DNA of 64,000 nucleotides from Thermoprotei archaeon. Its GTDB lineage: Archaea > Thermoproteota > Thermoprotei > QMSL01 > B3-G16. Within the stretch, counting starts at the first letter, position 1; the number at the start of each line of letters is the position of its first letter. The DNA lies in the NCBI GenBank assembly GCA_021162845.1, contig JAGGXX010000067.1, forward strand, positions 1 to 64,000. Reading direction: 5' to 3'. Positions 1 through 64,000 of the stretch are shown in pieces. The position numbers were made by a program, and so were the translations under genes. A model generated the notes under the pieces. That model searched no databases. It was not told the DNA's origin and saw only the letters and a program-made list of their open reading frames with translations.

Positions 1-2
1 GC

Positions 3-368
3 CTACTCCTCAAGCTTAGCGCCTATCCAGACTATGACTTGAGTGCCATTGAGCTTCCCATATATCGTTATGACAGGCCCCATGTCGGCGCTCCTGAGCG
101 CCTTCAGCTCATAGGGGCTCACTGGCGATAGCTGAGCCCTGTAGACCGAGCCATGATATATAACTTCGAGCGTGGCATTCTCGTAGAGCTCAACCCTGGC
201 GGGTATCCCTATATCTAGCATCTCCATGCCGTGAACTAGCGATGCCCTGTTCGCTAAAAGTTCGGCGAGGGGGCGTAGGTTCACCTCAGTCATAGGCATC
301 GCCATGAGGAGTATCACGAGTAGGAGCACCAGCATGTGCGTTAAAAATATTATCTCTATACTCCTCAT
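3..368 (-). CDS. Small membrane-anchored extracytoplasmic protein (pilin-like topology), unknown
   Basis: The 121-residue protein starts with a short charged head and one hydrophobic segment (about residues 5-27). The rest is beta-rich, with no cysteine and few charges, as expected for a protein displayed outside the membrane. I do not recognise a family. It lies 38 bp downstream of the next gene on the same strand (407-1075), which has the same topology, so the two probably share a transcript that continues off the left edge. The architecture resembles the pseudopilin-like proteins at 7.6-9.6 kb, but I cannot show homology by eye. The function is inferred only from topology. Confidence 0.6.
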   Translation of the reverse strand: MRSIEIIFLTHMLVLLLVILLMAMPMTEVNLRPLAELLANRASLVHGMEMLDIGIPARVELYENATLEVIYHGSVYRAQLSPVSPYELKALRSADMGPVITIYGKLNGTQVIVWIGAKLEE

Positions 369-406
369 CCCGTTATGAGGAGGGAAGGTGTCTTATTTAG
401 CTTTTC

Positions 407-1075
407 TCAATCGCATATCCATAGCTCTTCGATGAGGGATACATATAGCACTGCGGGGGGTTCTAACGTCTGCGTCATGGCTTCCTCGCCATCTATTATG
501 ACCCTGATTTCGACTCGCCTTAAATATATCCTCAGGAGCGAGGAAGTGGTCATGTTAAGGGGATGTAGCGTAAGCCCCTTCCTAAGGGGTTGGATCGCCC
601 GGAGGTACCTGATCAACAGTCCATAGCAGTTGAGATTCAGGGGAGCCGTGCATGTGACGAGGCGAACCATGGGCTTCGGGTCTATTATCGCCTCGGTGTA
701 GTTTAAGAAGACCGTGACATACCTTCGCGTGACGAACTTCGACGCTATGTCGGGCCCGTATACTGTCTTGGGCTGTGAGAAACGGGCATCTAGCACTATT
801 CTGCTACGGTTAACTAAGAAGACCACAGGCTTTTCATGGGGCAGGACTAGCGTTATGTTTAGGGGAGTAGCCAAGGCATATACTGAGAGGGTCAGCCTTA
901 CCGGGTTCTCGAGTTCTATAGCTTGGGCTATCTCCACGAGGCCGCTAGTCAAGTAGCGCTCCTCCTGACCCAAGAATTTGCGTGACGGACTGAGCGAATA
1001 TACCGTCAGGGCTATTAGGGATATGATGCTGAAGAGCAGTAGGATCCTCTCTATCGTCAGCAAGGCCTTACCCAA
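407..1075 (-). CDS. Membrane-anchored extracytoplasmic beta-rich protein, unknown
   Basis: This 222-residue protein has an N-terminal transmembrane helix (about residues 8-28) followed by an extracytoplasmic beta-rich domain with several N-x-S/T sequons (for example NITL, NRSR, NYTE, NMTT). It is first in a leftward unit with the gene at 3-368, and its promoter region is the 43-bp gap shared with nadE. The segment around residues 70-90 (NITLVLP followed by a valine-rich stretch) resembles in style the protein at 7633-8058, hinting at a related surface-filament role. No enzyme motif is visible. The function is unknown. Confidence 0.6.
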   Translation of the reverse strand: MGKALLTIERILLLFSIISLIALTVYSLSPSRKFLGQEERYLTSGLVEIAQAIELENPVRLTLSVYALATPLNITLVLPHEKPVVFLVNRSRIVLDARFSQPKTVYGPDIASKFVTRRYVTVFLNYTEAIIDPKPMVRLVTCTAPLNLNCYGLLIRYLRAIQPLRKGLTLHPLNMTTSSLLRIYLRRVEIRVIIDGEEAMTQTLEPPAVLYVSLIEELWICD

Positions 1076-1118
1076 ATCTTAAGACGTTTGAAGCCTATTT
1101 AAGAGAGAGGGAGGGGGA

Positions 1119-1937
1119 TTGAAGCTAACCCTTGACTCCCTGAGGATAGATGCGGAGAGGGTGGAGAGATACATAGTCTCGTTCATAAGGGAGAAGGTGA
1201 GAGAGGCCGGAGCTGAAGGAGGCGTCTTGGGGTTAAGTGGAGGGGTCGATAGCTCTACGATGGCCTATTTGGCCGTGAGGGCCTTAGGTAAGGACAAGGT
1301 GATGGGGCTAATAATGCCTGACAAGAGGACTACACCTGAGGAGGACCTGAAGGATGCCGTTAATGTGGCTGAAAGGTTAGGCATAGAGTATCACATCGTT
1401 GACATAACCCCGATTTACGATACCCTGTCCAATACGATACCCATATATGATCCTAGGAACGTCAAGGCTAATGGCAATATAAGGGCGAGGACAAGGATGA
1501 TCATACTTTACTATTATGCCAATACCCTCGGGCGGATGGTCATAGGCACTGGGGATAGGAGCGAGATACTGATAGGCTATTTCACTAAGTATGGCGATGG
1601 CGGGGTTGACATACTCCCGCTAGGCTGTCTTTATAAGTCGCAGGTGCGGCAGATGGCACTGTATCTTGGCGTTCCGAGGAGGATAGCCCTCAAGCCCAGT
1701 AGCCCCCGCTTGTGGCCGGGACATGAGGCCGAGAAGGAGTTAGGGCTGAGGTATGAGGAGGTGGATTTGATACTTCACGGATTGATCGATCTGGGCATGA
1801 AGGTTGAAGAGGTGGCGGAGGCCACGGGGATAGGTTTAGAGAAGATACTCAAAGTAAAGTCGATGATGGAGAGGAGCAGGCACAAGAGGGAAATGCCACC
1901 TATACCCCGGGTACCCGGATTAAACGAACTCGGATAG
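1119..1937 (+). CDS. nadE: NH3-dependent NAD+ synthetase
   Basis: This enzyme amidates deamido-NAD+ to NAD+ using ATP and ammonia, the last step of NAD synthesis. The adenylate-forming PP-loop SGGVDSS is at residues 40-46. The later segment IGTGDRSE and the metal/substrate loop near residues 165-180 fit the family. At 272 residues it is the usual size of the ammonia-dependent form and lacks a nitrilase-type glutaminase domain. The start is TTG, placed directly after a purine-rich GGGAGGGGGA ribosome-binding sequence. It is divergent from the 407-1075 gene and its 3' end overlaps the converging 1920-2639 gene by 18 bp. Confidence 0.93.
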   Translation: MKLTLDSLRIDAERVERYIVSFIREKVREAGAEGGVLGLSGGVDSSTMAYLAVRALGKDKVMGLIMPDKRTTPEEDLKDAVNVAERLGIEYHIVDITPIYDTLSNTIPIYDPRNVKANGNIRARTRMIILYYYANTLGRMVIGTGDRSEILIGYFTKYGDGGVDILPLGCLYKSQVRQMALYLGVPRRIALKPSSPRLWPGHEAEKELGLRYEEVDLILHGLIDLGMKVEEVAEATGIGLEKILKVKSMMERSRHKREMPPIPRVPGLNELG

Positions 1938-2639
1938 CTCTGGGAATCTCCTCTTTTTCCTCACTTTAGGTAACTTATCGGTAGCATCAATGACCCCCAG
2001 CGGCTTTCTCTCGACGAAGCCCATATCCATCAAGTGGTATAGGACGTCCTTGGGCTCCTTAACCCCAAGCGCCTTTAAATCAAGGACGAAACGTAGCTCA
2101 CCTACACTGGGGTACTCATTTAGATACTCTATTGCCTTCCTTAGATCCTCGTCATACTCCTTAAAGACCTCTTCTGCTTCCGCGCTCTCTTCGCTTATTT
2201 CCATGACTTCATCGCTTTCAGCTTTAATTCCCTTAGGCTCAACCTTCTCTTCCGGCTTGATCGATTGAGGCTTCGGGGGAGGAGGTTCCTCGATGGTTAG
2301 GGATGAGAACAGTGGGCTGAAGCGTAGCTTCGGGGGAGGGGGTTTTTGCTTCTCAGGCGTCTTACGCTCAGGAACATCGACTTCAACTACTTTTTGAGTA
2401 CCATCATTGACTATTATGACCTCAGGCATCGTGAAGGTCAAGGGCCCTTCGTTCAGCTTCCTCAGGGCTCCTTCATAACGCACTATCCCGTCATTTCTGA
2501 GGTCACTTACTATCATGGATAGCGTTATAAGGCCTATCTCGTTATCCGCAGCCCATTTGAGGAGCTCGCTTAGGTCAACGCGCTTTTTGGTAAGGAGAAA
2601 AGACCTTACCTTTTTCATTAGCTCGTTATAGCCGCTCAT
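1920..2639 (-). CDS. Two-winged-helix protein with proline/glutamate-rich linker, unknown
   Basis: The 239-residue protein has an N-terminal helical segment (residues 1-75) that looks like a winged helix, a low-complexity P/E/K-rich linker (about 95-160) containing proline runs, and a C-terminal helical domain (about 160-230) that could be a second winged helix. This pattern suggests a DNA- or protein-binding adaptor rather than an enzyme. It does not match a family I can name. Two perfect palindromes lie in the 93-bp region upstream (2661-2680 and 2698-2709) and might be its own operator. It converges on nadE with an 18-bp overlap. Confidence 0.65.
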   Translation of the reverse strand: MSGYNELMKKVRSFLLTKKRVDLSELLKWAADNEIGLITLSMIVSDLRNDGIVRYEGALRKLNEGPLTFTMPEVIIVNDGTQKVVEVDVPERKTPEKQKPPPPKLRFSPLFSSLTIEEPPPPKPQSIKPEEKVEPKGIKAESDEVMEISEESAEAEEVFKEYDEDLRKAIEYLNEYPSVGELRFVLDLKALGVKEPKDVLYHLMDMGFVERKPLGVIDATDKLPKVRKKRRFPELSEFV

Positions 2640-2660
2640 TGGAGATCCATGCTAAGTTTA

Positions 2661-2680
2661 GCTTAACATGCATGTTAAGC
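2661..2680. promoter_or_regulatory. Perfect 20-bp palindrome, candidate operator
   Basis: The sequence GCTTAACATGCATGTTAAGC reads the same on both strands. It lies 21 bp upstream of the start of the 1920-2639 gene, between it and glmM. A role as operator for the winged-helix protein is inference. It could also form a small hairpin downstream of the glmM stop. Confidence 0.45.
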
Positions 2681-2697
2681 CTATCGCAACATGACGA

Positions 2698-2709
2698 TGT
2701 GATATCACA
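2698..2709. promoter_or_regulatory. 12-bp palindrome TGTGATATCACA, candidate operator
   Basis: TGTGATATCACA is perfectly self-complementary and sits 17 bp from the 20-bp palindrome in the same intergenic region. A TATA-like AGGCTTAAAAGC for the leftward gene lies near 2727-2738, so both palindromes would fall near or downstream of its transcription start. Confidence 0.35.
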
Positions 2710-2732
2710 GAAGTGGACGTACGCTTTTAAGC

Positions 2733-4118
2733 CTAAGCCCTGCTCATTAGCGAGCTTATTATATCCCTCAGCTTTGCCTTCATCTCCTCAACAAGGGCTT
2801 GGGCTCTTCCGGGTTCCTTGGCCTCCGCGAACACCCTATATATAGGCTCCGTTCCACTTGGTCTAGCTAGGACCCATGAGCCATCGCTGAACCAGACCTT
2901 AGCTCCATCTATGGTCTCGACACGTCCTCCTTTAATCTCGCTTAGAAGAGCCCTCAATACCGCTTCCTTTAGCTCGTTAGGACATGGCACCTTGTCCTTT
3001 ACCTGGTAGTATTTAGGTAGGGAGGCGAAGAGTTTCGAGAGGGGTTCATTTCTGCGAGTTAGGATATCCAGTATTAAGGCGGTGGCCATCGTGCCGTCCC
3101 GTACAGGTATGTGAGGGGCGTAGAAGATGCCACCATTCTCCTCTATGCCCAGCTCTGCGCCTAACTTAAGCATAGTCCTGGACACGATGATACTACCGAC
3201 TTTAGTATAGACCAGATTCCCACCATACTTATTGACCACATCCTCTACGGCCTTTGATGTACTCACAGGTGCGACTATAGTTCCACCTGGATTACGTTCG
3301 AGATAGTCCATGACTATTAGCGCAGCTGACCTATCACCCCAGTGAGCTCTACCTTTTTCGTCTACGAATATGGCCCTATCCCCATCTCCGTCATGTGCTA
3401 CGCCCATGTCCGCACCAGCAGCTATCACCGCATCGGATAATGTCCCTAAGTTATCTAATCGAGGCTCCGGATCCCGCCCAGGGAACGTACCGTCTAAGTG
3501 AGCGTTCACCGTAAGCACACGACAGTTAAGCGACTTAAGCAGGAGCGGTGTAGTGAGCACGCTCACGCTGTTGGCTGGATCTACCGCTACCGTAAGCTTC
3601 CGTTCCATTATGGCGCTTATATTGACGTGCTTGAGTACAGCCCTTACGTAATCCTCTACGAGTCCTTGAATCCTCATGTAACTGCCGACCTCGTTCCAGC
3701 TGACGTATCGGAATTTTCCTTCAAAGAATATGCTCTCTATGACCTCCTCCTTCTCCCTGGGTATCTCGACGCCATCGCTATCTATCACCTTTATGCCGTT
3801 GAATTCAGGGGGATTATGGGATGCTGTTATCATGATGCCGAAGTCGAAGTCCCCCGACTTAACGGAATACTGTAAAGCAGGCGTTGTGATGAGACCAGCG
3901 TCATAGACGCTTACCCCTGTGCTCATGAGCGCACTAGCCACGGAGGAAGCTATGGTCTCACCTGTTAACCTCACGTCCCTTCCAAGGAGGCATCTACGCT
4001 TTCCGAAAAACGTGCCGATAGCAAGTCCTACCTTAAGCACGTCTTCGAGCATGAAATCCCTACCTAGGACAAAACGTATTCCGTTCGTCCCGAAAAGTCT
4101 CTTCAAGGCGTTCACCAC
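2733..4118 (-). CDS. glmM: Phosphoglucosamine/phosphomannomutase family enzyme
   Basis: This alpha-D-phosphohexomutase interconverts hexose(amine) 6- and 1-phosphates. The phosphoserine loop TASHNPP carries the catalytic Ser at residue 100. The Mg-binding DGDGDR loop is at 243-248 and the phosphate-binding SGTEP is at 421-425. At 461 residues it has the normal four-domain length. The N-terminal FGTNGIR is typical of the archaeal GlmM/ManB group. Exact substrate (GlcN-6-P, Man-6-P or Glc-6-P) cannot be fixed by eye. The GlmU-like gene at 31.8 kb makes a role in UDP-GlcNAc synthesis plausible. The first two codons are both GTG, so the start could be three bases later. Confidence 0.9.
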   Translation of the reverse strand: MVNALKRLFGTNGIRFVLGRDFMLEDVLKVGLAIGTFFGKRRCLLGRDVRLTGETIASSVASALMSTGVSVYDAGLITTPALQYSVKSGDFDFGIMITASHNPPEFNGIKVIDSDGVEIPREKEEVIESIFFEGKFRYVSWNEVGSYMRIQGLVEDYVRAVLKHVNISAIMERKLTVAVDPANSVSVLTTPLLLKSLNCRVLTVNAHLDGTFPGRDPEPRLDNLGTLSDAVIAAGADMGVAHDGDGDRAIFVDEKGRAHWGDRSAALIVMDYLERNPGGTIVAPVSTSKAVEDVVNKYGGNLVYTKVGSIIVSRTMLKLGAELGIEENGGIFYAPHIPVRDGTMATALILDILTRRNEPLSKLFASLPKYYQVKDKVPCPNELKEAVLRALLSEIKGGRVETIDGAKVWFSDGSWVLARPSGTEPIYRVFAEAKEPGRAQALVEEMKAKLRDIISSLMSRA

Positions 4119-4170
4119 CGAGGTCTCTTAAAGCACCCTGATGAATACACAATGTATTAATTATCGTGCC

Positions 4171-4180
4171 TCCATTTAAG
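4171..4180 (+). promoter_or_regulatory. TATA box for the MoxR/VWA operon
   Basis: TCCATTTAAG centres about 24 bp before the ATG at 4201, the spacing expected for a leaderless archaeal transcript. Confidence 0.5.
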
Positions 4181-4200
4181 TTATCGGACAAAGAGGTCTG

Positions 4201-5106
4201 ATGATGGAAGAGAATCTCAGGTTTAAGCTTCTATCGGCCATCAAAAGGGCTGAGGAGGTAGAGGAAAAAGTAGACATAGTGCTCAAGGGGCAATACCTTG
4301 AGGCTTATGAGCTACTCAGGGACTCCGAGGATGCGGGGCTCACGCCAGCCATAGTGGGACCGCCTGGTGTGGGCAAGACGCTTCTTTGCAGGTACTACGC
4401 GAAGCGTACCGGAAGGCCCTTTTATTGGGTTACCCTTGACGAGAATACTAAGCCCTCTCACCTGATAGGGGCGTTTAACCCAGCCGTGGTGCTGGATAAG
4501 GGCTTCTCACTCGAGGCTTTTGAGCCTGGCCCCCTTACCCTGGCAATGATAGAGGGAGGAGTCTTCGTCGCTAATGAGCTCAATAGAGCTAGCGAATACG
4601 TGCAGAACGTCTTCCTAGAACCCCTCGAGGAGAGATCTTATTACATAGCTCATGTGGGCAGAGTGAGGGCTACAGACGAGTTCTTCTTCATAGCCAGCAT
4701 GAACCCCAGCGAATTGGCTGGAGTGCATAGGCTAAGCGAGGCGTTAAGGGATAGGATCCACGTGTGGATAGCCCTTTCCTATCCGGATAGGGATACGGAG
4801 TTGGAGATAGTTAGAATGCATTGTAGGAGATATAACCTGCCCAAGGACGTCCTAGATAAGGTATATACCATAGTCTCTCGGACTCGAAATCATCCGGAGC
4901 TAGAAAAACCGGCATCGATAAGATCCACGATAGCCATAGCAAAGCTGGTGGCGGAGAGGGCACGTAAAACGGGAAACTATGATGACGATACCATAGCTGA
5001 AGCGGCATTTAACGTACTCGTAGGTACGCTGAAGGCCAGGCCTGGGATTAGGGTAGAGGCCGTAGCTAAGTCCATAATAATGGAGGCTCTGAAGCATAAG
5101 AGGTGA
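4201..5106 (+). CDS. MoxR-type AAA+ ATPase
   Basis: This 301-residue AAA+ protein has Walker A GPPGVGKT at residues 53-60 and a Walker B region GGVFVANE at 119-126. The sensor-1 SMNP motif and an arginine-rich RDRI segment follow. The residue before the catalytic Glu is Asn instead of the usual Asp (NELNRA where many MoxR proteins have DEINRA). MoxR ATPases act as chaperones that insert metals or remodel partners together with VWA proteins, and the next gene, 7 bp downstream, encodes such a VWA protein. The start is the first of two ATG codons. The client protein is not identifiable here. Confidence 0.88.
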   Translation: MMEENLRFKLLSAIKRAEEVEEKVDIVLKGQYLEAYELLRDSEDAGLTPAIVGPPGVGKTLLCRYYAKRTGRPFYWVTLDENTKPSHLIGAFNPAVVLDKGFSLEAFEPGPLTLAMIEGGVFVANELNRASEYVQNVFLEPLEERSYYIAHVGRVRATDEFFFIASMNPSELAGVHRLSEALRDRIHVWIALSYPDRDTELEIVRMHCRRYNLPKDVLDKVYTIVSRTRNHPELEKPASIRSTIAIAKLVAERARKTGNYDDDTIAEAAFNVLVGTLKARPGIRVEAVAKSIIMEALKHKR

Positions 5107-5113
5107 CTAGGGG

Positions 5114-7225
5114 TTGGAGATAGAGGAGATAGAGCGGTTCGCCACCGAGTTCGTGGAGCGGTTAAGGAGGGCTGGAGCCCCGGAGGATTTCAAGCCCTCG
5201 ATACGCCAGTCAATTGCGCTGGCTAGGCTTCTAGAAGCGATGAAGTTGAGGAAGGGCAAGCTCGATAAGGAGGACTTCATAAGGGCTGCGCTAGCAGTTA
5301 CACCACCTGAGGCCAAGGATCTAGCATTAGATGTGGTTCAGGAGATGATGGGAGGGAGCTATAGCAACATATTTCACAGGCTGAGGGCGTTTCCATTTTT
5401 ACCTCCATTCCCCCTCCAGCTACCCATCCCGATCGGAGGGGGGTATAATGAGGGGTTAAGCGAGAGGGGAAGGAAGGTATTCTCAAAGGCAATAGCGGGT
5501 AACCCTCAAGCCATGAGAGACTTCAAGAAGCTAGCTGAGGAGAATCCAGTAGAGGCGGCGAAGGTCTTTAATAAGCTCGAGAGGGCAGGAATCGCCAATC
5601 TGGACAACTATGCCGGGATAATCTCCAGTAGCATAAGATCCCTTGAGGATTTCTACCAGGTGTTCTCGGTATCGCGCATACTTCCTTCCAATCTAGAGGA
5701 CATATTGAACCATGCGTACAGGAATTACCCTCTTGATAAGGCGTACAGGCTTGCTGATAAGATAGATAGTATAGCTAATTCTAACATGAGGGAACTCATC
5801 ATTAAACACTATTGGGAGATGGGAAAGAAGGAAGGCAACATACCCTCTCTTAGAGAGGTGGCCTCTTCGCCTGCACCGATAAAGGAGTGGCGCCAGATGC
5901 TAGATGCATCCTTAAGGATGGAGATCGAAAGAGCCCTTAGATCCGAGGATCCGGCTAGGGCCTTAACAGAGCTTGCCAAACAGCTTAAGGCATACAGCGA
6001 TTACTGCCAAGAGGAGTGGTGCTCTAAGCCATTACGCGCTGCATCGAAGAAGGTAGCCAAAATGGCCTATGAGGCCTCCAAGAGGGAAGGAGAGGAAAAG
6101 ATGAGGGAAATAGAAAGAGAGCTCATGAAGGAGAGGCTTGAGCCTACATTGAAGTCGAAGATATCGCATAAGCTCAGGGGTATTAAGGGGAGGCAGAATT
6201 TGGACAAGCTGGCTAGAAGCAGTTACAATGATGTCTATGATGAGCTGGGACAAGGGAAGGTCAACATAGAGGAGCTATTGAAGCGTGCCGCGAAGTTCAA
6301 TAATAGAGAAGCCATGGCTGCTATGGCCCATAGGGATCTTAATGCTACCCTAGAGGCCGCTAAGAAGCTAGGCTTGGTGGATAAGGTCTTAGACAGCCTT
6401 AGCGCAGGGCCCGGGGAGAACCTACTAAAGGAGTGGTATAGGAGCAGGAAGAAGATAGACAGCATGATGAGACATATAGTGAAGCGTTACGTGAAGGAGG
6501 TCTTATTGGACGTGGGCAGAGGCTATGCAGTATCTAAGTTCGGAGGACTCGAAGGAGGACCCCTACCGAGCTTCATGCTCAAGCCTTATGAACCAGGCGA
6601 TGACCCTTCGCTCGTCGACCTAGAGGAGTCCATAGAGAACATACTAGCTCAGGGCAAGATCCCGAAGTACCTGAGGTATGAGGATCTACTTATGAGGGAG
6701 GAGGAAAGGGGGAAGATAGCTATCGTGTTGCTCAATGACATAAGCGGTAGCATGGCTGGCGAGAAACTGTTCTACATGAGCATATGTAGTCTGATGCTCC
6801 TCTACGCCTTTAGGAGGGAAGATTTAGCGGTAGCCTTCTTCGAATCCGATACCTACAAGGTCAAGAATATCGATGAAAATATAAACATAGAGGACATAGC
6901 TGATGAGTTATTGGACCTAGAGGCCTTCGGCGGTACGTGCGTCTCAAGAGCGTTGCTCTGGGCCGAGGAGCAATTCAATAAGACGAAGGCTAAGGCGAAG
7001 GCGTTGGTACTTCTCTCTGATTGCGCGTTCTATGATTATGAGGAGGCACTAGCCTTAACGACAAGGCTCAAGAGAATGAATACTCTGATATTCGTCGTCA
7101 CGCCGAAGTGGAGCTATGAGGAGAACATAGTTAAGGCCCTCAGGAGCATAGGGACCGTAGTAGTTCATGTGAATAATTTAGAGGAATTACCGGACATCCT
7201 TACGACCATAACCAATAGTATTTAG
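5114..7225 (+). CDS. VWA-domain protein paired with MoxR ATPase
   Basis: The 703-residue protein has a long alpha-helical, charged N-terminal and middle part (about 1-520) and a C-terminal von Willebrand A domain. The MIDAS motif D-x-S-x-S is at residues 542-546 (DISGS), with the MIDAS threonine in the following FGGT segment and the aspartate in LLSD. A proline-rich stretch lies near residues 90-105. It begins with TTG seven bases after the MoxR stop, so the two are translationally linked. MoxR/VWA pairs act as ATP-driven maturation or disassembly machines. The helical region here is not one I recognise, so its substrate is unknown. The 3' end overlaps the opposing gene by 4 bp. Confidence 0.82.
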   Translation: MEIEEIERFATEFVERLRRAGAPEDFKPSIRQSIALARLLEAMKLRKGKLDKEDFIRAALAVTPPEAKDLALDVVQEMMGGSYSNIFHRLRAFPFLPPFPLQLPIPIGGGYNEGLSERGRKVFSKAIAGNPQAMRDFKKLAEENPVEAAKVFNKLERAGIANLDNYAGIISSSIRSLEDFYQVFSVSRILPSNLEDILNHAYRNYPLDKAYRLADKIDSIANSNMRELIIKHYWEMGKKEGNIPSLREVASSPAPIKEWRQMLDASLRMEIERALRSEDPARALTELAKQLKAYSDYCQEEWCSKPLRAASKKVAKMAYEASKREGEEKMREIERELMKERLEPTLKSKISHKLRGIKGRQNLDKLARSSYNDVYDELGQGKVNIEELLKRAAKFNNREAMAAMAHRDLNATLEAAKKLGLVDKVLDSLSAGPGENLLKEWYRSRKKIDSMMRHIVKRYVKEVLLDVGRGYAVSKFGGLEGGPLPSFMLKPYEPGDDPSLVDLEESIENILAQGKIPKYLRYEDLLMREEERGKIAIVLLNDISGSMAGEKLFYMSICSLMLLYAFRREDLAVAFFESDTYKVKNIDENINIEDIADELLDLEAFGGTCVSRALLWAEEQFNKTKAKAKALVLLSDCAFYDYEEALALTTRLKRMNTLIFVVTPKWSYEENIVKALRSIGTVVVHVNNLEELPDILTTITNSI

Positions 7226-7572
7226 CGACGATGAAGTATGAAGAGGAGGATCGCTACCACTATTAAAGCTATTAGGGCGCCGAAGGTAGCTAGGGCCTTA
7301 CCGTATGGACCCCAGGCCACACCGATAGGCACTAAGAAAGGAAAGCCTATGAAGATTATGGCCCCGCTTGTGGAGCCCGCAGTGAGGCCTCCAAGGAGAG
7401 GGGCCATCACGGCTAAGAGCATGCCGACTATCGTCATGACGAAACCTATCACGAATAACTTAGCCTCCAATGAGGGGGCGTAAGCGTTATTACGCTCGCG
7501 TATATCCCTTACGTAGCTCCTATAAGATCTACCCAGGTCTAGGCGGGGTTTCTCCTTCTCATCCTCTGGCAT
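7222..7572 (-). CDS. Small membrane protein, possibly DUF131-like
   Basis: Two hydrophobic hairpins follow a soluble basic/acidic N-terminus. The segment SGAIIFIGFPFLVPIG resembles the DUF131 signature, a short archaeal membrane family of unknown function; this match is from memory and tentative. An in-frame ATG exists 39 bp upstream at 7611. I prefer the start at 7572 (M-P-E-D-E) because AAGGGGAT precedes it and the upstream part encodes an odd hydrophobic peptide. It is the last gene of the leftward pilus-like cluster, 61 bp after its neighbour (21 bp if the upstream ATG is used), and may be a membrane accessory. Confidence 0.6.
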   Translation of the reverse strand: MPEDEKEKPRLDLGRSYRSYVRDIRERNNAYAPSLEAKLFVIGFVMTIVGMLLAVMAPLLGGLTAGSTSGAIIFIGFPFLVPIGVAWGPYGKALATFGALIALIVVAILLFILHRR

Positions 7573-7632
7573 CCTAAATCCCCTTGAAAGAGAATATAGG
7601 AAAAGGAACATAAATATTATCCTCTTTAAGGC

Positions 7633-8058
7633 TTACATGACGCGCTGTTCTACGACTTCTACATCGAGAACTGAAGGAGCGCTACACACCACCTTAAGCG
7701 TGTAGATATATCCCCCTGGCAGTACGATTTCCCTCCTGAATTGTAGACCGTTAAGGGCTATCCATCCGATTCCTCGATCCTTGATAAGGCCCAGATATCT
7801 CAGGCTTAGAGGGATAGGGACTGATGCATTGTACCCCAGGAACGACACCGTGTCATTCTGGACTATCAGCCAGATACCTCTCGGGAGGACTACGTTGACC
7901 TGAACGCTACTACCAGGCCTGAAGGCTACCAGCGCGATGGCTCTGAGGAACGTAGTGGGATCTAAGGTAGGTTTGACTAAAGTGTTCACGACGGTATACG
8001 TCATGATTAAATAGACCGTTAGAGCTGTGAATATAAGCGCATACTCAGGGGTTTCCAT
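7633..8058 (-). CDS. Pseudopilin-like membrane-anchored protein
   Basis: The 141-residue protein has an N-terminal hydrophobic helix (about residues 6-28) with an acidic residue just before it (METPEY), followed by a small beta-rich extracytoplasmic domain. It overlaps the upstream gene by 14 bp, so it is translated from the pilus-like operon. The layout of short proteins with an N-terminal helix encoded beside a TadC-like platform and a TadA-like ATPase is typical of minor pilins. I see no canonical class III cleavage site. Its exact role is inferred from position. Confidence 0.62.
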   Translation of the reverse strand: METPEYALIFTALTVYLIMTYTVVNTLVKPTLDPTTFLRAIALVAFRPGSSVQVNVVLPRGIWLIVQNDTVSFLGYNASVPIPLSLRYLGLIKDRGIGWIALNGLQFRREIVLPGGYIYTLKVVCSAPSVLDVEVVEQRVM

Positions 8059-8671
8059 TTATGGTCACCACGAGGGTTATGCCCCTTTCATCGATGATGT
8101 ATAGCCTTATATCACCTTCACTGCGTGTGAAAAGCCTCAGCAGGTAAGTCTGATCTGGTAGAGGATGTACATTCAGGACATAAAGTTCCTTCGAGTAGAA
8201 GCTCACATCAACAGGCCTATCGCTTAGCAGCTCTACCTTGGCTATCACCAGCCTATGTGCTGTTAAGCTACTGGGGACTTTTCTGATCACCTCAACCCTA
8301 GCCGAGAGAAAGACCGTTATGACTTCGGTTCCCCATGGATGATTAAAGAACACCCTCGCGTATGCGGAGGATCCGTTCCACGAACATGTGAAGTTTAGCA
8401 CGCTTCCTTCAAAGTCACTATATTCTCTCATAACTTCCATCTCATCCATTAACGTATCATTGAATAGGTCGCATAGCGAATCTGGGGTGAGGCCATTCTC
8501 AGATGCCTGTTTAGAGACCAAGGATAGGGCATTCGCCACGGCCAGATAGTCTAATGCTATCGCCTTTTCTTCTAACTCCCTTTTGATAGGATAGAGCTCT
8601 AAGGGATAGGCTAAGGAGAACGACAGGATCAGCATGATGGAGAGCACATAGGTTATGAGCAGGTAATTCAA
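8045..8671 (-). CDS. Pseudopilin-like membrane-anchored protein
   Basis: The 208-residue protein has an N-terminal transmembrane helix (about 3-24). A helical stretch then continues to about residue 60, as in the long first helix of pilins, followed by a beta-rich domain with N-x-T/S sites and two cysteines (SLCDLF and FTCSW) that could form a disulphide. It lies 5 bp downstream of the 8677-9051 gene and overlaps the next gene by 14 bp. No catalytic motif is visible. A minor-pilin or adaptor role is inferred from the operon. Confidence 0.62.
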   Translation of the reverse strand: MNYLLITYVLSIMLILSFSLAYPLELYPIKRELEEKAIALDYLAVANALSLVSKQASENGLTPDSLCDLFNDTLMDEMEVMREYSDFEGSVLNFTCSWNGSSAYARVFFNHPWGTEVITVFLSARVEVIRKVPSSLTAHRLVIAKVELLSDRPVDVSFYSKELYVLNVHPLPDQTYLLRLFTRSEGDIRLYIIDERGITLVVTINGNP

Positions 8672-8676
8672 TTACA

Positions 8677-9051
8677 TCACCTACGAACCTTAAGGCTCAC
8701 TATCCTGACCTCAAGGGTGCCATTCCATCCAGCTATCACGGCCGTCGTCGCTAACCCGTCTAAGGGTTCACCTATGCTTAACAACTTCGTCCCGTTAATG
8801 GCATATATCGTCAGGTTATAAGGACGGCTTACGTAGCTGTTCACCAGAAGCCTTAGCCTCACTATATCGTTAGCATAAATGGAATTTATGAAGTCCATAT
8901 CATTTAGCATGGCCGAGAGTTCCTCTTCAGGGAGGGATGGTGTAGTGGCTATGCTTAATTGCCTTAAGGATACGAGCGTCGTCACTGTTAACAGGATTAC
9001 GGTAGCGCTTAATATGGCATCCAACGTGTATATCTCTCCTCGCTTACTCAC
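8677..9051 (-). CDS. Minor pilin-like protein with class III-type signal
   Basis: The N-terminus reads MSKRGEIYTLDAI, followed by an unbroken hydrophobic helix to about residue 28. A basic residue and glycine before a glutamate and helix resemble the R-G|E site cut by archaeal prepilin peptidases (PibD/EppA type), and the early Glu suits pilin assembly. The remaining 95 residues are beta-rich. Length is 124 residues. The gene overlaps its upstream neighbour by 8 bp. It is the best pilin candidate of the cluster, but no prepilin peptidase gene lies in this window. Confidence 0.68.
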   Translation of the reverse strand: MSKRGEIYTLDAILSATVILLTVTTLVSLRQLSIATTPSLPEEELSAMLNDMDFINSIYANDIVRLRLLVNSYVSRPYNLTIYAINGTKLLSIGEPLDGLATTAVIAGWNGTLEVRIVSLKVRR

Positions 9052-9574
9052 GGCTCACCACCCTGAAGAGTGTGCCGTTTATCAATATCGGTAGTCCATA
9101 TTGAGGTGCCCTGAACTCCCCGAGCGATGCCGAGGGATGTACGGACACAACCCCATTGGAAATCTTGACATAAGGGATCTCCATAGGTCTCGTGAAGACA
9201 CCATGCCTTGAGATGTAAAATGTGACATCACGCGGAGGCGTACCAGCATAGGCAACTGCTGAGCCCGAGAAGGCGACTATAAAGCCCGCCCTTGGTAAGA
9301 TGAGAGGCGTGGCGCCCTTTAAAACTAAGGCCTCACCACGGGGACTTAATATGACGACCCGGACGTACACTTGTCGCTCCCCACTGGTGATCAGGTAAGC
9401 ATGAGGAGAGATTTCCCTTATCTCGAGCTGAGTGGACGGGAAGAGCTCGCCACTTATAGAAGGTGGTATCGATGGTGGAGGATATCCTATGCTTGCTATG
9501 AAGTAGTAAAATGCGGAGGAGACCGCAATGGAGAATATCATGAAACCCACCAACCAGTCGACCGTGAGCTCCAT
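9044..9574 (-). CDS. Pseudopilin-like membrane-anchored protein
   Basis: The 176-residue protein has an N-terminal helix (about 6-27) with a Pro/Ser-rich linker (YPPPSIPPSI) leading into a beta-rich extracytoplasmic domain. It starts 9 bp after the TadC-like gene stop and overlaps the next gene by 8 bp, so it belongs to the same operon. Specific function is unknown. It could be a minor pilin, tip protein or secreted cargo of the machine. Confidence 0.62.
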   Translation of the reverse strand: MELTVDWLVGFMIFSIAVSSAFYYFIASIGYPPPSIPPSISGELFPSTQLEIREISPHAYLITSGERQVYVRVVILSPRGEALVLKGATPLILPRAGFIVAFSGSAVAYAGTPPRDVTFYISRHGVFTRPMEIPYVKISNGVVSVHPSASLGEFRAPQYGLPILINGTLFRVVSRE

Positions 9575-9583
9575 GACATCACC

Positions 9584-11140
9584 TCACAGTATCGGTAGCA
9601 GGTCTATGATTAATATGACTATTATGAAGATGCACACCAGGATCAGGTCCCTAAAGCCGCCACCGACCCGCCAATCTAAGGTCTTGCCCATAGCCAATGC
9701 GAGCGCTGAGCTATTGACCGCTATCATTAAATATATCCAATCCCTTATCGCCGGGATCTCCTCGGGCGTTATTATCGAGATGGGAACAGGTGTTGGTGAT
9801 ATGCTTATTACCTCACCGGCCATAGCTATCCTAGTGACCACGGTCTTGAAGAGGACGAAGACTAGGACTACCGAGAGGAATACCATCGAGAGCGAGACCC
9901 AGCGGTACATCTGATTCCCCCTTTTGAACTCCCTTATGCTGAGCATGTATTCGTTTAATATGTCAGCCAGCATGTGGTAGGACTCCGGTCTTGCACCGTA
10001 TTCCTCGCTCACTATCATAAGGCCTAAGGCCACCTTCATGGGCTCTGGTAGGAAGGGCTCGAGACCACGAAGGGCTTCTTTCAGGCTACCCGTTATCCTG
10101 AGACGCCTTATGAGGAGGGAGATGAGACGATCCATCCATTCACCATAACTATGAGATTCGCTGATCCTCTCAAGGGCGATAGCAGGTGGAGAGCCCCTGT
10201 GTATCTCATCGGCTAGATCCCTTATGACGTTAGGAAGCATTTCGAGTACCTCATCCACGACCCTAGTCTCACGCTTGAACTCGATGTAGCCGGGTACGAC
10301 GAAGAATAACGATGCCAGTAAGAAGATCAGCGCCTTATACGACGTGATAAACCTGACGATGGGAACGTTAGCCAGGAAGTAGAGGGCGACAACGAACGAT
10401 ATGCTAAGGGGAAGACAACGAATGAGTATGCGCTTGTACACCACAGTATAGTCAGCTAATTTAGGTACCTGAGCGTCGATAAGCGCTATGTAACCCGCTG
10501 ACATCATTATGCTCACGAACGTGAAAGCGATAGCTAAGGGTAGGACCATCATACTGGCTAATATGGTAAGTAGCACTGCAACCATCATCGGGAAAGCACC
10601 GAAGAGGACGGTTACCACGCTTAGAAGTGTTCTGAAGTACTCGGATCTACGGGAGAAGTCCGTCCTCAAATCCTGCATTACAAGATTAAGCACATCCTGC
10701 ATCACGCCCTTAGGCTCCCGTCCTGTACGCTCTATGCTGGTTATAGCATCTAGCAATCGCCTCCACGTGCCCTTGGCTCTTCGCAACTCATACCACAGTT
10801 GTTCACTCAAATGCCTCACATTGAGTAACGAGTCGCGCCTAATGCGGAGCACCTCGAAGGCCGAATGAGGCAGTATATTTTCCAGTTCGGAAAGCGACTC
10901 CAATGCCACTAAGGGCGGTATGCCGCTGTTGACGAGCATGCTTACTGCAAGTACGGCGAAGGGGGCCTCGTTTTCAAGTGCACCGTAATGAGACCTAAGG
11001 AGGAGTAGGGGCCTAAGGCCTAGGAGTAGGAGCCTTAAAATTAAGAGTAAGAATAGGCCTGGGAGGAGGAAGCGTAAGGTCGGGTAAGTTAAATAGGCGA
11101 GCTTAAGAGGCGGTATGTACCGTTCTAATACGAAGGGCAA
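9584..11140 (-). CDS. TadC/ArlJ-type pilus platform membrane protein
   Basis: The 518-residue protein has about seven to nine hydrophobic helices in two groups, with cytoplasmic helical T2SSF-like repeats (about residues 65-150 and 300-370). This is the layout of the archaeal two-repeat GspF/TadC/ArlJ platform that anchors the assembly ATPase. It lies downstream of the ATPase gene and upstream of four pilin-like genes. The stated start is TTG at 11140. The reading frame stays open and codes a hydrophobic, family-like stretch up to about 11287 but has no ATG/GTG/TTG there, so the true start may be a rare codon further upstream. A TATA-like element near 11310 supports the longer form. Confidence 0.82.
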   Translation of the reverse strand: MPFVLERYIPPLKLAYLTYPTLRFLLPGLFLLLILRLLLLGLRPLLLLRSHYGALENEAPFAVLAVSMLVNSGIPPLVALESLSELENILPHSAFEVLRIRRDSLLNVRHLSEQLWYELRRAKGTWRRLLDAITSIERTGREPKGVMQDVLNLVMQDLRTDFSRRSEYFRTLLSVVTVLFGAFPMMVAVLLTILASMMVLPLAIAFTFVSIMMSAGYIALIDAQVPKLADYTVVYKRILIRCLPLSISFVVALYFLANVPIVRFITSYKALIFLLASLFFVVPGYIEFKRETRVVDEVLEMLPNVIRDLADEIHRGSPPAIALERISESHSYGEWMDRLISLLIRRLRITGSLKEALRGLEPFLPEPMKVALGLMIVSEEYGARPESYHMLADILNEYMLSIREFKRGNQMYRWVSLSMVFLSVVLVFVLFKTVVTRIAMAGEVISISPTPVPISIITPEEIPAIRDWIYLMIAVNSSALALAMGKTLDWRVGGGFRDLILVCIFIIVILIIDLLPIL

Positions 11141-11337
11141 TACCGGAAGCCAGGAGAAGGCGAGCGCTAAGTAGATCTTACGGATGTATGTGCTAGGAGT
11201 TCCCAGCGCAAGGAGGCTACATGCCTCAGATATGGATCTCCCTAGCGTCCTGATCCCTCCAGAACCTCTAACGCTATACTTACCTGAGGGGCTGTATCCT
11301 TAAGCTTTTATCATAGCCCTATTTGAGATATTAAGGA

Positions 11338-13929
11338 TTACCTGGACTTTTTATCATGACTTTTCTTTTCTAAACCGGAACTAAGCGTCGAGAGAACCTC
11401 CTTCAGCTTATCAAGGGCAAGCCTTGGATCCCTATAGTATATCCTAAGGATTGAGAACCATTCTTCAGCGCTTAAGAACTTCCCGTATTTAGCAGCTTTG
11501 AGCACTGATTTCATGAACGATTTACGTAGTTCTAGTTCCTCATTCAAGCGTTCTGTGGATACCATTAACCTCTTGGCGATCTCCTCCATGGCGCTTCCGG
11601 GATTGATCTCCACTAGTACGTCGTTAACTGAGTCATAATCGAAGACCAGATCGGCTATCGGCGTATACTCCCTTAGCCCCGTTATATAGTAGATAGCTCG
11701 AACCCTCCGTAGGTAAAATGGGGCTCCTCTCTTAGAGGAGGGAAACCTTATAGTATGTATCAGTATCCTGACGCTGGACATAGTTGCCTCATCAACGCCT
11801 AGGCTCTTGAATCTGGAGAATACCTCGTTGATGTTACCCGCATGAAAGCTAGTTATACCGCCGTGACCCGTGGCTACGTACTGGGCGAAAGCCTTAGCCT
11901 CTCCGTATCGCACCTCATTAACTATAAGGTAGTCCGTGCTCCTCCTGAGCGCATGTGCTACTAGTGTTTCCATATCTACGGTGCCCACAGCGCCCAGCGT
12001 AAAGCTCTTGCGCTCGCTTAGGGAGATGAGGTTTTCATGAGGTATTTTCATCTCGGGGACGTCTTGGACTAGGATTATGGACGCTGAGGGGCGTATGAGA
12101 CAACCCAGCGAGTTAGCTAGTGAAGTGTTGTGTACTATCACACAATCGCCTGAGATGAAAGTTTGAGTAAGGGGTACCTCTAGGTCGTATACATATCTTG
12201 TCCTGGAAGGAACGCGTGTCACGCTTACCACACGAGTCCACCTTACCTTAGAATAAGGTCTCGTCATATCAAGGATCGCACTCTCTGGATCCTCCAGTAA
12301 ATCCCCTTCTATCACCAATTCGTTAACCGCGCCGCTTTTCAGGTGGATGTTCTTTTTCCGAATCGGGATGCCAAGTTCTGAGAACGCATAGATGAGCCCA
12401 GATGAGAGGCTTCTGCTCCGGGTATTCATTATAAGGGATGCACGGGATTTGCGAGCAGAGATCTTAAGTAAAGCCCTTAGTAGGGCTAACTTCCATTCTC
12501 GTGACATGCATAGATACATCACAGGCAGGCATTTGGCGTCCTCACTGCTGCCACAACCAAGGGACAGTAGGAGCGACGAAAGCTGTTTGGAGTCTATAGT
12601 GTACGAATTGTCCTTTACGTCAAAGGTCACTCCAAGCCTTTCGCATATACGCTTTACATCAATCATGATATCGTTATCGACGTCATCCAATGTGATCGTG
12701 GACCCACACAATGAGCCCCTGGCAAGATAATAACCTATGAAACGCGCAAAGTCGATAGAGAGGACACATGACATGAGGTGTTCATCAAGATCGCACATTC
12801 CCTTGCTCACATTTACCAAGAGCTCCTTGAGAACGCCTGGATTCAGATTAGAGGAAGGCAGTTTGAATCCTGTAATGACAGGCATACGGTCTATGCCTGG
12901 CCTTAACTCCTCGGTTCTCTTCACTTTAAGCGAATGATTAGTGCTATCTAGAACCGTCACCGAGTGATCATTAGTGACTATGATACTACGGCCATCTTCT
13001 AACGTCACTTCGACTAGGTGGTCCGGGCTTTCATGTCGTATGAGCCCAGTAACCCTTGAGAGTCCGACCAGGCTTAAGGTCCTGGTTTCTCCCGAGGACG
13101 AGCATCCTAGGAGGCGGCCATATGTTCCAGATCTCGACATGAAGGACCATAGTTCATCGAACCTCATCAGAAGGGGAAGGCCTTTCCATGTTATAAGCGA
13201 GAGTTCATCTCCTGAAACGGATTTACCGGATCCCATCTCGCCGAAGATAAGTATTGGTAATTTAGCCTCTATGCCCAACCACAAGAAGGCCATAGCTTCA
13301 GGTGTCAACATTCCAGTGAGCATGATACGAGTAGGCGTCCAAGGATTCCTCGGAAACTTCCTTATCGTGAAGCTGGAAGTAGGGGATACCTCGCTCCTGT
13401 AAGTTAGTGCGGCTCTATCCCCAGTAGGCAGTATGACGCTATCCAATATGGGACGACTACGATGTATGCCACTGCCTCCTCGATGAGCTAAGATGCGAAC
13501 TATGCGATCTACCTCATCTAATGATGGCACTATGTTGCTTTCTATGAGTCCGAAGTCCCTATGGGTGACCCTAACTGGGGTCTCCGCACGGAAGCATTGA
13601 ATGTCCTCTAGGTTTTCATCACGCATTAACGGCTCGAGCCAGGAATATCCTACGACTTCGCTCTTAACTAGATATATGATCTTATCAGGAAGCCCTCTCT
13701 TGCGTAACACTGACTCGAGCCGTTCCGCTTGAGTTAGTTCGGATGGCTTGAGTATATATGCTAACTCCTCCATGACGGAATGAAGGAGCTTAGTTTCGTC
13801 CTTGGTTAAAACTAGGGGAGCGACTTTATACACGTATTCGTAACCCGTATCCACTATCTCGACATGCGTATAGTAGTCGGGAGAATAAGCTCGAACGACC
13901 TTTCCCTTAACGTTTAGGTAGCGCGGCAA
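11338..13929 (-). CDS. TadA/ArlI-type secretion ATPase interrupted by an intein
   Basis: This is the hexameric ATPase that powers type IV pilus-like assembly. Residues 1-236 and 602-863 form the mature ATPase. The N-terminal domain is followed by the core, whose P-loop GEMGSGK (230-236) is split by an intein (237-601) from its next residue T602. After splicing the loop reads GEMGSGKTS. Downstream are the Walker B-like DYLIVNEVR and the His-box region GHGGITSFHA. Without splicing the enzyme cannot bind ATP. The start is TTG after a GGTGAATC ribosome-binding site. It probably forms a machine with the TadC-like protein encoded next, from which it is separated by a 197-bp gap holding a promoter. 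Confidence 0.88.
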   Translation of the reverse strand: MPRYLNVKGKVVRAYSPDYYTHVEIVDTGYEYVYKVAPLVLTKDETKLLHSVMEELAYILKPSELTQAERLESVLRKRGLPDKIIYLVKSEVVGYSWLEPLMRDENLEDIQCFRAETPVRVTHRDFGLIESNIVPSLDEVDRIVRILAHRGGSGIHRSRPILDSVILPTGDRAALTYRSEVSPTSSFTIRKFPRNPWTPTRIMLTGMLTPEAMAFLWLGIEAKLPILIFGEMGSGKSVSGDELSLITWKGLPLLMRFDELWSFMSRSGTYGRLLGCSSSGETRTLSLVGLSRVTGLIRHESPDHLVEVTLEDGRSIIVTNDHSVTVLDSTNHSLKVKRTEELRPGIDRMPVITGFKLPSSNLNPGVLKELLVNVSKGMCDLDEHLMSCVLSIDFARFIGYYLARGSLCGSTITLDDVDNDIMIDVKRICERLGVTFDVKDNSYTIDSKQLSSLLLSLGCGSSEDAKCLPVMYLCMSREWKLALLRALLKISARKSRASLIMNTRSRSLSSGLIYAFSELGIPIRKKNIHLKSGAVNELVIEGDLLEDPESAILDMTRPYSKVRWTRVVSVTRVPSRTRYVYDLEVPLTQTFISGDCVIVHNTSLANSLGCLIRPSASIILVQDVPEMKIPHENLISLSERKSFTLGAVGTVDMETLVAHALRRSTDYLIVNEVRYGEAKAFAQYVATGHGGITSFHAGNINEVFSRFKSLGVDEATMSSVRILIHTIRFPSSKRGAPFYLRRVRAIYYITGLREYTPIADLVFDYDSVNDVLVEINPGSAMEEIAKRLMVSTERLNEELELRKSFMKSVLKAAKYGKFLSAEEWFSILRIYYRDPRLALDKLKEVLSTLSSGLEKKSHDKKSR
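12127..13221 (-). other. Intein in the Walker A loop (degenerate LAGLIDADG endonuclease)
   Basis: Residues 237-601 of the ATPase precursor (365 residues) form the insert. It begins SVSGDE (block A, Ser at position 1). Block B is seen as VTNDH (His 322), block F as YVYDLEV, and it ends FISGDCVIVHN (block G, His-Asn), with Thr as the +1 residue. The central part carries LAGLIDADG-like blocks FIGYYLARGS and LLRALLKIS, but the acidic residue of each motif is replaced (Arg and Lys), so the homing endonuclease is probably dead while splicing residues are intact. Coordinates were obtained by counting residues from the TTG start. Confidence 0.88.
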
Positions 13930-14025
13930 ACCGATTCACCGGTGGCACTATTGATAGTATCATCACCAGGGGCTAATATGTTTCGCGCTTAACGTGAGAA
14001 GCGCAAAAACTCATGCCAGGAGCGG

Positions 14026-14082
14026 TCAGTCGAGGTGCCCTATCATCGGTTACCCTCTAACCGGAAACCTTACTATCATCCC
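14026..14082 (-). ncRNA. Candidate box C/D sRNA
   Basis: On the minus strand, a C-like box GGGATGA (14082-14076) and a C'-like box CCGATGA (14049-14043) are followed after 13 nt by a D box CTGA (14029-14026). A short hairpin (CGGTTA/TAACCG) lies between. An A/T-rich TATA-like stretch at about 14106-14116 sits 25 bp upstream of the C box. The D' box is not clear and the terminal stem is only 3 bp, so this is weaker than the other two sRNA candidates. The region is otherwise a gene-free 185-bp gap. Confidence 0.38.
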
Positions 14083-14114
14083 GATGAATTCTATGAGTGA
14101 CGTGGTAAATAAAT

Positions 14115-14666
14115 TCAATGCTCGCCTAGCCTCGAGAGGAGGAGCTCCAGGTAGGAGCACGATAGGGGCTTCTTCTCCAGGGAGAGCTTATTTAGTATAG
14201 CGCGTATTCTCTTCTCAGCTTCTCGGAGATCGTCGCTCATGACTTCTATCTCCAGAAAGAGCCCTAATTGGGAGACATCATCTATGCAAGCCCTAGTGGT
14301 GTTATCTAGCACGTACTCCTCTCTCGTTTTATGTACTTCCATTACCTTCTTGAAACCCAGGGATGTGAGTATCTCGCTCATGACCTTTCCGCTGGAGACC
14401 TGAACTTCGAGCTCCTTACGTGATTTAAACGCGCCTCTCACAAATGCCTTATATGTGAGAAAATGTCTCCCGCCTACGGTTCTAAGCCTTAACGCCTCCT
14501 TTGTCAACCTGAAATCCCTTGAAGGGTGTGCGAAGTACGTGTCGGTCTCCAGCCCTTTACCCACATACCTGAAGCCTAAGTCCGCCAACCGTCTTCTTAA
14601 GACCGCCACGTCATGGGGAGTTAAGGGAATCTTGACTTCTACCTCGACTGTATCTCTATGGGACAA
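14115..14666 (-). CDS. CYTH-domain protein (class IV adenylate cyclase/thiamine triphosphatase-like)
   Basis: The N-terminal signature E-x-E-x-K is present at residues 8, 10 and 12 (VEVEVKI). Alternating charged beta strands follow (ALRLRTVGG, FLTYKAF, SRKELEVQV), as expected for the CYTH tunnel fold that binds triphosphates with metal ions. At 183 residues it matches CyaB-like archaeal proteins. The substrate could be ATP, a polyphosphate or thiamine triphosphate; sequence alone cannot decide. It starts 3 bp after the DNA ligase stop on the same strand and is probably cotranscribed with it. Confidence 0.85.
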   Translation of the reverse strand: MSHRDTVEVEVKIPLTPHDVAVLRRRLADLGFRYVGKGLETDTYFAHPSRDFRLTKEALRLRTVGGRHFLTYKAFVRGAFKSRKELEVQVSSGKVMSEILTSLGFKKVMEVHKTREEYVLDNTTRACIDDVSQLGLFLEIEVMSDDLREAEKRIRAILNKLSLEKKPLSCSYLELLLSRLGEH

Positions 14667-14669
14667 GGA

Positions 14670-16457
14670 TCACGCCCTTTCCGCTATTACCTTCCTCTGG
14701 CTCTTATAGAGCTCCACTATTTCGTGAACCGTCGTGGCTTCTTCTGGACTCTTGTCAGGACGGAAACGTAGGAAACGTGGGAAACGTATCGCTAAGCCTG
14801 CTCCCTCCTTTAAGGAGCCCCATGCGCATGTGTGTAGTGGCGATAACGTTATCTCGGCACCTGTTATCTCCATGACTATAGCTGGCACAAACCATACATC
14901 AGCTTCCATTTTACTATCCACACGGGGATGTTTATGGTCTATTATGTACGGTTTGAACATCTCGGGCAATTGCTCGAGTTCCTCGTCTGTGAAACCCGAA
15001 CCCACCTTACATACGGTCCTGAAGACATCATTTTCCGGATCATAGGCGGCCATGAGGAGTGCTCCATATTTTCCAGCCCGCCTGCCCCTACCCCAGAAGG
15101 CCCCTACAGCTACTAGATCTACCGTATCCGCTAATTCGGCTTTATAATCCCTCTTATACTTTATCCAGAGGAAACCCCTAACCCCGCTTTGGTAAATGGC
15201 GTTAGGGGTAATGGCTTTGCACATCACCCCTTCACATCCATCGGCTATAGCCTGTTCAAAGAACTCTTCAAGCTCACGGGGGGAGGAGACCAGGCGGTAT
15301 TCGGCAAGGCGTATCCTCTCGGTTTCCTTCACTATCTTCGAGAGGTGTTCACGTCTTTCAGGATAGGGCTTTAACGTCAAGTCCTCGCCATCGATATAAA
15401 GGGCATCGAATAGGAAGAGACTGACAGGGTATTCTTCCATTGCCTTCTTAACTTCGTATTTCCTCCTACGATGCATAAGCTCTTGGAAGGGCTTTAGTTC
15501 GCCAGTATCAGGATCCACGGCAACGCACTCCCCTTCCACGATCGCTTCCTGAGCCTTTATATGCCTTTTAATAAGTTCAACAGCATCCGGGAAATAGTGC
15601 GTGACGTTCTCTAAGCGCCTACTGAAGAGCATCACCTCGCTTCCCTTCTTATGGGCTTGAATCCTCATGCCGTCGTACTTATACTCAACAACGCACTTCC
15701 CACCTAATTTGTTCAATATCTCCTCAGGAGTCCTAAGCCGCTCAGCTAACATCGGCATGATGGGTACGCCGACCGTGATCCTTATCTGCTTCACACCATC
15801 GATCCCCTTACTAGCGAGCATCTTAGCTATGTACCCTAGGTCGGGATAGATGTTATAGGCCCTCTCAATAATAGCTCGGCTCCCCTTACCAGAGCCATAG
15901 GCTATGGCTAAGGCCTCCAGGATAGTCATGTCCGCTACGCCTAATCGCAATTTACCTAGGATGATCCGCAACAGATAGCGCGCCTCTTTAGGCGAAGCGT
16001 CTCTGAGCAATGATGCCAATAACGTGACCTTCGTATCCTGTGCTCCTTCCCCTGCAGCCTTAGCTATCTTCATGAGCGTATCGTAGACTCGTTCTACTGA
16101 GAGAGGTTCTCTCTTCATTTCGCCGCCCATGAAGTCGAAGAGGCTCACACTACGCTTATGAGCTAGAAGGTGTTCCGCTGCTGAGCCTAAATCCCCGAAC
16201 TTCCTAACTACAGCTGCGACATCCTTAAGGCTTGTTCCAACGGCCTGGGCCACAGCCTTCATGGCTAACTTCTCGGCCAGACCGAACTCCAAGCCCTCAT
16301 AGTCAGGCCTGAGCTTACCTTGAGTGAGGTATATGACTTTATCAATTATATCTGGGGGAACTATCTTAAGTAATGCCACTAGATATGCGGTCATCTCCGT
16401 TCTCTTAGTGGTTGATTCTATTTTCTCATAAGTCTCGACAAGTACCGAGTACTTCAT
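14670..16457 (-). CDS. lig: ATP-dependent DNA ligase
   Basis: This is the replicative archaeal ligase that seals nicks via an AMP-lysine intermediate. The nucleotidyltransferase motif I is EYKYDGMR, with the adenylated Lys at residue 260 counted from the start given here. An N-terminal DNA-binding domain precedes it, and a C-terminal OB-fold region with WIKYKRDY (motif V) follows. An in-frame ATG 30 bp upstream (16487) is possible. I prefer 16457 because GAGGG lies 5 nt before it and family members begin at this point (MKYSVLVETYEKIE). Length is 595 residues, normal for the family. Confidence 0.93.
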   Translation of the reverse strand: MKYSVLVETYEKIESTTKRTEMTAYLVALLKIVPPDIIDKVIYLTQGKLRPDYEGLEFGLAEKLAMKAVAQAVGTSLKDVAAVVRKFGDLGSAAEHLLAHKRSVSLFDFMGGEMKREPLSVERVYDTLMKIAKAAGEGAQDTKVTLLASLLRDASPKEARYLLRIILGKLRLGVADMTILEALAIAYGSGKGSRAIIERAYNIYPDLGYIAKMLASKGIDGVKQIRITVGVPIMPMLAERLRTPEEILNKLGGKCVVEYKYDGMRIQAHKKGSEVMLFSRRLENVTHYFPDAVELIKRHIKAQEAIVEGECVAVDPDTGELKPFQELMHRRRKYEVKKAMEEYPVSLFLFDALYIDGEDLTLKPYPERREHLSKIVKETERIRLAEYRLVSSPRELEEFFEQAIADGCEGVMCKAITPNAIYQSGVRGFLWIKYKRDYKAELADTVDLVAVGAFWGRGRRAGKYGALLMAAYDPENDVFRTVCKVGSGFTDEELEQLPEMFKPYIIDHKHPRVDSKMEADVWFVPAIVMEITGAEITLSPLHTCAWGSLKEGAGLAIRFPRFLRFRPDKSPEEATTVHEIVELYKSQRKVIAERA

Positions 16458-16519
16458 TTTTCCCTCATGCTCTTCGTATGCGCGCACGTAATTATCGATT
16501 TCGGTTACCTAAGAATCGT

Positions 16520-17077
16520 TCAGGTACCGCCCCTTTCCATCATCTTCTCAAAGGTCCATCTAGCTGAATTGCGTATCTCCCTGAGTCGAATTTCATTATT
16601 ATAATTATATATGATGAGCTCCTTTAGGAAAACGTCATCGGCTTTTACCTCATATCTTAACACCTTACCCGGCTCTAGTTCGCCTCGCTCAGAGGCCTCT
16701 AAGTCCTTTCTGCGGAAGTCCTCGAGTACCCTTCTAAGGAAGAACGTGCTAAATGGCGGCCTATTGACGTTTATCCGTACGTCCTGCTCCGGGACTATCC
16801 TCAGCTTATCCCGCCATACATACATCCTCGCTAGGGGTCTATTATCGGTCCTATGGGTTAGGACATACTCCCTTTCCGGCGGCTCCTCAAATACCTCCTC
16901 CTTAACAGCCCCGATTTCTGTAGCCGGCTTGAAACTGAGCTGAGCTAGCTGTCTATCGATCACCTCAAGACAAAGCTTTAAGAGCCTTAGCTCTGCCTCT
17001 AGCTCCTCAATTCGTCTCTCAGCGATCCTCTTCAGCTCGGCAAGCTCCTTAATGTTCCTTTCGCTTTCCTGGCTCAT
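16520..17077 (-). CDS. Coiled-coil protein of unknown function
   Basis: The 185-residue protein has an N-terminal coiled coil (about 5-50, heptad-like L/E/R pattern), then a mixed alpha/beta C-terminal domain (about 75-180) containing the segments RMYVWRDKLRIVPE and TFFLRRVLEDF. I do not recognise a family. It lies between the ligase and the 17140-17481 gene on the same strand with gaps of about 60 bp. The context (ligase, PRPP synthetase) gives no clear functional clue. Confidence 0.6.
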   Translation of the reverse strand: MSQESERNIKELAELKRIAERRIEELEAELRLLKLCLEVIDRQLAQLSFKPATEIGAVKEEVFEEPPEREYVLTHRTDNRPLARMYVWRDKLRIVPEQDVRINVNRPPFSTFFLRRVLEDFRRKDLEASERGELEPGKVLRYEVKADDVFLKELIIYNYNNEIRLREIRNSARWTFEKMMERGGT

Positions 17078-17139
17078 TTCACGTTTTACTATACATGTGC
17101 TGGAATATTAAACTAGTGCGTGAGCCACGTCGATATTCT

Positions 17140-17481
17140 CTAGCCCTCTGAGGTCATGCGTGCTATGAGCCTCTCACATTCGTTAAGGAGGGACCTTAAT
17201 AAGGCCACTGGCTTCACTATGACTGAGACGCGCTCGTTGAACTCTACTAATATAGCGCGTTCTATGAGGCCTGCTATGTCCTTATAGCTGATATCCCCTC
17301 GACGAAGCATGAGGACACTATCCGCCTGTAACATGACTATGAAACGTACATCGCTGATCTGATGTGCCTTTAGGCCTTTGAGTATACGCTTACGGGAGTA
17401 CCTCTGTCTCATCGTATGGGGCCACTTTATGAAAGCAATGCACGGCTCCCATTTGCCTTTGAGAGATGGCACGGAATTCAC
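17140..17481 (-). CDS. Small basic alpha/beta protein, unknown
   Basis: The 113-residue protein is basic in its first half (RQRYSRKRILKGLK), then has a strand-helix pattern (VRFIVMLQADSVLMLRR, a helix, VSVIVKPVALL, a helix). The size and charge suggest a nucleic-acid-binding protein, but I cannot assign a family. It lies 46 bp downstream of the PRPP synthetase gene on the same strand and could be cotranscribed with it. Confidence 0.5.
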   Translation of the reverse strand: MNSVPSLKGKWEPCIAFIKWPHTMRQRYSRKRILKGLKAHQISDVRFIVMLQADSVLMLRRGDISYKDIAGLIERAILVEFNERVSVIVKPVALLRSLLNECERLIARMTSEG

Positions 17482-17527
17482 GCCCTGGGGAAGGAGGCGG
17501 GTGAAAAATAAGCTCTAGGGCATAGCG

Positions 17528-18430
17528 CTATGCTAGATGTCTTAAGGCGTCTATTATCACTGGAGCTACACTCACATAGCTTATTGGGCTAGGTACGGTA
17601 TCCGTGCCTATCAGGGCCTCAGCACCCGCCTCTAAGACCTTTACTAATGCATTTTCAACTAAGATGGGATGCGTACACGCGGCTATGACCCTTTTGGCGC
17701 CTTGCTTGAGAGCTATCGTTACGGCATTGACCATGGTCCCTCCAGTGCTCACTATATCGTCAACTATCAATACATCCTTACCGCGCAGGTCCAGCTCCCG
17801 TCTAGGCCTTGTCTCCACTTCACGATCGCTAATTCTACGCTTTACTAGGCAAACGTACTCAGCGCCTATTTCCTCCGCGGCTATGCGCGCCCATTGTTCG
17901 GCCTCTTCATCAGGCCCTAGCACCACCGGATCCTCTAACCTGAAACGGTCGAGGGCATACCTGCCCAAAAGGCGCATAGCGGTGAGGTTATGGGTTGGTA
18001 ACCCTATCGATTTCATAAGCTCATCTCCCATCCTGTGTCTATGCATGTCGATCACGTATAGCTCATCGGTCCCGACATCCTTGATTAGCTTAAACACGGT
18101 TTTCAGGCTCAATATCTCGCCGGGATTAAATCTATGATCCTGTCTCGCGTAAGCGAAATACGGTATAACGCCTATTACCTTCTTAGCCCCGAGGTCTTTG
18201 AGGGTATCCACTATTAAGAAGTACTCCATTAAGTACTCATCTGGTCTATGGTACATCGACTGCACGAGCACGATCGATTTCCCTTCAACATTTCCGTGTA
18301 TCCTAGCGTATTTTTCGCCGTCAGGGAACTTCCTGGTCTCGATCCTTATGTATTCTGTCCTCAGGCCCTTAGCTATGCGATAGGCTAAGGGTTGTGAGGA
18401 GGAGCCTCCCAGTATCGCAAGGGATGCCAT
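17528..18430 (-). CDS. prs: Ribose-phosphate pyrophosphokinase (PRPP synthetase)
   Basis: This enzyme makes PRPP from ribose 5-phosphate and ATP for purine, pyrimidine, histidine and NAD synthesis. The PRPP-binding loop VDDIVSTGGT is clear in the C-terminal half. The N-terminal half contains the ATP-binding RQDHRF segment and the catalytic-flexible-loop region YARQD. An upstream in-frame start exists at 18439. I choose the ATG at 18430 (MASLAILGG) because the TATA box at 18446-18455 lies about 21 bp before it, which fits a leaderless transcript. Length is 300 residues, normal for archaeal Prs. Confidence 0.93.
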   Translation of the reverse strand: MASLAILGGSSSQPLAYRIAKGLRTEYIRIETRKFPDGEKYARIHGNVEGKSIVLVQSMYHRPDEYLMEYFLIVDTLKDLGAKKVIGVIPYFAYARQDHRFNPGEILSLKTVFKLIKDVGTDELYVIDMHRHRMGDELMKSIGLPTHNLTAMRLLGRYALDRFRLEDPVVLGPDEEAEQWARIAAEEIGAEYVCLVKRRISDREVETRPRRELDLRGKDVLIVDDIVSTGGTMVNAVTIALKQGAKRVIAACTHPILVENALVKVLEAGAEALIGTDTVPSPISYVSVAPVIIDALRHLA

Positions 18431-18445
18431 ATATCTCACCGATAA

Positions 18446-18455
18446 GTTATTTAAG
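18446..18455 (-). promoter_or_regulatory. TATA box for prs
   Basis: On the minus strand the sequence is CTTAAATAAC, about 21 bp before the preferred ATG at 18430 but only 12 bp before the alternative start at 18439. Confidence 0.45.
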
Positions 18456-18522
18456 TCAGATACTATAATCGTTATCGGAGGGTGAGCTCCATAGCTTGAG
18501 CCTTCTATAGGGGTGTATATAA

Positions 18523-18864
18523 TTGAGTCGATTTTGCACCCCTGATTGTCCTTATTTCAGATGTCTGAAGAAGGCATTGGTCTTCGTAACGCCTACTGGC
18601 CGAATGCTAAGACCGAGGGATAGGCGACCGAGGAACGCCACTCCATGGTGTACGTGGGCAAATGACGTATGTAGGGGTTACAAGTGCCAATATGCGAATT
18701 GCGTTAAGCACTACATGTTACCAGATGGGCGTTGCGCATCAGGTATAGGAGAGGGTAAGAGGGAGAGGAGGAGCATAGAGGAGGAGGCGAAACAGCTGGA
18801 AGGCGAGTACATGAAGTTAAGGCCTAAGCTCAAGCGCCTAAGGATAGACGACTTAGATCTATAA
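18523..18864 (+). CDS. Cysteine-rich small protein, unknown
   Basis: The 113-residue protein has eight cysteines: three near the N-terminus (C5, C9 and C14 in FCTPDCPYFRC) and the rest at about 43-71, including CRGYKCQYANC. The C-terminal third is a charged helix. The spacing suggests zinc or Fe-S binding, but no known family fits. The start is TTG. A later start would lose the first cysteines, so I keep it. It is 58 bp ahead of the preferred ThrRS start and divergent from prs. Confidence 0.6.
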   Translation: MSRFCTPDCPYFRCLKKALVFVTPTGRMLRPRDRRPRNATPWCTWANDVCRGYKCQYANCVKHYMLPDGRCASGIGEGKRERRSIEEEAKQLEGEYMKLRPKLKRLRIDDLDL

Positions 18865-18922
18865 AGGACTTATATTAGGGAAATTGCCTAGACATACCTT
18901 AGCGCTTAAAAGTGGTGAGAGC

Positions 18923-20776
18923 TTGAGGCTTCTCCTCATACACGCGGATTACTTCGAGTATCACGTAAGGGAGCCTGCCGTGAAGAAGCCAGAGCAACTA
19001 ACGGATGACAGAAAGAGCTTAGAACTCACGAATACCTTGGTTGTCTTCGTAACTGTAGAGAGGGATGATGAGGGTAAACTGGAATCCATTGTGAGATCAG
19101 CTACTCATGCGATATGCGATGTATACGAGAAGGTATCCCCCTCATCCGTAGTCATATATCCCTATGCCCATTTATCACAGGAACTGGCATCACCGGATAA
19201 GGCCTTAGAGGTTTTGAGGAAGCTTGAGGAGCAAATCGCAGGAAGAGGACTTAGGGTATTCCGTGCCCCATTTGGATGGTACAAGGCTTTTTCCATAAAA
19301 TGCAAAGGCCATCCCTTAGCCGAGTTATCGAGGACAATAAAAGGGGAGGAGAGCGCATACGAGGAAGTAGTGGAAAGGGAGGAGAGTGAGTTCATCATCG
19401 TGGAGCCTAACGGAGAGGAACACCCTCTGGAACTATCAGAAGTAGAGGAGAATAGCGTATTAGCTAAGTATCCATTGCTCAAGCAGTTTATACGTTCGGA
19501 GGAGCTGGGCATAAAGCCCCACAAAATGCCTGAGCACATAAGGTTAATGAGGCGATTGGAGCTAGTCGACTACGAGCCCGCTTCGGACGTAGGGCACTTC
19601 AGGTATTACCCTAAGGGGGAATTGATTAAGAACATCCTCGAGGACTTCGCTACTCAGATGGCGATAAGAGACCTTGGTGCCATGAAAATCGAGACGCCCT
19701 TCCTTTACAGGCTCTCCGAGCCCGATATAGCTGAACAGGCCGCTAGGTTCAGGGAGAGGGACTATAGGCTGAGAGTTGGGAATAAGGAGTTCGTCCTCAG
19801 GTTCGCCGGAGATTTCGGCTTATTCAGGATGATGAAGACCACAACCATGACGTATAGACAATTGCCTATAAGGATATATGAGCTCGCGAAGGCATTTAGG
19901 CTAGAACAAAGCGGAGAGCTCGTCGGGCTCAGGCGGCTCAGGGCGTTCACTATGCCGGATATCCATAGCTTTTGTAGGGATTTAAAGCAGGGAATGGAGG
20001 AATACGAGGCACTTTTCAAGTATTATACTAGGCTAGTCAACGCGATAGGCATAGAATACGTACTGGCCTTCAGGGTTGTGAAGGACTTCTATGTGGAACA
20101 TAAAGAGTGGATAAAGAGGATGATCAGGGAAGTAGGGGTACCTGCCCTAATAGAGCTCCTCCCCAAAAGGAAGCACTACTGGGTGATGAAGCACGAATAT
20201 CAGTTCGTGGACTCCGTAGGGGGAAATGCACAATTATGCACCGTGCAGCTGGATGTAGAGGACTCGGAACGTTATGGCATATTCTACGTAGATGAGGATG
20301 GGAAGAAGAAGGGATGCATAATAGTCCATAGCTCCATGGGCTCAATTGAGAGGTGGATATACGCTCTTCTTGAGGAGGCCGCTAAAAAGCTGAAAAGGGG
20401 CGAAGTACCGAAGCTCCCTACATGGTTATCCCCTATACAGGTCAGAGTGGTGCCCGTGAGCAAGGAGTACCTAAATTACGCTATCAAAGTAGCCGAGGAA
20501 CTCGAGAGGAGAGGGTATCGAGTAGATGTAGATGATAGGGAGGAGACCGTCAGTGCTAAAATAAGGGATGCGGAGACCGAGTGGATACCCTTCATAGTGG
20601 TCGTTGGCAGAGAGGAGCTTAAGACGAAGAAGTTAAGCGTGAGGATAAGAGGTGAAGGCGTAAGGAAGATGGATATGGAGGAGCTTATAGAGAGGCTTAA
20701 GGATGAAGTCAAGGACATGCCTAAGTTACCACGCTATACCCCAAAGTTAGTATCACTTAAGCCCAGGTTTTCTTAG
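18923..20776 (+). CDS. thrS: Threonyl-tRNA synthetase, archaeal type
   Basis: This class II synthetase charges tRNA-Thr. The N-terminal domain (LLLIHADYFEYHV) is the archaeal D-aminoacyl-tRNA deacylase-like editing domain. The catalytic core and anticodon-binding domain follow. A longer reading begins at TTG 18884. I choose TTG 18923 because GGTGAG precedes it by about 6 nt, family proteins begin with this M-R-x-L-L-I-H sequence, and a TATA-like ACTTATATTA near 18868-18877 would put the RNA start beyond 18884. Length is 617 residues, normal for the family. Confidence 0.93.
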   Translation: MRLLLIHADYFEYHVREPAVKKPEQLTDDRKSLELTNTLVVFVTVERDDEGKLESIVRSATHAICDVYEKVSPSSVVIYPYAHLSQELASPDKALEVLRKLEEQIAGRGLRVFRAPFGWYKAFSIKCKGHPLAELSRTIKGEESAYEEVVEREESEFIIVEPNGEEHPLELSEVEENSVLAKYPLLKQFIRSEELGIKPHKMPEHIRLMRRLELVDYEPASDVGHFRYYPKGELIKNILEDFATQMAIRDLGAMKIETPFLYRLSEPDIAEQAARFRERDYRLRVGNKEFVLRFAGDFGLFRMMKTTTMTYRQLPIRIYELAKAFRLEQSGELVGLRRLRAFTMPDIHSFCRDLKQGMEEYEALFKYYTRLVNAIGIEYVLAFRVVKDFYVEHKEWIKRMIREVGVPALIELLPKRKHYWVMKHEYQFVDSVGGNAQLCTVQLDVEDSERYGIFYVDEDGKKKGCIIVHSSMGSIERWIYALLEEAAKKLKRGEVPKLPTWLSPIQVRVVPVSKEYLNYAIKVAEELERRGYRVDVDDREETVSAKIRDAETEWIPFIVVVGREELKTKKLSVRIRGEGVRKMDMEELIERLKDEVKDMPKLPRYTPKLVSLKPRFS

Positions 20777-20909
20777 AATGCCCGTTGACTTCGATATCCC
20801 TGGTATTATTTAACCATCAGGATCTTCTTTAAACCATAAAGCAGTAAAGCATGAGGAAAGTAAATACGCGTGATGAATGGCACATAGGCATGTTGCTCCA
20901 TACGTAATC

Positions 20910-20917
20910 ATTTTAAG
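20910..20917 (+). promoter_or_regulatory. TATA-like box for the 20.94-kb sRNA
   Basis: ATTTTAAG lies about 26-30 bp before the sRNA terminal stem. It is followed at 20921-20939 by a near-perfect palindrome. Confidence 0.45.
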
Positions 20918-20920
20918 CAG

Positions 20921-20939
20921 GTGGTATCTCGAGTACCAC
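20921..20939. promoter_or_regulatory. Near-perfect palindrome between TATA box and sRNA
   Basis: GTGGTATCTCGAGTACCAC is an 18-bp palindrome with a single extra T. It lies exactly between the TATA-like box and the start of the C/D sRNA, where a repressor could block initiation. It could also be a hairpin at the 5' end of a longer precursor. Confidence 0.45.
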
Positions 20940-20942
20940 GAA

Positions 20943-21016
20943 GTAAGGGGAGAGGATGAGGCTCGAAAGGTATGACCTATGGAATGATTAGCCCGCGCAG
21001 GTCTGATTCCCCTTAC
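20943..21016 (+). ncRNA. Box C/D guide sRNA candidate
   Basis: Box C is AGGATGA (20953-20959) and box D is CTGA (21003-21006). They are bracketed by a 10-bp terminal stem (20943-20952 with 21007-21016, one G-T pair) that abuts both boxes directly. An internal ATGA (20972-20975, D'-like) and GGAATGA (20981-20987, C'-like) are degenerate. The guide before box D ends GCGCGGCAGGT-like: the actual 11 nt are CCCGCGCAGGT. The predicted target is complementary to it, with methylation opposite the fifth base from box D. A TATA-like box lies upstream. The 284-bp gap has no other gene. Confidence 0.68.
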
Positions 21017-21060
21017 GAATACATTAGGGGTTATGATGCGCGTTCAAGGGATGGGCCATT

Positions 21061-21714
21061 ATGAACGAAGAAGTTAGTGAGCGCATCCTACGCATTCGAG
21101 AGCTTTTTGAAAGACATGCCGAGAGGTACGATGGATGGTATGAGCGAAGCGAGAATATAGGCGTATTTAAAGAAGAGGTGAATACGTTAAAGTTGTTTAG
21201 GAAAGGAGGATTAGCGTTAGAAATAGGCGTTGGCACAGGGCGTTTTGCCGTAGAACTGGGAATTAAAGTTGGAGTGGACGTATCCCTCAATATGTTACGC
21301 ATGGCTATGCGGAGAGGCATAGAGGTGTTATTAGCGGATGCATGCCATGTACCGTTTAAGGATGAGGTATTCGATGAAGCTTACATGATATTCACGATAT
21401 GCTTTTTACATGATCCGCTCTGTGCACTTAAGGAGGTTAAGAGAGTTCTTAAGAGTGGAGGAAGGCTCGTAATAGCGTTCATAAGTAGGACTAGCCCACT
21501 GGGCAGGAAGTACATGGAAAAGGGCAGGAGGGGGCATGTCTTTTATCAAAATGCGAAATTCTTCAATCCCGCTGAAATAGAAGGCATGTTAAGACGGGAA
21601 GGGTTCATTATTGGGAGGATTTACTCATCATTAGGCTCTAGACCGGGTTTATTGACCCCTGGATGTCCTGAGGACCATAGCTTTTGTTGTATTGAAGGCC
21701 TCAAAGACTATTGA
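21061..21714 (+). CDS. SAM-dependent class I methyltransferase
   Basis: The Rossmann-type SAM-binding motif I is EIGVGTGRFA (about residues 53-62). An acidic strand end follows (VGVDVS), then LADACHVPFKDEVFDEAYMIF (motifs II-III) and VLKSGGRLVIAF (post-motif), the signature of Methyltransf_11-type enzymes. At 217 residues it is a stand-alone small-molecule or lipid/quinone-type methyltransferase; the substrate cannot be told. It is flanked by the C/D sRNA candidate upstream and by the hydantoinase promoter region downstream. It appears to be monocistronic. Confidence 0.85.
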   Translation: MNEEVSERILRIRELFERHAERYDGWYERSENIGVFKEEVNTLKLFRKGGLALEIGVGTGRFAVELGIKVGVDVSLNMLRMAMRRGIEVLLADACHVPFKDEVFDEAYMIFTICFLHDPLCALKEVKRVLKSGGRLVIAFISRTSPLGRKYMEKGRRGHVFYQNAKFFNPAEIEGMLRREGFIIGRIYSSLGSRPGLLTPGCPEDHSFCCIEGLKDY

Positions 21715-21820
21715 TTGAAACGCTGATCTTAACGAAGAGCAGTTGAACCTTGATCATTTAAGTAGACCCTGATGTAGCGGAGATGAACATGTAATAAGAC
21801 TTGTCGTGAAAAAGGGGAAA

Positions 21821-21830
21821 GTTTTTAAAT
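21821..21830 (+). promoter_or_regulatory. TATA box upstream of hyuA
   Basis: GTTTTTAAAT, preceded by the purine-rich AAGGGGAAA (possible BRE), predicts a start near 21850 and a leader of about 125 nt before the GTG at 21976. A second weaker box, TACATATACA (21891-21900), would give a shorter leader. Confidence 0.5.
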
Positions 21831-21975
21831 ATCTAGGTTTACGAAATTAAGGTATTTGTTGATGTCATGATCAAAAGATTAAAATGCAATTACATATACA
21901 TGTAGGGATATACAGACAAAGTTAAAGTTATAGTAAGGTGTAAGTCGTATAGGTGATACTCCAGAGGGTTCTGCC

Positions 21976-24051
21976 GTGTGTGCATTGCGACTAGGCATAG
22001 ATGTTGGAGGGACGTTTACGGATCTTGTACTTTATGACGAGAGGAGAAACAAGCTCATCATCAGGAAGATATCCACCACCCCTAGTAACCCTGAGGTAGC
22101 CGTCTTAAGCCTGATAGATGAGGTCCTTAAGGAGTATAGCCCTAATGAGGTAAAGCTCATACTTCATGCTACGACGTTAGCTACTAACGCCCTTCTGGGA
22201 CAGAAGGGGCTTGAGCTCCCTAAGGGAGCCCTTATAACCACCAAGGGTTTCAGGGATATACTCGAGATAGGCAGGCAACGCAGGCCAGCGCTCTACGACC
22301 TGTTTGTACGAAGGCCTAAGCCGTTAATCCCTAGGAGGCTCAGATTCGGCGTCGAGGAGAGGGTGGATGCGAAGGGAAACGTGATAGTACCTCTTAATGA
22401 GGAGGAATTAAGGGATATCTGCCATAAAATGAGGAAGGAGGGAGTGAAGGCCATAGCCATATGTTTTCTCAACTCATACGTTAATCCAGTACATGAGCTA
22501 AAGGCCAAGGAGGTAGTGGAAAAGGAGGTACCTAATGCCTGGATCAGCCTTTCATGCGAAGTGGATCCTGAGCATGGGGAATATGAACGTACGAGCACTA
22601 CTGTAGTGAATGCGTTGCTCATGCCTCTAGTCGCTGGATACATCAGGAGGCTTGAAGAGGGGTTATCTAGGAGGCGTGTAAGGCCAAGGTTGCTCTTAAT
22701 GAAGTCAAGTGGAGGCGCGGCTTCAGCTGAAAATATCGTAAAGAGGCCCATAGACCTAATAGAGTCAGGGCCAGCGGCAGGAGTAAGCGCAACAGCATTC
22801 TTGAGTAAGGTATTGGGGATTAGAAGGGCGATAAGCTTCGATATGGGGGGGACTACGGCTAAGGCTGGGGTTGTCATAGATTACAGGCCTAGGATGAGAT
22901 ATGAGTTAGGAATAGGCAGAATACATCGTGGCGAAGAAGGGGAGGGATTTGAGTGCATTGTACGCAGCGCCGTAGTAGATTTGGCAGAGTGCAGCGCGGG
23001 AGGCGGTTCTATAGCATGGGTCGATGAGGACTGTGTGCTTAGAGTAGGGCCCATTAGCGCCGGGGCTGAGCCAGGGCCGGCTTGTTATGGTAAAGGCGGC
23101 AAGGAACCTACTGTCACGGACGCTAACCTAGTCCTTGGGAGATTACCCGCTAAACTGCTTGCGGGGGATATGACGCTGTACCCTCAATTAGCTCGTAAGG
23201 CCATAGAGGGGAGGATATGTAAGATAATGGAGATCCCATTAATAGAGGCCGCTAAGGGGGTTCTCCGAATAGCGAATTATGAGATGGCGAACATAATCAG
23301 GTTAACCACTACGGAGAGGGGGTTAGATCCGCGTGAGTTCACGTTGATCGCATATGGAGGGGCTGGACCTCTTCACGCTACAGATATAGCGGAAGAGCTA
23401 GGGATAAATAAAGTAATCATTCCTCGAAACCCGGGCAACTTCTCAGCATACGGCCTGATAGTAACCGATGTAAGATACGATTATGTAAAGACTCTTCTGG
23501 TTAAGCTAGAAGAGCTAGATCCTGGGAGGCTTGAACGAGAGTACCAGGAGCTTGAGGAAAGAGCGCTTAAGGAGCTGAGTAAGGACGTCATAGCCGAAGA
23601 TGAGATTGTAACCGTAAGGTATGCGGGGATGAGGTATTACGGCCAATCCTACGAGATCGTAATTCCAGTCCCTTTGACAATAAATACGACCAGCGATATA
23701 ATGGCTTTGAGTGAGGAATTCCTAAGGGAGTACGGCCGAATGTATATGCAGGCCTATCAAGGACGGGCCATAGAGCTCGTCGACATAAGGGTTAGTGCAT
23801 TCGCTCTAAGCAAGAAAGTCCTACCTAAGCTCCCTTCAAGGACTAGTGATATCAAGGTAAGCCGAAGAGACGTTTATTTCATTGGTCACGGCCTTCAAGA
23901 GGAGACGCCTATCTACAGGAGGGACGACTTAGCCCCGGGGTTCGAATTAGAGGGGCCAGCCATAGTGGAAGAATACGGAGCTACTTTGGTAGTGAATCCG
24001 GGGTGGAATCTAAGGGTCGACGAATATGGTAATATAATCCTTGAGAGGTAG
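21976..24051 (+). CDS. hyuA: Hydantoinase/oxoprolinase subunit A (HyuA-type)
   Basis: The protein starts LGIDVGGTFTDLVL, the N-terminal actin-like ATPase phosphate loop of the hydantoinase A/oxoprolinase family. Further family segments are FDMGGTTAKAG (second phosphate loop) and YGGAGPLHA near the C-terminal part. Subunits A and B together perform ATP-dependent hydrolysis of cyclic amides (hydantoins, 5-oxoproline) or carboxylation of ketones. Which substrate is used here is unknown. The start is GTG with GAGGG seven bases upstream. At 691 residues it has normal length. It is followed 5 bp later by hyuB. Confidence 0.88.
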   Translation: MCALRLGIDVGGTFTDLVLYDERRNKLIIRKISTTPSNPEVAVLSLIDEVLKEYSPNEVKLILHATTLATNALLGQKGLELPKGALITTKGFRDILEIGRQRRPALYDLFVRRPKPLIPRRLRFGVEERVDAKGNVIVPLNEEELRDICHKMRKEGVKAIAICFLNSYVNPVHELKAKEVVEKEVPNAWISLSCEVDPEHGEYERTSTTVVNALLMPLVAGYIRRLEEGLSRRRVRPRLLLMKSSGGAASAENIVKRPIDLIESGPAAGVSATAFLSKVLGIRRAISFDMGGTTAKAGVVIDYRPRMRYELGIGRIHRGEEGEGFECIVRSAVVDLAECSAGGGSIAWVDEDCVLRVGPISAGAEPGPACYGKGGKEPTVTDANLVLGRLPAKLLAGDMTLYPQLARKAIEGRICKIMEIPLIEAAKGVLRIANYEMANIIRLTTTERGLDPREFTLIAYGGAGPLHATDIAEELGINKVIIPRNPGNFSAYGLIVTDVRYDYVKTLLVKLEELDPGRLEREYQELEERALKELSKDVIAEDEIVTVRYAGMRYYGQSYEIVIPVPLTINTTSDIMALSEEFLREYGRMYMQAYQGRAIELVDIRVSAFALSKKVLPKLPSRTSDIKVSRRDVYFIGHGLQEETPIYRRDDLAPGFELEGPAIVEEYGATLVVNPGWNLRVDEYGNIILER

Positions 24052-24056
24052 GATGC

Positions 24057-25727
24057 ATGAACGTGAACCCCATAACATATCAAGTCATAAGAGGGGGATT
24101 AATTAACGCCTGTCGAGAGGCTGGGATAGTTCTGAGGAACTCAGCGTTTTCCCCCAACATAAAGGAGAGAATGGACCATTCAACCGCTATACTAAGCCCT
24201 AAGTTAGAGCTGGTCGCACAGGCTGAACATATCCCTGTTCACCTAGGCTCCATATCCTGGGGGGTCAGGAATACGATGGCCCTTATGGAGAACGTAAAGG
24301 AAGGCGATATGATAATAGTCAATGACCCATACATAGCTGGAACCCACCTCCCAGATATCCTCCTCATAAGGCCTGTATTTTATGAAGGTAAGCTCATAGC
24401 CTTTGTAGCAAACAGAGCGCATCATGCCGATGTGGGAGGCATGGCACCCGGCAGTATGCCCGGTGATGCAAGCGAGATATATCATGAAGGCATCATAATA
24501 CCACCCGTTAAGATAATGGAAGGAGACGAAGTAAACGGAGATATACTTAAGTTGATATTGGCCAACGTCCGGACTCCTGAGGAGAGACTAGGGGACATAA
24601 AGGCCCAGATCTCAGCCAATAGAGTCCTCGAAAAGCGGGTCCTCGAATTAGCTGGGAAATATGGCGATGACACCTTAATGGAGACGATGAACCTAATGTT
24701 GAAACACTCAGAGAGGCGGATGAGGAGGCGGATCTCGAGGATATCCCCTGGGCTTTATGAAGGTGAGGACTACATCGAGGGGAGGAAAGGAAACTTACTC
24801 ATAAAAGTCGCAATACGTGTAGAGGGCGATGAACTCTTCATAGATTTCTCGGGAACGAGTAAGCAAGTAGAGGAGCCCATTAATGCGGTTATGGGCGTAA
24901 CGCTGGCTTGCGTCCTCTACATATTAAAAGCCATAGCTGATCCCAGTGGAGCCGCAAATGACGGATACCTAAGGGCAGCGCACGTTAAGGCCCCTAAGGG
25001 GACAATAGTTAACGCTAAGCCCCCTGCCCCTGTCTCGGGGGGTAATGTGGAGACAGCACAACGCATAGTGGACGTATTGCTAAGAGCATTAGCAGATGCT
25101 TTACCCGGTATTATACCAGCTGCTAGCCAGGGTACGATGAATAACGTATCGGTAGGCGGATATGATGAGGATGGAAGGGGATGGACATTCTATGAGACGA
25201 TAGGGGGAGGCATGGGTGCTAGACCGGGCTTAGATGGCATTGATTGTGTTCACGTACACATGACCAACACCATGAATACCCCGATCGAGGTGCTCGAGAG
25301 GTACTATCCCATAAGGTTCCTTAAATATGAACTTAGGCCTGACAGTGGAGGGGCTGGCAAGTGGAGGGGAGGATGCGGCATAGAAAGGGCGTGGGTCTTC
25401 CTGGGGAGTACAGGGACGCTATCAGTCATGGGAAACAGAGTACGTACGAAGCCCTGGGGATTAAGGGGAGGACGACCTGGCGCTTCAGCTGAGTACCTAG
25501 TAGTACGCAGGAATGGTCAAGTCGTGAGATTAGGGCCTATGGCTACTATTAGGCTGATGAAAGGAGATGTAGTCATCCTTAGAACCCCAGGCGGCGGAGG
25601 GTATGGGAATCCTCTAGAAAGGGACGTAAATAGGATTATTGAGGACTATTTAGAAGGTAAAGTGACTAAGAGAATAGTCGCGGAGATCTATGGAATAGGG
25701 GAGCTTGAAAAACGCTTAAAGCCTTAA
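24057..25727 (+). CDS. hyuB: Hydantoinase/oxoprolinase subunit B (HyuB-type)
   Basis: The N-terminal NPITYQVIRGGLINACREAG and the segments ERMDHSTAIL, HVGGIMPGS-like HADVGGMAPGS and GGGGYGNPLERD near the C-terminus are the conserved landmarks of hydantoinase B. The length of 556 residues is normal. With HyuA it forms a heteromeric ATP-dependent amidohydrolase acting on cyclic amides. The two genes are 5 bp apart in one operon. No permease or N-carbamoylase gene lies nearby to hint at the substrate. Its stop overlaps the opposing 25724-26104 gene by 4 bp. Confidence 0.88.
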   Translation: MNVNPITYQVIRGGLINACREAGIVLRNSAFSPNIKERMDHSTAILSPKLELVAQAEHIPVHLGSISWGVRNTMALMENVKEGDMIIVNDPYIAGTHLPDILLIRPVFYEGKLIAFVANRAHHADVGGMAPGSMPGDASEIYHEGIIIPPVKIMEGDEVNGDILKLILANVRTPEERLGDIKAQISANRVLEKRVLELAGKYGDDTLMETMNLMLKHSERRMRRRISRISPGLYEGEDYIEGRKGNLLIKVAIRVEGDELFIDFSGTSKQVEEPINAVMGVTLACVLYILKAIADPSGAANDGYLRAAHVKAPKGTIVNAKPPAPVSGGNVETAQRIVDVLLRALADALPGIIPAASQGTMNNVSVGGYDEDGRGWTFYETIGGGMGARPGLDGIDCVHVHMTNTMNTPIEVLERYYPIRFLKYELRPDSGGAGKWRGGCGIERAWVFLGSTGTLSVMGNRVRTKPWGLRGGRPGASAEYLVVRRNGQVVRLGPMATIRLMKGDVVILRTPGGGGYGNPLERDVNRIIEDYLEGKVTKRIVAEIYGIGELEKRLKP

Positions 25728-26104
25728 TGAGATGAACGATGCCTATACCAGCTAATGAAGAGCAATAGTGCGGTAATGCCTGTGGCCAAGCACATTGTGA
25801 GGGTAACTTCTAGCGGTTGATACGAGAAAACCGTAAGGAGGATAACCGCTATCGAGGCACCGATTCCTAGGAAGCAAAACGGGTAATATTTACGCCATAG
25901 AAGTAAGGAGGACGTTACGTACGCTATACCTGAGAGCGTTAGAGGCAGACCACCAAATAGTGCGAACAGCGAGCCATTAATTAGATCATTAATAGACATC
26001 AAGAGGAGTAGGATTCCTAGGGTCATTGAGAGTGATGACGCTAGACGCTCATGTAGGGGGATGAGCTCATCGAGATCATCCGATGAGCGCGATCTACTAG
26101 GCAC
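25724..26104 (-). CDS. Small four-helix membrane protein, unknown
   Basis: The 126-residue protein has a charged, Ser/Asp-rich cytoplasmic N-terminus (1-20) and four hydrophobic helices. No family is recognised. It converges on hyuB with a 4-bp overlap and is bordered on its upstream side by the 470-bp gene-free structured region. Confidence 0.55.
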   Translation of the reverse strand: MPSRSRSSDDLDELIPLHERLASSLSMTLGILLLLMSINDLINGSLFALFGGLPLTLSGIAYVTSSLLLWRKYYPFCFLGIGASIAVILLTVFSYQPLEVTLTMCLATGITALLLFISWYRHRSSH

Positions 26105-26214
26105 GTCTGATCAACCTTAGCCTCTTTTCGATCGCTTCAATTTTGACAAAGTCTAGATAAAAACGTTACTCAACCTCCTAAGCCATTCATAAACGTGAGA
26201 GAGAAGATGTTGAT

Positions 26215-26360
26215 AGTGCAACTAGGTCTAAGCCCAGTCACCCAGCGAGAGATAAAGGTCTTTCCTAACCGCGTATAACAGGGTCGCCCCCGTTATACGT
26301 TAGGTTTAGGCATAGACCTTTACTTCTCGATGAGCGCTAAGCTTGCTCCCTAGCTGCACT
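26215..26360. repeat. 146-nt long imperfect hairpin (structured RNA or miniature inverted-repeat element)
   Basis: Three nested helices can be drawn. The outer one is 26215-26226 with 26349-26360 (11 of 12 pairs). The middle one is 26246-26261 with 26314-26329 (15 of 16 pairs including one G-T). The inner ones are 26264-26269 with 26299-26304 and 26273-26279 with 26292-26298, capped by GGG-TCGC-CCC. A 4-bp AAGC/GCTT helix joins outer and middle parts. No ORF of note lies inside. It does not show RNase P, SRP or 5S hallmarks that I know. Confidence 0.6.
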
Positions 26361-26370
26361 ATGTTATTTG

Positions 26371-26399
26371 CATGGAATCCATTATAAGCGTTTTCCATG
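26371..26399. repeat. Inverted repeat CATGGAA/TTCCATG
   Basis: Seven-base perfect arms (26371-26377, 26393-26399) with a 15-base spacer lie just after the long hairpin in the same gene-free stretch. This may be a hairpin or an operator; the function is unknown. Confidence 0.35.
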
Positions 26400-26497
26400 T
26401 CTTAAAGGGGCATGTGCAGGGATCTAGGACTTATCTAAATTTCATCTTTTTAAGCTGAAAAAAGACCTCTCTTCATGAAGTAATTTAGGATCTGTCG

Positions 26498-26553
26498 CTA
26501 GGGTGCCTTAACTTTAATCGTCATAGCTTAATGAGCGCACTTTGTCCCTAGCT
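26498..26553. repeat. Inverted repeat GCTAGGG/CCCTAGC sharing sequence with the long hairpin
   Basis: GCTAGGG and CCCTAGC arms are about 40 bases apart. The right arm context ATGAGCGC, then 6 nt, then TCCCTAGCTG matches the right arm of the long hairpin (26330-26355: ATGAGCGC, 9 nt, TCCCTAGCTG). So part of the element is present twice in this intergenic region. Confidence 0.4.
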
Positions 26554-26574
26554 GATAGATACAGATGCCTTCTC

Positions 26575-27285
26575 TTAAGGCGTAGTTTCCCATACGCGCT
26601 TCTTCTCTTCATATTCATCTCTAGTCCCTATAGGACGAGCTGGTACGCCCGCAACAACTATCTCCGGAGCAACGTCCTTAGTTACTACTGCACCAGCCGC
26701 GACCACGGCACGCTTCCCTATCCTCACTCCTGCCATTAGCACAGCGCCTGCACCTATGACCGCACCCTCCTCAATTACGACTCCACGTAACTTACTGCTA
26801 GGGGGATATTTATCATTAGTAACCCTTACATGAGGGCCTAAGAACACATTATCCTCTACTCTCGTAAGATGGGGCAAGTAGACCCCTGTCTGTATGCTTA
26901 CGTTTTTGCCTATGAGGACCTTGCCATCGAGAACCGCGAAGGAACCAACCCTAGTTCCGCTCCCTACACATGATCCTTCCCGTATTAGAACCATGTGACC
27001 CGTTTCCACGTTATCGCCTATTCTCGTTTGTTCATAGACTATGGTATTGCTCCTTATGATGCACTGCTTCCCTACCCTTACACCCTCACTAACGGCATCT
27101 AGGGCCTCAAAATCGACCCCTCTTCCCTCCTTAAGTAGCAAAAGTATCTTTCGCCTTATCGGATAGCCAAGAATGACTTTATCGCCAATCAGAGTGCCTT
27201 CGTGTATCACTGAGGGGCCTAACACCACGTGATCTCCTTCGAATAACGCTCCCTCTAATTTGGCCTTACGGGAACAGAACTTCAT
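26575..27285 (-). CDS. Left-handed beta-helix (hexapeptide-repeat) acyltransferase
   Basis: The 236-residue protein consists of repeated [LIV]-G-x-x-x-x units that build a left-handed beta-helix, for example VRVGKQCIIRSNTIV, TRIGDNVETG and ARIG-like VRIGKRAVVAAGAVVTKD. The tail VVAGVPARPIG is the classic end of NeuD/WecD/PglD-type and serine-acetyltransferase-like sugar acetyltransferases. It probably transfers an acetyl group to an amino sugar for surface glycans. Its start overlaps the TrpRS stop by 20 bp, so the two genes are coupled. Confidence 0.85.
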   Translation of the reverse strand: MKFCSRKAKLEGALFEGDHVVLGPSVIHEGTLIGDKVILGYPIRRKILLLLKEGRGVDFEALDAVSEGVRVGKQCIIRSNTIVYEQTRIGDNVETGHMVLIREGSCVGSGTRVGSFAVLDGKVLIGKNVSIQTGVYLPHLTRVEDNVFLGPHVRVTNDKYPPSSKLRGVVIEEGAVIGAGAVLMAGVRIGKRAVVAAGAVVTKDVAPEIVVAGVPARPIGTRDEYEEKKRVWETTP

Positions 27286-28408
27286 TCACATCGCCTATAT
27301 CATGAATGAAGAACCTTTCAAGCTTATCTATTAAGCTTTTTCGTTTACGCCTGTGTTCTTCAAGCCTTTTTATTAGAGAGGCAGCTAGAAGCCTCTTACA
27401 ATCCCCACACAGTATCTCCCCAGATCTACATGCCCTGTAATGTTCCTCTATCTTCTTTTCGTCCTGAAAAACATAAGTGCTTAACCACTCGAAGACAACG
27501 CATTTCTCAGGTTCTCCCCCTAGCTCTCGTTGTTCCTTAACGCTAGCCCTTCCACCGGTTAAGGCCATCCATATCTTTTTACGTATGACCTCTGGCTCAT
27601 CCTTAGTGAAAATGCACGTCTCAGGCCTTGAAGCAGACATGGGTTCTCCGGTTAGACCTCTTACGTAGATGGAGTATATCGCGGCTGGCTTGAAGAGCCC
27701 GACTCTCTCAGCTACATCTCGGGTAAGTCGCATATATGGATCCTGGTCAGCGCCTATGGGGACTAATACCGGGTATCCCATCTCTAAGGTAGGCATTAAG
27801 ATGTGCGCGGCTTGCACTGCGGCGTAGAAGATGGTACCAGCATTTGCGCTGTCACTAAGGCCGAAGGTCGCCTTAACGGTATTGTAGGTTAGGTATCTGG
27901 AAAGGAGCGTAGCATATTCGTAGATCTTTTGCGTATGTGTCGATATGTAAAGGAACGTACGTCCTTCTTGAAAGCCGAGCGCAAGTATGTCCAATGCGTT
28001 ATCTAAGGCATACTTATACGCCTCTTTGAGGTCCTTCACCTTGCCGAATACATACTTCTCGTCATCTGAAAGCGGTATGTAAACCCGCGCCTTTAACTCC
28101 TTTTGGAGCCAAAATATGAAAGCGAAAAGCATCAGATGCCCTAAGTGCATGTAGTTAGAGGGACCGCGTCCCGAGACTATAGCGACTTCGTGCCCTTTTG
28201 CGTGAAGGTCCAAGTACTCCCTCAGGCTTCTATGAGCATAGAAGAAGCGCCTCCTTAGGAGGATGTGGGGATCCTTGAAGTAGGACAATATTTCATCTGT
28301 TATTGGTTCTGCACCGAATTCCCTTATCAACCTCTCATAATCCGCTTTCTTCTCGAGAGCTGTTACTTCATGAACGCCAAAGTGAATCCCCCAATGTCTC
28401 CACCTCAC
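27266..28408 (-). CDS. trpS: Tryptophanyl-tRNA synthetase, archaeal/eukaryal type
   Basis: This class I synthetase charges tRNA-Trp. The HIGH-type motif is GPSNYMHLGH at residues 82-91 and the KMSKS-type motif is GEPMSAS. A C-terminal four-cysteine segment (CVVFEW, then YRACRSGEILCGDCKRL) could hold zinc, as in some archaeal TrpRS. Start is GTG at 28408; the N-terminus HWGIHFGVHEVTALEKKADYERLI-like region (about residues 5-28) matches family proteins. Length is 380 residues. It lies directly upstream of the LbH acyltransferase. Confidence 0.93.
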   Translation of the reverse strand: MRWRHWGIHFGVHEVTALEKKADYERLIREFGAEPITDEILSYFKDPHILLRRRFFYAHRSLREYLDLHAKGHEVAIVSGRGPSNYMHLGHLMLFAFIFWLQKELKARVYIPLSDDEKYVFGKVKDLKEAYKYALDNALDILALGFQEGRTFLYISTHTQKIYEYATLLSRYLTYNTVKATFGLSDSANAGTIFYAAVQAAHILMPTLEMGYPVLVPIGADQDPYMRLTRDVAERVGLFKPAAIYSIYVRGLTGEPMSASRPETCIFTKDEPEVIRKKIWMALTGGRASVKEQRELGGEPEKCVVFEWLSTYVFQDEKKIEEHYRACRSGEILCGDCKRLLAASLIKRLEEHRRKRKSLIDKLERFFIHDIGDVNEVLFP

Positions 28409-28474
28409 AAGCCCTCTCTCACGCTAGCATAATGTTTAAAGGCCCTCTGCTTATTAATAGTTTGTCTGAGCATT

Positions 28475-29167
28475 ATGAGCGAGCGGGAGGAATTAGGCTT
28501 TCTTACGAAGAGTTATCTCATGATACGCTCACCGATGAAGGCCTTTGAGGTGTTGAGGGAACAAGGAGATTATTTCGGGATCCTAGTCTATGGCGGATTA
28601 GTAGTTCTGCTCCTCTGTGTGACTGAGTACGTTAGGTACTCAAAGGTCTTGAACTGTCTGAGTGCCATATTCGGGGGAGATGTCTCGGAGACCACTAGGG
28701 GCATAATAATGACGAACATACTTCCCATGACGTTCCTGATATTGCTTACCTTGGGCGGATACTTCCTCCTCCTCATCGCAATAGTCTATGGATTTAATAG
28801 ATTAATCTTCAAGAAGACGACGAGGTTTATGACTCTTATAACAGCGGTGGGCTATATGCAGTTCTACATGATCATTTTCATAGCGGTGACACTCATGGTA
28901 GCCTTAATAATGCCCCCGATACGTAATGTCACCGTGTATCCAGGCACCTATGGCGTGATAGGTTCCTTGATTAGGGATTATGCGACGCTACCCGAGACCC
29001 GCCTATTTGTAACAATAGGGCAGGTTATATCGCGCTTAGGTTATCTGGCGATGACCATGTTGTTCATATCGTCACTAAGACAATTGACCAGGAATAGCTG
29101 GAGGGAGATAGCGATTATAGGCGCGACATTGCTTCCCATATACTTCGTCATATGGGGCGGCTTCTAG
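28475..29167 (+). CDS. Five-to-six-helix membrane protein, Yip1-like
   Basis: The 230-residue protein has a short cytoplasmic head with RSPMKAFEVLREQ, then about five transmembrane helices. A head containing S/N-P-x-x-x-F before the first helix is typical of the YIP1 (PF04893) superfamily of archaea and bacteria. The match is by pattern only. It is divergent from trpS and overlaps the opposing regulator gene by 4 bp at its 3' end. Its function is unknown. Confidence 0.62.
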   Translation: MSEREELGFLTKSYLMIRSPMKAFEVLREQGDYFGILVYGGLVVLLLCVTEYVRYSKVLNCLSAIFGGDVSETTRGIIMTNILPMTFLILLTLGGYFLLLIAIVYGFNRLIFKKTTRFMTLITAVGYMQFYMIIFIAVTLMVALIMPPIRNVTVYPGTYGVIGSLIRDYATLPETRLFVTIGQVISRLGYLAMTMLFISSLRQLTRNSWREIAIIGATLLPIYFVIWGGF

Positions 29168-29790
29168 TATATCCACACTATCGTTTTATTCTCAGTCACC
29201 AGAAATCTCCTTAATCCATATCCCCTGCCCACCTCGCTTAACGCTAGCACCATTATCCTATTACCGCCTGAGAGATCGCATACCACTTCGTATTGAGGCA
29301 AGAGGCTTGAGACCTTATCCTCTATTCGAAGGCGACATACGTAATAATCCGATGGGTCTACGAGGACCCATTCATGTACCAGATCATCTAATTCCCCTCT
29401 TAGGGACTCCCTAGAGGGCTCCTCAGAGATCAGCACGATCCTCTTAGGGGAGAAAGTGACCAAATCCATTGAGGCCCGTATCTTCTTTAAGGCATCTTCC
29501 CCGAAGGCGAGACCCATGTAACAGATATCAGCTGAGATCCCCAAGGACTTCCTGAGAGGCTGAATCCATTTGGGTTTGATCCTGACTACCACAGCACGAC
29601 CATCGTGGTACCGCTCGACTATGCCCTTCCGCTCAAGCAATATGCTATTCTGGTGCAAGGCGGCGGAAGCCCTATACCGGACTATCTTCCGTGCCTCTAA
29701 GCTTAGATCAGCTAAACGCACTTTACCTCCATTTTCAAGAGCCCTTCGAAGTATTAACTGCTGTATGGGTGGAAGCCTTTCGAGCATCAT
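29164..29790 (-). CDS. Winged-helix protein with CARF-like C-terminal domain
   Basis: Residues 1-75 form an N-terminal winged helix (IQQLILRRALENGG, then a recognition-helix stretch and the wing RYHDGRAVVVRI). Residues 85-208 look Rossmann-like, with a strand RIVLISEE and the motif VCDLSGGNRIM at 170-180. This resembles the D-L-[ST]-G-G-x-[KR]-x-M loop of CARF domains that bind cyclic oligonucleotides in Csa3/Csm6/Csx1. In Csa3 the CARF domain comes first; here the order is reversed. No cas gene or CRISPR array is present in the window. TATA-like ATAATTTATG lies near 29825-29834. Confidence 0.6.
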   Translation of the reverse strand: MMLERLPPIQQLILRRALENGGKVRLADLSLEARKIVRYRASAALHQNSILLERKGIVERYHDGRAVVVRIKPKWIQPLRKSLGISADICYMGLAFGEDALKKIRASMDLVTFSPKRIVLISEEPSRESLRGELDDLVHEWVLVDPSDYYVCRLRIEDKVSSLLPQYEVVCDLSGGNRIMVLALSEVGRGYGLRRFLVTENKTIVWIY

Positions 29791-29865
29791 GAAGCATGCC
29801 CTCCTAGTGAAAAAAGACGCTTACCCATAAATTATTCATTGTGCTAGTTCATCAGCAAGAAGGAG

Positions 29866-30005
29866 TGGTCCCCGGGGCGGGATTTGAACCCGCGACCACC
29901 CGGTATCTGCAGGACCCGGCTGACACGTGCTCATATAAGCCCCTTTAGGGGATATCGCACGTGCGGGATCTACAGCCGGGCGCTCTTCCGCTGAGCTACC
30001 CGGGG
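29866..30005 (-). tRNA. tRNA-Tyr (GTA) with 65-nt intron and encoded CCA
   Basis: Exon 1 is 30005-29970 and exon 2 is 29904-29869, followed by genomic CCA at 29868-29866. The folded tRNA has the acceptor CCCCGGG/CCCGGGG, D stem GCTC/GAGC, anticodon stem CCCGG/CCGGG, loop CTGTAGA with anticodon GTA, and T arm GCGGG-TTCAAAT-CCCGC. The first pair C1-G72 is the archaeal tyrosine identity element. The intron (29905-29969) sits between positions 37 and 38. Three-nt bulges AGA and ATA flank a 4-bp helix, cut after the second base of each, the canonical bulge-helix-bulge for archaeal splicing. Confidence 0.95.
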
Positions 30006-30037
30006 ACGAGCAGACTAATTAACACTTCTCTTCCAGG

Positions 30038-30050
30038 GATGATTAAAGTT
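30038..30050 (-). promoter_or_regulatory. TATA box of the tRNA-Tyr gene
   Basis: On the minus strand AAACTTTAATCAT lies about 40 bp before the mature 5' end, implying a 5' leader of roughly 15 nt. On the downstream side a T6 run (about 29813-29818 on the minus strand) may end transcription. Confidence 0.45.
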
Positions 30051-30060
30051 TTTCGTCCCT

Positions 30061-30333
30061 TTACTGCTCAAGCTCCTTTCGAAGCTTCTCTAGTTTTTCT
30101 CTCATCTCCTCTGTCACATCGCCTAGAGGCTTGGGGGGCGGCGTCGTCACCATGATCCAGCCTATCCATGCGGCTACAAACGCCATCGCTAGGATTATAA
30201 AGTAAACTGGTATTGCTATAGCCCACCATTTCAGCCTCTCTAGATGCGAGAAGAAAAGTAGCCATGTATAGCCGCAGGACAACAGGAGACCTCCTGTGAA
30301 GAGGAATATGCCTAGGAGCCTATCGAGCCTCAT
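30061..30333 (-). CDS. Small two-helix membrane protein with C-terminal coiled coil
   Basis: The 90-residue protein has two transmembrane helices (about 6-28 and 36-62). The conserved-looking motif AAWIGWIMVTTPPPKP is followed by a charged amphipathic tail (EEMREKLEKLRKELEQ). Similar short proteins are common in Thermoproteota, but I know no function. It is upstream of the tRNA on the same strand and divergent from uppS. Confidence 0.6.
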   Translation of the reverse strand: MRLDRLLGIFLFTGGLLLSCGYTWLLFFSHLERLKWWAIAIPVYFIILAMAFVAAWIGWIMVTTPPPKPLGDVTEEMREKLEKLRKELEQ

Positions 30334-30444
30334 TGTCAGCCCCTCTTGACATTACCTTCCATTGATAAAGGGTCGTTTAAGCTTATGCTCAGCGTACTTT
30401 ATATTTCATTATGCAATGAAAGCCCATAGTAGGAGTGAGCGCGT

Positions 30445-31227
30445 ATGCTAAGGAAGCTCTTGGAGATACTCGGTGCATACAAACTCTACGAGTACTGGCT
30501 TTGGAGGCAAGTAAAGGATGGGAGGATGCCCAGTCATGTGGCCCTGATACTCGATGGGAACAGGAGATGGGCTAGGAAGAGGGGAGCGCCCCCCTGGATC
30601 GGACATAAGGAAGGAGCTAAGAAGGTGGAAGAAGTACTCAAGTGGTGCCTCGACCTTGGCATAAAGACCATCACGCTTTACACGTTCTCGATGGAGAACT
30701 TTAACAGATCTGAGGAAGAAGTGCATGAACTCATGAAGATATTCGAACAATACCTCAATAAGCTCCGAGACTCTGAGATCATATACGCTAATGAGGTCCA
30801 CGTTAAGGCTATAGGGAGGACGTACTTGCTTCCACGCAACATACAGGAGCTCTTAAGGGAAATTGAGGAACGAACGAATCACTTTCAGAAGTACTTCCTT
30901 AACATAGCGATAGCCTATGGCGGCAGAGCAGAGATAACGGATGCCGTTAAGAGGATCGCTGAGGATGTGAAGAAGGGGCGCCTAGAGGTAAGCGAAATAA
31001 ACGAGAGACTGATAGAGAAATATCTGTATACAGCGCACCTGCCCAACCCCGACCCGGATTTGATAATAAGGACTAGCGGCGAGGAACGCCTTAGCGGATT
31101 TCTCCTATGGCAAAGCGCTTATAGCGAGTTATGTTTTCTGGAGGTTTACTGGCCTGATTTCAGGAGAATAGACCTATTAAGGGCCATAAGGACCTATCAG
31201 AAGCGTGAAAGGCGGTTCGGTAGATAG
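30445..31227 (+). CDS. uppS: cis-Prenyltransferase (polyprenyl diphosphate synthase)
   Basis: This enzyme condenses isopentenyl diphosphate onto an allylic primer with Z geometry to make the long polyprenyl (dolichol-type) carrier for N-glycosylation. The pyrophosphate-binding Asp is D37 in the LDGNRRWA segment. Family signatures TFSMENFNRS, RTSGEERLSGFLLWQ and the C-terminal PDFRRIDLLRAI are present. At 260 residues it has usual length. A TATA box (ACTTTATATTTC, near 30398) and an AGGAGTGAG ribosome-binding site precede the ATG. Confidence 0.93.
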   Translation: MLRKLLEILGAYKLYEYWLWRQVKDGRMPSHVALILDGNRRWARKRGAPPWIGHKEGAKKVEEVLKWCLDLGIKTITLYTFSMENFNRSEEEVHELMKIFEQYLNKLRDSEIIYANEVHVKAIGRTYLLPRNIQELLREIEERTNHFQKYFLNIAIAYGGRAEITDAVKRIAEDVKKGRLEVSEINERLIEKYLYTAHLPNPDPDLIIRTSGEERLSGFLLWQSAYSELCFLEVYWPDFRRIDLLRAIRTYQKRERRFGR

Positions 31228-31337
31228 GGGATCAAAGAGTAGACGATGGGAAACTGAGAAGAGGCTCGATATAAGGTAATATGCCTTAGGAAAGTTATTA
31301 TATAGCAGAGAGGGACACTTAAGGAGGGGTGTAAGCT

Positions 31338-31763
31338 TTGGCTATGGACTTGCTAACCTTTAAGACGTTTTCGGATTTCGTGAAGTACATAGATAGTCTG
31401 ATAGAAAGTACAAGGCAACAGTTAAGCGAGCACTTACGACATTACGATGAGATAAAGACGCGTGCAGAGAGGATTAGGAGCATAGAGGAAGTCTTCTCCA
31501 AGATACTTGGAGCTAGGCCTGAGGCAGTAAATGAAATAGACCTGAAGGGACTGAAGATAGTCATAGGGGCCCGCCCTACTGACGAGGAGAGAGTGCTGAG
31601 CGAGGTGATAAAATCACTTCAAGATAGACTGAACGTCCTTATGAGGATAAGGAAGCTTATCGAACCATTAGTTCGAAGCTTAGGGGAGACTGCGGGGATC
31701 ATCATAATGGTAGAGACTTTGAACGCCATACCGATAAAAGTCCTACTGAAGGAGGCTACGTAA
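31338..31763 (+). CDS. Helical protein, unknown
   Basis: The 141-residue protein is almost entirely helical, with coiled-coil-like stretches (about 15-50 and 90-115) and a central segment LKGLKIVIGARPTDEERVL. No family is recognised. The start is TTG with GGAGGGGTG upstream; an ATG two codons later is also possible. A TATA box (GTTATTATATAG, near 31296-31307) lies before it. It precedes the nucleotidyltransferase gene by 48 bp on the same strand. Confidence 0.55.
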   Translation: MAMDLLTFKTFSDFVKYIDSLIESTRQQLSEHLRHYDEIKTRAERIRSIEEVFSKILGARPEAVNEIDLKGLKIVIGARPTDEERVLSEVIKSLQDRLNVLMRIRKLIEPLVRSLGETAGIIIMVETLNAIPIKVLLKEAT

Positions 31764-31811
31764 CGATTAAACTTTTAACTAGTTTAAATTCATTAATAGT
31801 TAGGGATCAGA

Positions 31812-33002
31812 GTGCAGGTAAACGAATGCGTGATTCTGGCAGCGGGTAAAGGAAGCCGATTGGATCCGATAACTAGATATAGACCTAAGCATCTCTTACC
31901 CTTAGCTGGAAGACCTCTTCTGGTATGGCAGCTTAAGTTCCTAGCCCATGTTGGAATAAGAAGGGTGGTGGTCGTTAAGCATCACCTGGGGAACCTAATA
32001 GAGAGGGTGGTTAGGAGCGCCTGTAAGGAGCTACGTCTCGATGTGGAGTTCATAGATCAGGGTAAGCCCTTGGGTACAGCACATGCCCTAGGCGTTGTTG
32101 AGGGGCACGTAAAACCACCATTTCTTATGACATACGGCGATGTTACATTCACGCCAGGCGTCATTAAGGACGTTATCGAAAGCTTAAGGCATAATCCTGC
32201 GCCTGAGGCTGTAATGATCGCTATTAGGGTGAGAGACCCTTGGAATTATGGGGTACTAAAGCTTGAAGAGGACAAGCTCGTCGACCTCGTAGAGAAACCA
32301 CGAAAGGGAGAGGAGCCGAGCAACCTCATAAACTCAGGGATATACCTCTTCAGAAGCGAGAGGATATTTGACTTCGTAAGGGAGACCAAGGTCAGTCCCC
32401 GGGGAGAGCTTGAGCTTACGGACTCGCTAAAAATGATGGCAAAGGAGCATTACGTAAGAGTTATCCCTTATGAAGGGAGATGGTGGTTCGACGTGGGTAG
32501 ATCATGGGATCTATTGATGGCAAATAGGTTCTTCTTCCTCTTCGGTGATGAGGAAAGGGAGAGATATTATCGGATAGGCGGGAGGATCAGTATGACACCG
32601 CCCGTATACATCGGGAGGGACGTTATAGTTGAAGATGAGGTTCAGCTAGGACCCTATACTGTTCTCTGTGATGGGGTGAAAGTTGGAAGGGGGGCGACCG
32701 TAATGAACAGTATACTTCTCGAGGGAAGCGAGATAGGGGCAAGAGCCAAGGTAAGCGATAGCATAATCGGGAGCGGAGCGGTTATAGGAGAGGGGACTGT
32801 GATCTATTCCTCTTGGAGCGATGGAGGTAGTGTTTGGACTAGGGTGAAAGGGAAGCTCATGGACTCAGGGTGTAGCCGACTCGGAGCCGTAGTTGGGGAC
32901 GGAAGTATAATAGGACGAGGAGCCATCCTAGTGCCCGGAGTAGTTATAATGCCCAATAAAGTAATAGAGGACGGCACACTGGTTATCGAGGACATATTAT
33001 AA
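31812..33002 (+). CDS. Sugar-1-phosphate nucleotidylyltransferase with LbH domain (archaeal GlmU-like)
   Basis: The N-terminal nucleotidyltransferase domain carries LAAGKGSRLDPIT (residues 8-20, nucleotide binding) and the catalytic metal Asp in MTYGDV. A left-handed beta-helix domain (about 255-396) with repeats such as GAVIGEGTVI follows. At 396 residues it matches archaeal bifunctional enzymes of the ST0452 type, which make UDP-GlcNAc or dTDP-sugars and acetylate glucosamine 1-phosphate. Together with glmM (2.7 kb) and the PGI/PMI enzyme (47.6 kb) this suggests a UDP-GlcNAc route. Exact nucleotide and sugar specificity is not certain. Start is GTG. Confidence 0.85.
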   Translation: MQVNECVILAAGKGSRLDPITRYRPKHLLPLAGRPLLVWQLKFLAHVGIRRVVVVKHHLGNLIERVVRSACKELRLDVEFIDQGKPLGTAHALGVVEGHVKPPFLMTYGDVTFTPGVIKDVIESLRHNPAPEAVMIAIRVRDPWNYGVLKLEEDKLVDLVEKPRKGEEPSNLINSGIYLFRSERIFDFVRETKVSPRGELELTDSLKMMAKEHYVRVIPYEGRWWFDVGRSWDLLMANRFFFLFGDEERERYYRIGGRISMTPPVYIGRDVIVEDEVQLGPYTVLCDGVKVGRGATVMNSILLEGSEIGARAKVSDSIIGSGAVIGEGTVIYSSWSDGGSVWTRVKGKLMDSGCSRLGAVVGDGSIIGRGAILVPGVVIMPNKVIEDGTLVIEDIL

Positions 33003-34703
33003 TTAGGAGGCATGTATTTTCTCATAAGTCATAAGGAGCTTATCTAGGTTTATCTCGAAGGCGGCTATAGGCACCGTTAAGCCAAAGTTCTCGATTACTT
33101 CAGGGTGTATCTCACCTACCACGCCCAGTTCCTCTCTCCCTTCAAGTAGGATCAAGCCGCAACGACCCTCTATGAAGCTCGGAAGCCTCTTATTCCCGCT
33201 AGGTGGAGCATAGGTTATGGGGACGCCGAGACTTCTAGCTAATGAATTAAGTACTACTAAGGCATCGACAAGAGTGACCTTAGACGAGGCTATTGCAGCG
33301 GAGAGATGGCGTTCCTCTCTAACACGATTCTCCTTGCTCGGATCGATTATAGCTACATCGCCGACCTCGAATATCCTCTGAGGATAACCATAGCCTTTAC
33401 TCATGGAGAATACATACAACAGCCCTGGTAAGAGGCTGTCCCTAAGGACAGAGAATCTCTCGCTTACGGGGTTCTCCACTTCAACTAGTTGGAAGGCTTT
33501 CCTCCTCATCCTATGCACGAGTAGCTCCTTACTACTTAACATATAGTTCAGAACCTCCTGGAAGCCAAGGCCTATCATTATATCACGTACCTTGCGGCTG
33601 AAGAACTCCAGCGGATCTATACTACCTATGGTAACATGTGTCTTGGGTAGCTCTGGAATTAGCCTTTCGTAATCATATGCCATGGCCACCTCTTCTACGA
33701 GGTCTATGGGATGTAATACATCTAGGCGATAGCTAGGCACTATGACCTCTATGGTATCCCTAAACCTCCTTGAGGTGCCAAAGCGCATCATCGCTAAGTA
33801 GCGTGAGACCTCGTCCATTGAGAGATTGAGCCCTAGGGTCTCATTAACGTAATCGACTTCGAGCTTCATGTGTCTTTCATTCAGCTGAGGGGCCGTGATC
33901 ACGTTGCCATCGGGATATCTTAGCTTAATAGTCTCTATATATCCCTCAGGCGCGCGTTCTACAATGCTGGTAGTTATTATCGTTAGAAGTTGAAGGACAT
34001 CATTAAGGCTTATACCTGTCGTATCTATGAACACATTCCTAGTCTTAACTGTGACCTTAGTGTCCTCACTGTTTATTATGGGAGGCATAGAGAGGACCAC
34101 TCCCTGGGAATCTACTAAGATCGGATAGTGCTTTTTGCCGCGCAATATGTCACCGTATTCGATTCCCTTTGGATGTAGTCTTAAGATTTCGTCAGCGGTT
34201 AGCTCCCTTTCCATATCCAACGGAACGAAGCGTATTTCCTCTTTAGGCATGGCCTTGTAATAGACCGGGGGATCTATCTTGTCTAGATCATACATTCCTA
34301 TGGAGACCTTCTTCCTCTTACGACCGTAGGTCATATGTAGCTTCTCCTGTAACTGCATGAGTTGCCTAATAGCCTCCTCTGTCAGGACCACATTACGGAC
34401 TATAGCACAGGCCACGTAGGGCCTATAGTCTATTTTATCAACTAATACTTCGGAGTCACCTTCCCTTACGTCAAAGCGCCTCAGGCCAGGCGATATCTCG
34501 GCTAGGCCTTTAATGGCCCGTGCCAGACCTTCAGCGGAGAATAAGTCAGGACGATCGTGCGTCGCTTCGTATTCCAATATGTCGCCTTCTACGTGTTCGA
34601 TTTCGCCCTTTAGCATTACGATGTACTTGGTGAGAGCTTCGAGGGGAAGGCGTTTCCCTATTAAATCCTCTAAGTCGCTTATCCTAACCTCTACTAAGGG
34701 CAT
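33003..34703 (-). CDS. pheT: Phenylalanyl-tRNA synthetase beta subunit, archaeal type
   Basis: This subunit of the (alpha-beta)2 enzyme binds tRNA-Phe and carries the editing site. The protein begins with the B1-like domain VEVRISDLEDLIGKRLPLEAL and contains the B3/B4 domain and the two B5 motifs (around LNLSMDEVSRYLAMMRFG and a DVLHPIDLVEEVAMAYDYERL-like region). The start is the ATG at 34703 because GGAGGTGG lies 7 nt upstream; a GTG at 34712 overlaps that ribosome-binding site and is less likely. It overlaps the end of pheS by 20 bp. Length is 566 residues. Confidence 0.92.
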   Translation of the reverse strand: MPLVEVRISDLEDLIGKRLPLEALTKYIVMLKGEIEHVEGDILEYEATHDRPDLFSAEGLARAIKGLAEISPGLRRFDVREGDSEVLVDKIDYRPYVACAIVRNVVLTEEAIRQLMQLQEKLHMTYGRKRKKVSIGMYDLDKIDPPVYYKAMPKEEIRFVPLDMERELTADEILRLHPKGIEYGDILRGKKHYPILVDSQGVVLSMPPIINSEDTKVTVKTRNVFIDTTGISLNDVLQLLTIITTSIVERAPEGYIETIKLRYPDGNVITAPQLNERHMKLEVDYVNETLGLNLSMDEVSRYLAMMRFGTSRRFRDTIEVIVPSYRLDVLHPIDLVEEVAMAYDYERLIPELPKTHVTIGSIDPLEFFSRKVRDIMIGLGFQEVLNYMLSSKELLVHRMRRKAFQLVEVENPVSERFSVLRDSLLPGLLYVFSMSKGYGYPQRIFEVGDVAIIDPSKENRVREERHLSAAIASSKVTLVDALVVLNSLARSLGVPITYAPPSGNKRLPSFIEGRCGLILLEGREELGVVGEIHPEVIENFGLTVPIAAFEINLDKLLMTYEKIHAS

Positions 34704-36258
34704 CCGCCCCACCTCCGCGGAATACGGGCAGTATCTTAACGGGCTTGCTTCTCAACAGATCGAGCCTTGGTGAGAACAAATCGCGTATGTCGTCTATACC
34801 CAGGACTACCATGGCCAACCTATCTATGCCTATACCCCAGGCGAGAACCCTATTGGTGACGCCTAGGGGGGCAAGCACCTCAGGCCTGAACATACCACCT
34901 GGTAACGCTTCGATCCAACCTAACTTCTTATGGTATACGAAGCCTTCAACGCTAGGCTCCGTAAATGGGAAATAAGCGGGTTTGAACTTAACTCGCTCGA
35001 GGCCCAGGCGCCTAGCGAATTCCTTTAAGAAGCCTAAGAGGTGCCTGAACGTCAAATCAGGGCCCGAGACTATGCCCTCACATTGATAGAACTCCATGGA
35101 GTGAGTGGCATCTAAGGCCTCAGGACGGAAGACCCTATCAAGTGAGAACACCTTGACGACTTCATTCTTCACCTGATATAGCGTACGTACAGAGACGCTA
35201 GTCGTTTGAGTGCGCAATATAAGGCGAAAAGCTCTTCTCGGATCCCAACGGTAACCCCATCCCCTAGACCCCGTTATCCATCCGTTCTCATGCGTCATCT
35301 TGACCCGTTGAACAAGCATCTCGTCTTTGACCTCGCCTTCAGCAGGATATTTAAGGAAGAACGTATCATGTATCTCCCTAGCCGGATGATCCTGCGCTTG
35401 GAATAGCACATCGAAGTTCCAAAACTCTAACTCTACGTGGGGACCACGCGCTTCCACGAATCCCATGCTTATGAGGATGTCCCTTATCTGATCTAAGAAC
35501 TCGAGATAGGGATGTTTACGCCCAGGATAAACCACAGGGACCTCTGTTGTGAGCTCAAAGGGCTTTATAATTACTTCCCGCCACTTGCCACTCGCCAAGA
35601 GTTCAGGGGTTAGGGACGTCACCATCTCGGCTATCTTCAGCATACCCTGACTTAGAAGGGCCTGTGGATCTCTTTGTAACTTAACTTTAATCAAGGACTC
35701 CTGTCTGGTACGGAGTAATTTTCTACGCGTAGCTTCCCTTAACGCGCTCCTTAGCTCAGCAGGGATAGCTTCTTCCATCATCTCACCTTCAGTCGATATC
35801 ATCCTTAAAAGGGATCTGAGTAGCCTGCGGGTTTCATTAAAGGAGGCGAGATGAGCACCTTCTGTTAACTCAACGATCCCCTTCCTTATTGAGATGATGT
35901 TATTACGCGATAAATGGGTAAGAGCAATCTTAAACTCATTCTCACTCATACCGATATCTAGGGCTCGTCTTTTAAGACCTGTAAATGATGTACGGCCTTC
36001 TACTAATCTCAGGAGACGCTCCTCGGGGAGACCTATCTCACCATATCGCCTACCTTCATCGGTAATCACGTACTTTTTATAGATTATCTTGCTCAAGGAT
36101 AGCAGGCCCTTTCTTTCAAGCTCAGCTAAGCGTCGCATTAATGCACTTGCATCAACGCCTAACTTAGAGGCAACATCCCTTACTATAGCCTCCCCTCCTA
36201 GGTCAGATAGTACGGACAGAATCCTGAAGTCATCCCTAGTTATCAGCGTTATGCTCAA
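34684..36258 (-). CDS. pheS: Phenylalanyl-tRNA synthetase alpha subunit, archaeal type
   Basis: This class II catalytic subunit activates phenylalanine. The N-terminal winged-helix tRNA-contacting region spans roughly residues 1-200. The catalytic domain shows class II motif 2 (TTSVSVRTLY) and motif 3 (GIGIDRLAMVVLGI), with the HPYLEFLDQI and PAREIHDTFFL segments typical of PheS. An ATG at 36285 exists, but TATA-like sequences at about 36280-36302 would put the RNA start beyond it. I prefer TTG 36258 (M-S-I-T-L-I-T), preceded by GGGGGG. Overlap with pheT by 20 bp shows coupling. Confidence 0.91.
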   Translation of the reverse strand: MSITLITRDDFRILSVLSDLGGEAIVRDVASKLGVDASALMRRLAELERKGLLSLSKIIYKKYVITDEGRRYGEIGLPEERLLRLVEGRTSFTGLKRRALDIGMSENEFKIALTHLSRNNIISIRKGIVELTEGAHLASFNETRRLLRSLLRMISTEGEMMEEAIPAELRSALREATRRKLLRTRQESLIKVKLQRDPQALLSQGMLKIAEMVTSLTPELLASGKWREVIIKPFELTTEVPVVYPGRKHPYLEFLDQIRDILISMGFVEARGPHVELEFWNFDVLFQAQDHPAREIHDTFFLKYPAEGEVKDEMLVQRVKMTHENGWITGSRGWGYRWDPRRAFRLILRTQTTSVSVRTLYQVKNEVVKVFSLDRVFRPEALDATHSMEFYQCEGIVSGPDLTFRHLLGFLKEFARRLGLERVKFKPAYFPFTEPSVEGFVYHKKLGWIEALPGGMFRPEVLAPLGVTNRVLAWGIGIDRLAMVVLGIDDIRDLFSPRLDLLRSKPVKILPVFRGGGADALSRG

Positions 36259-36336
36259 GGTGCCCCCCCATACCCATAAAAACAAAGGGGCTAATAACAG
36301 TTTTCCGCTAGGCCTGGGTCAAAAATGAGCTATGTC

Positions 36337-36633
36337 TTACTCTCGTACAGGTTTTATTATTAACTTCCCATCTTCTCTTGGTATCAGTTCTACTATAGTG
36401 CCGTCCTTAAGGTTAAGGGAACGGGCTAGATCCACAGGTATATGGATTCTGCTCTTGACCATTTTAGTCGTATATCCGTCGGCTTTCCTTACTTCTATTT
36501 CATCGTCGCTGAGGCGGAAGTAGAGAACTTCATTAGGCCTCCATCCACAGGCCTCTCTTATCCATACTGGGACTATTAGCTGCCTATTCTTAACCTGTGC
36601 CCGATAGAAGGTCAGAACTCCACGTTTGCTCAT
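36337..36633 (-). CDS. AbrB/SpoVT-type swapped-hairpin protein
   Basis: Two AbrB-like half-motifs are visible: VKNRQLIVPVWIREACGW and VKSRIHIPVDLARSLNLKDGTIVELIPREDG, each giving the beta-loop-helix of the swapped-hairpin DNA-binding fold. Such archaeal proteins are transcription regulators or antitoxins; no toxin (PIN or RelE) gene is adjacent. I prefer the internal ATG at 36633 (MSKRGVLTFYRAQ) over the ATG at 36663. The upstream 205-bp gap is very A/T-rich and could contain its promoter. Confidence 0.72.
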   Translation of the reverse strand: MSKRGVLTFYRAQVKNRQLIVPVWIREACGWRPNEVLYFRLSDDEIEVRKADGYTTKMVKSRIHIPVDLARSLNLKDGTIVELIPREDGKLIIKPVRE

Positions 36634-36837
36634 ATGAGATACCCTGTGTAAATTTAGTAACACGCCATATTAAAAAATTTCACTTGTTAGTAGCAACAAA
36701 AGATCATAGTGAGACACAGTTAAATAAAAACTATTATTTGGATATTTAAACGGATGATCCCTCAATAAGGGTTGGAAAAATAAAAGACAATATCCTAAGT
36801 TGACCACTTTTACGCCAGACGTACGCCCCTCCTATGA

Positions 36838-36847
36838 CTTTTATATG
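36838..36847 (+). promoter_or_regulatory. TATA box for the RNA cyclic phosphodiesterase gene
   Basis: CTTTTATATG centres about 26 bp before the ATG at 36869, so the transcript should be leaderless. Confidence 0.5.
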
Positions 36848-36868
36848 GAAAATGACTAGGAATCCGCG

Positions 36869-37402
36869 ATGACTTGGTTCATAGGCATACCAGTTAGAAT
36901 AAGGGCATTTGATGAATACATTCCAAGGGATAAGGGTATAGAGCTCATACCCCCTGAGATGAGACATCTTACGCTCGTCTATTTAGGCGACTTAAGGCCT
37001 GAAGATGAGATCCTGGACTCTTTTTCAGAGGAATCTTTCAGGCCATTCTTACTAGGCTTCACGGGGGTGAGGGCTTTTCCATCTCTCGTTAAGCCTAGAT
37101 ACTTAGTCACAATGCCAGAGGATGATACGCTAATTCGGAGGATGAGGATGAAGGTCTTACAGATTCTACGGGACGTGAGGCTTAAGGACAAATACGAGGT
37201 CTATATACCTCATGTCTCACTTGCGCGAATAAGGAAGAAGGCAAATCCGGAGCTCATACGTGAGCTATCCAGGATACATAAGGCCACGAAAGGCTTGACC
37301 GTGAGGGTGAGCATCACATGCTTACTACTTTATAGAGCAAGGGGAGGCCATATCGAGCCCATCAGGAGGCTGTGGGCTTGGGAGGAGGCCACCCCTTCTT
37401 AG
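36869..37402 (+). CDS. thpR: RNA 2',3'-cyclic phosphodiesterase (LigT/2H family)
   Basis: The two catalytic H-x-[TS]-x motifs of the 2H phosphoesterase family are HLTL (residues 33-36) and HVSL (115-118). The protein opens 2',3'-cyclic phosphates on RNA and was first described as a 2'-5' RNA ligase that joins tRNA half-molecules in vitro. At 177 residues it is the usual length. The gene is monocistronic with its own TATA box and overlaps the 3' end of the opposing DUF4430-like gene by 41 bp, a rather long convergent overlap. Confidence 0.88.
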   Translation: MTWFIGIPVRIRAFDEYIPRDKGIELIPPEMRHLTLVYLGDLRPEDEILDSFSEESFRPFLLGFTGVRAFPSLVKPRYLVTMPEDDTLIRRMRMKVLQILRDVRLKDKYEVYIPHVSLARIRKKANPELIRELSRIHKATKGLTVRVSITCLLLYRARGGHIEPIRRLWAWEEATPS

Positions 37403-37949
37403 CGTAATTGTAGAAGAGGAAGGCTAGCGTATCACCATCCTTCAGGACTACTTGATCCGCTGAAACACCGGGGAAACACCAGCCATCCACCTTCGTGCTC
37501 ATCCCCCACTCGGCCTCACAGCGCTTATAGACCGCGAAGACCCAGAAGCACGTGGAGTTCTGACTTATGCCATCTATGCCCGTTATGAAAACGCCATAAG
37601 CTCCCGTCGTGCTATTAACCCTAGCCACCTTCTCAAGCGCCTCAAAAGCCGTTGAACCGGCCAGTACACGTGTAGTATTATGCCATCTGAGGGTTCCATT
37701 ACCGTAATTTATGAGTATATTGACCCTTAGGATCATCCGCTCATATTCTGAGATTGTTTTATTCAATTTCTCCACTAGCCGTTTGTAGGCCTCAAGCGTC
37801 GCATTGTAGGCGCTAAGTACATCAGCGTACCTCTTCCTAATAAAGGTAAGCTCCTGGAAGTAGTAAACGAAGAGGCCAGTCATGAATATGGCCCACGCGA
37901 GGAAGATGATGAGTAGTACTCGTTCTACGCGCACGTATGCACACCACAT
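37362..37949 (-). CDS. Membrane-anchored DUF4430-like extracytoplasmic protein
   Basis: The 195-residue protein has an N-terminal transmembrane helix (about 9-30), a coiled-coil stalk (about 35-75) and a C-terminal domain (about 90-185). That domain resembles DUF4430: the segments TAFEALEKVARVN, GAYGVFITGIDGI, FWVFAVYK and VLKDGDTLAFLFYNY follow the order of this fold, also seen in the C-terminal domain of cobalamin carriers. It is 42 bp downstream of the ECF substrate-component gene, so it may be the outside-facing partner of that transporter. The family match is from memory; ligand is unknown. Confidence 0.68.
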   Translation of the reverse strand: MWCAYVRVERVLLIIFLAWAIFMTGLFVYYFQELTFIRKRYADVLSAYNATLEAYKRLVEKLNKTISEYERMILRVNILINYGNGTLRWHNTTRVLAGSTAFEALEKVARVNSTTGAYGVFITGIDGISQNSTCFWVFAVYKRCEAEWGMSTKVDGWCFPGVSADQVVLKDGDTLAFLFYNYAKKGWPPPKPTAS

Positions 37950-37991
37950 TGATTAGGAAAAACTTCCTATATTTTAATATTTCTCTAATCC

Positions 37992-38714
37992 CTAAATCGA
38001 CATCCTACGGGCCTTAAAGCCGATCTTCCAGCCTAAAGGGAGGCCTAAACCGGTTAGGATGCCGTTCAAAAGGGAAGCGCCTAGGCTCAAAGGTAGGGGA
38101 TGCCAGTTCCCCCAGAACACCACCATGTAGACCTTAGTAAGGGCCCAGCCTATGCTTCCAAATAGGAGGCCAAGCAGGAAGAGCCATGTCTTATTATGTT
38201 CCTCACCTTGGCTCAATGAAATGTATAAGTCGAGTAGCGCTCCCCATGTGGGATAGTAGAGAAGCCAGGCCGGGTTGAAAAAGAGCGCTTCAGAGGCCAG
38301 GCCCCATATTATGAAGAATAGAGTAGATAGTAGCGGCTTAGGTGAGAAGCCTATGAATGCACCATAAATTATAGCCTTCGGCAGATAGCTGGTCAGAGAC
38401 ACCGCTAAGAAGGATATTCCAGGTATTATGAAGAGCGGAGATGGTAATATCATCCCCCAGAATAACTCGGTGGAGAAGAGGGCTGCTAGTAATGCAGTAA
38501 CCGTGTAATCTATGGTGGAGATGTCAAGTTCCCTAAACGAAAAACCGGCTGTTGAACACACGAGGGAAAGGGCTATAAGCAGTGAGCAGGACATCATGTT
38601 AACGAGCAATAATATGGGTAGGTTTTCAGGGGAGTATAGTTGTGTGACCACAATGAGGAGTAGGAGGCATGGGACAAAGGCCACTATGAACGCCATGTAG
38701 GACTTCATTGTCAT
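37992..38714 (-). CDS. Putative ECF transporter substrate-binding (S) component
   Basis: The 240-residue protein has about seven or eight hydrophobic helices with small loops, as in ECF S components. It is divergent from the genes for the ECF ATPases and EcfT and shares a 61-bp promoter region with them. The TATA box at 38738-38749 lies about 27 bp before its ATG. The S component defines the vitamin or metal taken up; I cannot assign the substrate from sequence. The adjoining DUF4430-like gene raises cobalamin as one possibility. Confidence 0.65.
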   Translation of the reverse strand: MTMKSYMAFIVAFVPCLLLLIVVTQLYSPENLPILLLVNMMSCSLLIALSLVCSTAGFSFRELDISTIDYTVTALLAALFSTELFWGMILPSPLFIIPGISFLAVSLTSYLPKAIIYGAFIGFSPKPLLSTLFFIIWGLASEALFFNPAWLLYYPTWGALLDLYISLSQGEEHNKTWLFLLGLLFGSIGWALTKVYMVVFWGNWHPLPLSLGASLLNGILTGLGLPLGWKIGFKARRMSI

Positions 38715-38737
38715 GCACCATAATGAACTTAGAAATG

Positions 38738-38749
38738 CTTTTATATAGG
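38738..38749. promoter_or_regulatory. Shared divergent TATA box of the ECF transporter unit
   Basis: CTTTTATATAGG contains the self-complementary TATATA. It lies about 30 bp before the left start (38714) and about 31 bp before the right start (38776), so a single box may serve both directions. Confidence 0.45.
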
Positions 38750-38775
38750 TTATTCTGCCTATCTAGCGAGCGCTC

Positions 38776-40254
38776 ATGGAACCCCTTCTGAAAGTTCTAG
38801 ACCTTAACGTAAGGTATGCAGGAAGGGAAAAGAAGGCCTTAGCTGATGTGACGTTCGAGTTAAGAAAGGGGGAAGTGCTTTTACTAGCTGGACCTACGGG
38901 AAGCGGTAAGTCAACGCTTTGCCTCACTATTTGTGGGCTTATACCAAGGCTTGTACCAGCGGAAGTTAAAGGAGAGATATTGCTTGAGGGAAGGCGATTA
39001 TGGGACATGAAGCTCCATGAGCAAATAACCACGGTAAATATGTTACTTCAGGATCCTGAGGTTCAATTGACATCGTTCTCCGTTGATGAAGAAGTGAAGT
39101 TCGCTTTGGAGAATTTAGGGCTTCCGGAGAATGAAGTTGCCTTAAGGTGTACTTGGGCTTTAAAGGTCGTGGACGGTTCTAGATTGTCGGGCAGGTACGT
39201 GGATGAGATTTCGTATGGAGAGAAGCAAAAGGTGGCATTAGCCTCAGTACTTGCCTTGAGGCCCGAGCTCCTGATACTGGATGAGCCCTTATCCCACCAG
39301 GACTATCCCTCCAGAAGGTTAATGATAGGCCTACTAAGGAAGTTAAGATCCGAGGGCTTTTCTATAATAATAGCCGAGCATAGAATCGATGAACTTAAGG
39401 ACCTGGTGGATCGCGTTATAGCTCTACACTCCGGCAGAGCGGTCTTTGAAGGGGATGTAAAGAGCTTCCTTAATAGCGATATATCCCGCGCCTTAGGACT
39501 TAGGGGAGTATATGCTCTTAAACAGGTCGTCCGAAGGAGAGAGGAGAGAAGAGGCAAGGACGTGCTTAGCGTCAGGGGACTGAGTTACTCGTACGGGGAG
39601 GTGGAGGTCCTTAAGAGGGTGAGCTTCGATGTAAGCGAGGGGAAGAGGATATTCATAGTCGGACCTAATGGAGCGGGTAAGTCAACACTCGGCATGTGCC
39701 TTGCAGGCCTTTTAAAGCCTGCATCAGGGAGCGTAAGGGTCATGGGAAGAGACGTACACAAGCTGGGATGGGGGGAAAGGATTAGACTCATAGGATACGT
39801 CTTCCAGAATCCTGATCTTATGCTAACCTCGGATACCGTGCTTCGCGAAGTTGAATTCGGATTAGAGAATCTGGGCCTTAAGGGAGAGGAGCTGAGGAAG
39901 AGAGCTCTCGATGTGCTCAAGGTCCTGCACATAGAGCATCTTAAGGATGAGGATCCTCATATGCTCTCTAGGGGTGAGAGGATGCTCGTAGCTATAGCAT
40001 CAATGATGGCATTTAGGCCTAAAGTTCTCATACTCGATGAGCCTTTCTCTGGACAAGATGGAAAGGGGGTTGTAGCGATATTTAGCTTGGTAGAACGCTT
40101 AAGGGAAATGGGCATAACCGTGCTCATAATAACACACGACCTCGATATAGCGTATACCTATGCCGATGAAGTTATAGCGCTGAAGGAGGGAACTAAGATA
40201 GCCCAAGGCCCTCCCGAGCGAGTAATAGAGTTCTTATATGAAGGGATGGGCTAA
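38776..40254 (+). CDS. Fused double ATPase of an ECF transporter (EcfA1A2)
   Basis: Two ABC ATPase domains are joined in one 492-residue chain. The first has Walker A GPTGSGKST, a signature YGEKQKVALA and Walker B LLILDEPLSHQD. The second has GPNGAGKST, SRGERMLVAIASM and VLILDEPFSGQD. Both signature motifs are degenerate from LSGGQ. The protein energises uptake with EcfT, whose ATG overlaps this stop (TAATG), and with the S component divergently encoded. Most ECF systems have two separate ATPase genes, so the fusion is characteristic of an archaeal subgroup. Confidence 0.9.
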   Translation: MEPLLKVLDLNVRYAGREKKALADVTFELRKGEVLLLAGPTGSGKSTLCLTICGLIPRLVPAEVKGEILLEGRRLWDMKLHEQITTVNMLLQDPEVQLTSFSVDEEVKFALENLGLPENEVALRCTWALKVVDGSRLSGRYVDEISYGEKQKVALASVLALRPELLILDEPLSHQDYPSRRLMIGLLRKLRSEGFSIIIAEHRIDELKDLVDRVIALHSGRAVFEGDVKSFLNSDISRALGLRGVYALKQVVRRREERRGKDVLSVRGLSYSYGEVEVLKRVSFDVSEGKRIFIVGPNGAGKSTLGMCLAGLLKPASGSVRVMGRDVHKLGWGERIRLIGYVFQNPDLMLTSDTVLREVEFGLENLGLKGEELRKRALDVLKVLHIEHLKDEDPHMLSRGERMLVAIASMMAFRPKVLILDEPFSGQDGKGVVAIFSLVERLREMGITVLIITHDLDIAYTYADEVIALKEGTKIAQGPPERVIEFLYEGMG

Positions 40255-41078
40255 TGAAGCTCTTCCGTTATCAAGAAGGGGACAGCTTTCTACACGAGGC
40301 CAGCGCGATAAGTAAGGTGGGCATGGGCCTCATACTAGTGCTCCTTGGCACATTCTCCTATTCACTCATTAAATTAACGTTCTTAGTGGCAATGATCCTA
40401 TTGATATTCGTGGCTTCACTAGGAAGGAATGTCAACTTGTTAAAGCCCTATCTCAAGGTGAGCTTAATCATAGCGTTTACCACTATCTCGATGCAAGCCA
40501 TATTTTATTGGAAATTTTACTTGGAAGAAGTGCACGATGTCATATGGCTAATTCACCCTCGGGATTTAAGGCGGATTCCACTCCTAGGAAGCTTATTGCT
40601 TTTTCTTACATACGGTAAAGGAGTGGCTTTTAGCTGGGAAGGATTCCTATATGGCGTATTGACCGCATTGAAGTTCATCTTGGCATTATTAGTCGGCGCC
40701 ATGATTACGCTTACTACGAGGCCAAGCGAGTTCCTGAGGGAGTTAAGGGACATAGGTCTGCCGCCTATGTTAGTTTACGCGGCTATTATAACTATCAGGT
40801 TCATTCCTCTTCTGATAGAAGAAGGGAAGGTAGCCGTGGTAGCTCTGAGGAGTAGGGGAGGATCAAGAAGGGGAGTGATAGGTTTCATGAATAGAACGCT
40901 TTACGTAATGATAATAAATACCATAAAACGTGCGAAGATGTTGGCGATAGCATTAGAGCTGAAAGGCTTCGGGTGTATGAAGAGAAGGAAAAGAGGCGTG
41001 AGGGTTGTGAAGAAGGGGGACTTAAAGCTACTTATCATAACAGCAATGACGTGTATTTTAGTACTACTAATACCATGA
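40254..41078 (+). CDS. ECF transporter transmembrane component EcfT
   Basis: The 274-residue protein has about five hydrophobic helices. The cytoplasmic coupling-helix motifs are ALRSRGGSRR and ALELKGFG, corresponding to the two Ala-Arg-Gly-type motifs that dock into the ATPases; the second has Lys in place of Arg. The start overlaps the ATPase stop as TAATG. It completes the transporter with the divergently encoded S component. Confidence 0.88.
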   Translation: MKLFRYQEGDSFLHEASAISKVGMGLILVLLGTFSYSLIKLTFLVAMILLIFVASLGRNVNLLKPYLKVSLIIAFTTISMQAIFYWKFYLEEVHDVIWLIHPRDLRRIPLLGSLLLFLTYGKGVAFSWEGFLYGVLTALKFILALLVGAMITLTTRPSEFLRELRDIGLPPMLVYAAIITIRFIPLLIEEGKVAVVALRSRGGSRRGVIGFMNRTLYVMIINTIKRAKMLAIALELKGFGCMKRRKRGVRVVKKGDLKLLIITAMTCILVLLIP

Positions 41079-41095
41079 AGGCCAGCCTGGTGTCG

Positions 41096-42691
41096 TTAAG
41101 CTTCCTTTGCTAAGCTAGCCTTAGGATTAGTATAGACGATCTTGCCGTTCACAATAGTCATGAACACCTTAATATTCTTGAGCTGTACGGCAGGCAGTGT
41201 GAATGGATTCTTATCTATGACGACCAGATCGGCTAATTTACCTGGGGCGATGTCGCCTAATAGAGTCTCGTCGAAGGCCGCATAAGCCGACCCATGGGTG
41301 TAGCACTTTAACGCTTCATGTAAGTCAAGCCGTTCATGTCGGGTATAGAGCGCAAGGGGAATAGCGTCTGGCTCACCTCGTGATATAGCCGCATAGAGGG
41401 TGAGCCAGGGATTAACGGGCTCTACTGGGGCATCCGTCGAAAACGCGACGTGAACTCCCCGCTTAAGTAGTGTCTTGAAGGGATAGGCCCAAGTAGCCCT
41501 TTCCTCACCTAACCTATCGACGATCCACCAATCGCTTATTACGAAGTGAGGTTGGACGACTGCCACAATACCGATGCGTTTCATGGTCTCTATTAGATCA
41601 GGGGACGATACGGACGCATGCTCAATCCTGAACCTCTCTTGAAAGGTGACACCGGCTTTCTCGTAGGAATCGAGCACCTCGCCTATGGCTGCGTCTCCTA
41701 TCGCATGTACCGCGACTTGTATGTCGTTTTTCATGGCTTCCTCTACTATTAATGAGAGCTCATTCTTGTCGATTGTCATGAAACCCCTTCCTGGATGATC
41801 GTTATAAGGTCGCCTAAGGTACGCAGTCCTTCCTCCTAGCGATCCATCGGCCAATACCTTGACCCCCATAACCCGAAGCATAGTGTCCTCATGTGTTGCG
41901 CGATACATCTTTATGGCATAGCTCAGCTCCCTAGGTGGGAAGTAAACACGTACCCTAATGGGGAGCCTATGCTCAGCGAGGAGACGCCTCAGGATACCGA
42001 AAACTTCCTTGGTACAGCCCGCAATGTGAACCGTGGTGATCCCGTAGGTGAGTAACGAGTGCATCCCCTCGATGAGGGCTTGAACCCTATAGCGTTCAGA
42101 TGGAGGGGGTATACGCCGCTCCACTAGCTCTATCGCCGTCTCCTTGAGGATGCCGGTTGGCATACCCCTAGGATCTCTGTCTATCTCACCACCTGGTGGA
42201 TCCGGCGTTTCCCTATCTATGCCCGCTAGCCTTAGGGCCTTTGAATTCGCTACAGCTATATGGCCACATATGCGTCTCAGAAGTACCGGGTTATTAGGAG
42301 CCACTTCATCCAGATCAAACCTGGAAGGCCATCTGCCTTCCACGAACAATTCCTGATCCCATCCTCTCCCTAGGATCCATTCACCCGGTCTTAGCGCCTT
42401 AGCCTTTTCCGCTACACGCCTTTTAAGTTCGAGTATGGAGCGTACCCCTCGGAGATCCAGACGCTTAAGCGCTAGGGAGTATTCCATCAAATGCATGTGG
42501 GCGTCTATGAAGCCTGGGAGCACGAAGCGGCCTTTAAGGTCTATTACCTTAGCTTTACGCCCAGCGATCTCTAACGCTTCATCACCATCCCCAACGTACT
42601 CTATCCTGTTATCAACTATCACTATGGCGCTAAATGGACCATCCCTCGAGAGTACGTTACCGTTTATTAATGCTATCCTTCGATCCGTCAA
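41096..42691 (-). CDS. Amidohydrolase family 3 (YtcJ-like) metal hydrolase
   Basis: The 531-residue protein is an amidohydrolase of the large YtcJ/Amidohydro_3 type. It has an N-terminal beta-sandwich start (IVIVDNRIEYVG), the metal-binding GFIDAHMHLMEYS motif, the sequence VAVHAIGDAAIGEVL with a metal His, RIEHAS with another, and AFSTDAPVEPVNPWLTLYAAI with the catalytic Asp. The C-terminal GKLADLVVIDKNPF is typical of the family. Substrates of this group are varied (amides, hydantoins, exoenzyme-type compounds). It is 17 bp from the converging EcfT end. Confidence 0.88.
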   Translation of the reverse strand: MTDRRIALINGNVLSRDGPFSAIVIVDNRIEYVGDGDEALEIAGRKAKVIDLKGRFVLPGFIDAHMHLMEYSLALKRLDLRGVRSILELKRRVAEKAKALRPGEWILGRGWDQELFVEGRWPSRFDLDEVAPNNPVLLRRICGHIAVANSKALRLAGIDRETPDPPGGEIDRDPRGMPTGILKETAIELVERRIPPPSERYRVQALIEGMHSLLTYGITTVHIAGCTKEVFGILRRLLAEHRLPIRVRVYFPPRELSYAIKMYRATHEDTMLRVMGVKVLADGSLGGRTAYLRRPYNDHPGRGFMTIDKNELSLIVEEAMKNDIQVAVHAIGDAAIGEVLDSYEKAGVTFQERFRIEHASVSSPDLIETMKRIGIVAVVQPHFVISDWWIVDRLGEERATWAYPFKTLLKRGVHVAFSTDAPVEPVNPWLTLYAAISRGEPDAIPLALYTRHERLDLHEALKCYTHGSAYAAFDETLLGDIAPGKLADLVVIDKNPFTLPAVQLKNIKVFMTIVNGKIVYTNPKASLAKEA

Positions 42692-42706
42692 GCAAATCCT
42701 CCCCGT

Positions 42707-43189
42707 TTACATGCATACGCGTGAGACCGAGGTTCCTAGGTATATTTCATTCGTATGATCATGGAGCTTGCTTAGCACAAGCCTCGTCGTCTCAGTCAGC
42801 TTGAGCTTAAGGGCGTTAGATACATCGAACCAAGCGGCCTCAGCGGCATCAGTTTTAGGAACAGTCAGCGGCTCACCAGCTACCCTACAGAGGAACGTTA
42901 ATATCACGTAATGATAGCGGGTTCTACCCGCATTGTCAATTTCTACGTATTGAGAAACGGAGAACACGTCGCCTACATCAACTAATAGGCCTGTCTCCTC
43001 CTTGACCTCACGAACTAATGCGGCTTTTAAATCCTCACCCAATTCCACAACGCCACCTGGCAACGCCCAGAGACCCTTTCCAGGGGATGCAGCACGCTTT
43101 ATCAAAAGCACGTTTTCTTTATGCATTATTAGGGCTGAGACCGCTGGAATGGGAAATGAGGGATAAAGACGAGGATTCGAAGCGCTCAC
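42707..43189 (-). CDS. Nudix hydrolase (ADP-ribose pyrophosphatase-like)
   Basis: The Nudix box GGVVELGEDLKAALVREVKEETG matches G-x5-E-x7-R-E-U-x-E-E-x-G-U; key residues are the two Gly ends, Arg and the E-x-x-E-E. It hydrolyses a nucleoside diphosphate linked to another moiety. The upstream GTG at 43213 would overlap the glycerate kinase end. I prefer the GTG at 43189, four bases after AGGGAC. Length is then 160 residues. It lies directly downstream of the kinase gene on the same strand. Confidence 0.85.
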   Translation of the reverse strand: MSASNPRLYPSFPIPAVSALIMHKENVLLIKRAASPGKGLWALPGGVVELGEDLKAALVREVKEETGLLVDVGDVFSVSQYVEIDNAGRTRYHYVILTFLCRVAGEPLTVPKTDAAEAAWFDVSNALKLKLTETTRLVLSKLHDHTNEIYLGTSVSRVCM

Positions 43190-43196
43190 GTCCCTA

Positions 43197-44582
43197 TTAG
43201 CCAAGAACCACACCTACCACGAAATCATTGACGTTTGTCCCTGTAGATCCTGTGAAGATTAGGGAACCACCTACCTTCTTGAAGAAGGTATAGCTGTCAT
43301 TGTCGGCTAGATAACGCTCGGGATCAAGTCCCAGTCTTGAGGCCTCACTTATGGTGTTACCATCTACTATAGCACCTGCGGCATCCGTGATACCGTCGAG
43401 CCCATCTGAGCCCATGGAGAGTAACGCTACGCCTTTAAGGCCTTTAATCATCCTCGCAACCGACAGCGCTAGCTCCTGATTTCGACCACCTTTACCGTGA
43501 CCCTTGACCGTTACAGTTGTTTCTCCACCCGCTATTATCGCTGCAGGTTTCTTAACTGGAATATCATGCTCATATACTTCACGTAAGATCGAGCTGATGA
43601 CCTTCCCTACTTCCCTTGCTTCTCCCTCAAGGTAGGATGTAAGTATAAGCACATTTAACCCCAAGGAGCGACCTAATTCTGCCATGGATTGAAGCGAGAC
43701 CCTATTGCTGGCTATTATTATGTTATGAACTTTCTCGAATACAACGTCATCAGGCTTGGGCGTTTCATTCACGTCACCTCTTACGCCCAGCTCTATCCAT
43801 CTCCTTACACTTGAGGGCACCTCATGCCATATCTCGTACTTCTCGAGGATCTGTTTAGCGTCCTTAAAGGTGGACTTATCGGGTGCTGTGGGACCAGAGG
43901 CAATACTGCTCACATCATCACCGACGACATCCGATATTATAAGTGAGAAGAGACGAGCGGGGTAGACGGCTTTAGCTAGCCAACCTCCCTTAATCCTTGA
44001 GATATGCTTCCGGACGGTATTCACCTCCTTTATCTCAGCCCCGGACCTCAAAAGCAGCTCTGTAGTCCGCATGAGATCTTCTAGGCTCACATCATCTACC
44101 GGTAATGAGGCTAACGCGGAACCGCCGCCGGAGAGGAGGCATATCACGAGGTCTTCCTCCCCGGCTGATTCAGCTAATGAAAGTAGCCTTTCAGCGCACT
44201 TTAATGAGCCCTCATTAGGTATGGGATGTCCTCCCTCACAAGCGCGGATTTTCTCGAGTTTATAGCGATTAGCTGTTCCCTTAGGGACTATTATGATCCC
44301 TTCGGTAATCTTATCATCTAGCATGGCCTCCAGCGACTCAGCCATGGCACCTACGGCTTTCCCCATTCCGATCACATAAACATCATTTACCCGTGATAGG
44401 TCTACTTCATAGCGCTCGTTAAACACCAATAGCTCTCCAACGACCTTCACATGCCTCTCTATAGCGACATGCGGGTCGGCTGCCTTAATCCCCTCTATTG
44501 CCAGGTTTAATGCTAGCTCGCGCGCTTTACGGGTACTCTTGTCCTCGGCCACACCTACGAGTTCCTCAAAGTTCCTGATCAT
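43197..44582 (-). CDS. gck: Glycerate 2-kinase (MOFRL family)
   Basis: This kinase phosphorylates D-glycerate to 2-phosphoglycerate, a step of the non-phosphorylated or semi-phosphorylated Entner-Doudoroff pathways of archaea. Signatures include VIGMGKAVGAMAES in the N-terminal region, CLLSGGGSALAS in the DUF4147 domain and the C-terminal MOFRL segment AIIAGGETTVTVKGHGKGGRNQE. At 461 residues it has normal length. It is the second of three leftward genes from the transglutaminase-like gene to the Nudix gene. Confidence 0.9.
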   Translation of the reverse strand: MIRNFEELVGVAEDKSTRKARELALNLAIEGIKAADPHVAIERHVKVVGELLVFNERYEVDLSRVNDVYVIGMGKAVGAMAESLEAMLDDKITEGIIIVPKGTANRYKLEKIRACEGGHPIPNEGSLKCAERLLSLAESAGEEDLVICLLSGGGSALASLPVDDVSLEDLMRTTELLLRSGAEIKEVNTVRKHISRIKGGWLAKAVYPARLFSLIISDVVGDDVSSIASGPTAPDKSTFKDAKQILEKYEIWHEVPSSVRRWIELGVRGDVNETPKPDDVVFEKVHNIIIASNRVSLQSMAELGRSLGLNVLILTSYLEGEAREVGKVISSILREVYEHDIPVKKPAAIIAGGETTVTVKGHGKGGRNQELALSVARMIKGLKGVALLSMGSDGLDGITDAAGAIVDGNTISEASRLGLDPERYLADNDSYTFFKKVGGSLIFTGSTGTNVNDFVVGVVLG

Positions 44583-44594
44583 AGATATGCCTCC

Positions 44595-45746
44595 TCATAG
44601 TGATGCGGACATCACATTACTAGTGGGTATTCTAATAAACTCCTTTCTAGCCAAAATTATGAGCACTATTGTAAGGATTATCGCCGAAGATATAGCTGAT
44701 AAAACAGTTAAACCTGGCCTTAGGATCACACGTCCACCTTTTGGGATTAGCTCGTCTCGTTCTATGATTCTCAGATTATAACTCTCAAGGAGTTCCTTTA
44801 GCCGCCTGGCATCATGAACGTAGTCGTAGTTATAGACATGGGCGAGTACGAGCGTTCCCTTATTCCTTATCGCAGCACCCTCTATGAGATCTAGAACTGT
44901 TCCTGTTCTCCTAGCGTAGAAGGTCAGGTCTACTGGAAGCCATCCTGCTTTACGCGTATATGCCTGTACCCATGCATGCCATCCCAGATTAATCAGTTCT
45001 ATGCTCACATGATCGTCATAAAATGTGCTGGTTTCGCGAAAGTTAGGTATGTATACGCACCCGAGCTGCATGAAAGCGGGTATGCCTACGATCCTACATA
45101 GCGTTATCAGTAACATGGCTTGCTCGTCACAGTCACCCGAACGCGCCAGGTATACCTCCTTAGGGTATCTAGGGGGCATTTCTCCTCCGTATCTTATGTT
45201 ATCGTGAATCCATTTAACGAGGGATAGGAGTTTCTCCATATCATCTTTTGTACCATTACATACCCTAAAGGCTAGGCTCTGCAGATCCGCATCATTAACT
45301 TGCCATAAGGTATTCCCTCTGAGAAGCTCTTCGCTCGGATTTAATGCTAGACCAAATCGCCTTGGATAGTATTCTGTCACCTCCTGTACATAGCTTATAT
45401 TGATGGAGCTTCCAGGTCTTAGGATGATGGGTTCGAGCATGATTATGGGATTTCCATCGATATCAAGAGAGAGCTTGTATGAGGCTGAGGACCCATTTAC
45501 AGAAACGCGTATCAATTTGGCATTCTGCCATGACGTATTAAGGAATAGGTTAATTATGTTCATGTCGATGTCGCTTAGGTTAATAGGCATGTCACCGCGG
45601 TTTTCCATGATGACGAAGCTCCTGAGCTCATAACACAGAACCTGGGTTGAACTTCTCAATACGAGAATAATAGATAGCCCTACGAGAATGGCATCGAGGA
45701 CGCCTATCGACATCAGTAATATTCTTCTCTTAGGAGGAGGCATCAA
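44595..45746 (-). CDS. Membrane-anchored transglutaminase-like protein
   Basis: The 383-residue protein has an N-terminal transmembrane helix (about 9-30), an extracytoplasmic beta domain, and a transglutaminase-like core with triad Cys in ARSGDCDEQAM, His in GWHAWVQAY and Asp in WLPVDLTF. A C-terminal transmembrane helix (about 350-372) ends in a basic tail. Such archaeal proteins may act as cysteine proteases or cross-linkers at the outer face. It lies 12 bp upstream of the glycerate kinase gene; the link is likely only transcriptional. Confidence 0.8.
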   Translation of the reverse strand: MMPPPKRRILLMSIGVLDAILVGLSIILVLRSSTQVLCYELRSFVIMENRGDMPINLSDIDMNIINLFLNTSWQNAKLIRVSVNGSSASYKLSLDIDGNPIIMLEPIILRPGSSINISYVQEVTEYYPRRFGLALNPSEELLRGNTLWQVNDADLQSLAFRVCNGTKDDMEKLLSLVKWIHDNIRYGGEMPPRYPKEVYLARSGDCDEQAMLLITLCRIVGIPAFMQLGCVYIPNFRETSTFYDDHVSIELINLGWHAWVQAYTRKAGWLPVDLTFYARRTGTVLDLIEGAAIRNKGTLVLAHVYNYDYVHDARRLKELLESYNLRIIERDELIPKGGRVILRPGLTVLSAISSAIILTIVLIILARKEFIRIPTSNVMSASL

Positions 45747-45785
45747 GTTAGAATAACGCTTAGTGAGCTATAAAAGGAAGTGAGG

Positions 45786-45815
45786 GTGTGAGTTTAAGGT
45801 ACTGAGGTGTCACAC
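45786..45815. promoter_or_regulatory. Inverted repeat flanking the TATA box of the DMT permease gene
   Basis: GTGTGA (45786-45791) and TCACAC (45810-45815) are exact inverted arms 18 bases apart. The TATA-like AGTTTAAGG (45791-45799) lies within them. A repressor binding here would block initiation. No cognate regulator is identified. Confidence 0.4.
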
Positions 45816-45835
45816 GGTCCTGCAGGCGGTGATCC

Positions 45836-46756
45836 ATGAGATCGAGGAGGAAAGGCTATCTTGGCATACTGGGGACTTTGATACTGTGGTCATGGGCTGT
45901 TATATTTATAAAGATCCTCGCATCCTATTTTGATCCGATAACGCAGAATTTTTATAGGTACTCCTCGGCGGCCTTAGCCCTTACGATCATCTCAGCCTCT
46001 TTAAGTAATACTAGAAAACATGTCAGACTCAAGATAACCTGGACACTCATCGTGCCAGCAGTAATGGTCTTCCTATACCAGATATTTACTGTCTATGGCA
46101 TATACATGACAGAGGCTACGATAGCCGCACTGTTAATGCGGACTAATGTGATATTTACGAACGCCATGTCCTTCCTCCTCTTCGAGGAAGAGAGGAGGTT
46201 GATCGGCACGAGAAAGTTCATGCTTGGGCTCTTGATAGCATTCATCGGGATAATAGGTGTAACCTTAAGGGATAGCCACGATATAGGCGCTCTAACCATA
46301 GACCTAGGCGCACTCATGGTTCTTCTGGGAACAATATTCTGGGCTAGCTATACGGTTTCCGTTAAGATATCGCTTCGTGAAGCGGACCCATTGATATTAA
46401 CAACCATAGTCTTCTCGCTTGCGAGCCTCTTTTTCTTGCCAGTCACACTTCTTCTAGGCGATATAGGGCTTGTGATGAAGGTTAGTCCTGACGTGAACTT
46501 AATGCTCATAGGCTCGGGTATATTATGCGTTGGGATAGGCAATTTCCTGAATTATATAGCCATTATGGAGCTGGGAGTCGCGGTAACAGCCTCACTACAG
46601 CTCATGACCCCATTGCTCACTGGTGTGTTCTCATATATGGTAATGGGCGAAAGATTGACGGAGATGGACCTACTCTTCGGAGGGTTATTGCTCTTGGGTT
46701 GTGGTATGATAATAAGGCAGACCACCCTTCAGGAGGAGGGAGATTATGGCGATTAA
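45836..46756 (+). CDS. DMT/EamA-family transporter
   Basis: The 306-residue membrane protein has ten predicted helices in two EamA repeats (roughly residues 8-140 and 160-290). The repeat signatures IKILASYFDPITQNFYRY and PLLTGVFSYMVMGERLTEMD are typical of drug/metabolite exporters. Substrate could be an amino acid or other small metabolite. It overlaps the DUF72 gene by 11 bp and has an inverted-repeat operator candidate at its promoter. Confidence 0.85.
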   Translation: MRSRRKGYLGILGTLILWSWAVIFIKILASYFDPITQNFYRYSSAALALTIISASLSNTRKHVRLKITWTLIVPAVMVFLYQIFTVYGIYMTEATIAALLMRTNVIFTNAMSFLLFEEERRLIGTRKFMLGLLIAFIGIIGVTLRDSHDIGALTIDLGALMVLLGTIFWASYTVSVKISLREADPLILTTIVFSLASLFFLPVTLLLGDIGLVMKVSPDVNLMLIGSGILCVGIGNFLNYIAIMELGVAVTASLQLMTPLLTGVFSYMVMGERLTEMDLLFGGLLLLGCGMIIRQTTLQEEGDYGD

Positions 46757-47510
46757 AGTGGGATGTTGTGGATGGGCAGTTAGAGGGGGAAGAAGAGCCT
46801 ACTTTAGGGAATTCAGCCTTATAGAGCTACAAAGCACATTTTACAGGCTCCCCAGACTCAAGACTGCGATCAAGTGGAGGCAGGAGGCACCAGAGGACTT
46901 CGAGTATACGCTTAAAGCGTGGCAGGCGCTAACCCATTCGCCGAGGAGCCCTACGTGGAGGAGAGGAGGACCTAAGGTACCTCTGGGAAAAGCGGATAGA
47001 TATGGCCTCCTTAGGCCAACCGAGGAGAACATCCAGGCATGGGAGAAGACCCTAGAGATCTGTAAAGCGTTAGACAGTCATATATGCGTTTTCCAGAGCC
47101 CACCCTCCTTTCGCCCTTCTGACGAAAATGTAAGCAACATGAAAGCGTTCTTCACAACGATATCGCGGAATGGAGTTAATATCGCATGGGAGCCTCGTGG
47201 GAAGTGGCATGAAAGACCTGGTCTCATAGCTAAGTTATGCAATGAACTCGACTTAATTCACGTAGTGGATTTGCTCAAGAGATGGCCGTTATCCTCCCAC
47301 GAGATAGCATATGTGAGGTTACATGGCCTTAACGGAGAGGTCAATTATAGGTATAAGTATACAGATAGGGATCTAACGACGTTAGCGGATAGGGTAGAGA
47401 AGTTGTCCCATGAGAAGACGCATATCTACATATTATTTAATAACATCTACATGGCAGATGATGCCAAAAAGTTCCTCCTCATAGCGAGAGATCGGGGTAT
47501 AGTTAATTAG
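46746..47510 (+). CDS. DUF72 TIM-barrel protein
   Basis: The 254-residue protein begins with KVGCCGWAVRGGRRAYF and continues with LIELQSTFYRLP, WRQEAPEDFEYTLKAWQALTH, CVFQSPPSFRP and WEPRGKWH. These are the characteristic sequences of DUF72 (YecE-like), a family with an AP-endonuclease-like TIM barrel and unknown biochemical function. It overlaps the DMT permease gene by 11 bp and is translated from the same transcript. Confidence 0.88.
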   Translation: MAIKVGCCGWAVRGGRRAYFREFSLIELQSTFYRLPRLKTAIKWRQEAPEDFEYTLKAWQALTHSPRSPTWRRGGPKVPLGKADRYGLLRPTEENIQAWEKTLEICKALDSHICVFQSPPSFRPSDENVSNMKAFFTTISRNGVNIAWEPRGKWHERPGLIAKLCNELDLIHVVDLLKRWPLSSHEIAYVRLHGLNGEVNYRYKYTDRDLTTLADRVEKLSHEKTHIYILFNNIYMADDAKKFLLIARDRGIVN

Positions 47511-47550
47511 CTTAAACGGGTAAAAAAGATGAGGTAAGTGAGGGATTTAC

Positions 47551-48690
47551 ATGAACCTAGAAGACGTGGAGTCATATAAAAGGATTGATACGAGTGATAT
47601 GCTCAGTGTCTTAATGAAGTTCCCTGAGGACATCTGGCAAGCATATACGACTTCAAAGGAGATAAAGATACCAAGCGAAGTGAGGATAGGGAGTATCAAC
47701 ATAAGCTATGGAGCGCCTAATGGGATCATAATCTGTGGAATGGGAGGATCCGCGATAGGGGGAGATCTATTAAAGTGCCTCTTAATAGATAGGTCGCCCC
47801 TACACGTTGAAGTAGTAAGGGACTATAAGTTACCTGCCTATGCCTCTAGGGATACATTAGTTATCGTTGTGAGTTATTCGGGCAATACCGAGGAGGCCCT
47901 TAGCTGCTTCATAGATTCTATAAAACGAGGATGCATGAGCATAGCGATAACGTCAGGGGGCATGCTTATGGACTATGCGAGGAGGTTGGGTATTCCAATA
48001 TATGAGGCACCTAGAGGGAGGGCTCCTAGAGCCGCTATAGCTTATCTCTTCCTTCCTCTTTTAGGAGTGCTTAAGAGGTTGGGCTTTGACTTAGTCACGG
48101 ATAATGAGGTTAATGAGAGCGTAAGCGTTCTAAGGGAACTTAGAGAAGAAATAAGGCCAGAAGTGGCCTCAGAGAAGAACATCGCCAAGGACCTTGCCAT
48201 GAAGATTAATGGACTGATACCGGTCATATATGCCTACAGGCAATATCGCGCCGTAGCCTTCAGGTTTAAGACGCAACTCAATGAAAATAGCAAGTATCCA
48301 GCTAAAGTCGAAGAGCTCCCTGAGCTAGATCATAACGAGGTAGTCGGATGGGAGATAGATGGTGACATAACCAAGAGGTTCTTAGCTATAGTCCTCAAGG
48401 GCGGTGATGAGCCGCAAGAGATACGGGTGAGGTTTAACATAACCATAGAGCTCATAAAGGACAAGGTAGCGGATGTGCTCGAATTGAAAGCACGAGGTAA
48501 TGGTCGTCTCGCTAGAATGCTCTCATTACTTTACGTATGTGATTTCACGTCATATTATCTAGCCCTATTAAATGATATAGACCCGACTCCAGTTAGATCA
48601 ATTGAACTCCTGAAGAAGAGACTAAGTGATTATGGCGTGGCCCTAAAGCGGATAAAAGAGGACTACAAATCGTTACTCTTCAATTATTAA
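47551..48690 (+). CDS. Bifunctional phosphoglucose/phosphomannose isomerase
   Basis: Two SIS domains are present. The first has GMGGSAIGGDLL and VVSYSGNTEEAL, and the second has FKTQLNENSKYPAKVEELPELDHNEVVGWE with the catalytic Glu and His. These are the landmarks of the crenarchaeal PGI/PMI family, which interconverts glucose, mannose and fructose 6-phosphates. At 379 residues it is longer than the about 300-residue Pyrobaculum and Aeropyrum enzymes, with extra residues at both ends. It feeds glycolysis and mannose or glucosamine sugar synthesis with glmM. Confidence 0.88.
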   Translation: MNLEDVESYKRIDTSDMLSVLMKFPEDIWQAYTTSKEIKIPSEVRIGSINISYGAPNGIIICGMGGSAIGGDLLKCLLIDRSPLHVEVVRDYKLPAYASRDTLVIVVSYSGNTEEALSCFIDSIKRGCMSIAITSGGMLMDYARRLGIPIYEAPRGRAPRAAIAYLFLPLLGVLKRLGFDLVTDNEVNESVSVLRELREEIRPEVASEKNIAKDLAMKINGLIPVIYAYRQYRAVAFRFKTQLNENSKYPAKVEELPELDHNEVVGWEIDGDITKRFLAIVLKGGDEPQEIRVRFNITIELIKDKVADVLELKARGNGRLARMLSLLYVCDFTSYYLALLNDIDPTPVRSIELLKKRLSDYGVALKRIKEDYKSLLFNY

Positions 48691-49127
48691 AAATTGATGA
48701 GATGCTCATGGATATCAGATAATAACCGCACATATCCCTGTTTTAATTCGTTTAGCGCGTTTATTTGGAATTTTAACTTCATGAGTTTTTCGATGGCACG
48801 TCTAATGTTAGACTTTTGATAATATGTAGAGGATAGTAAGTTCATTTCTTCATCATGTAAGTTCGTTATCAGAAAATTTACCTCGCAGATCTTCAACGCT
48901 AATACTTCTGCAAGTTCTTTTAATTGAATGCTATCTTTACGCATCTTTGATCCTATTAGTAAGGATTTAAACTTAGATTTAGCGTTAAAAAGCACTTTGT
49001 ATAATGAGAGATCACCTCCACAAAAAACACAGTGATTAGCCAAATATGTCACCCTACCACACCAGATACACCGTATAGTAGCCTTCAGGATACCCATAGC
49101 TTTCTTGTGCGACTTATTTGCCGTCAT
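48687..49127 (-). CDS. Zinc-ribbon protein, unknown, A/T-rich
   Basis: The 146-residue protein has a C-x2-C...C-x2-C zinc ribbon at about residues 20-39 (CIWC, CVFC) followed by a long helical region with many Lys, Asn and Leu. No known family. The DNA is visibly more A/T-rich and lysine/asparagine-rich than its neighbours, which hints at recent acquisition. It converges on the PGI/PMI gene with a 4-bp overlap and is divergent from the site-2 protease. Confidence 0.55.
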   Translation of the reverse strand: MTANKSHKKAMGILKATIRCIWCGRVTYLANHCVFCGGDLSLYKVLFNAKSKFKSLLIGSKMRKDSIQLKELAEVLALKICEVNFLITNLHDEEMNLLSSTYYQKSNIRRAIEKLMKLKFQINALNELKQGYVRLLSDIHEHLINF

Positions 49128-49185
49128 TACGGAGGATAAGAGTTTTAACCTTCTTATTAAAGTTACACATTACGAGTGAATTGAA

Positions 49186-50346
49186 ATGCAGATGGAGGGG
49201 CTCTTAAACTTCATCACATGGGTCATAGCCTTCTGGGTCGTGTTGATGATTATTGGTAAGATGTTTCCCTCCCTTGAAAAGCACGGCCTTTTCATAGGTC
49301 CATTTTACGCTATATGGAAGACTACACGGCTGAACCCTATATTCACTAAAGTTGCCATGAAATGGAGGATAGCGTGGAAGGTTCTATTCGATATAGGCAT
49401 AGCACTAGGCATAGGACAGATGATTTTCGCCTATTACTGGTTATTGAAGAATCTACTAGCGTTCCTTAAGGCAACAGGAGAGGCGTCACCTGTATATCCA
49501 GTAATTCCGGGTTTAACCATCGGGCTTGAAACCATTAAGTACTTCGTACCTGCGATCCTCGTGATATTCATAACACATGAATTCGCACATGGCATAGCAG
49601 CGAGGATGTCCGGCGTTAGGATACGCTCCGTTGGAGCACTTGTGGCTTTTCTGGTATTCGCGGCCTTCGTGGAACCTGACGAACAGGAGCTTAAACAGTT
49701 GAGTGTAAGGGATAAATTACGCATGTTCTCGGCAGGCTCCATGGCGAACTTGGCAACAGCGTTGCTGATAATAGGCATTATAAGTGTTCTCTTCCTTGCA
49801 ACGCCTCAAGGGGTACTCGTAATGGGCACGCTGAAAGGATATCCTGCAGAGGGCAAGGTACCACCGTACTCCGTAATAGTTGCCTTAAATGAAACCGAGA
49901 TCACGTCCATTGGGGATCTGGCCGCTTATCTAAGCCAGACTAAACCCGGGGATGTCGTGCTAATCCGATTTGTGGACCCAGATGGTATGTTGAGAGGCGT
50001 GAGGCTTAAGTTAGCGCCAAATCCTGAGAATAAGAGTAGGGGGTTCTTAGGTGTACGGATAGTCAATTACATGCCAACGAGGATCCGTATGTCCCCTCCT
50101 GCCTCATTGGAGCTACTTAACTTACTATCATGGATTCAAATGCTATGTCTGAGCGCTGCTGTGCTTAACATGTTACCCATTTACCCCTTTGACGGAGGAA
50201 GGGTTATCTTCACCTTAATAGACATGAAGTTATCAGGTAAGGGGGCTAGGGATTTAGTTAAAGGGGTTATAATGGGTACCGCGCTTCTGCTTTTGGTACT
50301 TAATATGGCATTAAGTATGTTTAAGTTCCCTCTTATTCCGATATAA
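49186..50346 (+). CDS. Site-2 protease (M50) with PDZ domain
   Basis: This intramembrane zinc metalloprotease has the HExxH motif HEFAH at residues 131-135 within a hydrophobic helix. The third metal ligand lies in NMLPIYPFDGGRVI near residue 335. A PDZ domain (about 205-290) lies between the catalytic helices. Length is 386 residues. Such proteases cut membrane-bound regulators or signal peptide remnants. The start is ATG at 49186, with a TATA-like CTTATTAAAG about 30 bp before it. Confidence 0.9.
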   Translation: MQMEGLLNFITWVIAFWVVLMIIGKMFPSLEKHGLFIGPFYAIWKTTRLNPIFTKVAMKWRIAWKVLFDIGIALGIGQMIFAYYWLLKNLLAFLKATGEASPVYPVIPGLTIGLETIKYFVPAILVIFITHEFAHGIAARMSGVRIRSVGALVAFLVFAAFVEPDEQELKQLSVRDKLRMFSAGSMANLATALLIIGIISVLFLATPQGVLVMGTLKGYPAEGKVPPYSVIVALNETEITSIGDLAAYLSQTKPGDVVLIRFVDPDGMLRGVRLKLAPNPENKSRGFLGVRIVNYMPTRIRMSPPASLELLNLLSWIQMLCLSAAVLNMLPIYPFDGGRVIFTLIDMKLSGKGARDLVKGVIMGTALLLLVLNMALSMFKFPLIPI

Positions 50347-50399
50347 ATTCAAAAACCCTATGCGATTTTTGCCCGAAGATCATTTCGTGATGTTGTTTT
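50347..50399. terminator. Convergent T-rich terminator region
   Basis: The 53-bp gap between the site-2 protease and TIP49 stops has T-runs on both strands (ATTTTTGCCC and TTGTTTTTCA on plus; GGGTTTTTGA on minus). U-rich runs of this type end transcription in archaea without a strong hairpin. Confidence 0.4.
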
Positions 50400-51758
50400 T
50401 CATTTCAGGAATTGTTCTTCGTATTCCTTGAGATATCTAACGGATTGAGTGACATCTACGAATAAGCCTTTAACGCGTTCAACATCAGTGACCATTACGC
50501 GATCCCTGCCCTCTTTCCGGGCTACTTCAAACGCTGGCGTTAAAAGTTGCACTGCATAACGCAGAGAATGCATAGCACCTAATTTGGTAAGATATTCAAG
50601 CGCTTCATCACTTAAAGCGACCTTTTCCTCTCTCGCTCGTATTTTTATTATCTCCTTTATCTCGTCTTCCGTGTAGGGCCTCGTTCTAATTATCAAAAGC
50701 CTATCAAGTAGATCAAGTGGTATACCATGAGGGGATTCTATGTCCGTGCCCCTTATCCTAGTTAGGCCTCTATTCGTGGCTAGGATTATTATGGGAGCCA
50801 GCTCACTCTCCATCGCCCTAGATAGGAAGCTGAAGGCCTCTATGTCAAGCATATGCACGTCATCTATGAACAATACCCCTGGTATTATCTCAGCCCTACC
50901 CTCGTCTACCCATTCCCTTACGAGCCCATCGACCCTCTGCCTTACCTCATTTGATATCTCTCTAGTTTCCCCTCCTCCAAAAAGAAGGCTGAAGAGCCCT
51001 CCTGAGCTCCTAGCCTGCATGACATCTAAATCATGCAATGTAACGGTATGTACGAATTCCTTGTCCTTTAATATCGGACCTTGGGGAAGAGGTACCTTTT
51101 CCTCGGCTTCTATATCGTAGACCTCCTCACGGGGTGCTTCAATACACCGACCTAGTTTAGCCACGCGGCCCGTCTCAGCATCTATCCATATAACATCCCC
51201 TAGGCCTACGCCCTTGTTTATAAGCTCTATGGCGACTGTCTCATCAGTCCTTAACGTTTTCTGTTCATCCCTGGTTTTCAGCGTTATCTTCGCGCTCTTG
51301 GGTACCTGCTGATAAGGGTTATAGGGATGGCGCGTCATCTGTACATCTAAGTCAACTACCATGCCCTCATAGACTTTACGATATTCCCTTATTCTCACGC
51401 CTATGGCCCTCCTCATCGCCTGCATGAGTACTTCTGATTTCTTCATTTCAGCTGAGTAAACCTCGGAGCCCGAGAGAGCGACAAATGGCGTATCTTTTCC
51501 CAGTTCCTTAGCTATGGCTATTGCTATTGCTGTCTTCCCAGTTCCAGGAGGGCCCACCAGCAATATTCCCCTGCCAGCCATCTTACCCTCTCTTACCATG
51601 GAGACCACTATCCCCGCTGCTTCCCTGGCCTCTACTTGTCCTACGAGACCATCTGCTATCCTTAACGCTTTTCCATCCCTAAGGCCTAAGCCCTTTATAT
51701 GGCTATGAGCCCCAATTCGTTCAAAACCTCGTTTAGGAGCTTCAACTATACGAGCCAT
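50400..51758 (-). CDS. TIP49/RuvBL-like AAA+ ATPase
   Basis: This is the archaeal homologue of eukaryotic RuvBL1/RuvBL2, which remodel complexes and help box C/D snoRNP assembly. Walker A GPPGTGKT lies at residues 69-76. The insertion domain II with an OB fold (about 120-285) includes VVDLDVQMTRHPYNPYQQ-like sequence. Walker B reads FIDDVHMLDIEAF, with Asp at 300 where family proteins have Glu (FIDEVHML), confirmed in the DNA (GATGAC). Sensor and arginine-finger segments follow. I choose the ATG at 51758 (MARIVEAPKRG) over GTG 51770. A C/D sRNA candidate lies divergently upstream. Confidence 0.9.
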   Translation of the reverse strand: MARIVEAPKRGFERIGAHSHIKGLGLRDGKALRIADGLVGQVEAREAAGIVVSMVREGKMAGRGILLVGPPGTGKTAIAIAIAKELGKDTPFVALSGSEVYSAEMKKSEVLMQAMRRAIGVRIREYRKVYEGMVVDLDVQMTRHPYNPYQQVPKSAKITLKTRDEQKTLRTDETVAIELINKGVGLGDVIWIDAETGRVAKLGRCIEAPREEVYDIEAEEKVPLPQGPILKDKEFVHTVTLHDLDVMQARSSGGLFSLLFGGGETREISNEVRQRVDGLVREWVDEGRAEIIPGVLFIDDVHMLDIEAFSFLSRAMESELAPIIILATNRGLTRIRGTDIESPHGIPLDLLDRLLIIRTRPYTEDEIKEIIKIRAREEKVALSDEALEYLTKLGAMHSLRYAVQLLTPAFEVARKEGRDRVMVTDVERVKGLFVDVTQSVRYLKEYEEQFLK

Positions 51759-51811
51759 GGGCTGATCCACCCCGTTAAACTAAACTAAGAATGGTAACTC
51801 ATATTGCTTAC

Positions 51812-51820
51812 TTCATATTA
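51812..51820 (+). promoter_or_regulatory. TATA box for the 51.84-kb sRNA
   Basis: TTCATATTA centres about 25 bp before 51841, which puts the RNA start exactly ahead of box C at 51846. This fits the spacing of archaeal promoters. Confidence 0.45.
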
Positions 51821-51841
51821 GGGAACATATCGGAGGTTAGG

Positions 51842-51899
51842 GCCTATGATGAGAGTCATGCCAAAGGGATCCATGACCGTTCCTGGGGTATCTGAGGCT
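51842..51899 (+). ncRNA. Box C/D guide sRNA candidate beside TIP49
   Basis: Box C is a perfect ATGATGA (51846-51852) and box D is CTGA (51892-51895), 39 nt apart. The short terminal stem GGCC/GGCT (51841-51844 with 51896-51899) has one bulged T. C' is degenerate (CATGACC, 51872-51878), and I see no clean D' box. The guide before box D is TTCCTGGGGTAT; its complement contains TACCCC, a string also present in the conserved 23S peptidyl-transferase region, but I could not test the match. A TATA box at correct spacing supports transcription. The length suits archaeal C/D sRNAs. Confidence 0.58.
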
Positions 51900-51911
51900 G
51901 GGTGAACATGA

Positions 51912-54875
51912 TTATTCTATGTATACCCCTGGCCTTCCGGGCATGGCTGATTTAGCTTTATGCGCCGGGTCATATCCAGGTGAGGTAGCCTCGTGAATGA
52001 ACACCTTCAATCCTAGCTCCTGGGCGATGTAGTCTCTTAGCTCCATGAAGGCGTATAATTCGATGGCCCTCTTCGGGACGAACCTAGGCACTTTGCCGTC
52101 TATGACAGCCCTCACTAAGGACACTACTTCTTTCCCGTGCTTGCGCAACTCAGGATCCTTCATCACGTTCCTTATCAGCTCATTTAATTTCGCGCTGGCG
52201 CAGGAGGACAGGATCTCGCAGACCTTATACTTCCATTCCTCAGGACCTACGTAAAGATGTACCTTTGAGAGACCTGGCCTTTTTATCACATGTAATATGT
52301 CCCGTACGTCATTTATCGTCCTCTCGACTACCTCTATGGCCAATTCTACGTCCTTGTCTATGAACTCCTCATCCGGAGTTGGCCATTGCTGAGTGGAAAG
52401 GAACTTTCTTCCACCCATACGCTCCCAAAGCTCTTCGGCTACATGCGGTATCACAGGGGAAAGCAGCTTTAGCCATTTATCAAATATATATCTCTCCGCC
52501 CAAGCGCGTTCCTCAGGAGGAGTGTTAACGGCTAGTCGCCTAAAGGTTCCTATCGCATTTAGTATGTTAAAGAAGGACTCCTGGACGTAATCCCTGAACC
52601 TATAGGATTCCAAGTAATTAGTGGCGCGCATGATGGCAGTATTGAACCTGGATAGCAACCATTTAGTAGCTATCGATAGCTTTTTCGGTCTTGGAGGGCT
52701 ATCTCCTCTTCCCAATATTTCATTAGCTATGTTCCAGAAGTCCCTGAGTCTCCTCAGTACGCTGAGTACCTGCTCCTCTCTCCAGTCCACGACGGTGGGG
52801 AGATCAGCAGCATAGACTATGTAAAGCCTGTACAGGTCTGCACTGTACTTCCGGGGTATCTCAACTAATGGTAGTACGTTACCCTTGCTCTTGCTCATCT
52901 TCGCGCCTTCCCTTATGACGTATTCATTAAGCGTTATCGCCTTAGGCCAATGTTTAGGAGGGAAGAGGGCAGCGTGATGGAATATGAAGAAGGTTAGGTG
53001 GTTAGTTATATGCCCTACAGCGGTATGCCTTAGGTCTACGGGATACCAATAATCGAATTCGTCTCTTAGGGACTTAAGAAGGGATACATCGATGCCCGTA
53101 ATATTTGATATCTCCTCGGGATCGCCCTTACCTAAGAACACGTAATCGAAGACCTCGGGGGTTAATTGATCAGCCCTTATGCCGCTTTGACGGATCTTAT
53201 GGATTATGGTGTAGAAAGCCATGTATATCGTGGAATCGCTTAGTGATTCGATTATCCATTCCTTATCAAAGGGTAAGCGCGTGCCTAGGCCTCTCCGTCT
53301 GGCACATGGCCTTAGAGCCACCCACTGGAACGTATCCTCGAACAGTTTTCTATATCGCCTAGGGTAGATCTGCATCCTATTCAGAGCTTCCCAAGCCAGC
53401 TTCTTCCAGTGGGGATTCGCGTAGTTTAAGAACCATTGATCCTTCAGTACGGCTACAATGATCCTAGCACCACAACGGCAGTATATGGGCCTAGGACTGG
53501 TTTCGTATATGGTTACCGCCAGGCCTTTCCCTTTCAGCCATTCCTTGACCTTATTCTTAGCCTCGCTTACAGGGATCCCTGAGAAGATGGAGCAGTTATC
53601 TTTCATATAGCCATGGTAAAACTCGGCCTTATAGATCTCCCTTGTGGCCTCTTCAAGTGCGTCTCTCTCAAGCTGGCTTGATATGCCTAATCTCTTAACT
53701 ACGTCTTCCGCAGGGAAGTCACTATAGCCATCAATGGATATTATGCTGATAGGATGTATGTCCTCTATGATCTTCGGATCCACACCGAGTTTCTTACGGA
53801 GATCTGGGTTTTCCTGAAGTTCCCGTAAAGCTACATAGTCAAATGGAGCATGCGCGGGAACACTGTAGACGACACCTGTTGCGTTATCATCTTCAACGAA
53901 TAGAGCTGGCAATATGGGCAGTTCTCTTCCGTTAACGGGATTCACACATTTGCGTCCGATGAGATCGGCTCCTTTGAAACGCTCATTTATGATGACCTCA
54001 TGGGCTTGATATCTTAGCTTCTCAGCGCTTTTCTCGGAGATTATCCATTCTTCACCATCAACGATAGCGCGCACATAAGAGGCGTTGGGATTGATCCAGA
54101 TGTTTGTCGCTCCGAAGAGCGTTTCAGGCCGTAAGCTCGAGGCTACTAAGAACGAGTTACTCATTCTGAACTTAACACCTGTAAACTCCACGATTTCCGA
54201 ACGGAATTCATCCCCACCTTGTATGTCGTCTTCACCAACGGCGTTTCCATCATTAGGACAGTATAGGACAGGATGAGCCCCTCTGGATAGAAAGCCCTTT
54301 TCCTTAAGCCTCAAGAACTGCCAGGTAACGAAGCTATTATATTCGGGATCACCTGTCGTGAAACGCCTGCGCCAGTCGATGGAGTAACCGAGGCTCTTGA
54401 AATCATTACTTATGACCTCGGCGAAGAACATAGCCACATTTTCGGGCTTCGTAAAAGACCTAAGTATACGCTGTATTTCTTTTGGATCATTTACATAGAG
54501 GCGGACGTAACTTTCGTAGAGCTTTATCGTTCGCTCCTCTCCTGAGGAAATCCTAGAAGAAATAGACGCTATGGGTGTCCCCGTTATGTGGAAGGCCATG
54601 GGCCAAAGCACATTAAACCCTTGCATTCGCTTATACCTTGCATATACGTCGCCTAGGGTATACGTCCTGCCATGCCCTATATGAAGCGGTCCTGAAGTAT
54701 AGGGATAAGGTACCGTAAGGAAGAACTTGGGCTTACTGGGATCAGGATTAGCCTCAAATACGTGAGCTTCCTCCCATAGCTTCTGCCACTTACGTTCTAT
54801 CCTCCTCAGCTCATGAAGGAAAGTCGCTTCAGGGATTGAGAATATGGTCACCCATTGCAAGCCCCTCGCATTCAT
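51912..54875 (-). CDS. leuS: Leucyl-tRNA synthetase, archaeal/eukaryal type
   Basis: This class I synthetase charges tRNA-Leu and edits mischarged tRNA. The HIGH motif is at residues 65-68 within PYTSGPLHIGHGRTY, and KMSKS is exact at 659-663. The CP1 editing domain (about 200-450) includes SLRPETLFGATN and the C-terminal region is the archaeal long form. Length is 987 residues. ATG at 54875 is preceded at about 22 bp by the TATA box CTTAAAATA (minus strand), which suits a leaderless transcript. Confidence 0.95.
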   Translation of the reverse strand: MNARGLQWVTIFSIPEATFLHELRRIERKWQKLWEEAHVFEANPDPSKPKFFLTVPYPYTSGPLHIGHGRTYTLGDVYARYKRMQGFNVLWPMAFHITGTPIASISSRISSGEERTIKLYESYVRLYVNDPKEIQRILRSFTKPENVAMFFAEVISNDFKSLGYSIDWRRRFTTGDPEYNSFVTWQFLRLKEKGFLSRGAHPVLYCPNDGNAVGEDDIQGGDEFRSEIVEFTGVKFRMSNSFLVASSLRPETLFGATNIWINPNASYVRAIVDGEEWIISEKSAEKLRYQAHEVIINERFKGADLIGRKCVNPVNGRELPILPALFVEDDNATGVVYSVPAHAPFDYVALRELQENPDLRKKLGVDPKIIEDIHPISIISIDGYSDFPAEDVVKRLGISSQLERDALEEATREIYKAEFYHGYMKDNCSIFSGIPVSEAKNKVKEWLKGKGLAVTIYETSPRPIYCRCGARIIVAVLKDQWFLNYANPHWKKLAWEALNRMQIYPRRYRKLFEDTFQWVALRPCARRRGLGTRLPFDKEWIIESLSDSTIYMAFYTIIHKIRQSGIRADQLTPEVFDYVFLGKGDPEEISNITGIDVSLLKSLRDEFDYWYPVDLRHTAVGHITNHLTFFIFHHAALFPPKHWPKAITLNEYVIREGAKMSKSKGNVLPLVEIPRKYSADLYRLYIVYAADLPTVVDWREEQVLSVLRRLRDFWNIANEILGRGDSPPRPKKLSIATKWLLSRFNTAIMRATNYLESYRFRDYVQESFFNILNAIGTFRRLAVNTPPEERAWAERYIFDKWLKLLSPVIPHVAEELWERMGGRKFLSTQQWPTPDEEFIDKDVELAIEVVERTINDVRDILHVIKRPGLSKVHLYVGPEEWKYKVCEILSSCASAKLNELIRNVMKDPELRKHGKEVVSLVRAVIDGKVPRFVPKRAIELYAFMELRDYIAQELGLKVFIHEATSPGYDPAHKAKSAMPGRPGVYIE

Positions 54876-54891
54876 TAAAGTCGTAGATGAC

Positions 54892-54901
54892 TATTTTAAG
54901 C
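54892..54901 (-). promoter_or_regulatory. TATA box for leuS
   Basis: On the minus strand, GCTTAAAATA centres about 22 bp before the ATG at 54875. Confidence 0.45.
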
Positions 54902-54928
54902 TTTAGCTACCATAAGCACGGACGTACT

Positions 54929-55654
54929 CTAAACGACGGGGGAGAGTATGTACTCCTTTACCTTAAGCAGATCCTCACGATATAGGTGTTTATATTCATC
55001 AGCATAATCTAAGAGCAAGAAGCAATACGCGTCAAGTGCTTTGAGTAGACGGATTATGCTACCGTAATCGAGGGAGCCACGTGAGTCAAAGATGGGTAAG
55101 CCCTTATGCCCTAAATAGCTATTCGACATGTGGAGTACCCTTACGAGCTCGCCTAGATCCATTATGAGGTGTAGGAGGGTATCCTCAGCCCTTTTAAGAT
55201 ACGGTAGATCTATTGAAAGCAGATATGCCTCAGGGATCTCCTTTACTAACTCTGTTAAGCTCACGGATATATCGTCGTTCCTTATATTCCAGCATAAGCA
55301 AATCTTCTCCTCCAAGAGAAGATCGGCTATTTCCAAGAGGCGCTCGCGAATAGTATCAAACGCTATCTGCCAGGGATCGATTATTAGAAAAGAAACATTA
55401 TAATCCTTAGCAATGGGAAGCGCATTTTCGAGTAATGAGGAAAAGCGCTTAAGATCGGATACAGGCGGCAATCTGAAAGCAACTAAGGTGATGTAGTCTA
55501 CTAAGTCCTCTCCTGAGACGTAGAAGTCATTGAGGGAATCTTGGTCTGGAAAGGCCATCTCTATGCTCTCATAATGTAACCAAGAGATAAGGGGGCGATC
55601 CCTAGGCCAGCTAAGCACGCAGCCAGGGAACAAACGAGTAGGCGTTATAGACAT
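54929..55654 (-). CDS. TIM-barrel protein, sugar isomerase/AP-endonuclease-like
   Basis: The 241-residue protein has alternating strands and helices (for example DYITLVAFRLPP, VSFLIIDPWQI, ICLCWNIRNDD, AYLLSIDLPY, VLHMSNSYLGHKGLP and YCFLLLDYADEY). The HMSNS segment with the following HKG and the final aspartates resemble the xylose isomerase-like TIM barrel metal site. The substrate is unknown. I choose ATG 55654 since GGTGGT precedes it by about 5 nt; an upstream TTG at 55666 is possible. It is upstream of leuS on the same strand. Confidence 0.62.
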   Translation of the reverse strand: MSITPTRLFPGCVLSWPRDRPLISWLHYESIEMAFPDQDSLNDFYVSGEDLVDYITLVAFRLPPVSDLKRFSSLLENALPIAKDYNVSFLIIDPWQIAFDTIRERLLEIADLLLEEKICLCWNIRNDDISVSLTELVKEIPEAYLLSIDLPYLKRAEDTLLHLIMDLGELVRVLHMSNSYLGHKGLPIFDSRGSLDYGSIIRLLKALDAYCFLLLDYADEYKHLYREDLLKVKEYILSPVV

Positions 55655-55720
55655 CAATACCACCAAGTCATGAGGAGTAAGTATAAGAAGTGATATACAT
55701 ACGTTTTATGGGTGAAACGA

Positions 55721-56053
55721 ATGCCGAGATTAAGCACAGGTTATGTAATAGCCGGAGCCTATGCCGATAAAGTTAGACGAGTACTTTTCGCTCAAGCTAA
55801 ACCGCTCGGAGTACCTAGTGGATCAGTAGTAAACGCGTCTAAGGATCTAAACACTAAGCTGCTACGCGTACTTCAGGAGTGTGGAATCGACAAAGGGGAT
55901 GTCGTCAGGATAATGATAGAGTTCGAGGTAAGCGGCAATGAGATCGTATGGAAGTGGGACACGATTACGATAGAGGCGTTCAAGCGCGTCGACTTAGGGG
56001 ATAAACCTAAAAAGGTGCTCAATAGCCTCTTAAGTGAAGAAGGTAGCTCCTGA
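55721..56053 (+). CDS. DUF2258-like small protein
   Basis: The 110-residue protein begins LSTGYVIAGAYADKVRRVLFAQ, a string I associate with DUF2258 in Thermoproteota. It resembles the N-terminal half of the 58342-58905 protein in order and motifs (VRR-x-x-F-A, L-N, GI-K-x-D, V-R-I/V, W-K). GTG 55712 is another possible start; GGGTGA six bases upstream favours ATG 55721. It is followed 11 bp later by a zinc-ribbon membrane protein. Its function is unknown. Confidence 0.68.
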   Translation: MPRLSTGYVIAGAYADKVRRVLFAQAKPLGVPSGSVVNASKDLNTKLLRVLQECGIDKGDVVRIMIEFEVSGNEIVWKWDTITIEAFKRVDLGDKPKKVLNSLLSEEGSS

Positions 56054-56064
56054 AGGGATATTCC

Positions 56065-56301
56065 ATGTCAAAAGAGGAGAAGAGGGAGGCAAGAACAATT
56101 AAGGTACCGCCTCATAGGCATTGCAAGGTATGTGGGAAGATGATACCGCCAGATGCGGAATACTGCTCCACCAAATGCGAGAAAATAGATTTAGATAGGA
56201 GAAAGTCGTATGAGACTTACAAGACCTGGCTCTTCATAACGTTAGCGATGATAATGGTGCTGGCCATTGTAAATATCGTGCTCATAGGCCTAGGTCGGTG
56301 A
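56065..56301 (+). CDS. Zinc-ribbon membrane protein (DUF2116-like)
   Basis: The 78-residue protein has a zinc ribbon C-x2-C...C-x3-C (HCKVCGKMIPPDAEYCSTKC, residues about 19-38) followed by a charged linker and a single transmembrane helix (about 51-75). This is the layout of DUF2116, a short archaeal family of unknown function. It lies 11 bp after the DUF2258-like gene, and its last 12 bp overlap the opposing PqqD-like gene. Confidence 0.72.
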   Translation: MSKEEKREARTIKVPPHRHCKVCGKMIPPDAEYCSTKCEKIDLDRRKSYETYKTWLFITLAMIMVLAIVNIVLIGLGR

Positions 56302-56691
56302 GGATTCTGGTTGCTTAGGCGGGATGAGGCCGATAAGCCGCCTTTTTATTAACTGCTGAAGATAAGCCATTAGCGCTACTTCAGCCTCTCTTCTCTTAAG
56401 CTTGTACTTATCGACTAGTTTATCTATTATCTCACTAACCGTATGATTTCCATCACATAGCTCCCAGACGAAGGAGCCGACTTTATCTAGCGCTATCTTC
56501 CTATGCTCAGGCACCCTTACGAAGAGGGATAGAAACTTAGACGCTAGACCTTCCTTATGCTTAACCAATATTGCGATCTCACCAGAGGGGTATTTCTCCC
56601 ACTTGACATAGGGATTACGCACTGGCTTAGATTTAAGCAGAATAGGACGTGGGATAACTATCTTTGAGGGCTTTTTCCTTCTAGAGGACAC
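56290..56691 (-). CDS. PqqD-like winged-helix protein
   Basis: The 133-residue protein has a basic N-terminus and a C-terminal domain (about 60-125) with IALDKVGSFVWELCDGNHTVSEIIDKL and a helical end. This is the PqqD signature, a small winged helix that binds leader peptides of ribosomally made natural products. No radical-SAM enzyme or precursor peptide lies nearby, so a role in peptide modification is not supported here. Many archaea carry solitary copies. Confidence 0.65.
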   Translation of the reverse strand: MSSRRKKPSKIVIPRPILLKSKPVRNPYVKWEKYPSGEIAILVKHKEGLASKFLSLFVRVPEHRKIALDKVGSFVWELCDGNHTVSEIIDKLVDKYKLKRREAEVALMAYLQQLIKRRLIGLIPPKQPESSPT

Positions 56692-56752
56692 AAGGGATAC
56701 CCTGAGATATTTTTAAGAAACGCGGAAAATATCGTTTTTGGTGCTAGGAGTT

Positions 56753-56845
56753 ATGCATAGGAAAAAGTTCCTAGCTGGTTTCTCGGTTCTCATACTACTC
56801 CTCTCAACCCTCACATACCTGATCTTAATGCTTATGTCACGCTAG
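56753..56845 (+). CDS. 30-residue single-helix membrane peptide
   Basis: The reading MHRKKFLAGFSVLILLLSTL and on to LMSR codes a basic head, one hydrophobic helix and a stop. AGGAG lies 3 nt before the ATG, and a TATA-like TATTTTTAAG is 36-45 bp upstream. An in-frame GTG at 56741 could add four residues. It lies in a gap between the PqqD-like gene and the S25e gene, on the same strand as S25e. Confidence 0.5.
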   Translation: MHRKKFLAGFSVLILLLSTLTYLILMLMSR

Positions 56846-56887
56846 CTTTTTAAGAGCTCATGGAGAAAAGACTATGAGGGAAGGGTA

Positions 56888-57244
56888 ATGGGTGGTAGGA
56901 AGAAGCTCTCGATAAAGCAAATGGAGAAAAGGCAGCTTATGAAGAAGCTCAAGGAGAGAAGGGAGGAGGGGAGGGCACAGAGAGAGAAACAGGAAACCCT
57001 GCTCTTAATCGATGAAAATGTACTTAACAACATACGAAAGGAAGTCGTGAAATCACCTTGTGTAACGCCCTCGGAGATAGCTATAAAATATGGCATTAAG
57101 GTGAGCACCGCTAAGAGGGTACTCAGAGAGCTCGAGAGCGAAGGATTATTAAGGCTTATGAGTAGGTCTAGGAGGCTTGCGATATACACAGGCTCAGAGG
57201 CAAAGGTGACGTTGCCGAGACCCATGATACCCTTAGTTGAATGA
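56888..57244 (+). CDS. rps25e: 30S ribosomal protein S25e
   Basis: The 118-residue protein has a basic, lysine-rich N-terminal tail (MGGRKKLSIKQMEKRQ) and a winged helix with SPCVTPSEIAIKYGIKVSTAK and LRELESEGLLRLMSRSRR, matching S25e of archaea and eukaryotes. This protein is found in Thermoproteota and their relatives but not bacteria. GAGGG precedes the ATG and a TATA-like CTTTTTAAG lies about 40 bp upstream. Confidence 0.9.
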   Translation: MGGRKKLSIKQMEKRQLMKKLKERREEGRAQREKQETLLLIDENVLNNIRKEVVKSPCVTPSEIAIKYGIKVSTAKRVLRELESEGLLRLMSRSRRLAIYTGSEAKVTLPRPMIPLVE

Positions 57245-57255
57245 CAGGTACCATG

Positions 57256-58158
57256 TTAGAAAACCCTTACATACTCTTTCAGTGAGGTAATGGGCATCTT
57301 GGCTTTAACGTATGCGGCCTTACTGTTGAAATAGGGGATGCCTTTCCTTGAGAACAACGTAAGCACTAGTCCTGAATGGTTTAGCTTATAGCCCTCACAA
57401 GGCTCATGTCCTCTTATCAGGAACTTAGCCCCTAAAATAGACAGGGCCCGCTGGGTAACCCTCGCTCCAAACAACTTCCCCGCACCTCTCGGTGATGGAA
57501 GCCAATCAGCTGTGCTCTCCGTGGGATCGTTCCATAGTAGCTCTTCAAGGAAGTTAGCCTCAGGATGGCGCATTGTAGCTGTCGATATGTCGTCAATACT
57601 GTTGAGATTCACGGGAACGCCTCCATGGACTAAGAAGACGCTTTGGGGCACAAGCGCAGCTACGTAGAGGAGTTGAAATAATCGCATGAGCCTTAGGTAG
57701 AGTTCATCACCTTCAGGACCATACTTACGCCTAACTTGATAGGGGAGGTCATGTGGATAGGGAAGTAGATCATAGGGAGGTTCATGGTTCCCCCTTAATA
57801 GCACCACCTTATCGGGGAATTCTAGCTTCAGCCTTAGGAGAACGAGAATTACCTCGACTGAATATGGGCCGCGATCGACATAGTCACCAAGGAACACCGA
57901 GTAGAGATAATCGTTAGTCTTAAGAACCTCAGGCAGGCTTTCTAGCTGAAAGATAGTCCTGAGGCTTTGTAAGTCACCATGTAGATCCCCCACTATCAGC
58001 GCTTCGCATCGTGAAGGTAGTATGGCGAGATCGCCTCTTATGGTCAGGTTATCATAACCTCGACGCCAACGCTCTCTATCTAATATGACGGATACTTCTT
58101 CTACGGTATCCATGGCTTCGCTCAAGGAACAAGCCTGAGCCCATTGAAATAGGTTCAT
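57256..58158 (-). CDS. PPP-family serine/threonine protein phosphatase
   Basis: This metallophosphatase has the three PPP signatures GDLHG (57-61), GDYVDRG (91-97) and GNHE (123-126). The distal metal-binding histidines are in LVHGGVP and RGHEP. At 300 residues it is a PP1/PP2A-type catalytic subunit with little extra sequence. It could dephosphorylate proteins of signalling or cell-surface systems. No kinase gene is adjacent. It converges on S25e with an 11-bp gap. Confidence 0.93.
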   Translation of the reverse strand: MNLFQWAQACSLSEAMDTVEEVSVILDRERWRRGYDNLTIRGDLAILPSRCEALIVGDLHGDLQSLRTIFQLESLPEVLKTNDYLYSVFLGDYVDRGPYSVEVILVLLRLKLEFPDKVVLLRGNHEPPYDLLPYPHDLPYQVRRKYGPEGDELYLRLMRLFQLLYVAALVPQSVFLVHGGVPVNLNSIDDISTATMRHPEANFLEELLWNDPTESTADWLPSPRGAGKLFGARVTQRALSILGAKFLIRGHEPCEGYKLNHSGLVLTLFSRKGIPYFNSKAAYVKAKMPITSLKEYVRVF

Positions 58159-58341
58159 CTGAGCACCAGATTCCTAGGAAGTACAGAATGAGATATTAAG
58201 TTACTGTAATCATCTGCACTCATTAATTAAACCAAGAACGCAAGCTGTATGTATCTTATCTTCAGGGCCTCACAATCCGTATCACGTAAACTGAAAACTT
58301 TAATAGATCATTACTCATAAATCAAATTTGAGGAGGGAAAA

Positions 58342-58905
58342 GTGGGAGAATTGATTCAGACGCGAGTTATGCGTGCCGCAGGTTTCGCCTCGATAGTGAG
58401 GAGGACAGTTTTTGCAGTCTTCTCCAAGAAGGTGAACCCTAAGATAATAGCTAGGGATGTAGCCCTGTTAAATAGGCAGATATTCGATGAATTAGTTAAC
58501 AAGGGGATAAAGAAGGAGGATTATATAAGGGTAAGCGTAGAGGGCGAATATGATGAGGAGAAACAAGCTATAGAATGGAAGAATCTAAACGTAGTTAAGT
58601 TCATCCCCGAAACAGACCTTAAAGAGCTAACAGCTAAATACGATGAGCTAGAGGAGAAGACCAAGAAACTGGCGGAGGAGAACACCAGACTTAAAGCGGA
58701 GATCCAGGCCTTAAGGAAGACTAAGGAAGAGGTAATGAAGCTAAAAGAGGAGTTAAAGAGGAAGGACGAGGATCTCATAAAGTTGAAGGATGAACTTAAG
58801 AAAGCTCTCGACGAGAGGAGAAGACTTGAAAGGGAGGTTAACGAATTAAGAGAAGCCATGAGGGCTATATCCAAGATAGTCTCAGAGGCCCTCGGCAGGA
58901 CTTAA
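58342..58905 (+). CDS. DUF2258-like protein with C-terminal coiled coil
   Basis: Residues 1-95 resemble the 55721-56053 protein (GFASIVRRTVFAVF, then the helix and GIKKEDYIRVSVEGEYDEEK and WKNLNVVKF). Residues 97-175 form a long coiled coil rich in Leu, Lys and Glu. The start is GTG with a strong GAGGAGGG site and a TATA-like ACTTTAATAG near 58296. The function is unknown; the coil suggests dimerisation. The gene converges on the L35Ae gene with a 1-bp gap. Confidence 0.7.
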   Translation: MGELIQTRVMRAAGFASIVRRTVFAVFSKKVNPKIIARDVALLNRQIFDELVNKGIKKEDYIRVSVEGEYDEEKQAIEWKNLNVVKFIPETDLKELTAKYDELEEKTKKLAEENTRLKAEIQALRKTKEEVMKLKEELKRKDEDLIKLKDELKKALDERRRLEREVNELREAMRAISKIVSEALGRT

Positions 58906-58906
58906 T

Positions 58907-59182
58907 CTACCCTATGAGAAATACCCGCGTGCCTACGGCCTGGCCAGGTAATGCTCTCCGGAATTTAACTACGACTATGCCCTTTCTCCCATGAACGCGC
59001 TTGATCACACCCCTTATCCTCGTACTGCCATTATCCCATACCACCATCTTATTTAGCAAGGAGTGGGCCTTTCGAGAGTCATCTACGCCAGGGAACCGCA
59101 CGAGTGCTTGATCTTCGTAAACCCTGCCGCCGCCACGCCTGAAACTAAGTATGTATCCCCAACCACGATAGGAGGAGGGCAT
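58907..59182 (-). CDS. rpl35ae: 50S ribosomal protein L35Ae
   Basis: The 91-residue protein matches L35Ae: GVDDSRKAHSLLNKMVVWDN, IRGVIKRVHGRKGIVVVKFRRALPG and the end VGTRVFLIG follow the beta-barrel order of that family. It binds the large ribosomal subunit and is present in part of the archaea and in eukaryotes. It is the last gene of a leftward group with the 59224-59925 gene 41 bp upstream. Confidence 0.9.
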   Translation of the reverse strand: MPSSYRGWGYILSFRRGGGRVYEDQALVRFPGVDDSRKAHSLLNKMVVWDNGSTRIRGVIKRVHGRKGIVVVKFRRALPGQAVGTRVFLIG

Positions 59183-59223
59183 GGTAGATCCCCTATAGCC
59201 TTATGGGATGAACTTAATATCCC

Positions 59224-59925
59224 TTACGACCTCTTCGGCCGTATCTCGAGGACTCGAAAGCCACGCGCTATTGGATTAGGATACTCATTGAGGGATATCT
59301 TAGTTAAGATATCCGGAGGTTCTATCTTCGTTTCAAACCGAAGGCCTCTTTCCGCTGGAAGGAGCGAATAAGTCTCTATAGACCTCTCTTTTACTTGAAC
59401 GCTCACAGAATAGGGTAAACCTACTAAGATCCTAGATGAAAGACGTAAGGCCCTCCTCATACCATAAAGGGCGCTTTGCGCGGCGGCAATGAGTTCAGCC
59501 ATCCTAACGGGTATGCTCTCCTTCCCTATGGCTAATATCGGAACCTCGAAGTCCTCCTTAAGCCTTGATAGATAGGGCCTTATCACGGGCAGGAGAACCC
59601 TCAAGGCTTCTTTAGCGCGTCTAGATATATCCAGTTCATCTATATCCTTCAACCTTAACTCGGACACGTCTATGCTACCTAATGTCATGTCCAGGTGAAT
59701 TACATCAACTCTGAACTTAACCTTAGAAAGCAGTACATCAAGCAACTTGAGCTCCTCTATAAGGGCTTCATTTCCTTTAGGGTTTACCCCAGTATACTTG
59801 AATTCATAACGAAGCGGTGATAAATAAGGGGGACGCATTACGACTGCGACAGTCGTTATCAGTTTTATAGGCCTATAATAACCGTCGAGGAGAGCAGCTC
59901 CGGTATCCGCGGAAGCTATAATCAT
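59224..59925 (-). CDS. Uncharacterised alpha/beta protein, possibly DUF4152
   Basis: The 233-residue protein starts MIIASADTGAALLDGYY, which looks like an RNase H/actin-like first strand with an Asp-Thr-Gly. Strands and helices alternate, and a conserved-looking IHLDMTLG follows near the middle. I tentatively recall DUF4152, an archaeal family of similar size, but cannot confirm it. It starts 1 bp after the glycosyltransferase stop and is probably cotranscribed. Confidence 0.55.
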   Translation of the reverse strand: MIIASADTGAALLDGYYRPIKLITTVAVVMRPPYLSPLRYEFKYTGVNPKGNEALIEELKLLDVLLSKVKFRVDVIHLDMTLGSIDVSELRLKDIDELDISRRAKEALRVLLPVIRPYLSRLKEDFEVPILAIGKESIPVRMAELIAAAQSALYGMRRALRLSSRILVGLPYSVSVQVKERSIETYSLLPAERGLRFETKIEPPDILTKISLNEYPNPIARGFRVLEIRPKRS

Positions 59926-59926
59926 C

Positions 59927-61117
59927 TCAAAGCTCCTCGTTATTAACCAGACTTAGTATGATATCAGCTGCCTTATTTGCGGCGTTAAAGAAAGAGGCTA
60001 TGTGCTTCACCTCTTTACAGCGCTCTAAGTACTCCCCGTTACCTGTAATGATCTTGAGCTTTTCCGTGAAGATTTCCAGGGAGAGCTTCTCCTGAGGTAT
60101 TACCTCTGCTATGCCTAGCTTTTCAACCGATCTAGCATTCCCTATCCTCTCAGTATGACCTCTAGTTGGGATTAATATCATGGGGATGCCATAGTACATG
60201 GCTTCGGCTATCGTAGTATGACCGCCATGGGAGACCAGGACATCAGCTGCCTTAAGGAACTCGTATCTATCCTCTAGCCACTCAAAGAATAGAACGTTAT
60301 CGCCCACGGAGTATACACCTGAACCCCCAGGCATACCTACGGATATGACGAAGAGGAAGTCCCCCTTTATACGCTTGACTATTCTCAGAAGGGATAGGGC
60401 TAAGCTTATCTTCTCATAGAGGGTGCCGCTTAGAGCTATGAATACCAGTATCTTATCATCTACCCCCAATTTCTTCCTCAGCTCCTCCCGTGAGGGTAGC
60501 TCTTCGGGCCTTCGCGGAATCAGAGGACCTATGAACATGCTTCTGTCAGCATATTCACGTTTAACCACGAGGTTCGCCTTAGATATAGTGAGCGGAGGAG
60601 GAAAGTCCGGGATAAGTATGAGGTTACTTAAGCTCCATAACCTAGATAGGAACTCTAGGCTTAGCCTTTCAAAGAGGTTTTTCACCTCAAGGACCTTCCG
60701 GCTAGCTGGTTTAAGGCGTGGGATGACTATCAGTAGCTGATTGATGAGCAATATTCTGGGCGTTATCCGAAAAGCTGAGGCTATTACCGAGGATAAGCGA
60801 GTATCCGAGATCACTATGTCCGGCTTATATTGCCCTATGTTATAGATCTCAGCGCCTACCTGCCTCAGGAACCAATATATTGTACTAGGACCCTTCGCTA
60901 ATGTTAGTTGAAGATCTATAGTGCCATCCGCCTTCTGCCTATACTCTATGCCAGGCACCTTTATCGCGTGAAAGCCTGCTTTACGGACGAATTGCACCGC
61001 CTCGCCATATGTTGAGAACACTACGTCTGTGCCCCTTCTCCTAAGTTCCTTAGCTATGGCTATGCAACGAGCAGCATGTCCGAGGCCTATGCCACATGGA
61101 GCTAGATATACTAGCAC
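59927..61117 (-). CDS. GT28/MurG-like glycosyltransferase
   Basis: The 396-residue protein has two Rossmann-like domains of the GT-B fold. The first starts VYLAPCGIGLGHAARCIAIAKELRRRGTDVVF, typical of MurG-like enzymes. The second carries ADVLVSHGGHTTIAEAMYYGIPMILIP, the UDP-sugar-binding signature of GT28/GT1. It probably transfers a sugar to a lipid or other acceptor in surface glycan synthesis. The start GTG directly follows the stop of the AMMECR1 gene (TAAGTG). Confidence 0.85.
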   Translation of the reverse strand: MLVYLAPCGIGLGHAARCIAIAKELRRRGTDVVFSTYGEAVQFVRKAGFHAIKVPGIEYRQKADGTIDLQLTLAKGPSTIYWFLRQVGAEIYNIGQYKPDIVISDTRLSSVIASAFRITPRILLINQLLIVIPRLKPASRKVLEVKNLFERLSLEFLSRLWSLSNLILIPDFPPPLTISKANLVVKREYADRSMFIGPLIPRRPEELPSREELRKKLGVDDKILVFIALSGTLYEKISLALSLLRIVKRIKGDFLFVISVGMPGGSGVYSVGDNVLFFEWLEDRYEFLKAADVLVSHGGHTTIAEAMYYGIPMILIPTRGHTERIGNARSVEKLGIAEVIPQEKLSLEIFTEKLKIITGNGEYLERCKEVKHIASFFNAANKAADIILSLVNNEEL

Positions 61118-61786
61118 TTAGTACACCCTTGTGCCCCTACTTCTCGGAGTATAGCCCAGATCAGGCCTTCTTTGAATGATCTCTCCGTCGGGCTCTAACT
61201 CGGCGAAGATTTCAGCCTGAAACTTATATATCTTGACGTCTGGAAGCATCCACGCATCGGGGGGAAGACCCGCCTTGATACAAGCCTCTGAGAGAAATTC
61301 TTCCGATGACCATCCCCACTCCACAGCTACCTGAGGCAATAATAGGCCTCGAGCGTATCCGGACTCTACAAGGAGACCATCCGTCCCCACCTGTATATTT
61401 TCCAGGTATTCCCGAGGATCCTTGACCTTCATTAGCTGGAGAGGGGTCAGGACGCTAACCTCGAAGACCACCTGCTTTAATTCCTGAGGTATGAGTTGAG
61501 GGAAACGAGGATCCTCAGTAGCAGCACTTATAGCCGCAGTTATGGTAGCCTCAGCTAAAGGTAAGACAGGCTCGGGAAAGCCTATACATCCCCTCAGCAC
61601 TCTTCGACGTACGCCAGTCCTTTGATCCAACATGAGCTTCTCTATGGTTACGAATACGCCTCGCTTCTCCTGTAGTTTCTTGGGTATATCGCGGGGAGCA
61701 CGTATCTTCCTTCCTTCGAGTAGAAAGACCGTTACCGCCCTCCTAGCTAGCCTGACCAGGAGTGTTCCCTCTTCAAGTGAGAGCAT
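61118..61786 (-). CDS. AMMECR1-domain protein
   Basis: The 222-residue protein has the AMMECR1 signature LRGCIGFPEP and the preceding RGVFVTIEKL, then ATITAAISAATEDPRFPQL and VFEVSVLTPLQLM. This conserved archaeal and eukaryotic domain has no settled biochemical role. It is arranged head to tail with the Mut7-C and glycosyltransferase genes on the same strand. Confidence 0.9.
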   Translation of the reverse strand: MLSLEEGTLLVRLARRAVTVFLLEGRKIRAPRDIPKKLQEKRGVFVTIEKLMLDQRTGVRRRVLRGCIGFPEPVLPLAEATITAAISAATEDPRFPQLIPQELKQVVFEVSVLTPLQLMKVKDPREYLENIQVGTDGLLVESGYARGLLLPQVAVEWGWSSEEFLSEACIKAGLPPDAWMLPDVKIYKFQAEIFAELEPDGEIIQRRPDLGYTPRSRGTRVY

Positions 61787-61822
61787 CGGAAGAACCTCCC
61801 TCGTCTCAGATATATCTGCGGC

Positions 61823-62302
61823 TTACTCTTTAAGCTTTAATAGCCTTTTCGCTTCCGTCAACCTCCTGTTTATGTCGATGAAGTGCTTACCCTTCCAATA
61901 GACGTGTCCACAACGTCTACAGACCCAATAGATGGGCGCTTTAATGGGAGGGCGCCATGTCGTCAGGATGGATGAGGGATCTCTAACAAGTGTAAGGGGG
62001 TAATTACATAAGGGACATCGTGTCCTCAAGGGATCAAAGTCTAGCTTGAAGCCATAACGCAAGGAGAGTACGGCTAATAGTTCCTCTAACCTTGTTAGAT
62101 TGAGGAATTCGACCTTAAGAAAACATTTCCTAGCCCGTGAGGCCAGTTCATGATCACAGGTTAATATTATGCGATCCTCACGCTCGGCTATGGCAATTAT
62201 CTCATCATCAGTAAAGTTCTCTGAGTAAAGAGTATCGACGCCCAATATCCGTAGCCATCTAGCTAGCTTGCCCAGCATGGAGTCGGCTATGAACTTTACC
62301 AC
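61823..62302 (-). CDS. Mut7-C RNase domain protein with zinc ribbon
   Basis: The 159-residue protein has the PIN-like Mut7-C fold: Asp 7 in FIADSMLGKLARWLRILG, then FTDDEIIAIAEREDRIILTCDHELA with further acidic residues, and a C-terminal zinc ribbon (CPLC, CRRC). Family members are predicted RNA-cleaving nucleases. It is encoded next to the RqcH gene, on the same strand 61 bp downstream, so it could take part in clearing mRNA or tRNA during ribosome rescue. The start is GTG. Confidence 0.85.
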   Translation of the reverse strand: MVKFIADSMLGKLARWLRILGVDTLYSENFTDDEIIAIAEREDRIILTCDHELASRARKCFLKVEFLNLTRLEELLAVLSLRYGFKLDFDPLRTRCPLCNYPLTLVRDPSSILTTWRPPIKAPIYWVCRRCGHVYWKGKHFIDINRRLTEAKRLLKLKE

Positions 62303-62363
62303 GAATACATCCCTGATTCTTCATTGAAGAGAGCTCTGAAATATTTTCCGGAAGGATCGCGCA

Positions 62364-64000
62364 TCAGGGGGATCGTTCTTCTTGGGTCTCACTATGGGAT
62401 CCGATACGCATTATTCTAGCACGTCCAGGAGGTAGTAAGCGCTCTATCTCCTCAACAGGTAATCTGCGTAAGTAGGCTTCGAAATCATCAACACCGCATT
62501 TCTTAATCAGAATATCCTTGATCTTTTGTGATACCTTCCGCTTTTCAATGCCCCCTGGCATCAGCTCGATCCATATAAGGCACTCGTGCCGGGAGGTAAG
62601 CGCAGAAGCACACATGAGCTTGGGGAGGCCATTTAGATCTAGTAATAAGACCTTGACTTTAAGTGGGACGTTTCTGAGATAGTTCCTCTTGCCACGCACC
62701 ATGAATGCTCCACGAGGAAGGTATTCACCCGAAGGAGGGGACTTGGATACTTGATGACCGTATACCCAGTATACATCAATGGAAGAAAGCCCTTCACGCC
62801 AGGCTCTTGAGAAGGATGCAGCAAACTGAGCGGCTTCCTGTATGTCGCTTTCCTTAATGGAAGCCCTGTCCGCTAGGGGTACAACGACAGGGCCACCGTA
62901 AATATCAGCATGAAAGAACAGGTAATCATCACGGAGATAGCGCTTAACGAGTAAATCGTTTTGCCTGGAATCCCGCCCCCCGATGACTAATACATCATTT
63001 GAAGTCCGGAACCAATAGAAGCGCTCATACCATTCGCGTCGCTGAATGAACCTTGGTTTGAGCCTCGTTACTGAGGGGCTTTCTTGCCCTATCTTCAGGA
63101 GCTTAAGCTTCTCGGCTTCTATTAACTCGGCCATGCGTTTTGCCTTTCTAGCTAGATTTTTAGCTAGGTTATAGTATCTCTCGGCGTTTTGAGCAGGGGA
63201 GAGACGTAAGTCTAACGGAATTTCCTTATCACCTACCTTCACGATGATCGTAGCCTTATGTGGCTCTATGGAGGATATGTACCGCGCTAGGCTAGGATGA
63301 CTAGCTTGAATAGCTCCCAGAGCTAAGTCCCAGCTACCAAGCTTCTCCCTAAACTCCTTCAGCGTTTTAATTAGAGCCTCTATTAAGGGTAGGTTCGCGT
63401 ATAAGCTATCCGCTAGATCCCTATAGCGCTTGCTCTCCATAAGGCGTTGATTCATGAGCTCTTTATGCTGGGCTATCCTCCTCTCAAGCTTTAAGAGCTC
63501 GGTTGATGTGCTCTTCCTCAGCTCAAGGGAATCCAGCTCCTTTATAAGAAAGCTAAAGTACTCATCAACCGCTTCATTAAATGATTTGAATGGTATTAAG
63601 GTCATGTGCTCGAGGTGTTTGAGCCTAAGCGGGTATACGCCGACGTATCCCTCCTCACGCTTAACTATGCATGGTTCCTTAGATCCTTGAGCTAGAGACT
63701 CGTAGATCTCTCTAAAGCTACGGAGAAGATCTCTTACTTCATCAGGAGATATCCCCCTAATGGGCCTATCTTTCGGTATTTTCGTGAGAAAACAGATCTC
63801 CTCAGCGATTTCCGGAGGTATGCCTAATCTGGTCACGAGATTCCTAACTAAGCTGCCTTTTGACTTAGAGAACATCGATAACACGTCAGTGATAGGAGCT
63901 TCAAGCGGGTTAAGCGTGTTCCTAGGTGGGTAAACGTAATGCTCTCCTCTGACTATAGCCCTATCCCTCATGCGCTTATAACGTAGTGCCTGAAGTATCC
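62364..64000 (-). CDS. rqcH: RqcH/NEMF (NFACT) ribosome quality control protein, partial
   Basis: The C-terminal NFACT-R domain is clear: FYWFRTSNDVLVIGGRDSRQ, LRDDYLFFHADIYGGPVVV and the following basic segment. The coiled-coil (CC-M) region lies before it, and an NFACT-N-like end (VRGEHYVYPP) is at the right edge. The reading frame is open through 64000 (ILQALRYKR precedes the first ATG at 63971), so about 100 or more N-terminal residues lie outside the window. The protein binds 60S/50S subunits with stalled chains and adds alanine tails. Confidence 0.9.
   Translation of the reverse strand, partial: ILQALRYKRMRDRAIVRGEHYVYPPRNTLNPLEAPITDVLSMFSKSKGSLVRNLVTRLGIPPEIAEEICFLTKIPKDRPIRGISPDEVRDLLRSFREIYESLAQGSKEPCIVKREEGYVGVYPLRLKHLEHMTLIPFKSFNEAVDEYFSFLIKELDSLELRKSTSTELLKLERRIAQHKELMNQRLMESKRYRDLADSLYANLPLIEALIKTLKEFREKLGSWDLALGAIQASHPSLARYISSIEPHKATIIVKVGDKEIPLDLRLSPAQNAERYYNLAKNLARKAKRMAELIEAEKLKLLKIGQESPSVTRLKPRFIQRREWYERFYWFRTSNDVLVIGGRDSRQNDLLVKRYLRDDYLFFHADIYGGPVVVPLADRASIKESDIQEAAQFAASFSRAWREGLSSIDVYWVYGHQVSKSPPSGEYLPRGAFMVRGKRNYLRNVPLKVKVLLLDLNGLPKLMCASALTSRHECLIWIELMPGGIEKRKVSQKIKDILIKKCGVDDFEAYLRRLPVEEIERLLPPGRARIMRIGSHSETQEERSP

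Follow-up and report, generated by a model that had tools for sequence, protein, structure and literature searches.

To our knowledge, few archaeal RNAs have known roles beyond the universal ones. Between 9 and 199 intergenic noncoding RNAs have been reported from archaeal model organisms, and 102 intergenic sRNAs from Sulfolobus acidocaldarius (PMC12817955). sRNA132 of Haloferax volcanii is a further archaeal intergenic sRNA (PMC6560208). In a window of 64,000 nucleotides from a Thermoprotei archaeon (positions 1 to 64,000 of contig JAGGXX010000067.1, to which coordinates refer unless another locus is named), we find a long hairpin, hereafter the rod, that resembles these sRNAs in standing alone between protein genes, in having its own predicted TATA promoter, in being noncoding and in being apparently lineage-restricted. 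It differs from them in the unusual length and regularity of its helix, and in that it is known from sequence alone and lacks a known target. Bacterial 6S RNA, which is single-copy, rod-like, 150-200 nt long and interrupted by internal loops, offers a second comparison. The rod is likewise single-copy and rod-like and contains an internal loop, but it has neither the large central bubble of 6S RNA nor a match in Rfam. We know of no sigma-70 holoenzyme in archaea.

The rod occupies a 470-nt gap (26105-26574) between two minus-strand genes, a 126-aa ORF and a hexapeptide-repeat acyltransferase gene, the latter overlapping the end of a gene for a W/Y-class tRNA synthetase (27266-28408). The genes for hydantoinase A and B lie on the plus strand, point towards the gap and end at 25727. 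The gap had been described as gene-free, and indeed it contains no complete ORF longer than 30 codons. The features of the locus are as follows.

25724-26104, minus strand: 126-aa ORF downstream of the rod, hydrophobic, without a Pfam family and with few, weak relatives.
26169-26155, minus strand: second BRE/TATA-like site, GTAACGTTTTTATCT, similar in score to AAAACGCTTATAATG.
26155-26212, minus strand: stretch downstream of the rod, with the pyrimidine tract TCTTCTCTCTC (26207-26197) and a run of five T (26163-26159).
26213-26362, minus strand: predicted rod-shaped RNA of 150 nt, one unbranched hairpin.
26284-26287, minus strand: apical tetraloop GCGA of the GNRA type, closing a 12-bp helix.
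26355-26361, minus strand: predicted transcription start (~26358), placed from the position of the TATA box.
26394-26380, minus strand: predicted BRE/TATA promoter of the rod RNA, AAAACGCTTATAATG, found with a tRNA-trained matrix.
26371-26399: 7-bp inverted repeat CATGGAA-15-TTCCATG (arms 26371-26377 and 26393-26399) flanking the TATA box.
26488-26560: smaller hairpin holding a repeated arm motif (26531-26554), z -2.3 on the minus and -3.2 on the plus strand.
26575-27285, minus strand: hexapeptide-repeat acyltransferase gene, upstream of the rod.

Read on the minus strand, the rod forms 63 base pairs, 56 of them Watson-Crick and 7 G-U. A 14-bp foot is followed by an internal loop (GAGC/AGA), by a helix interrupted by a few single mismatches and bulges, and finally by the 12-bp apical helix, whose GNRA loop exists on this strand only. 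The minus-strand 150-mer folds at -89.5 kcal/mol as against -43.5 +/- 3.7 kcal/mol in 1000 shuffles, the lowest of which reaches -56.2 kcal/mol. The hairpin is real and lies far beyond chance. The original prediction of a layered 146-nt hairpin thereby holds, with four nucleotides added and not one of the 1000 shuffles coming near; it had, however, missed the strand. For the stretch 26205-26370, the minus strand folds at -90.1 kcal/mol (z -12.8) and the plus strand, ~21 kcal/mol weaker, at -69.7 kcal/mol (z -7.5), which leads us to prefer the minus strand. That the plus strand also folds well is a consequence of the near-palindromic sequence, because any near-palindrome must do so. The base pairs themselves are biased in the same direction, with 7 G-U pairs on the minus strand against 1 mismatch of the A-C type, the counterpart of a G-U pair on the opposite strand (one-sided binomial p 0.035), and this bias by itself is weak statistical support. 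A kink-turn reading of the internal loop was dropped on visual inspection, because the unbulged strand carries too many unpaired bases.

The stability of the rod also stands out against the genome as a whole. Both strands of 1.43 Mb, or ~66% of the genome, were folded in 160-nt segments stepped by 80 nt, and the top-scoring segments were then refined. After correction for G+C content the rod lies at -7.8 SD, compared with -6.0 for the end of the 23S rRNA, -5.7 for a hairpin at the end of tnpB and -5.4 for the SRP RNA. Relative to G+C content, only one 160-nt stretch in the 1.43 Mb is more stable, a perfect 49-bp palindrome (-10.4) at the extreme end of contig C60 (L140 1-103) that is most likely an assembly fold-back. 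This palindrome bears on the reading that the rod is itself a fold-back artefact or a chance inverted duplication, as it demonstrates that the same assembly contains such a structure. In contrast to the C60 palindrome, the rod lies in the interior of its contig, 26 kb inside 124 kb, and its imperfect arms differ at many places; a chance duplication, in turn, is at odds with a fold so far outside shuffled expectation and with a fitting promoter. We regard either origin as very unlikely.

Five other very stable hairpins emerged from the scan, at L153 9370-9530, L124 2940-3060, L095 2890-3060, L089 3040-3200 and L139 15700-15860, and several of them carry GATGA-type motifs. A tnpB gene with Cas12f1-like TNB and OrfB_IS605 domains has the L153 hairpin at its 3' end, and the remaining four are possible TnpB guide RNAs, of which some may lack a neighbouring tnpB gene. 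These hairpins, like the rod in their stability, lie in, or seem part of, tnpB-type elements. For the rod, an orphan omegaRNA was rejected, with no tnpB beside it and no sequence similarity to the omegaRNA candidates of the genome. We likewise rejected a divergent form of SRP RNA or RNase P RNA, as both RNAs are found on other contigs and the rod has no Rfam match, and a C/D box sRNA is not indicated since neither box C (RUGAUGA) nor box D (CUGA) occurs within the 150 nt.

A putative transcription signal lies next to the foot of the hairpin. We trained a promoter matrix of 15 positions on 30 tRNA upstream regions of the same genome, and it recovers the BRE-TATA pattern. AAAACGCTTATAATG, which is absent from the training set, ranks second among 127,972 positions in the window, where the first rank is presumably held by the window's own training tRNA, and its score is on a par with those of tRNA promoters in this genome. 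Only 83 of 2.86 million sampled genome positions score as high (top 0.003%), and the probability that a site this good occupies the appropriate 13-nt slot at one or other foot of the rod is ~8e-4. In archaeal promoters the TATA centre lies at -26, which places the start at ~26358, a few bases inside the rod foot. The inverted repeat around the TATA box could be an operator, though a chance origin is possible. At the other end, the rod is not immediately followed by a textbook T-run, but the pyrimidine tract TCTTCTCTCTC and the T5 run are possible terminators of the archaeal type. Further downstream, GTAACGTTTTTATCT is probably the promoter of the 126-aa ORF. The same region contains AGGAGGT, a Shine-Dalgarno-like motif on the minus strand (~26180-26173), with neither ATG nor GTG at the usual distance.

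The arrangement of these sites also bears on the main rival of a stand-alone RNA gene, in which the rod is the long 5' leader of the membrane-protein ORF, transcribed from 26358 to 25724 and controlling expression or stability in cis. The rod lies directly upstream of the ORF on the same strand, and an 11-nt rod stretch, GCTCATCGAGA (26335-26325), has full complementarity to the beginning of the ORF mRNA (26075-26065). These 11 nt, however, are buried in the rod stem, and a match of that length is only mildly unexpected in this span; moreover, the second promoter-like site between rod and ORF has nearly the same score as the first. We consider a cis-acting leader improbable. Duplex energies calculated for the rod with the downstream mRNA were discarded, as the program ignores internal folding.

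A DNA search of its own genome finds the rod in single copy. Neither that search nor the covariance model, nor the motif CTAGGGA-N5-GCGCTCAT allowing mismatches, reveals a true further copy dispersed in the genome. When run against 81 genomes from the class and 398 from the phylum, the covariance model detects only the rod itself, although a model built from a single sequence would miss diverged relatives, and the order is represented by four genomes only. We take the weak blastn matches found in relatives, which span 17-40 nt with E values no better than 0.005, to be chance. At the rod, Rfam gives nothing but chance matches, whether searched at gathering or at relaxed thresholds, and the literature on long-hairpin archaeal RNAs provided no match. 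Rfam also detects an intron-bearing tRNA gene (~60-nt intron) elsewhere in the window (29869-30005, minus strand) that ARAGORN missed and that is, by eye, probably tRNA-Tyr (GTA).

Synteny points in the same direction. Two relatives, G002 and G003, keep the tRNA synthetase/acyltransferase pair but have no rod, and unrelated genes begin within ~120 nt. Because the covariance model finds no match and the syntenic relatives lack the rod, it appears on present evidence to be lineage specific, so far found in this species only. The blastn and covariance searches that the original prediction had suggested as a check thus gave no copies elsewhere, either in the genome or in relatives. The same comparison speaks against the rod being a 3' untranslated structure of the tRNA synthetase/acyltransferase transcript. 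The rod does lie downstream of this gene pair on the same strand, but it is separated from the pair by ~180 nt of other sequence and by a strong promoter, and in G002 and G003 the pair does without it; such a role is extremely unlikely.

A decayed mobile element, that is, a MITE or an insertion end in which the inverted repeat itself is the point and the RNA has no function, would account for a lineage-specific near-palindrome at a site where relatives carry other genes, and for a nearby partial duplicate of one arm motif. Like MITEs, the rod is a short intergenic near-palindrome; unlike them, it exists in one copy and is not flanked by a target-site duplication. It also has no adjacent transposase and no match in phage and plasmid collections, and its apical pattern has none among viral contigs. 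In addition, the strand bias of the fold and the correctly placed promoter would be left unexplained. A mobile origin is quite improbable, and the suggestion of a MITE with its decayed copy is not supported, on the same grounds: neither a target-site duplication nor a phage or plasmid relative was found, and the supposed copy shares only ~18 nt.

This partial copy consists of the minus-strand motif CAGCTAGGGA...GCGCTCAT, present in the rod at 26356-26330 and again at 26554-26531. Its local alignment score of 27 compares with 17.2 +/- 2.8 in shuffles and is reached by 2 of 200, or by 4 of 200 with a permissive statistic (1-2%). Genome-wide, GCGCTCAT and CTAGGGA each occur about twice as often as base composition would predict. 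The repeat announced by the original prediction is therefore present, but with a significance of 1-2% it exceeds chance only marginally and is suggestive at most. The smaller hairpin that holds it is weak and sits just past the acyltransferase stop. Together with the CATGGAA/TTCCATG repeat (26371-26377 and 26393-26399), it accounts for the two further inverted repeats noted earlier in the gap.

Taken together, we favour, at a probability of about 0.68, an independent noncoding RNA gene on the minus strand that lies between protein genes and has its own promoter. The locus has several attributes of an sRNA gene: it is intergenic, has no ORF and carries a predicted BRE/TATA promoter at the right distance. 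Against this reading, pairing extends 3-5 bp past the predicted start, which selection on the RNA alone would not need. In the proposed sequence of events, TBP and TFB would bind the BRE/TATA site at 26394-26380 and RNA polymerase would start at ~26358. The transcript would fold at once into a rod of ~60 bp capped by the GNRA loop, and transcription would stop in the pyrimidine- and T-rich stretch, before the downstream ORF with its own putative promoter. As a stable RNA, the rod would then most likely act in trans, offering its internal and apical loops to an RNA-binding protein or a partner RNA.

Among the three readings offered originally, a structured noncoding RNA is thus the best supported, now with a strand and a promoter. 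Regulation of the hydantoinase genes is unlikely in cis, as these lie on the opposite strand and run towards the rod, ending at 25727. The acyltransferase gene shares the strand of the rod, lies upstream of it and appears to belong to a separate unit. A bolder proposal is a new class of archaeal rod RNA, defined by a near-continuous ~60-bp helix and a strong promoter of its own and serving an uncultured order as a trans-acting regulator based on protein binding or double-stranded RNA; this we regard as doubtful.

An orphan RNA of this sort would be ordinary in kind, because archaeal models report 9 to 199 intergenic noncoding RNAs, while the length and regularity of its helix are unusual. If transcribed, the rod would rank with the most strongly folded RNAs that its genome encodes and would be an orphan RNA from an uncultured order of archaea, and with its predicted 5' end it provides a concrete, strand-specific target for metatranscriptomes.
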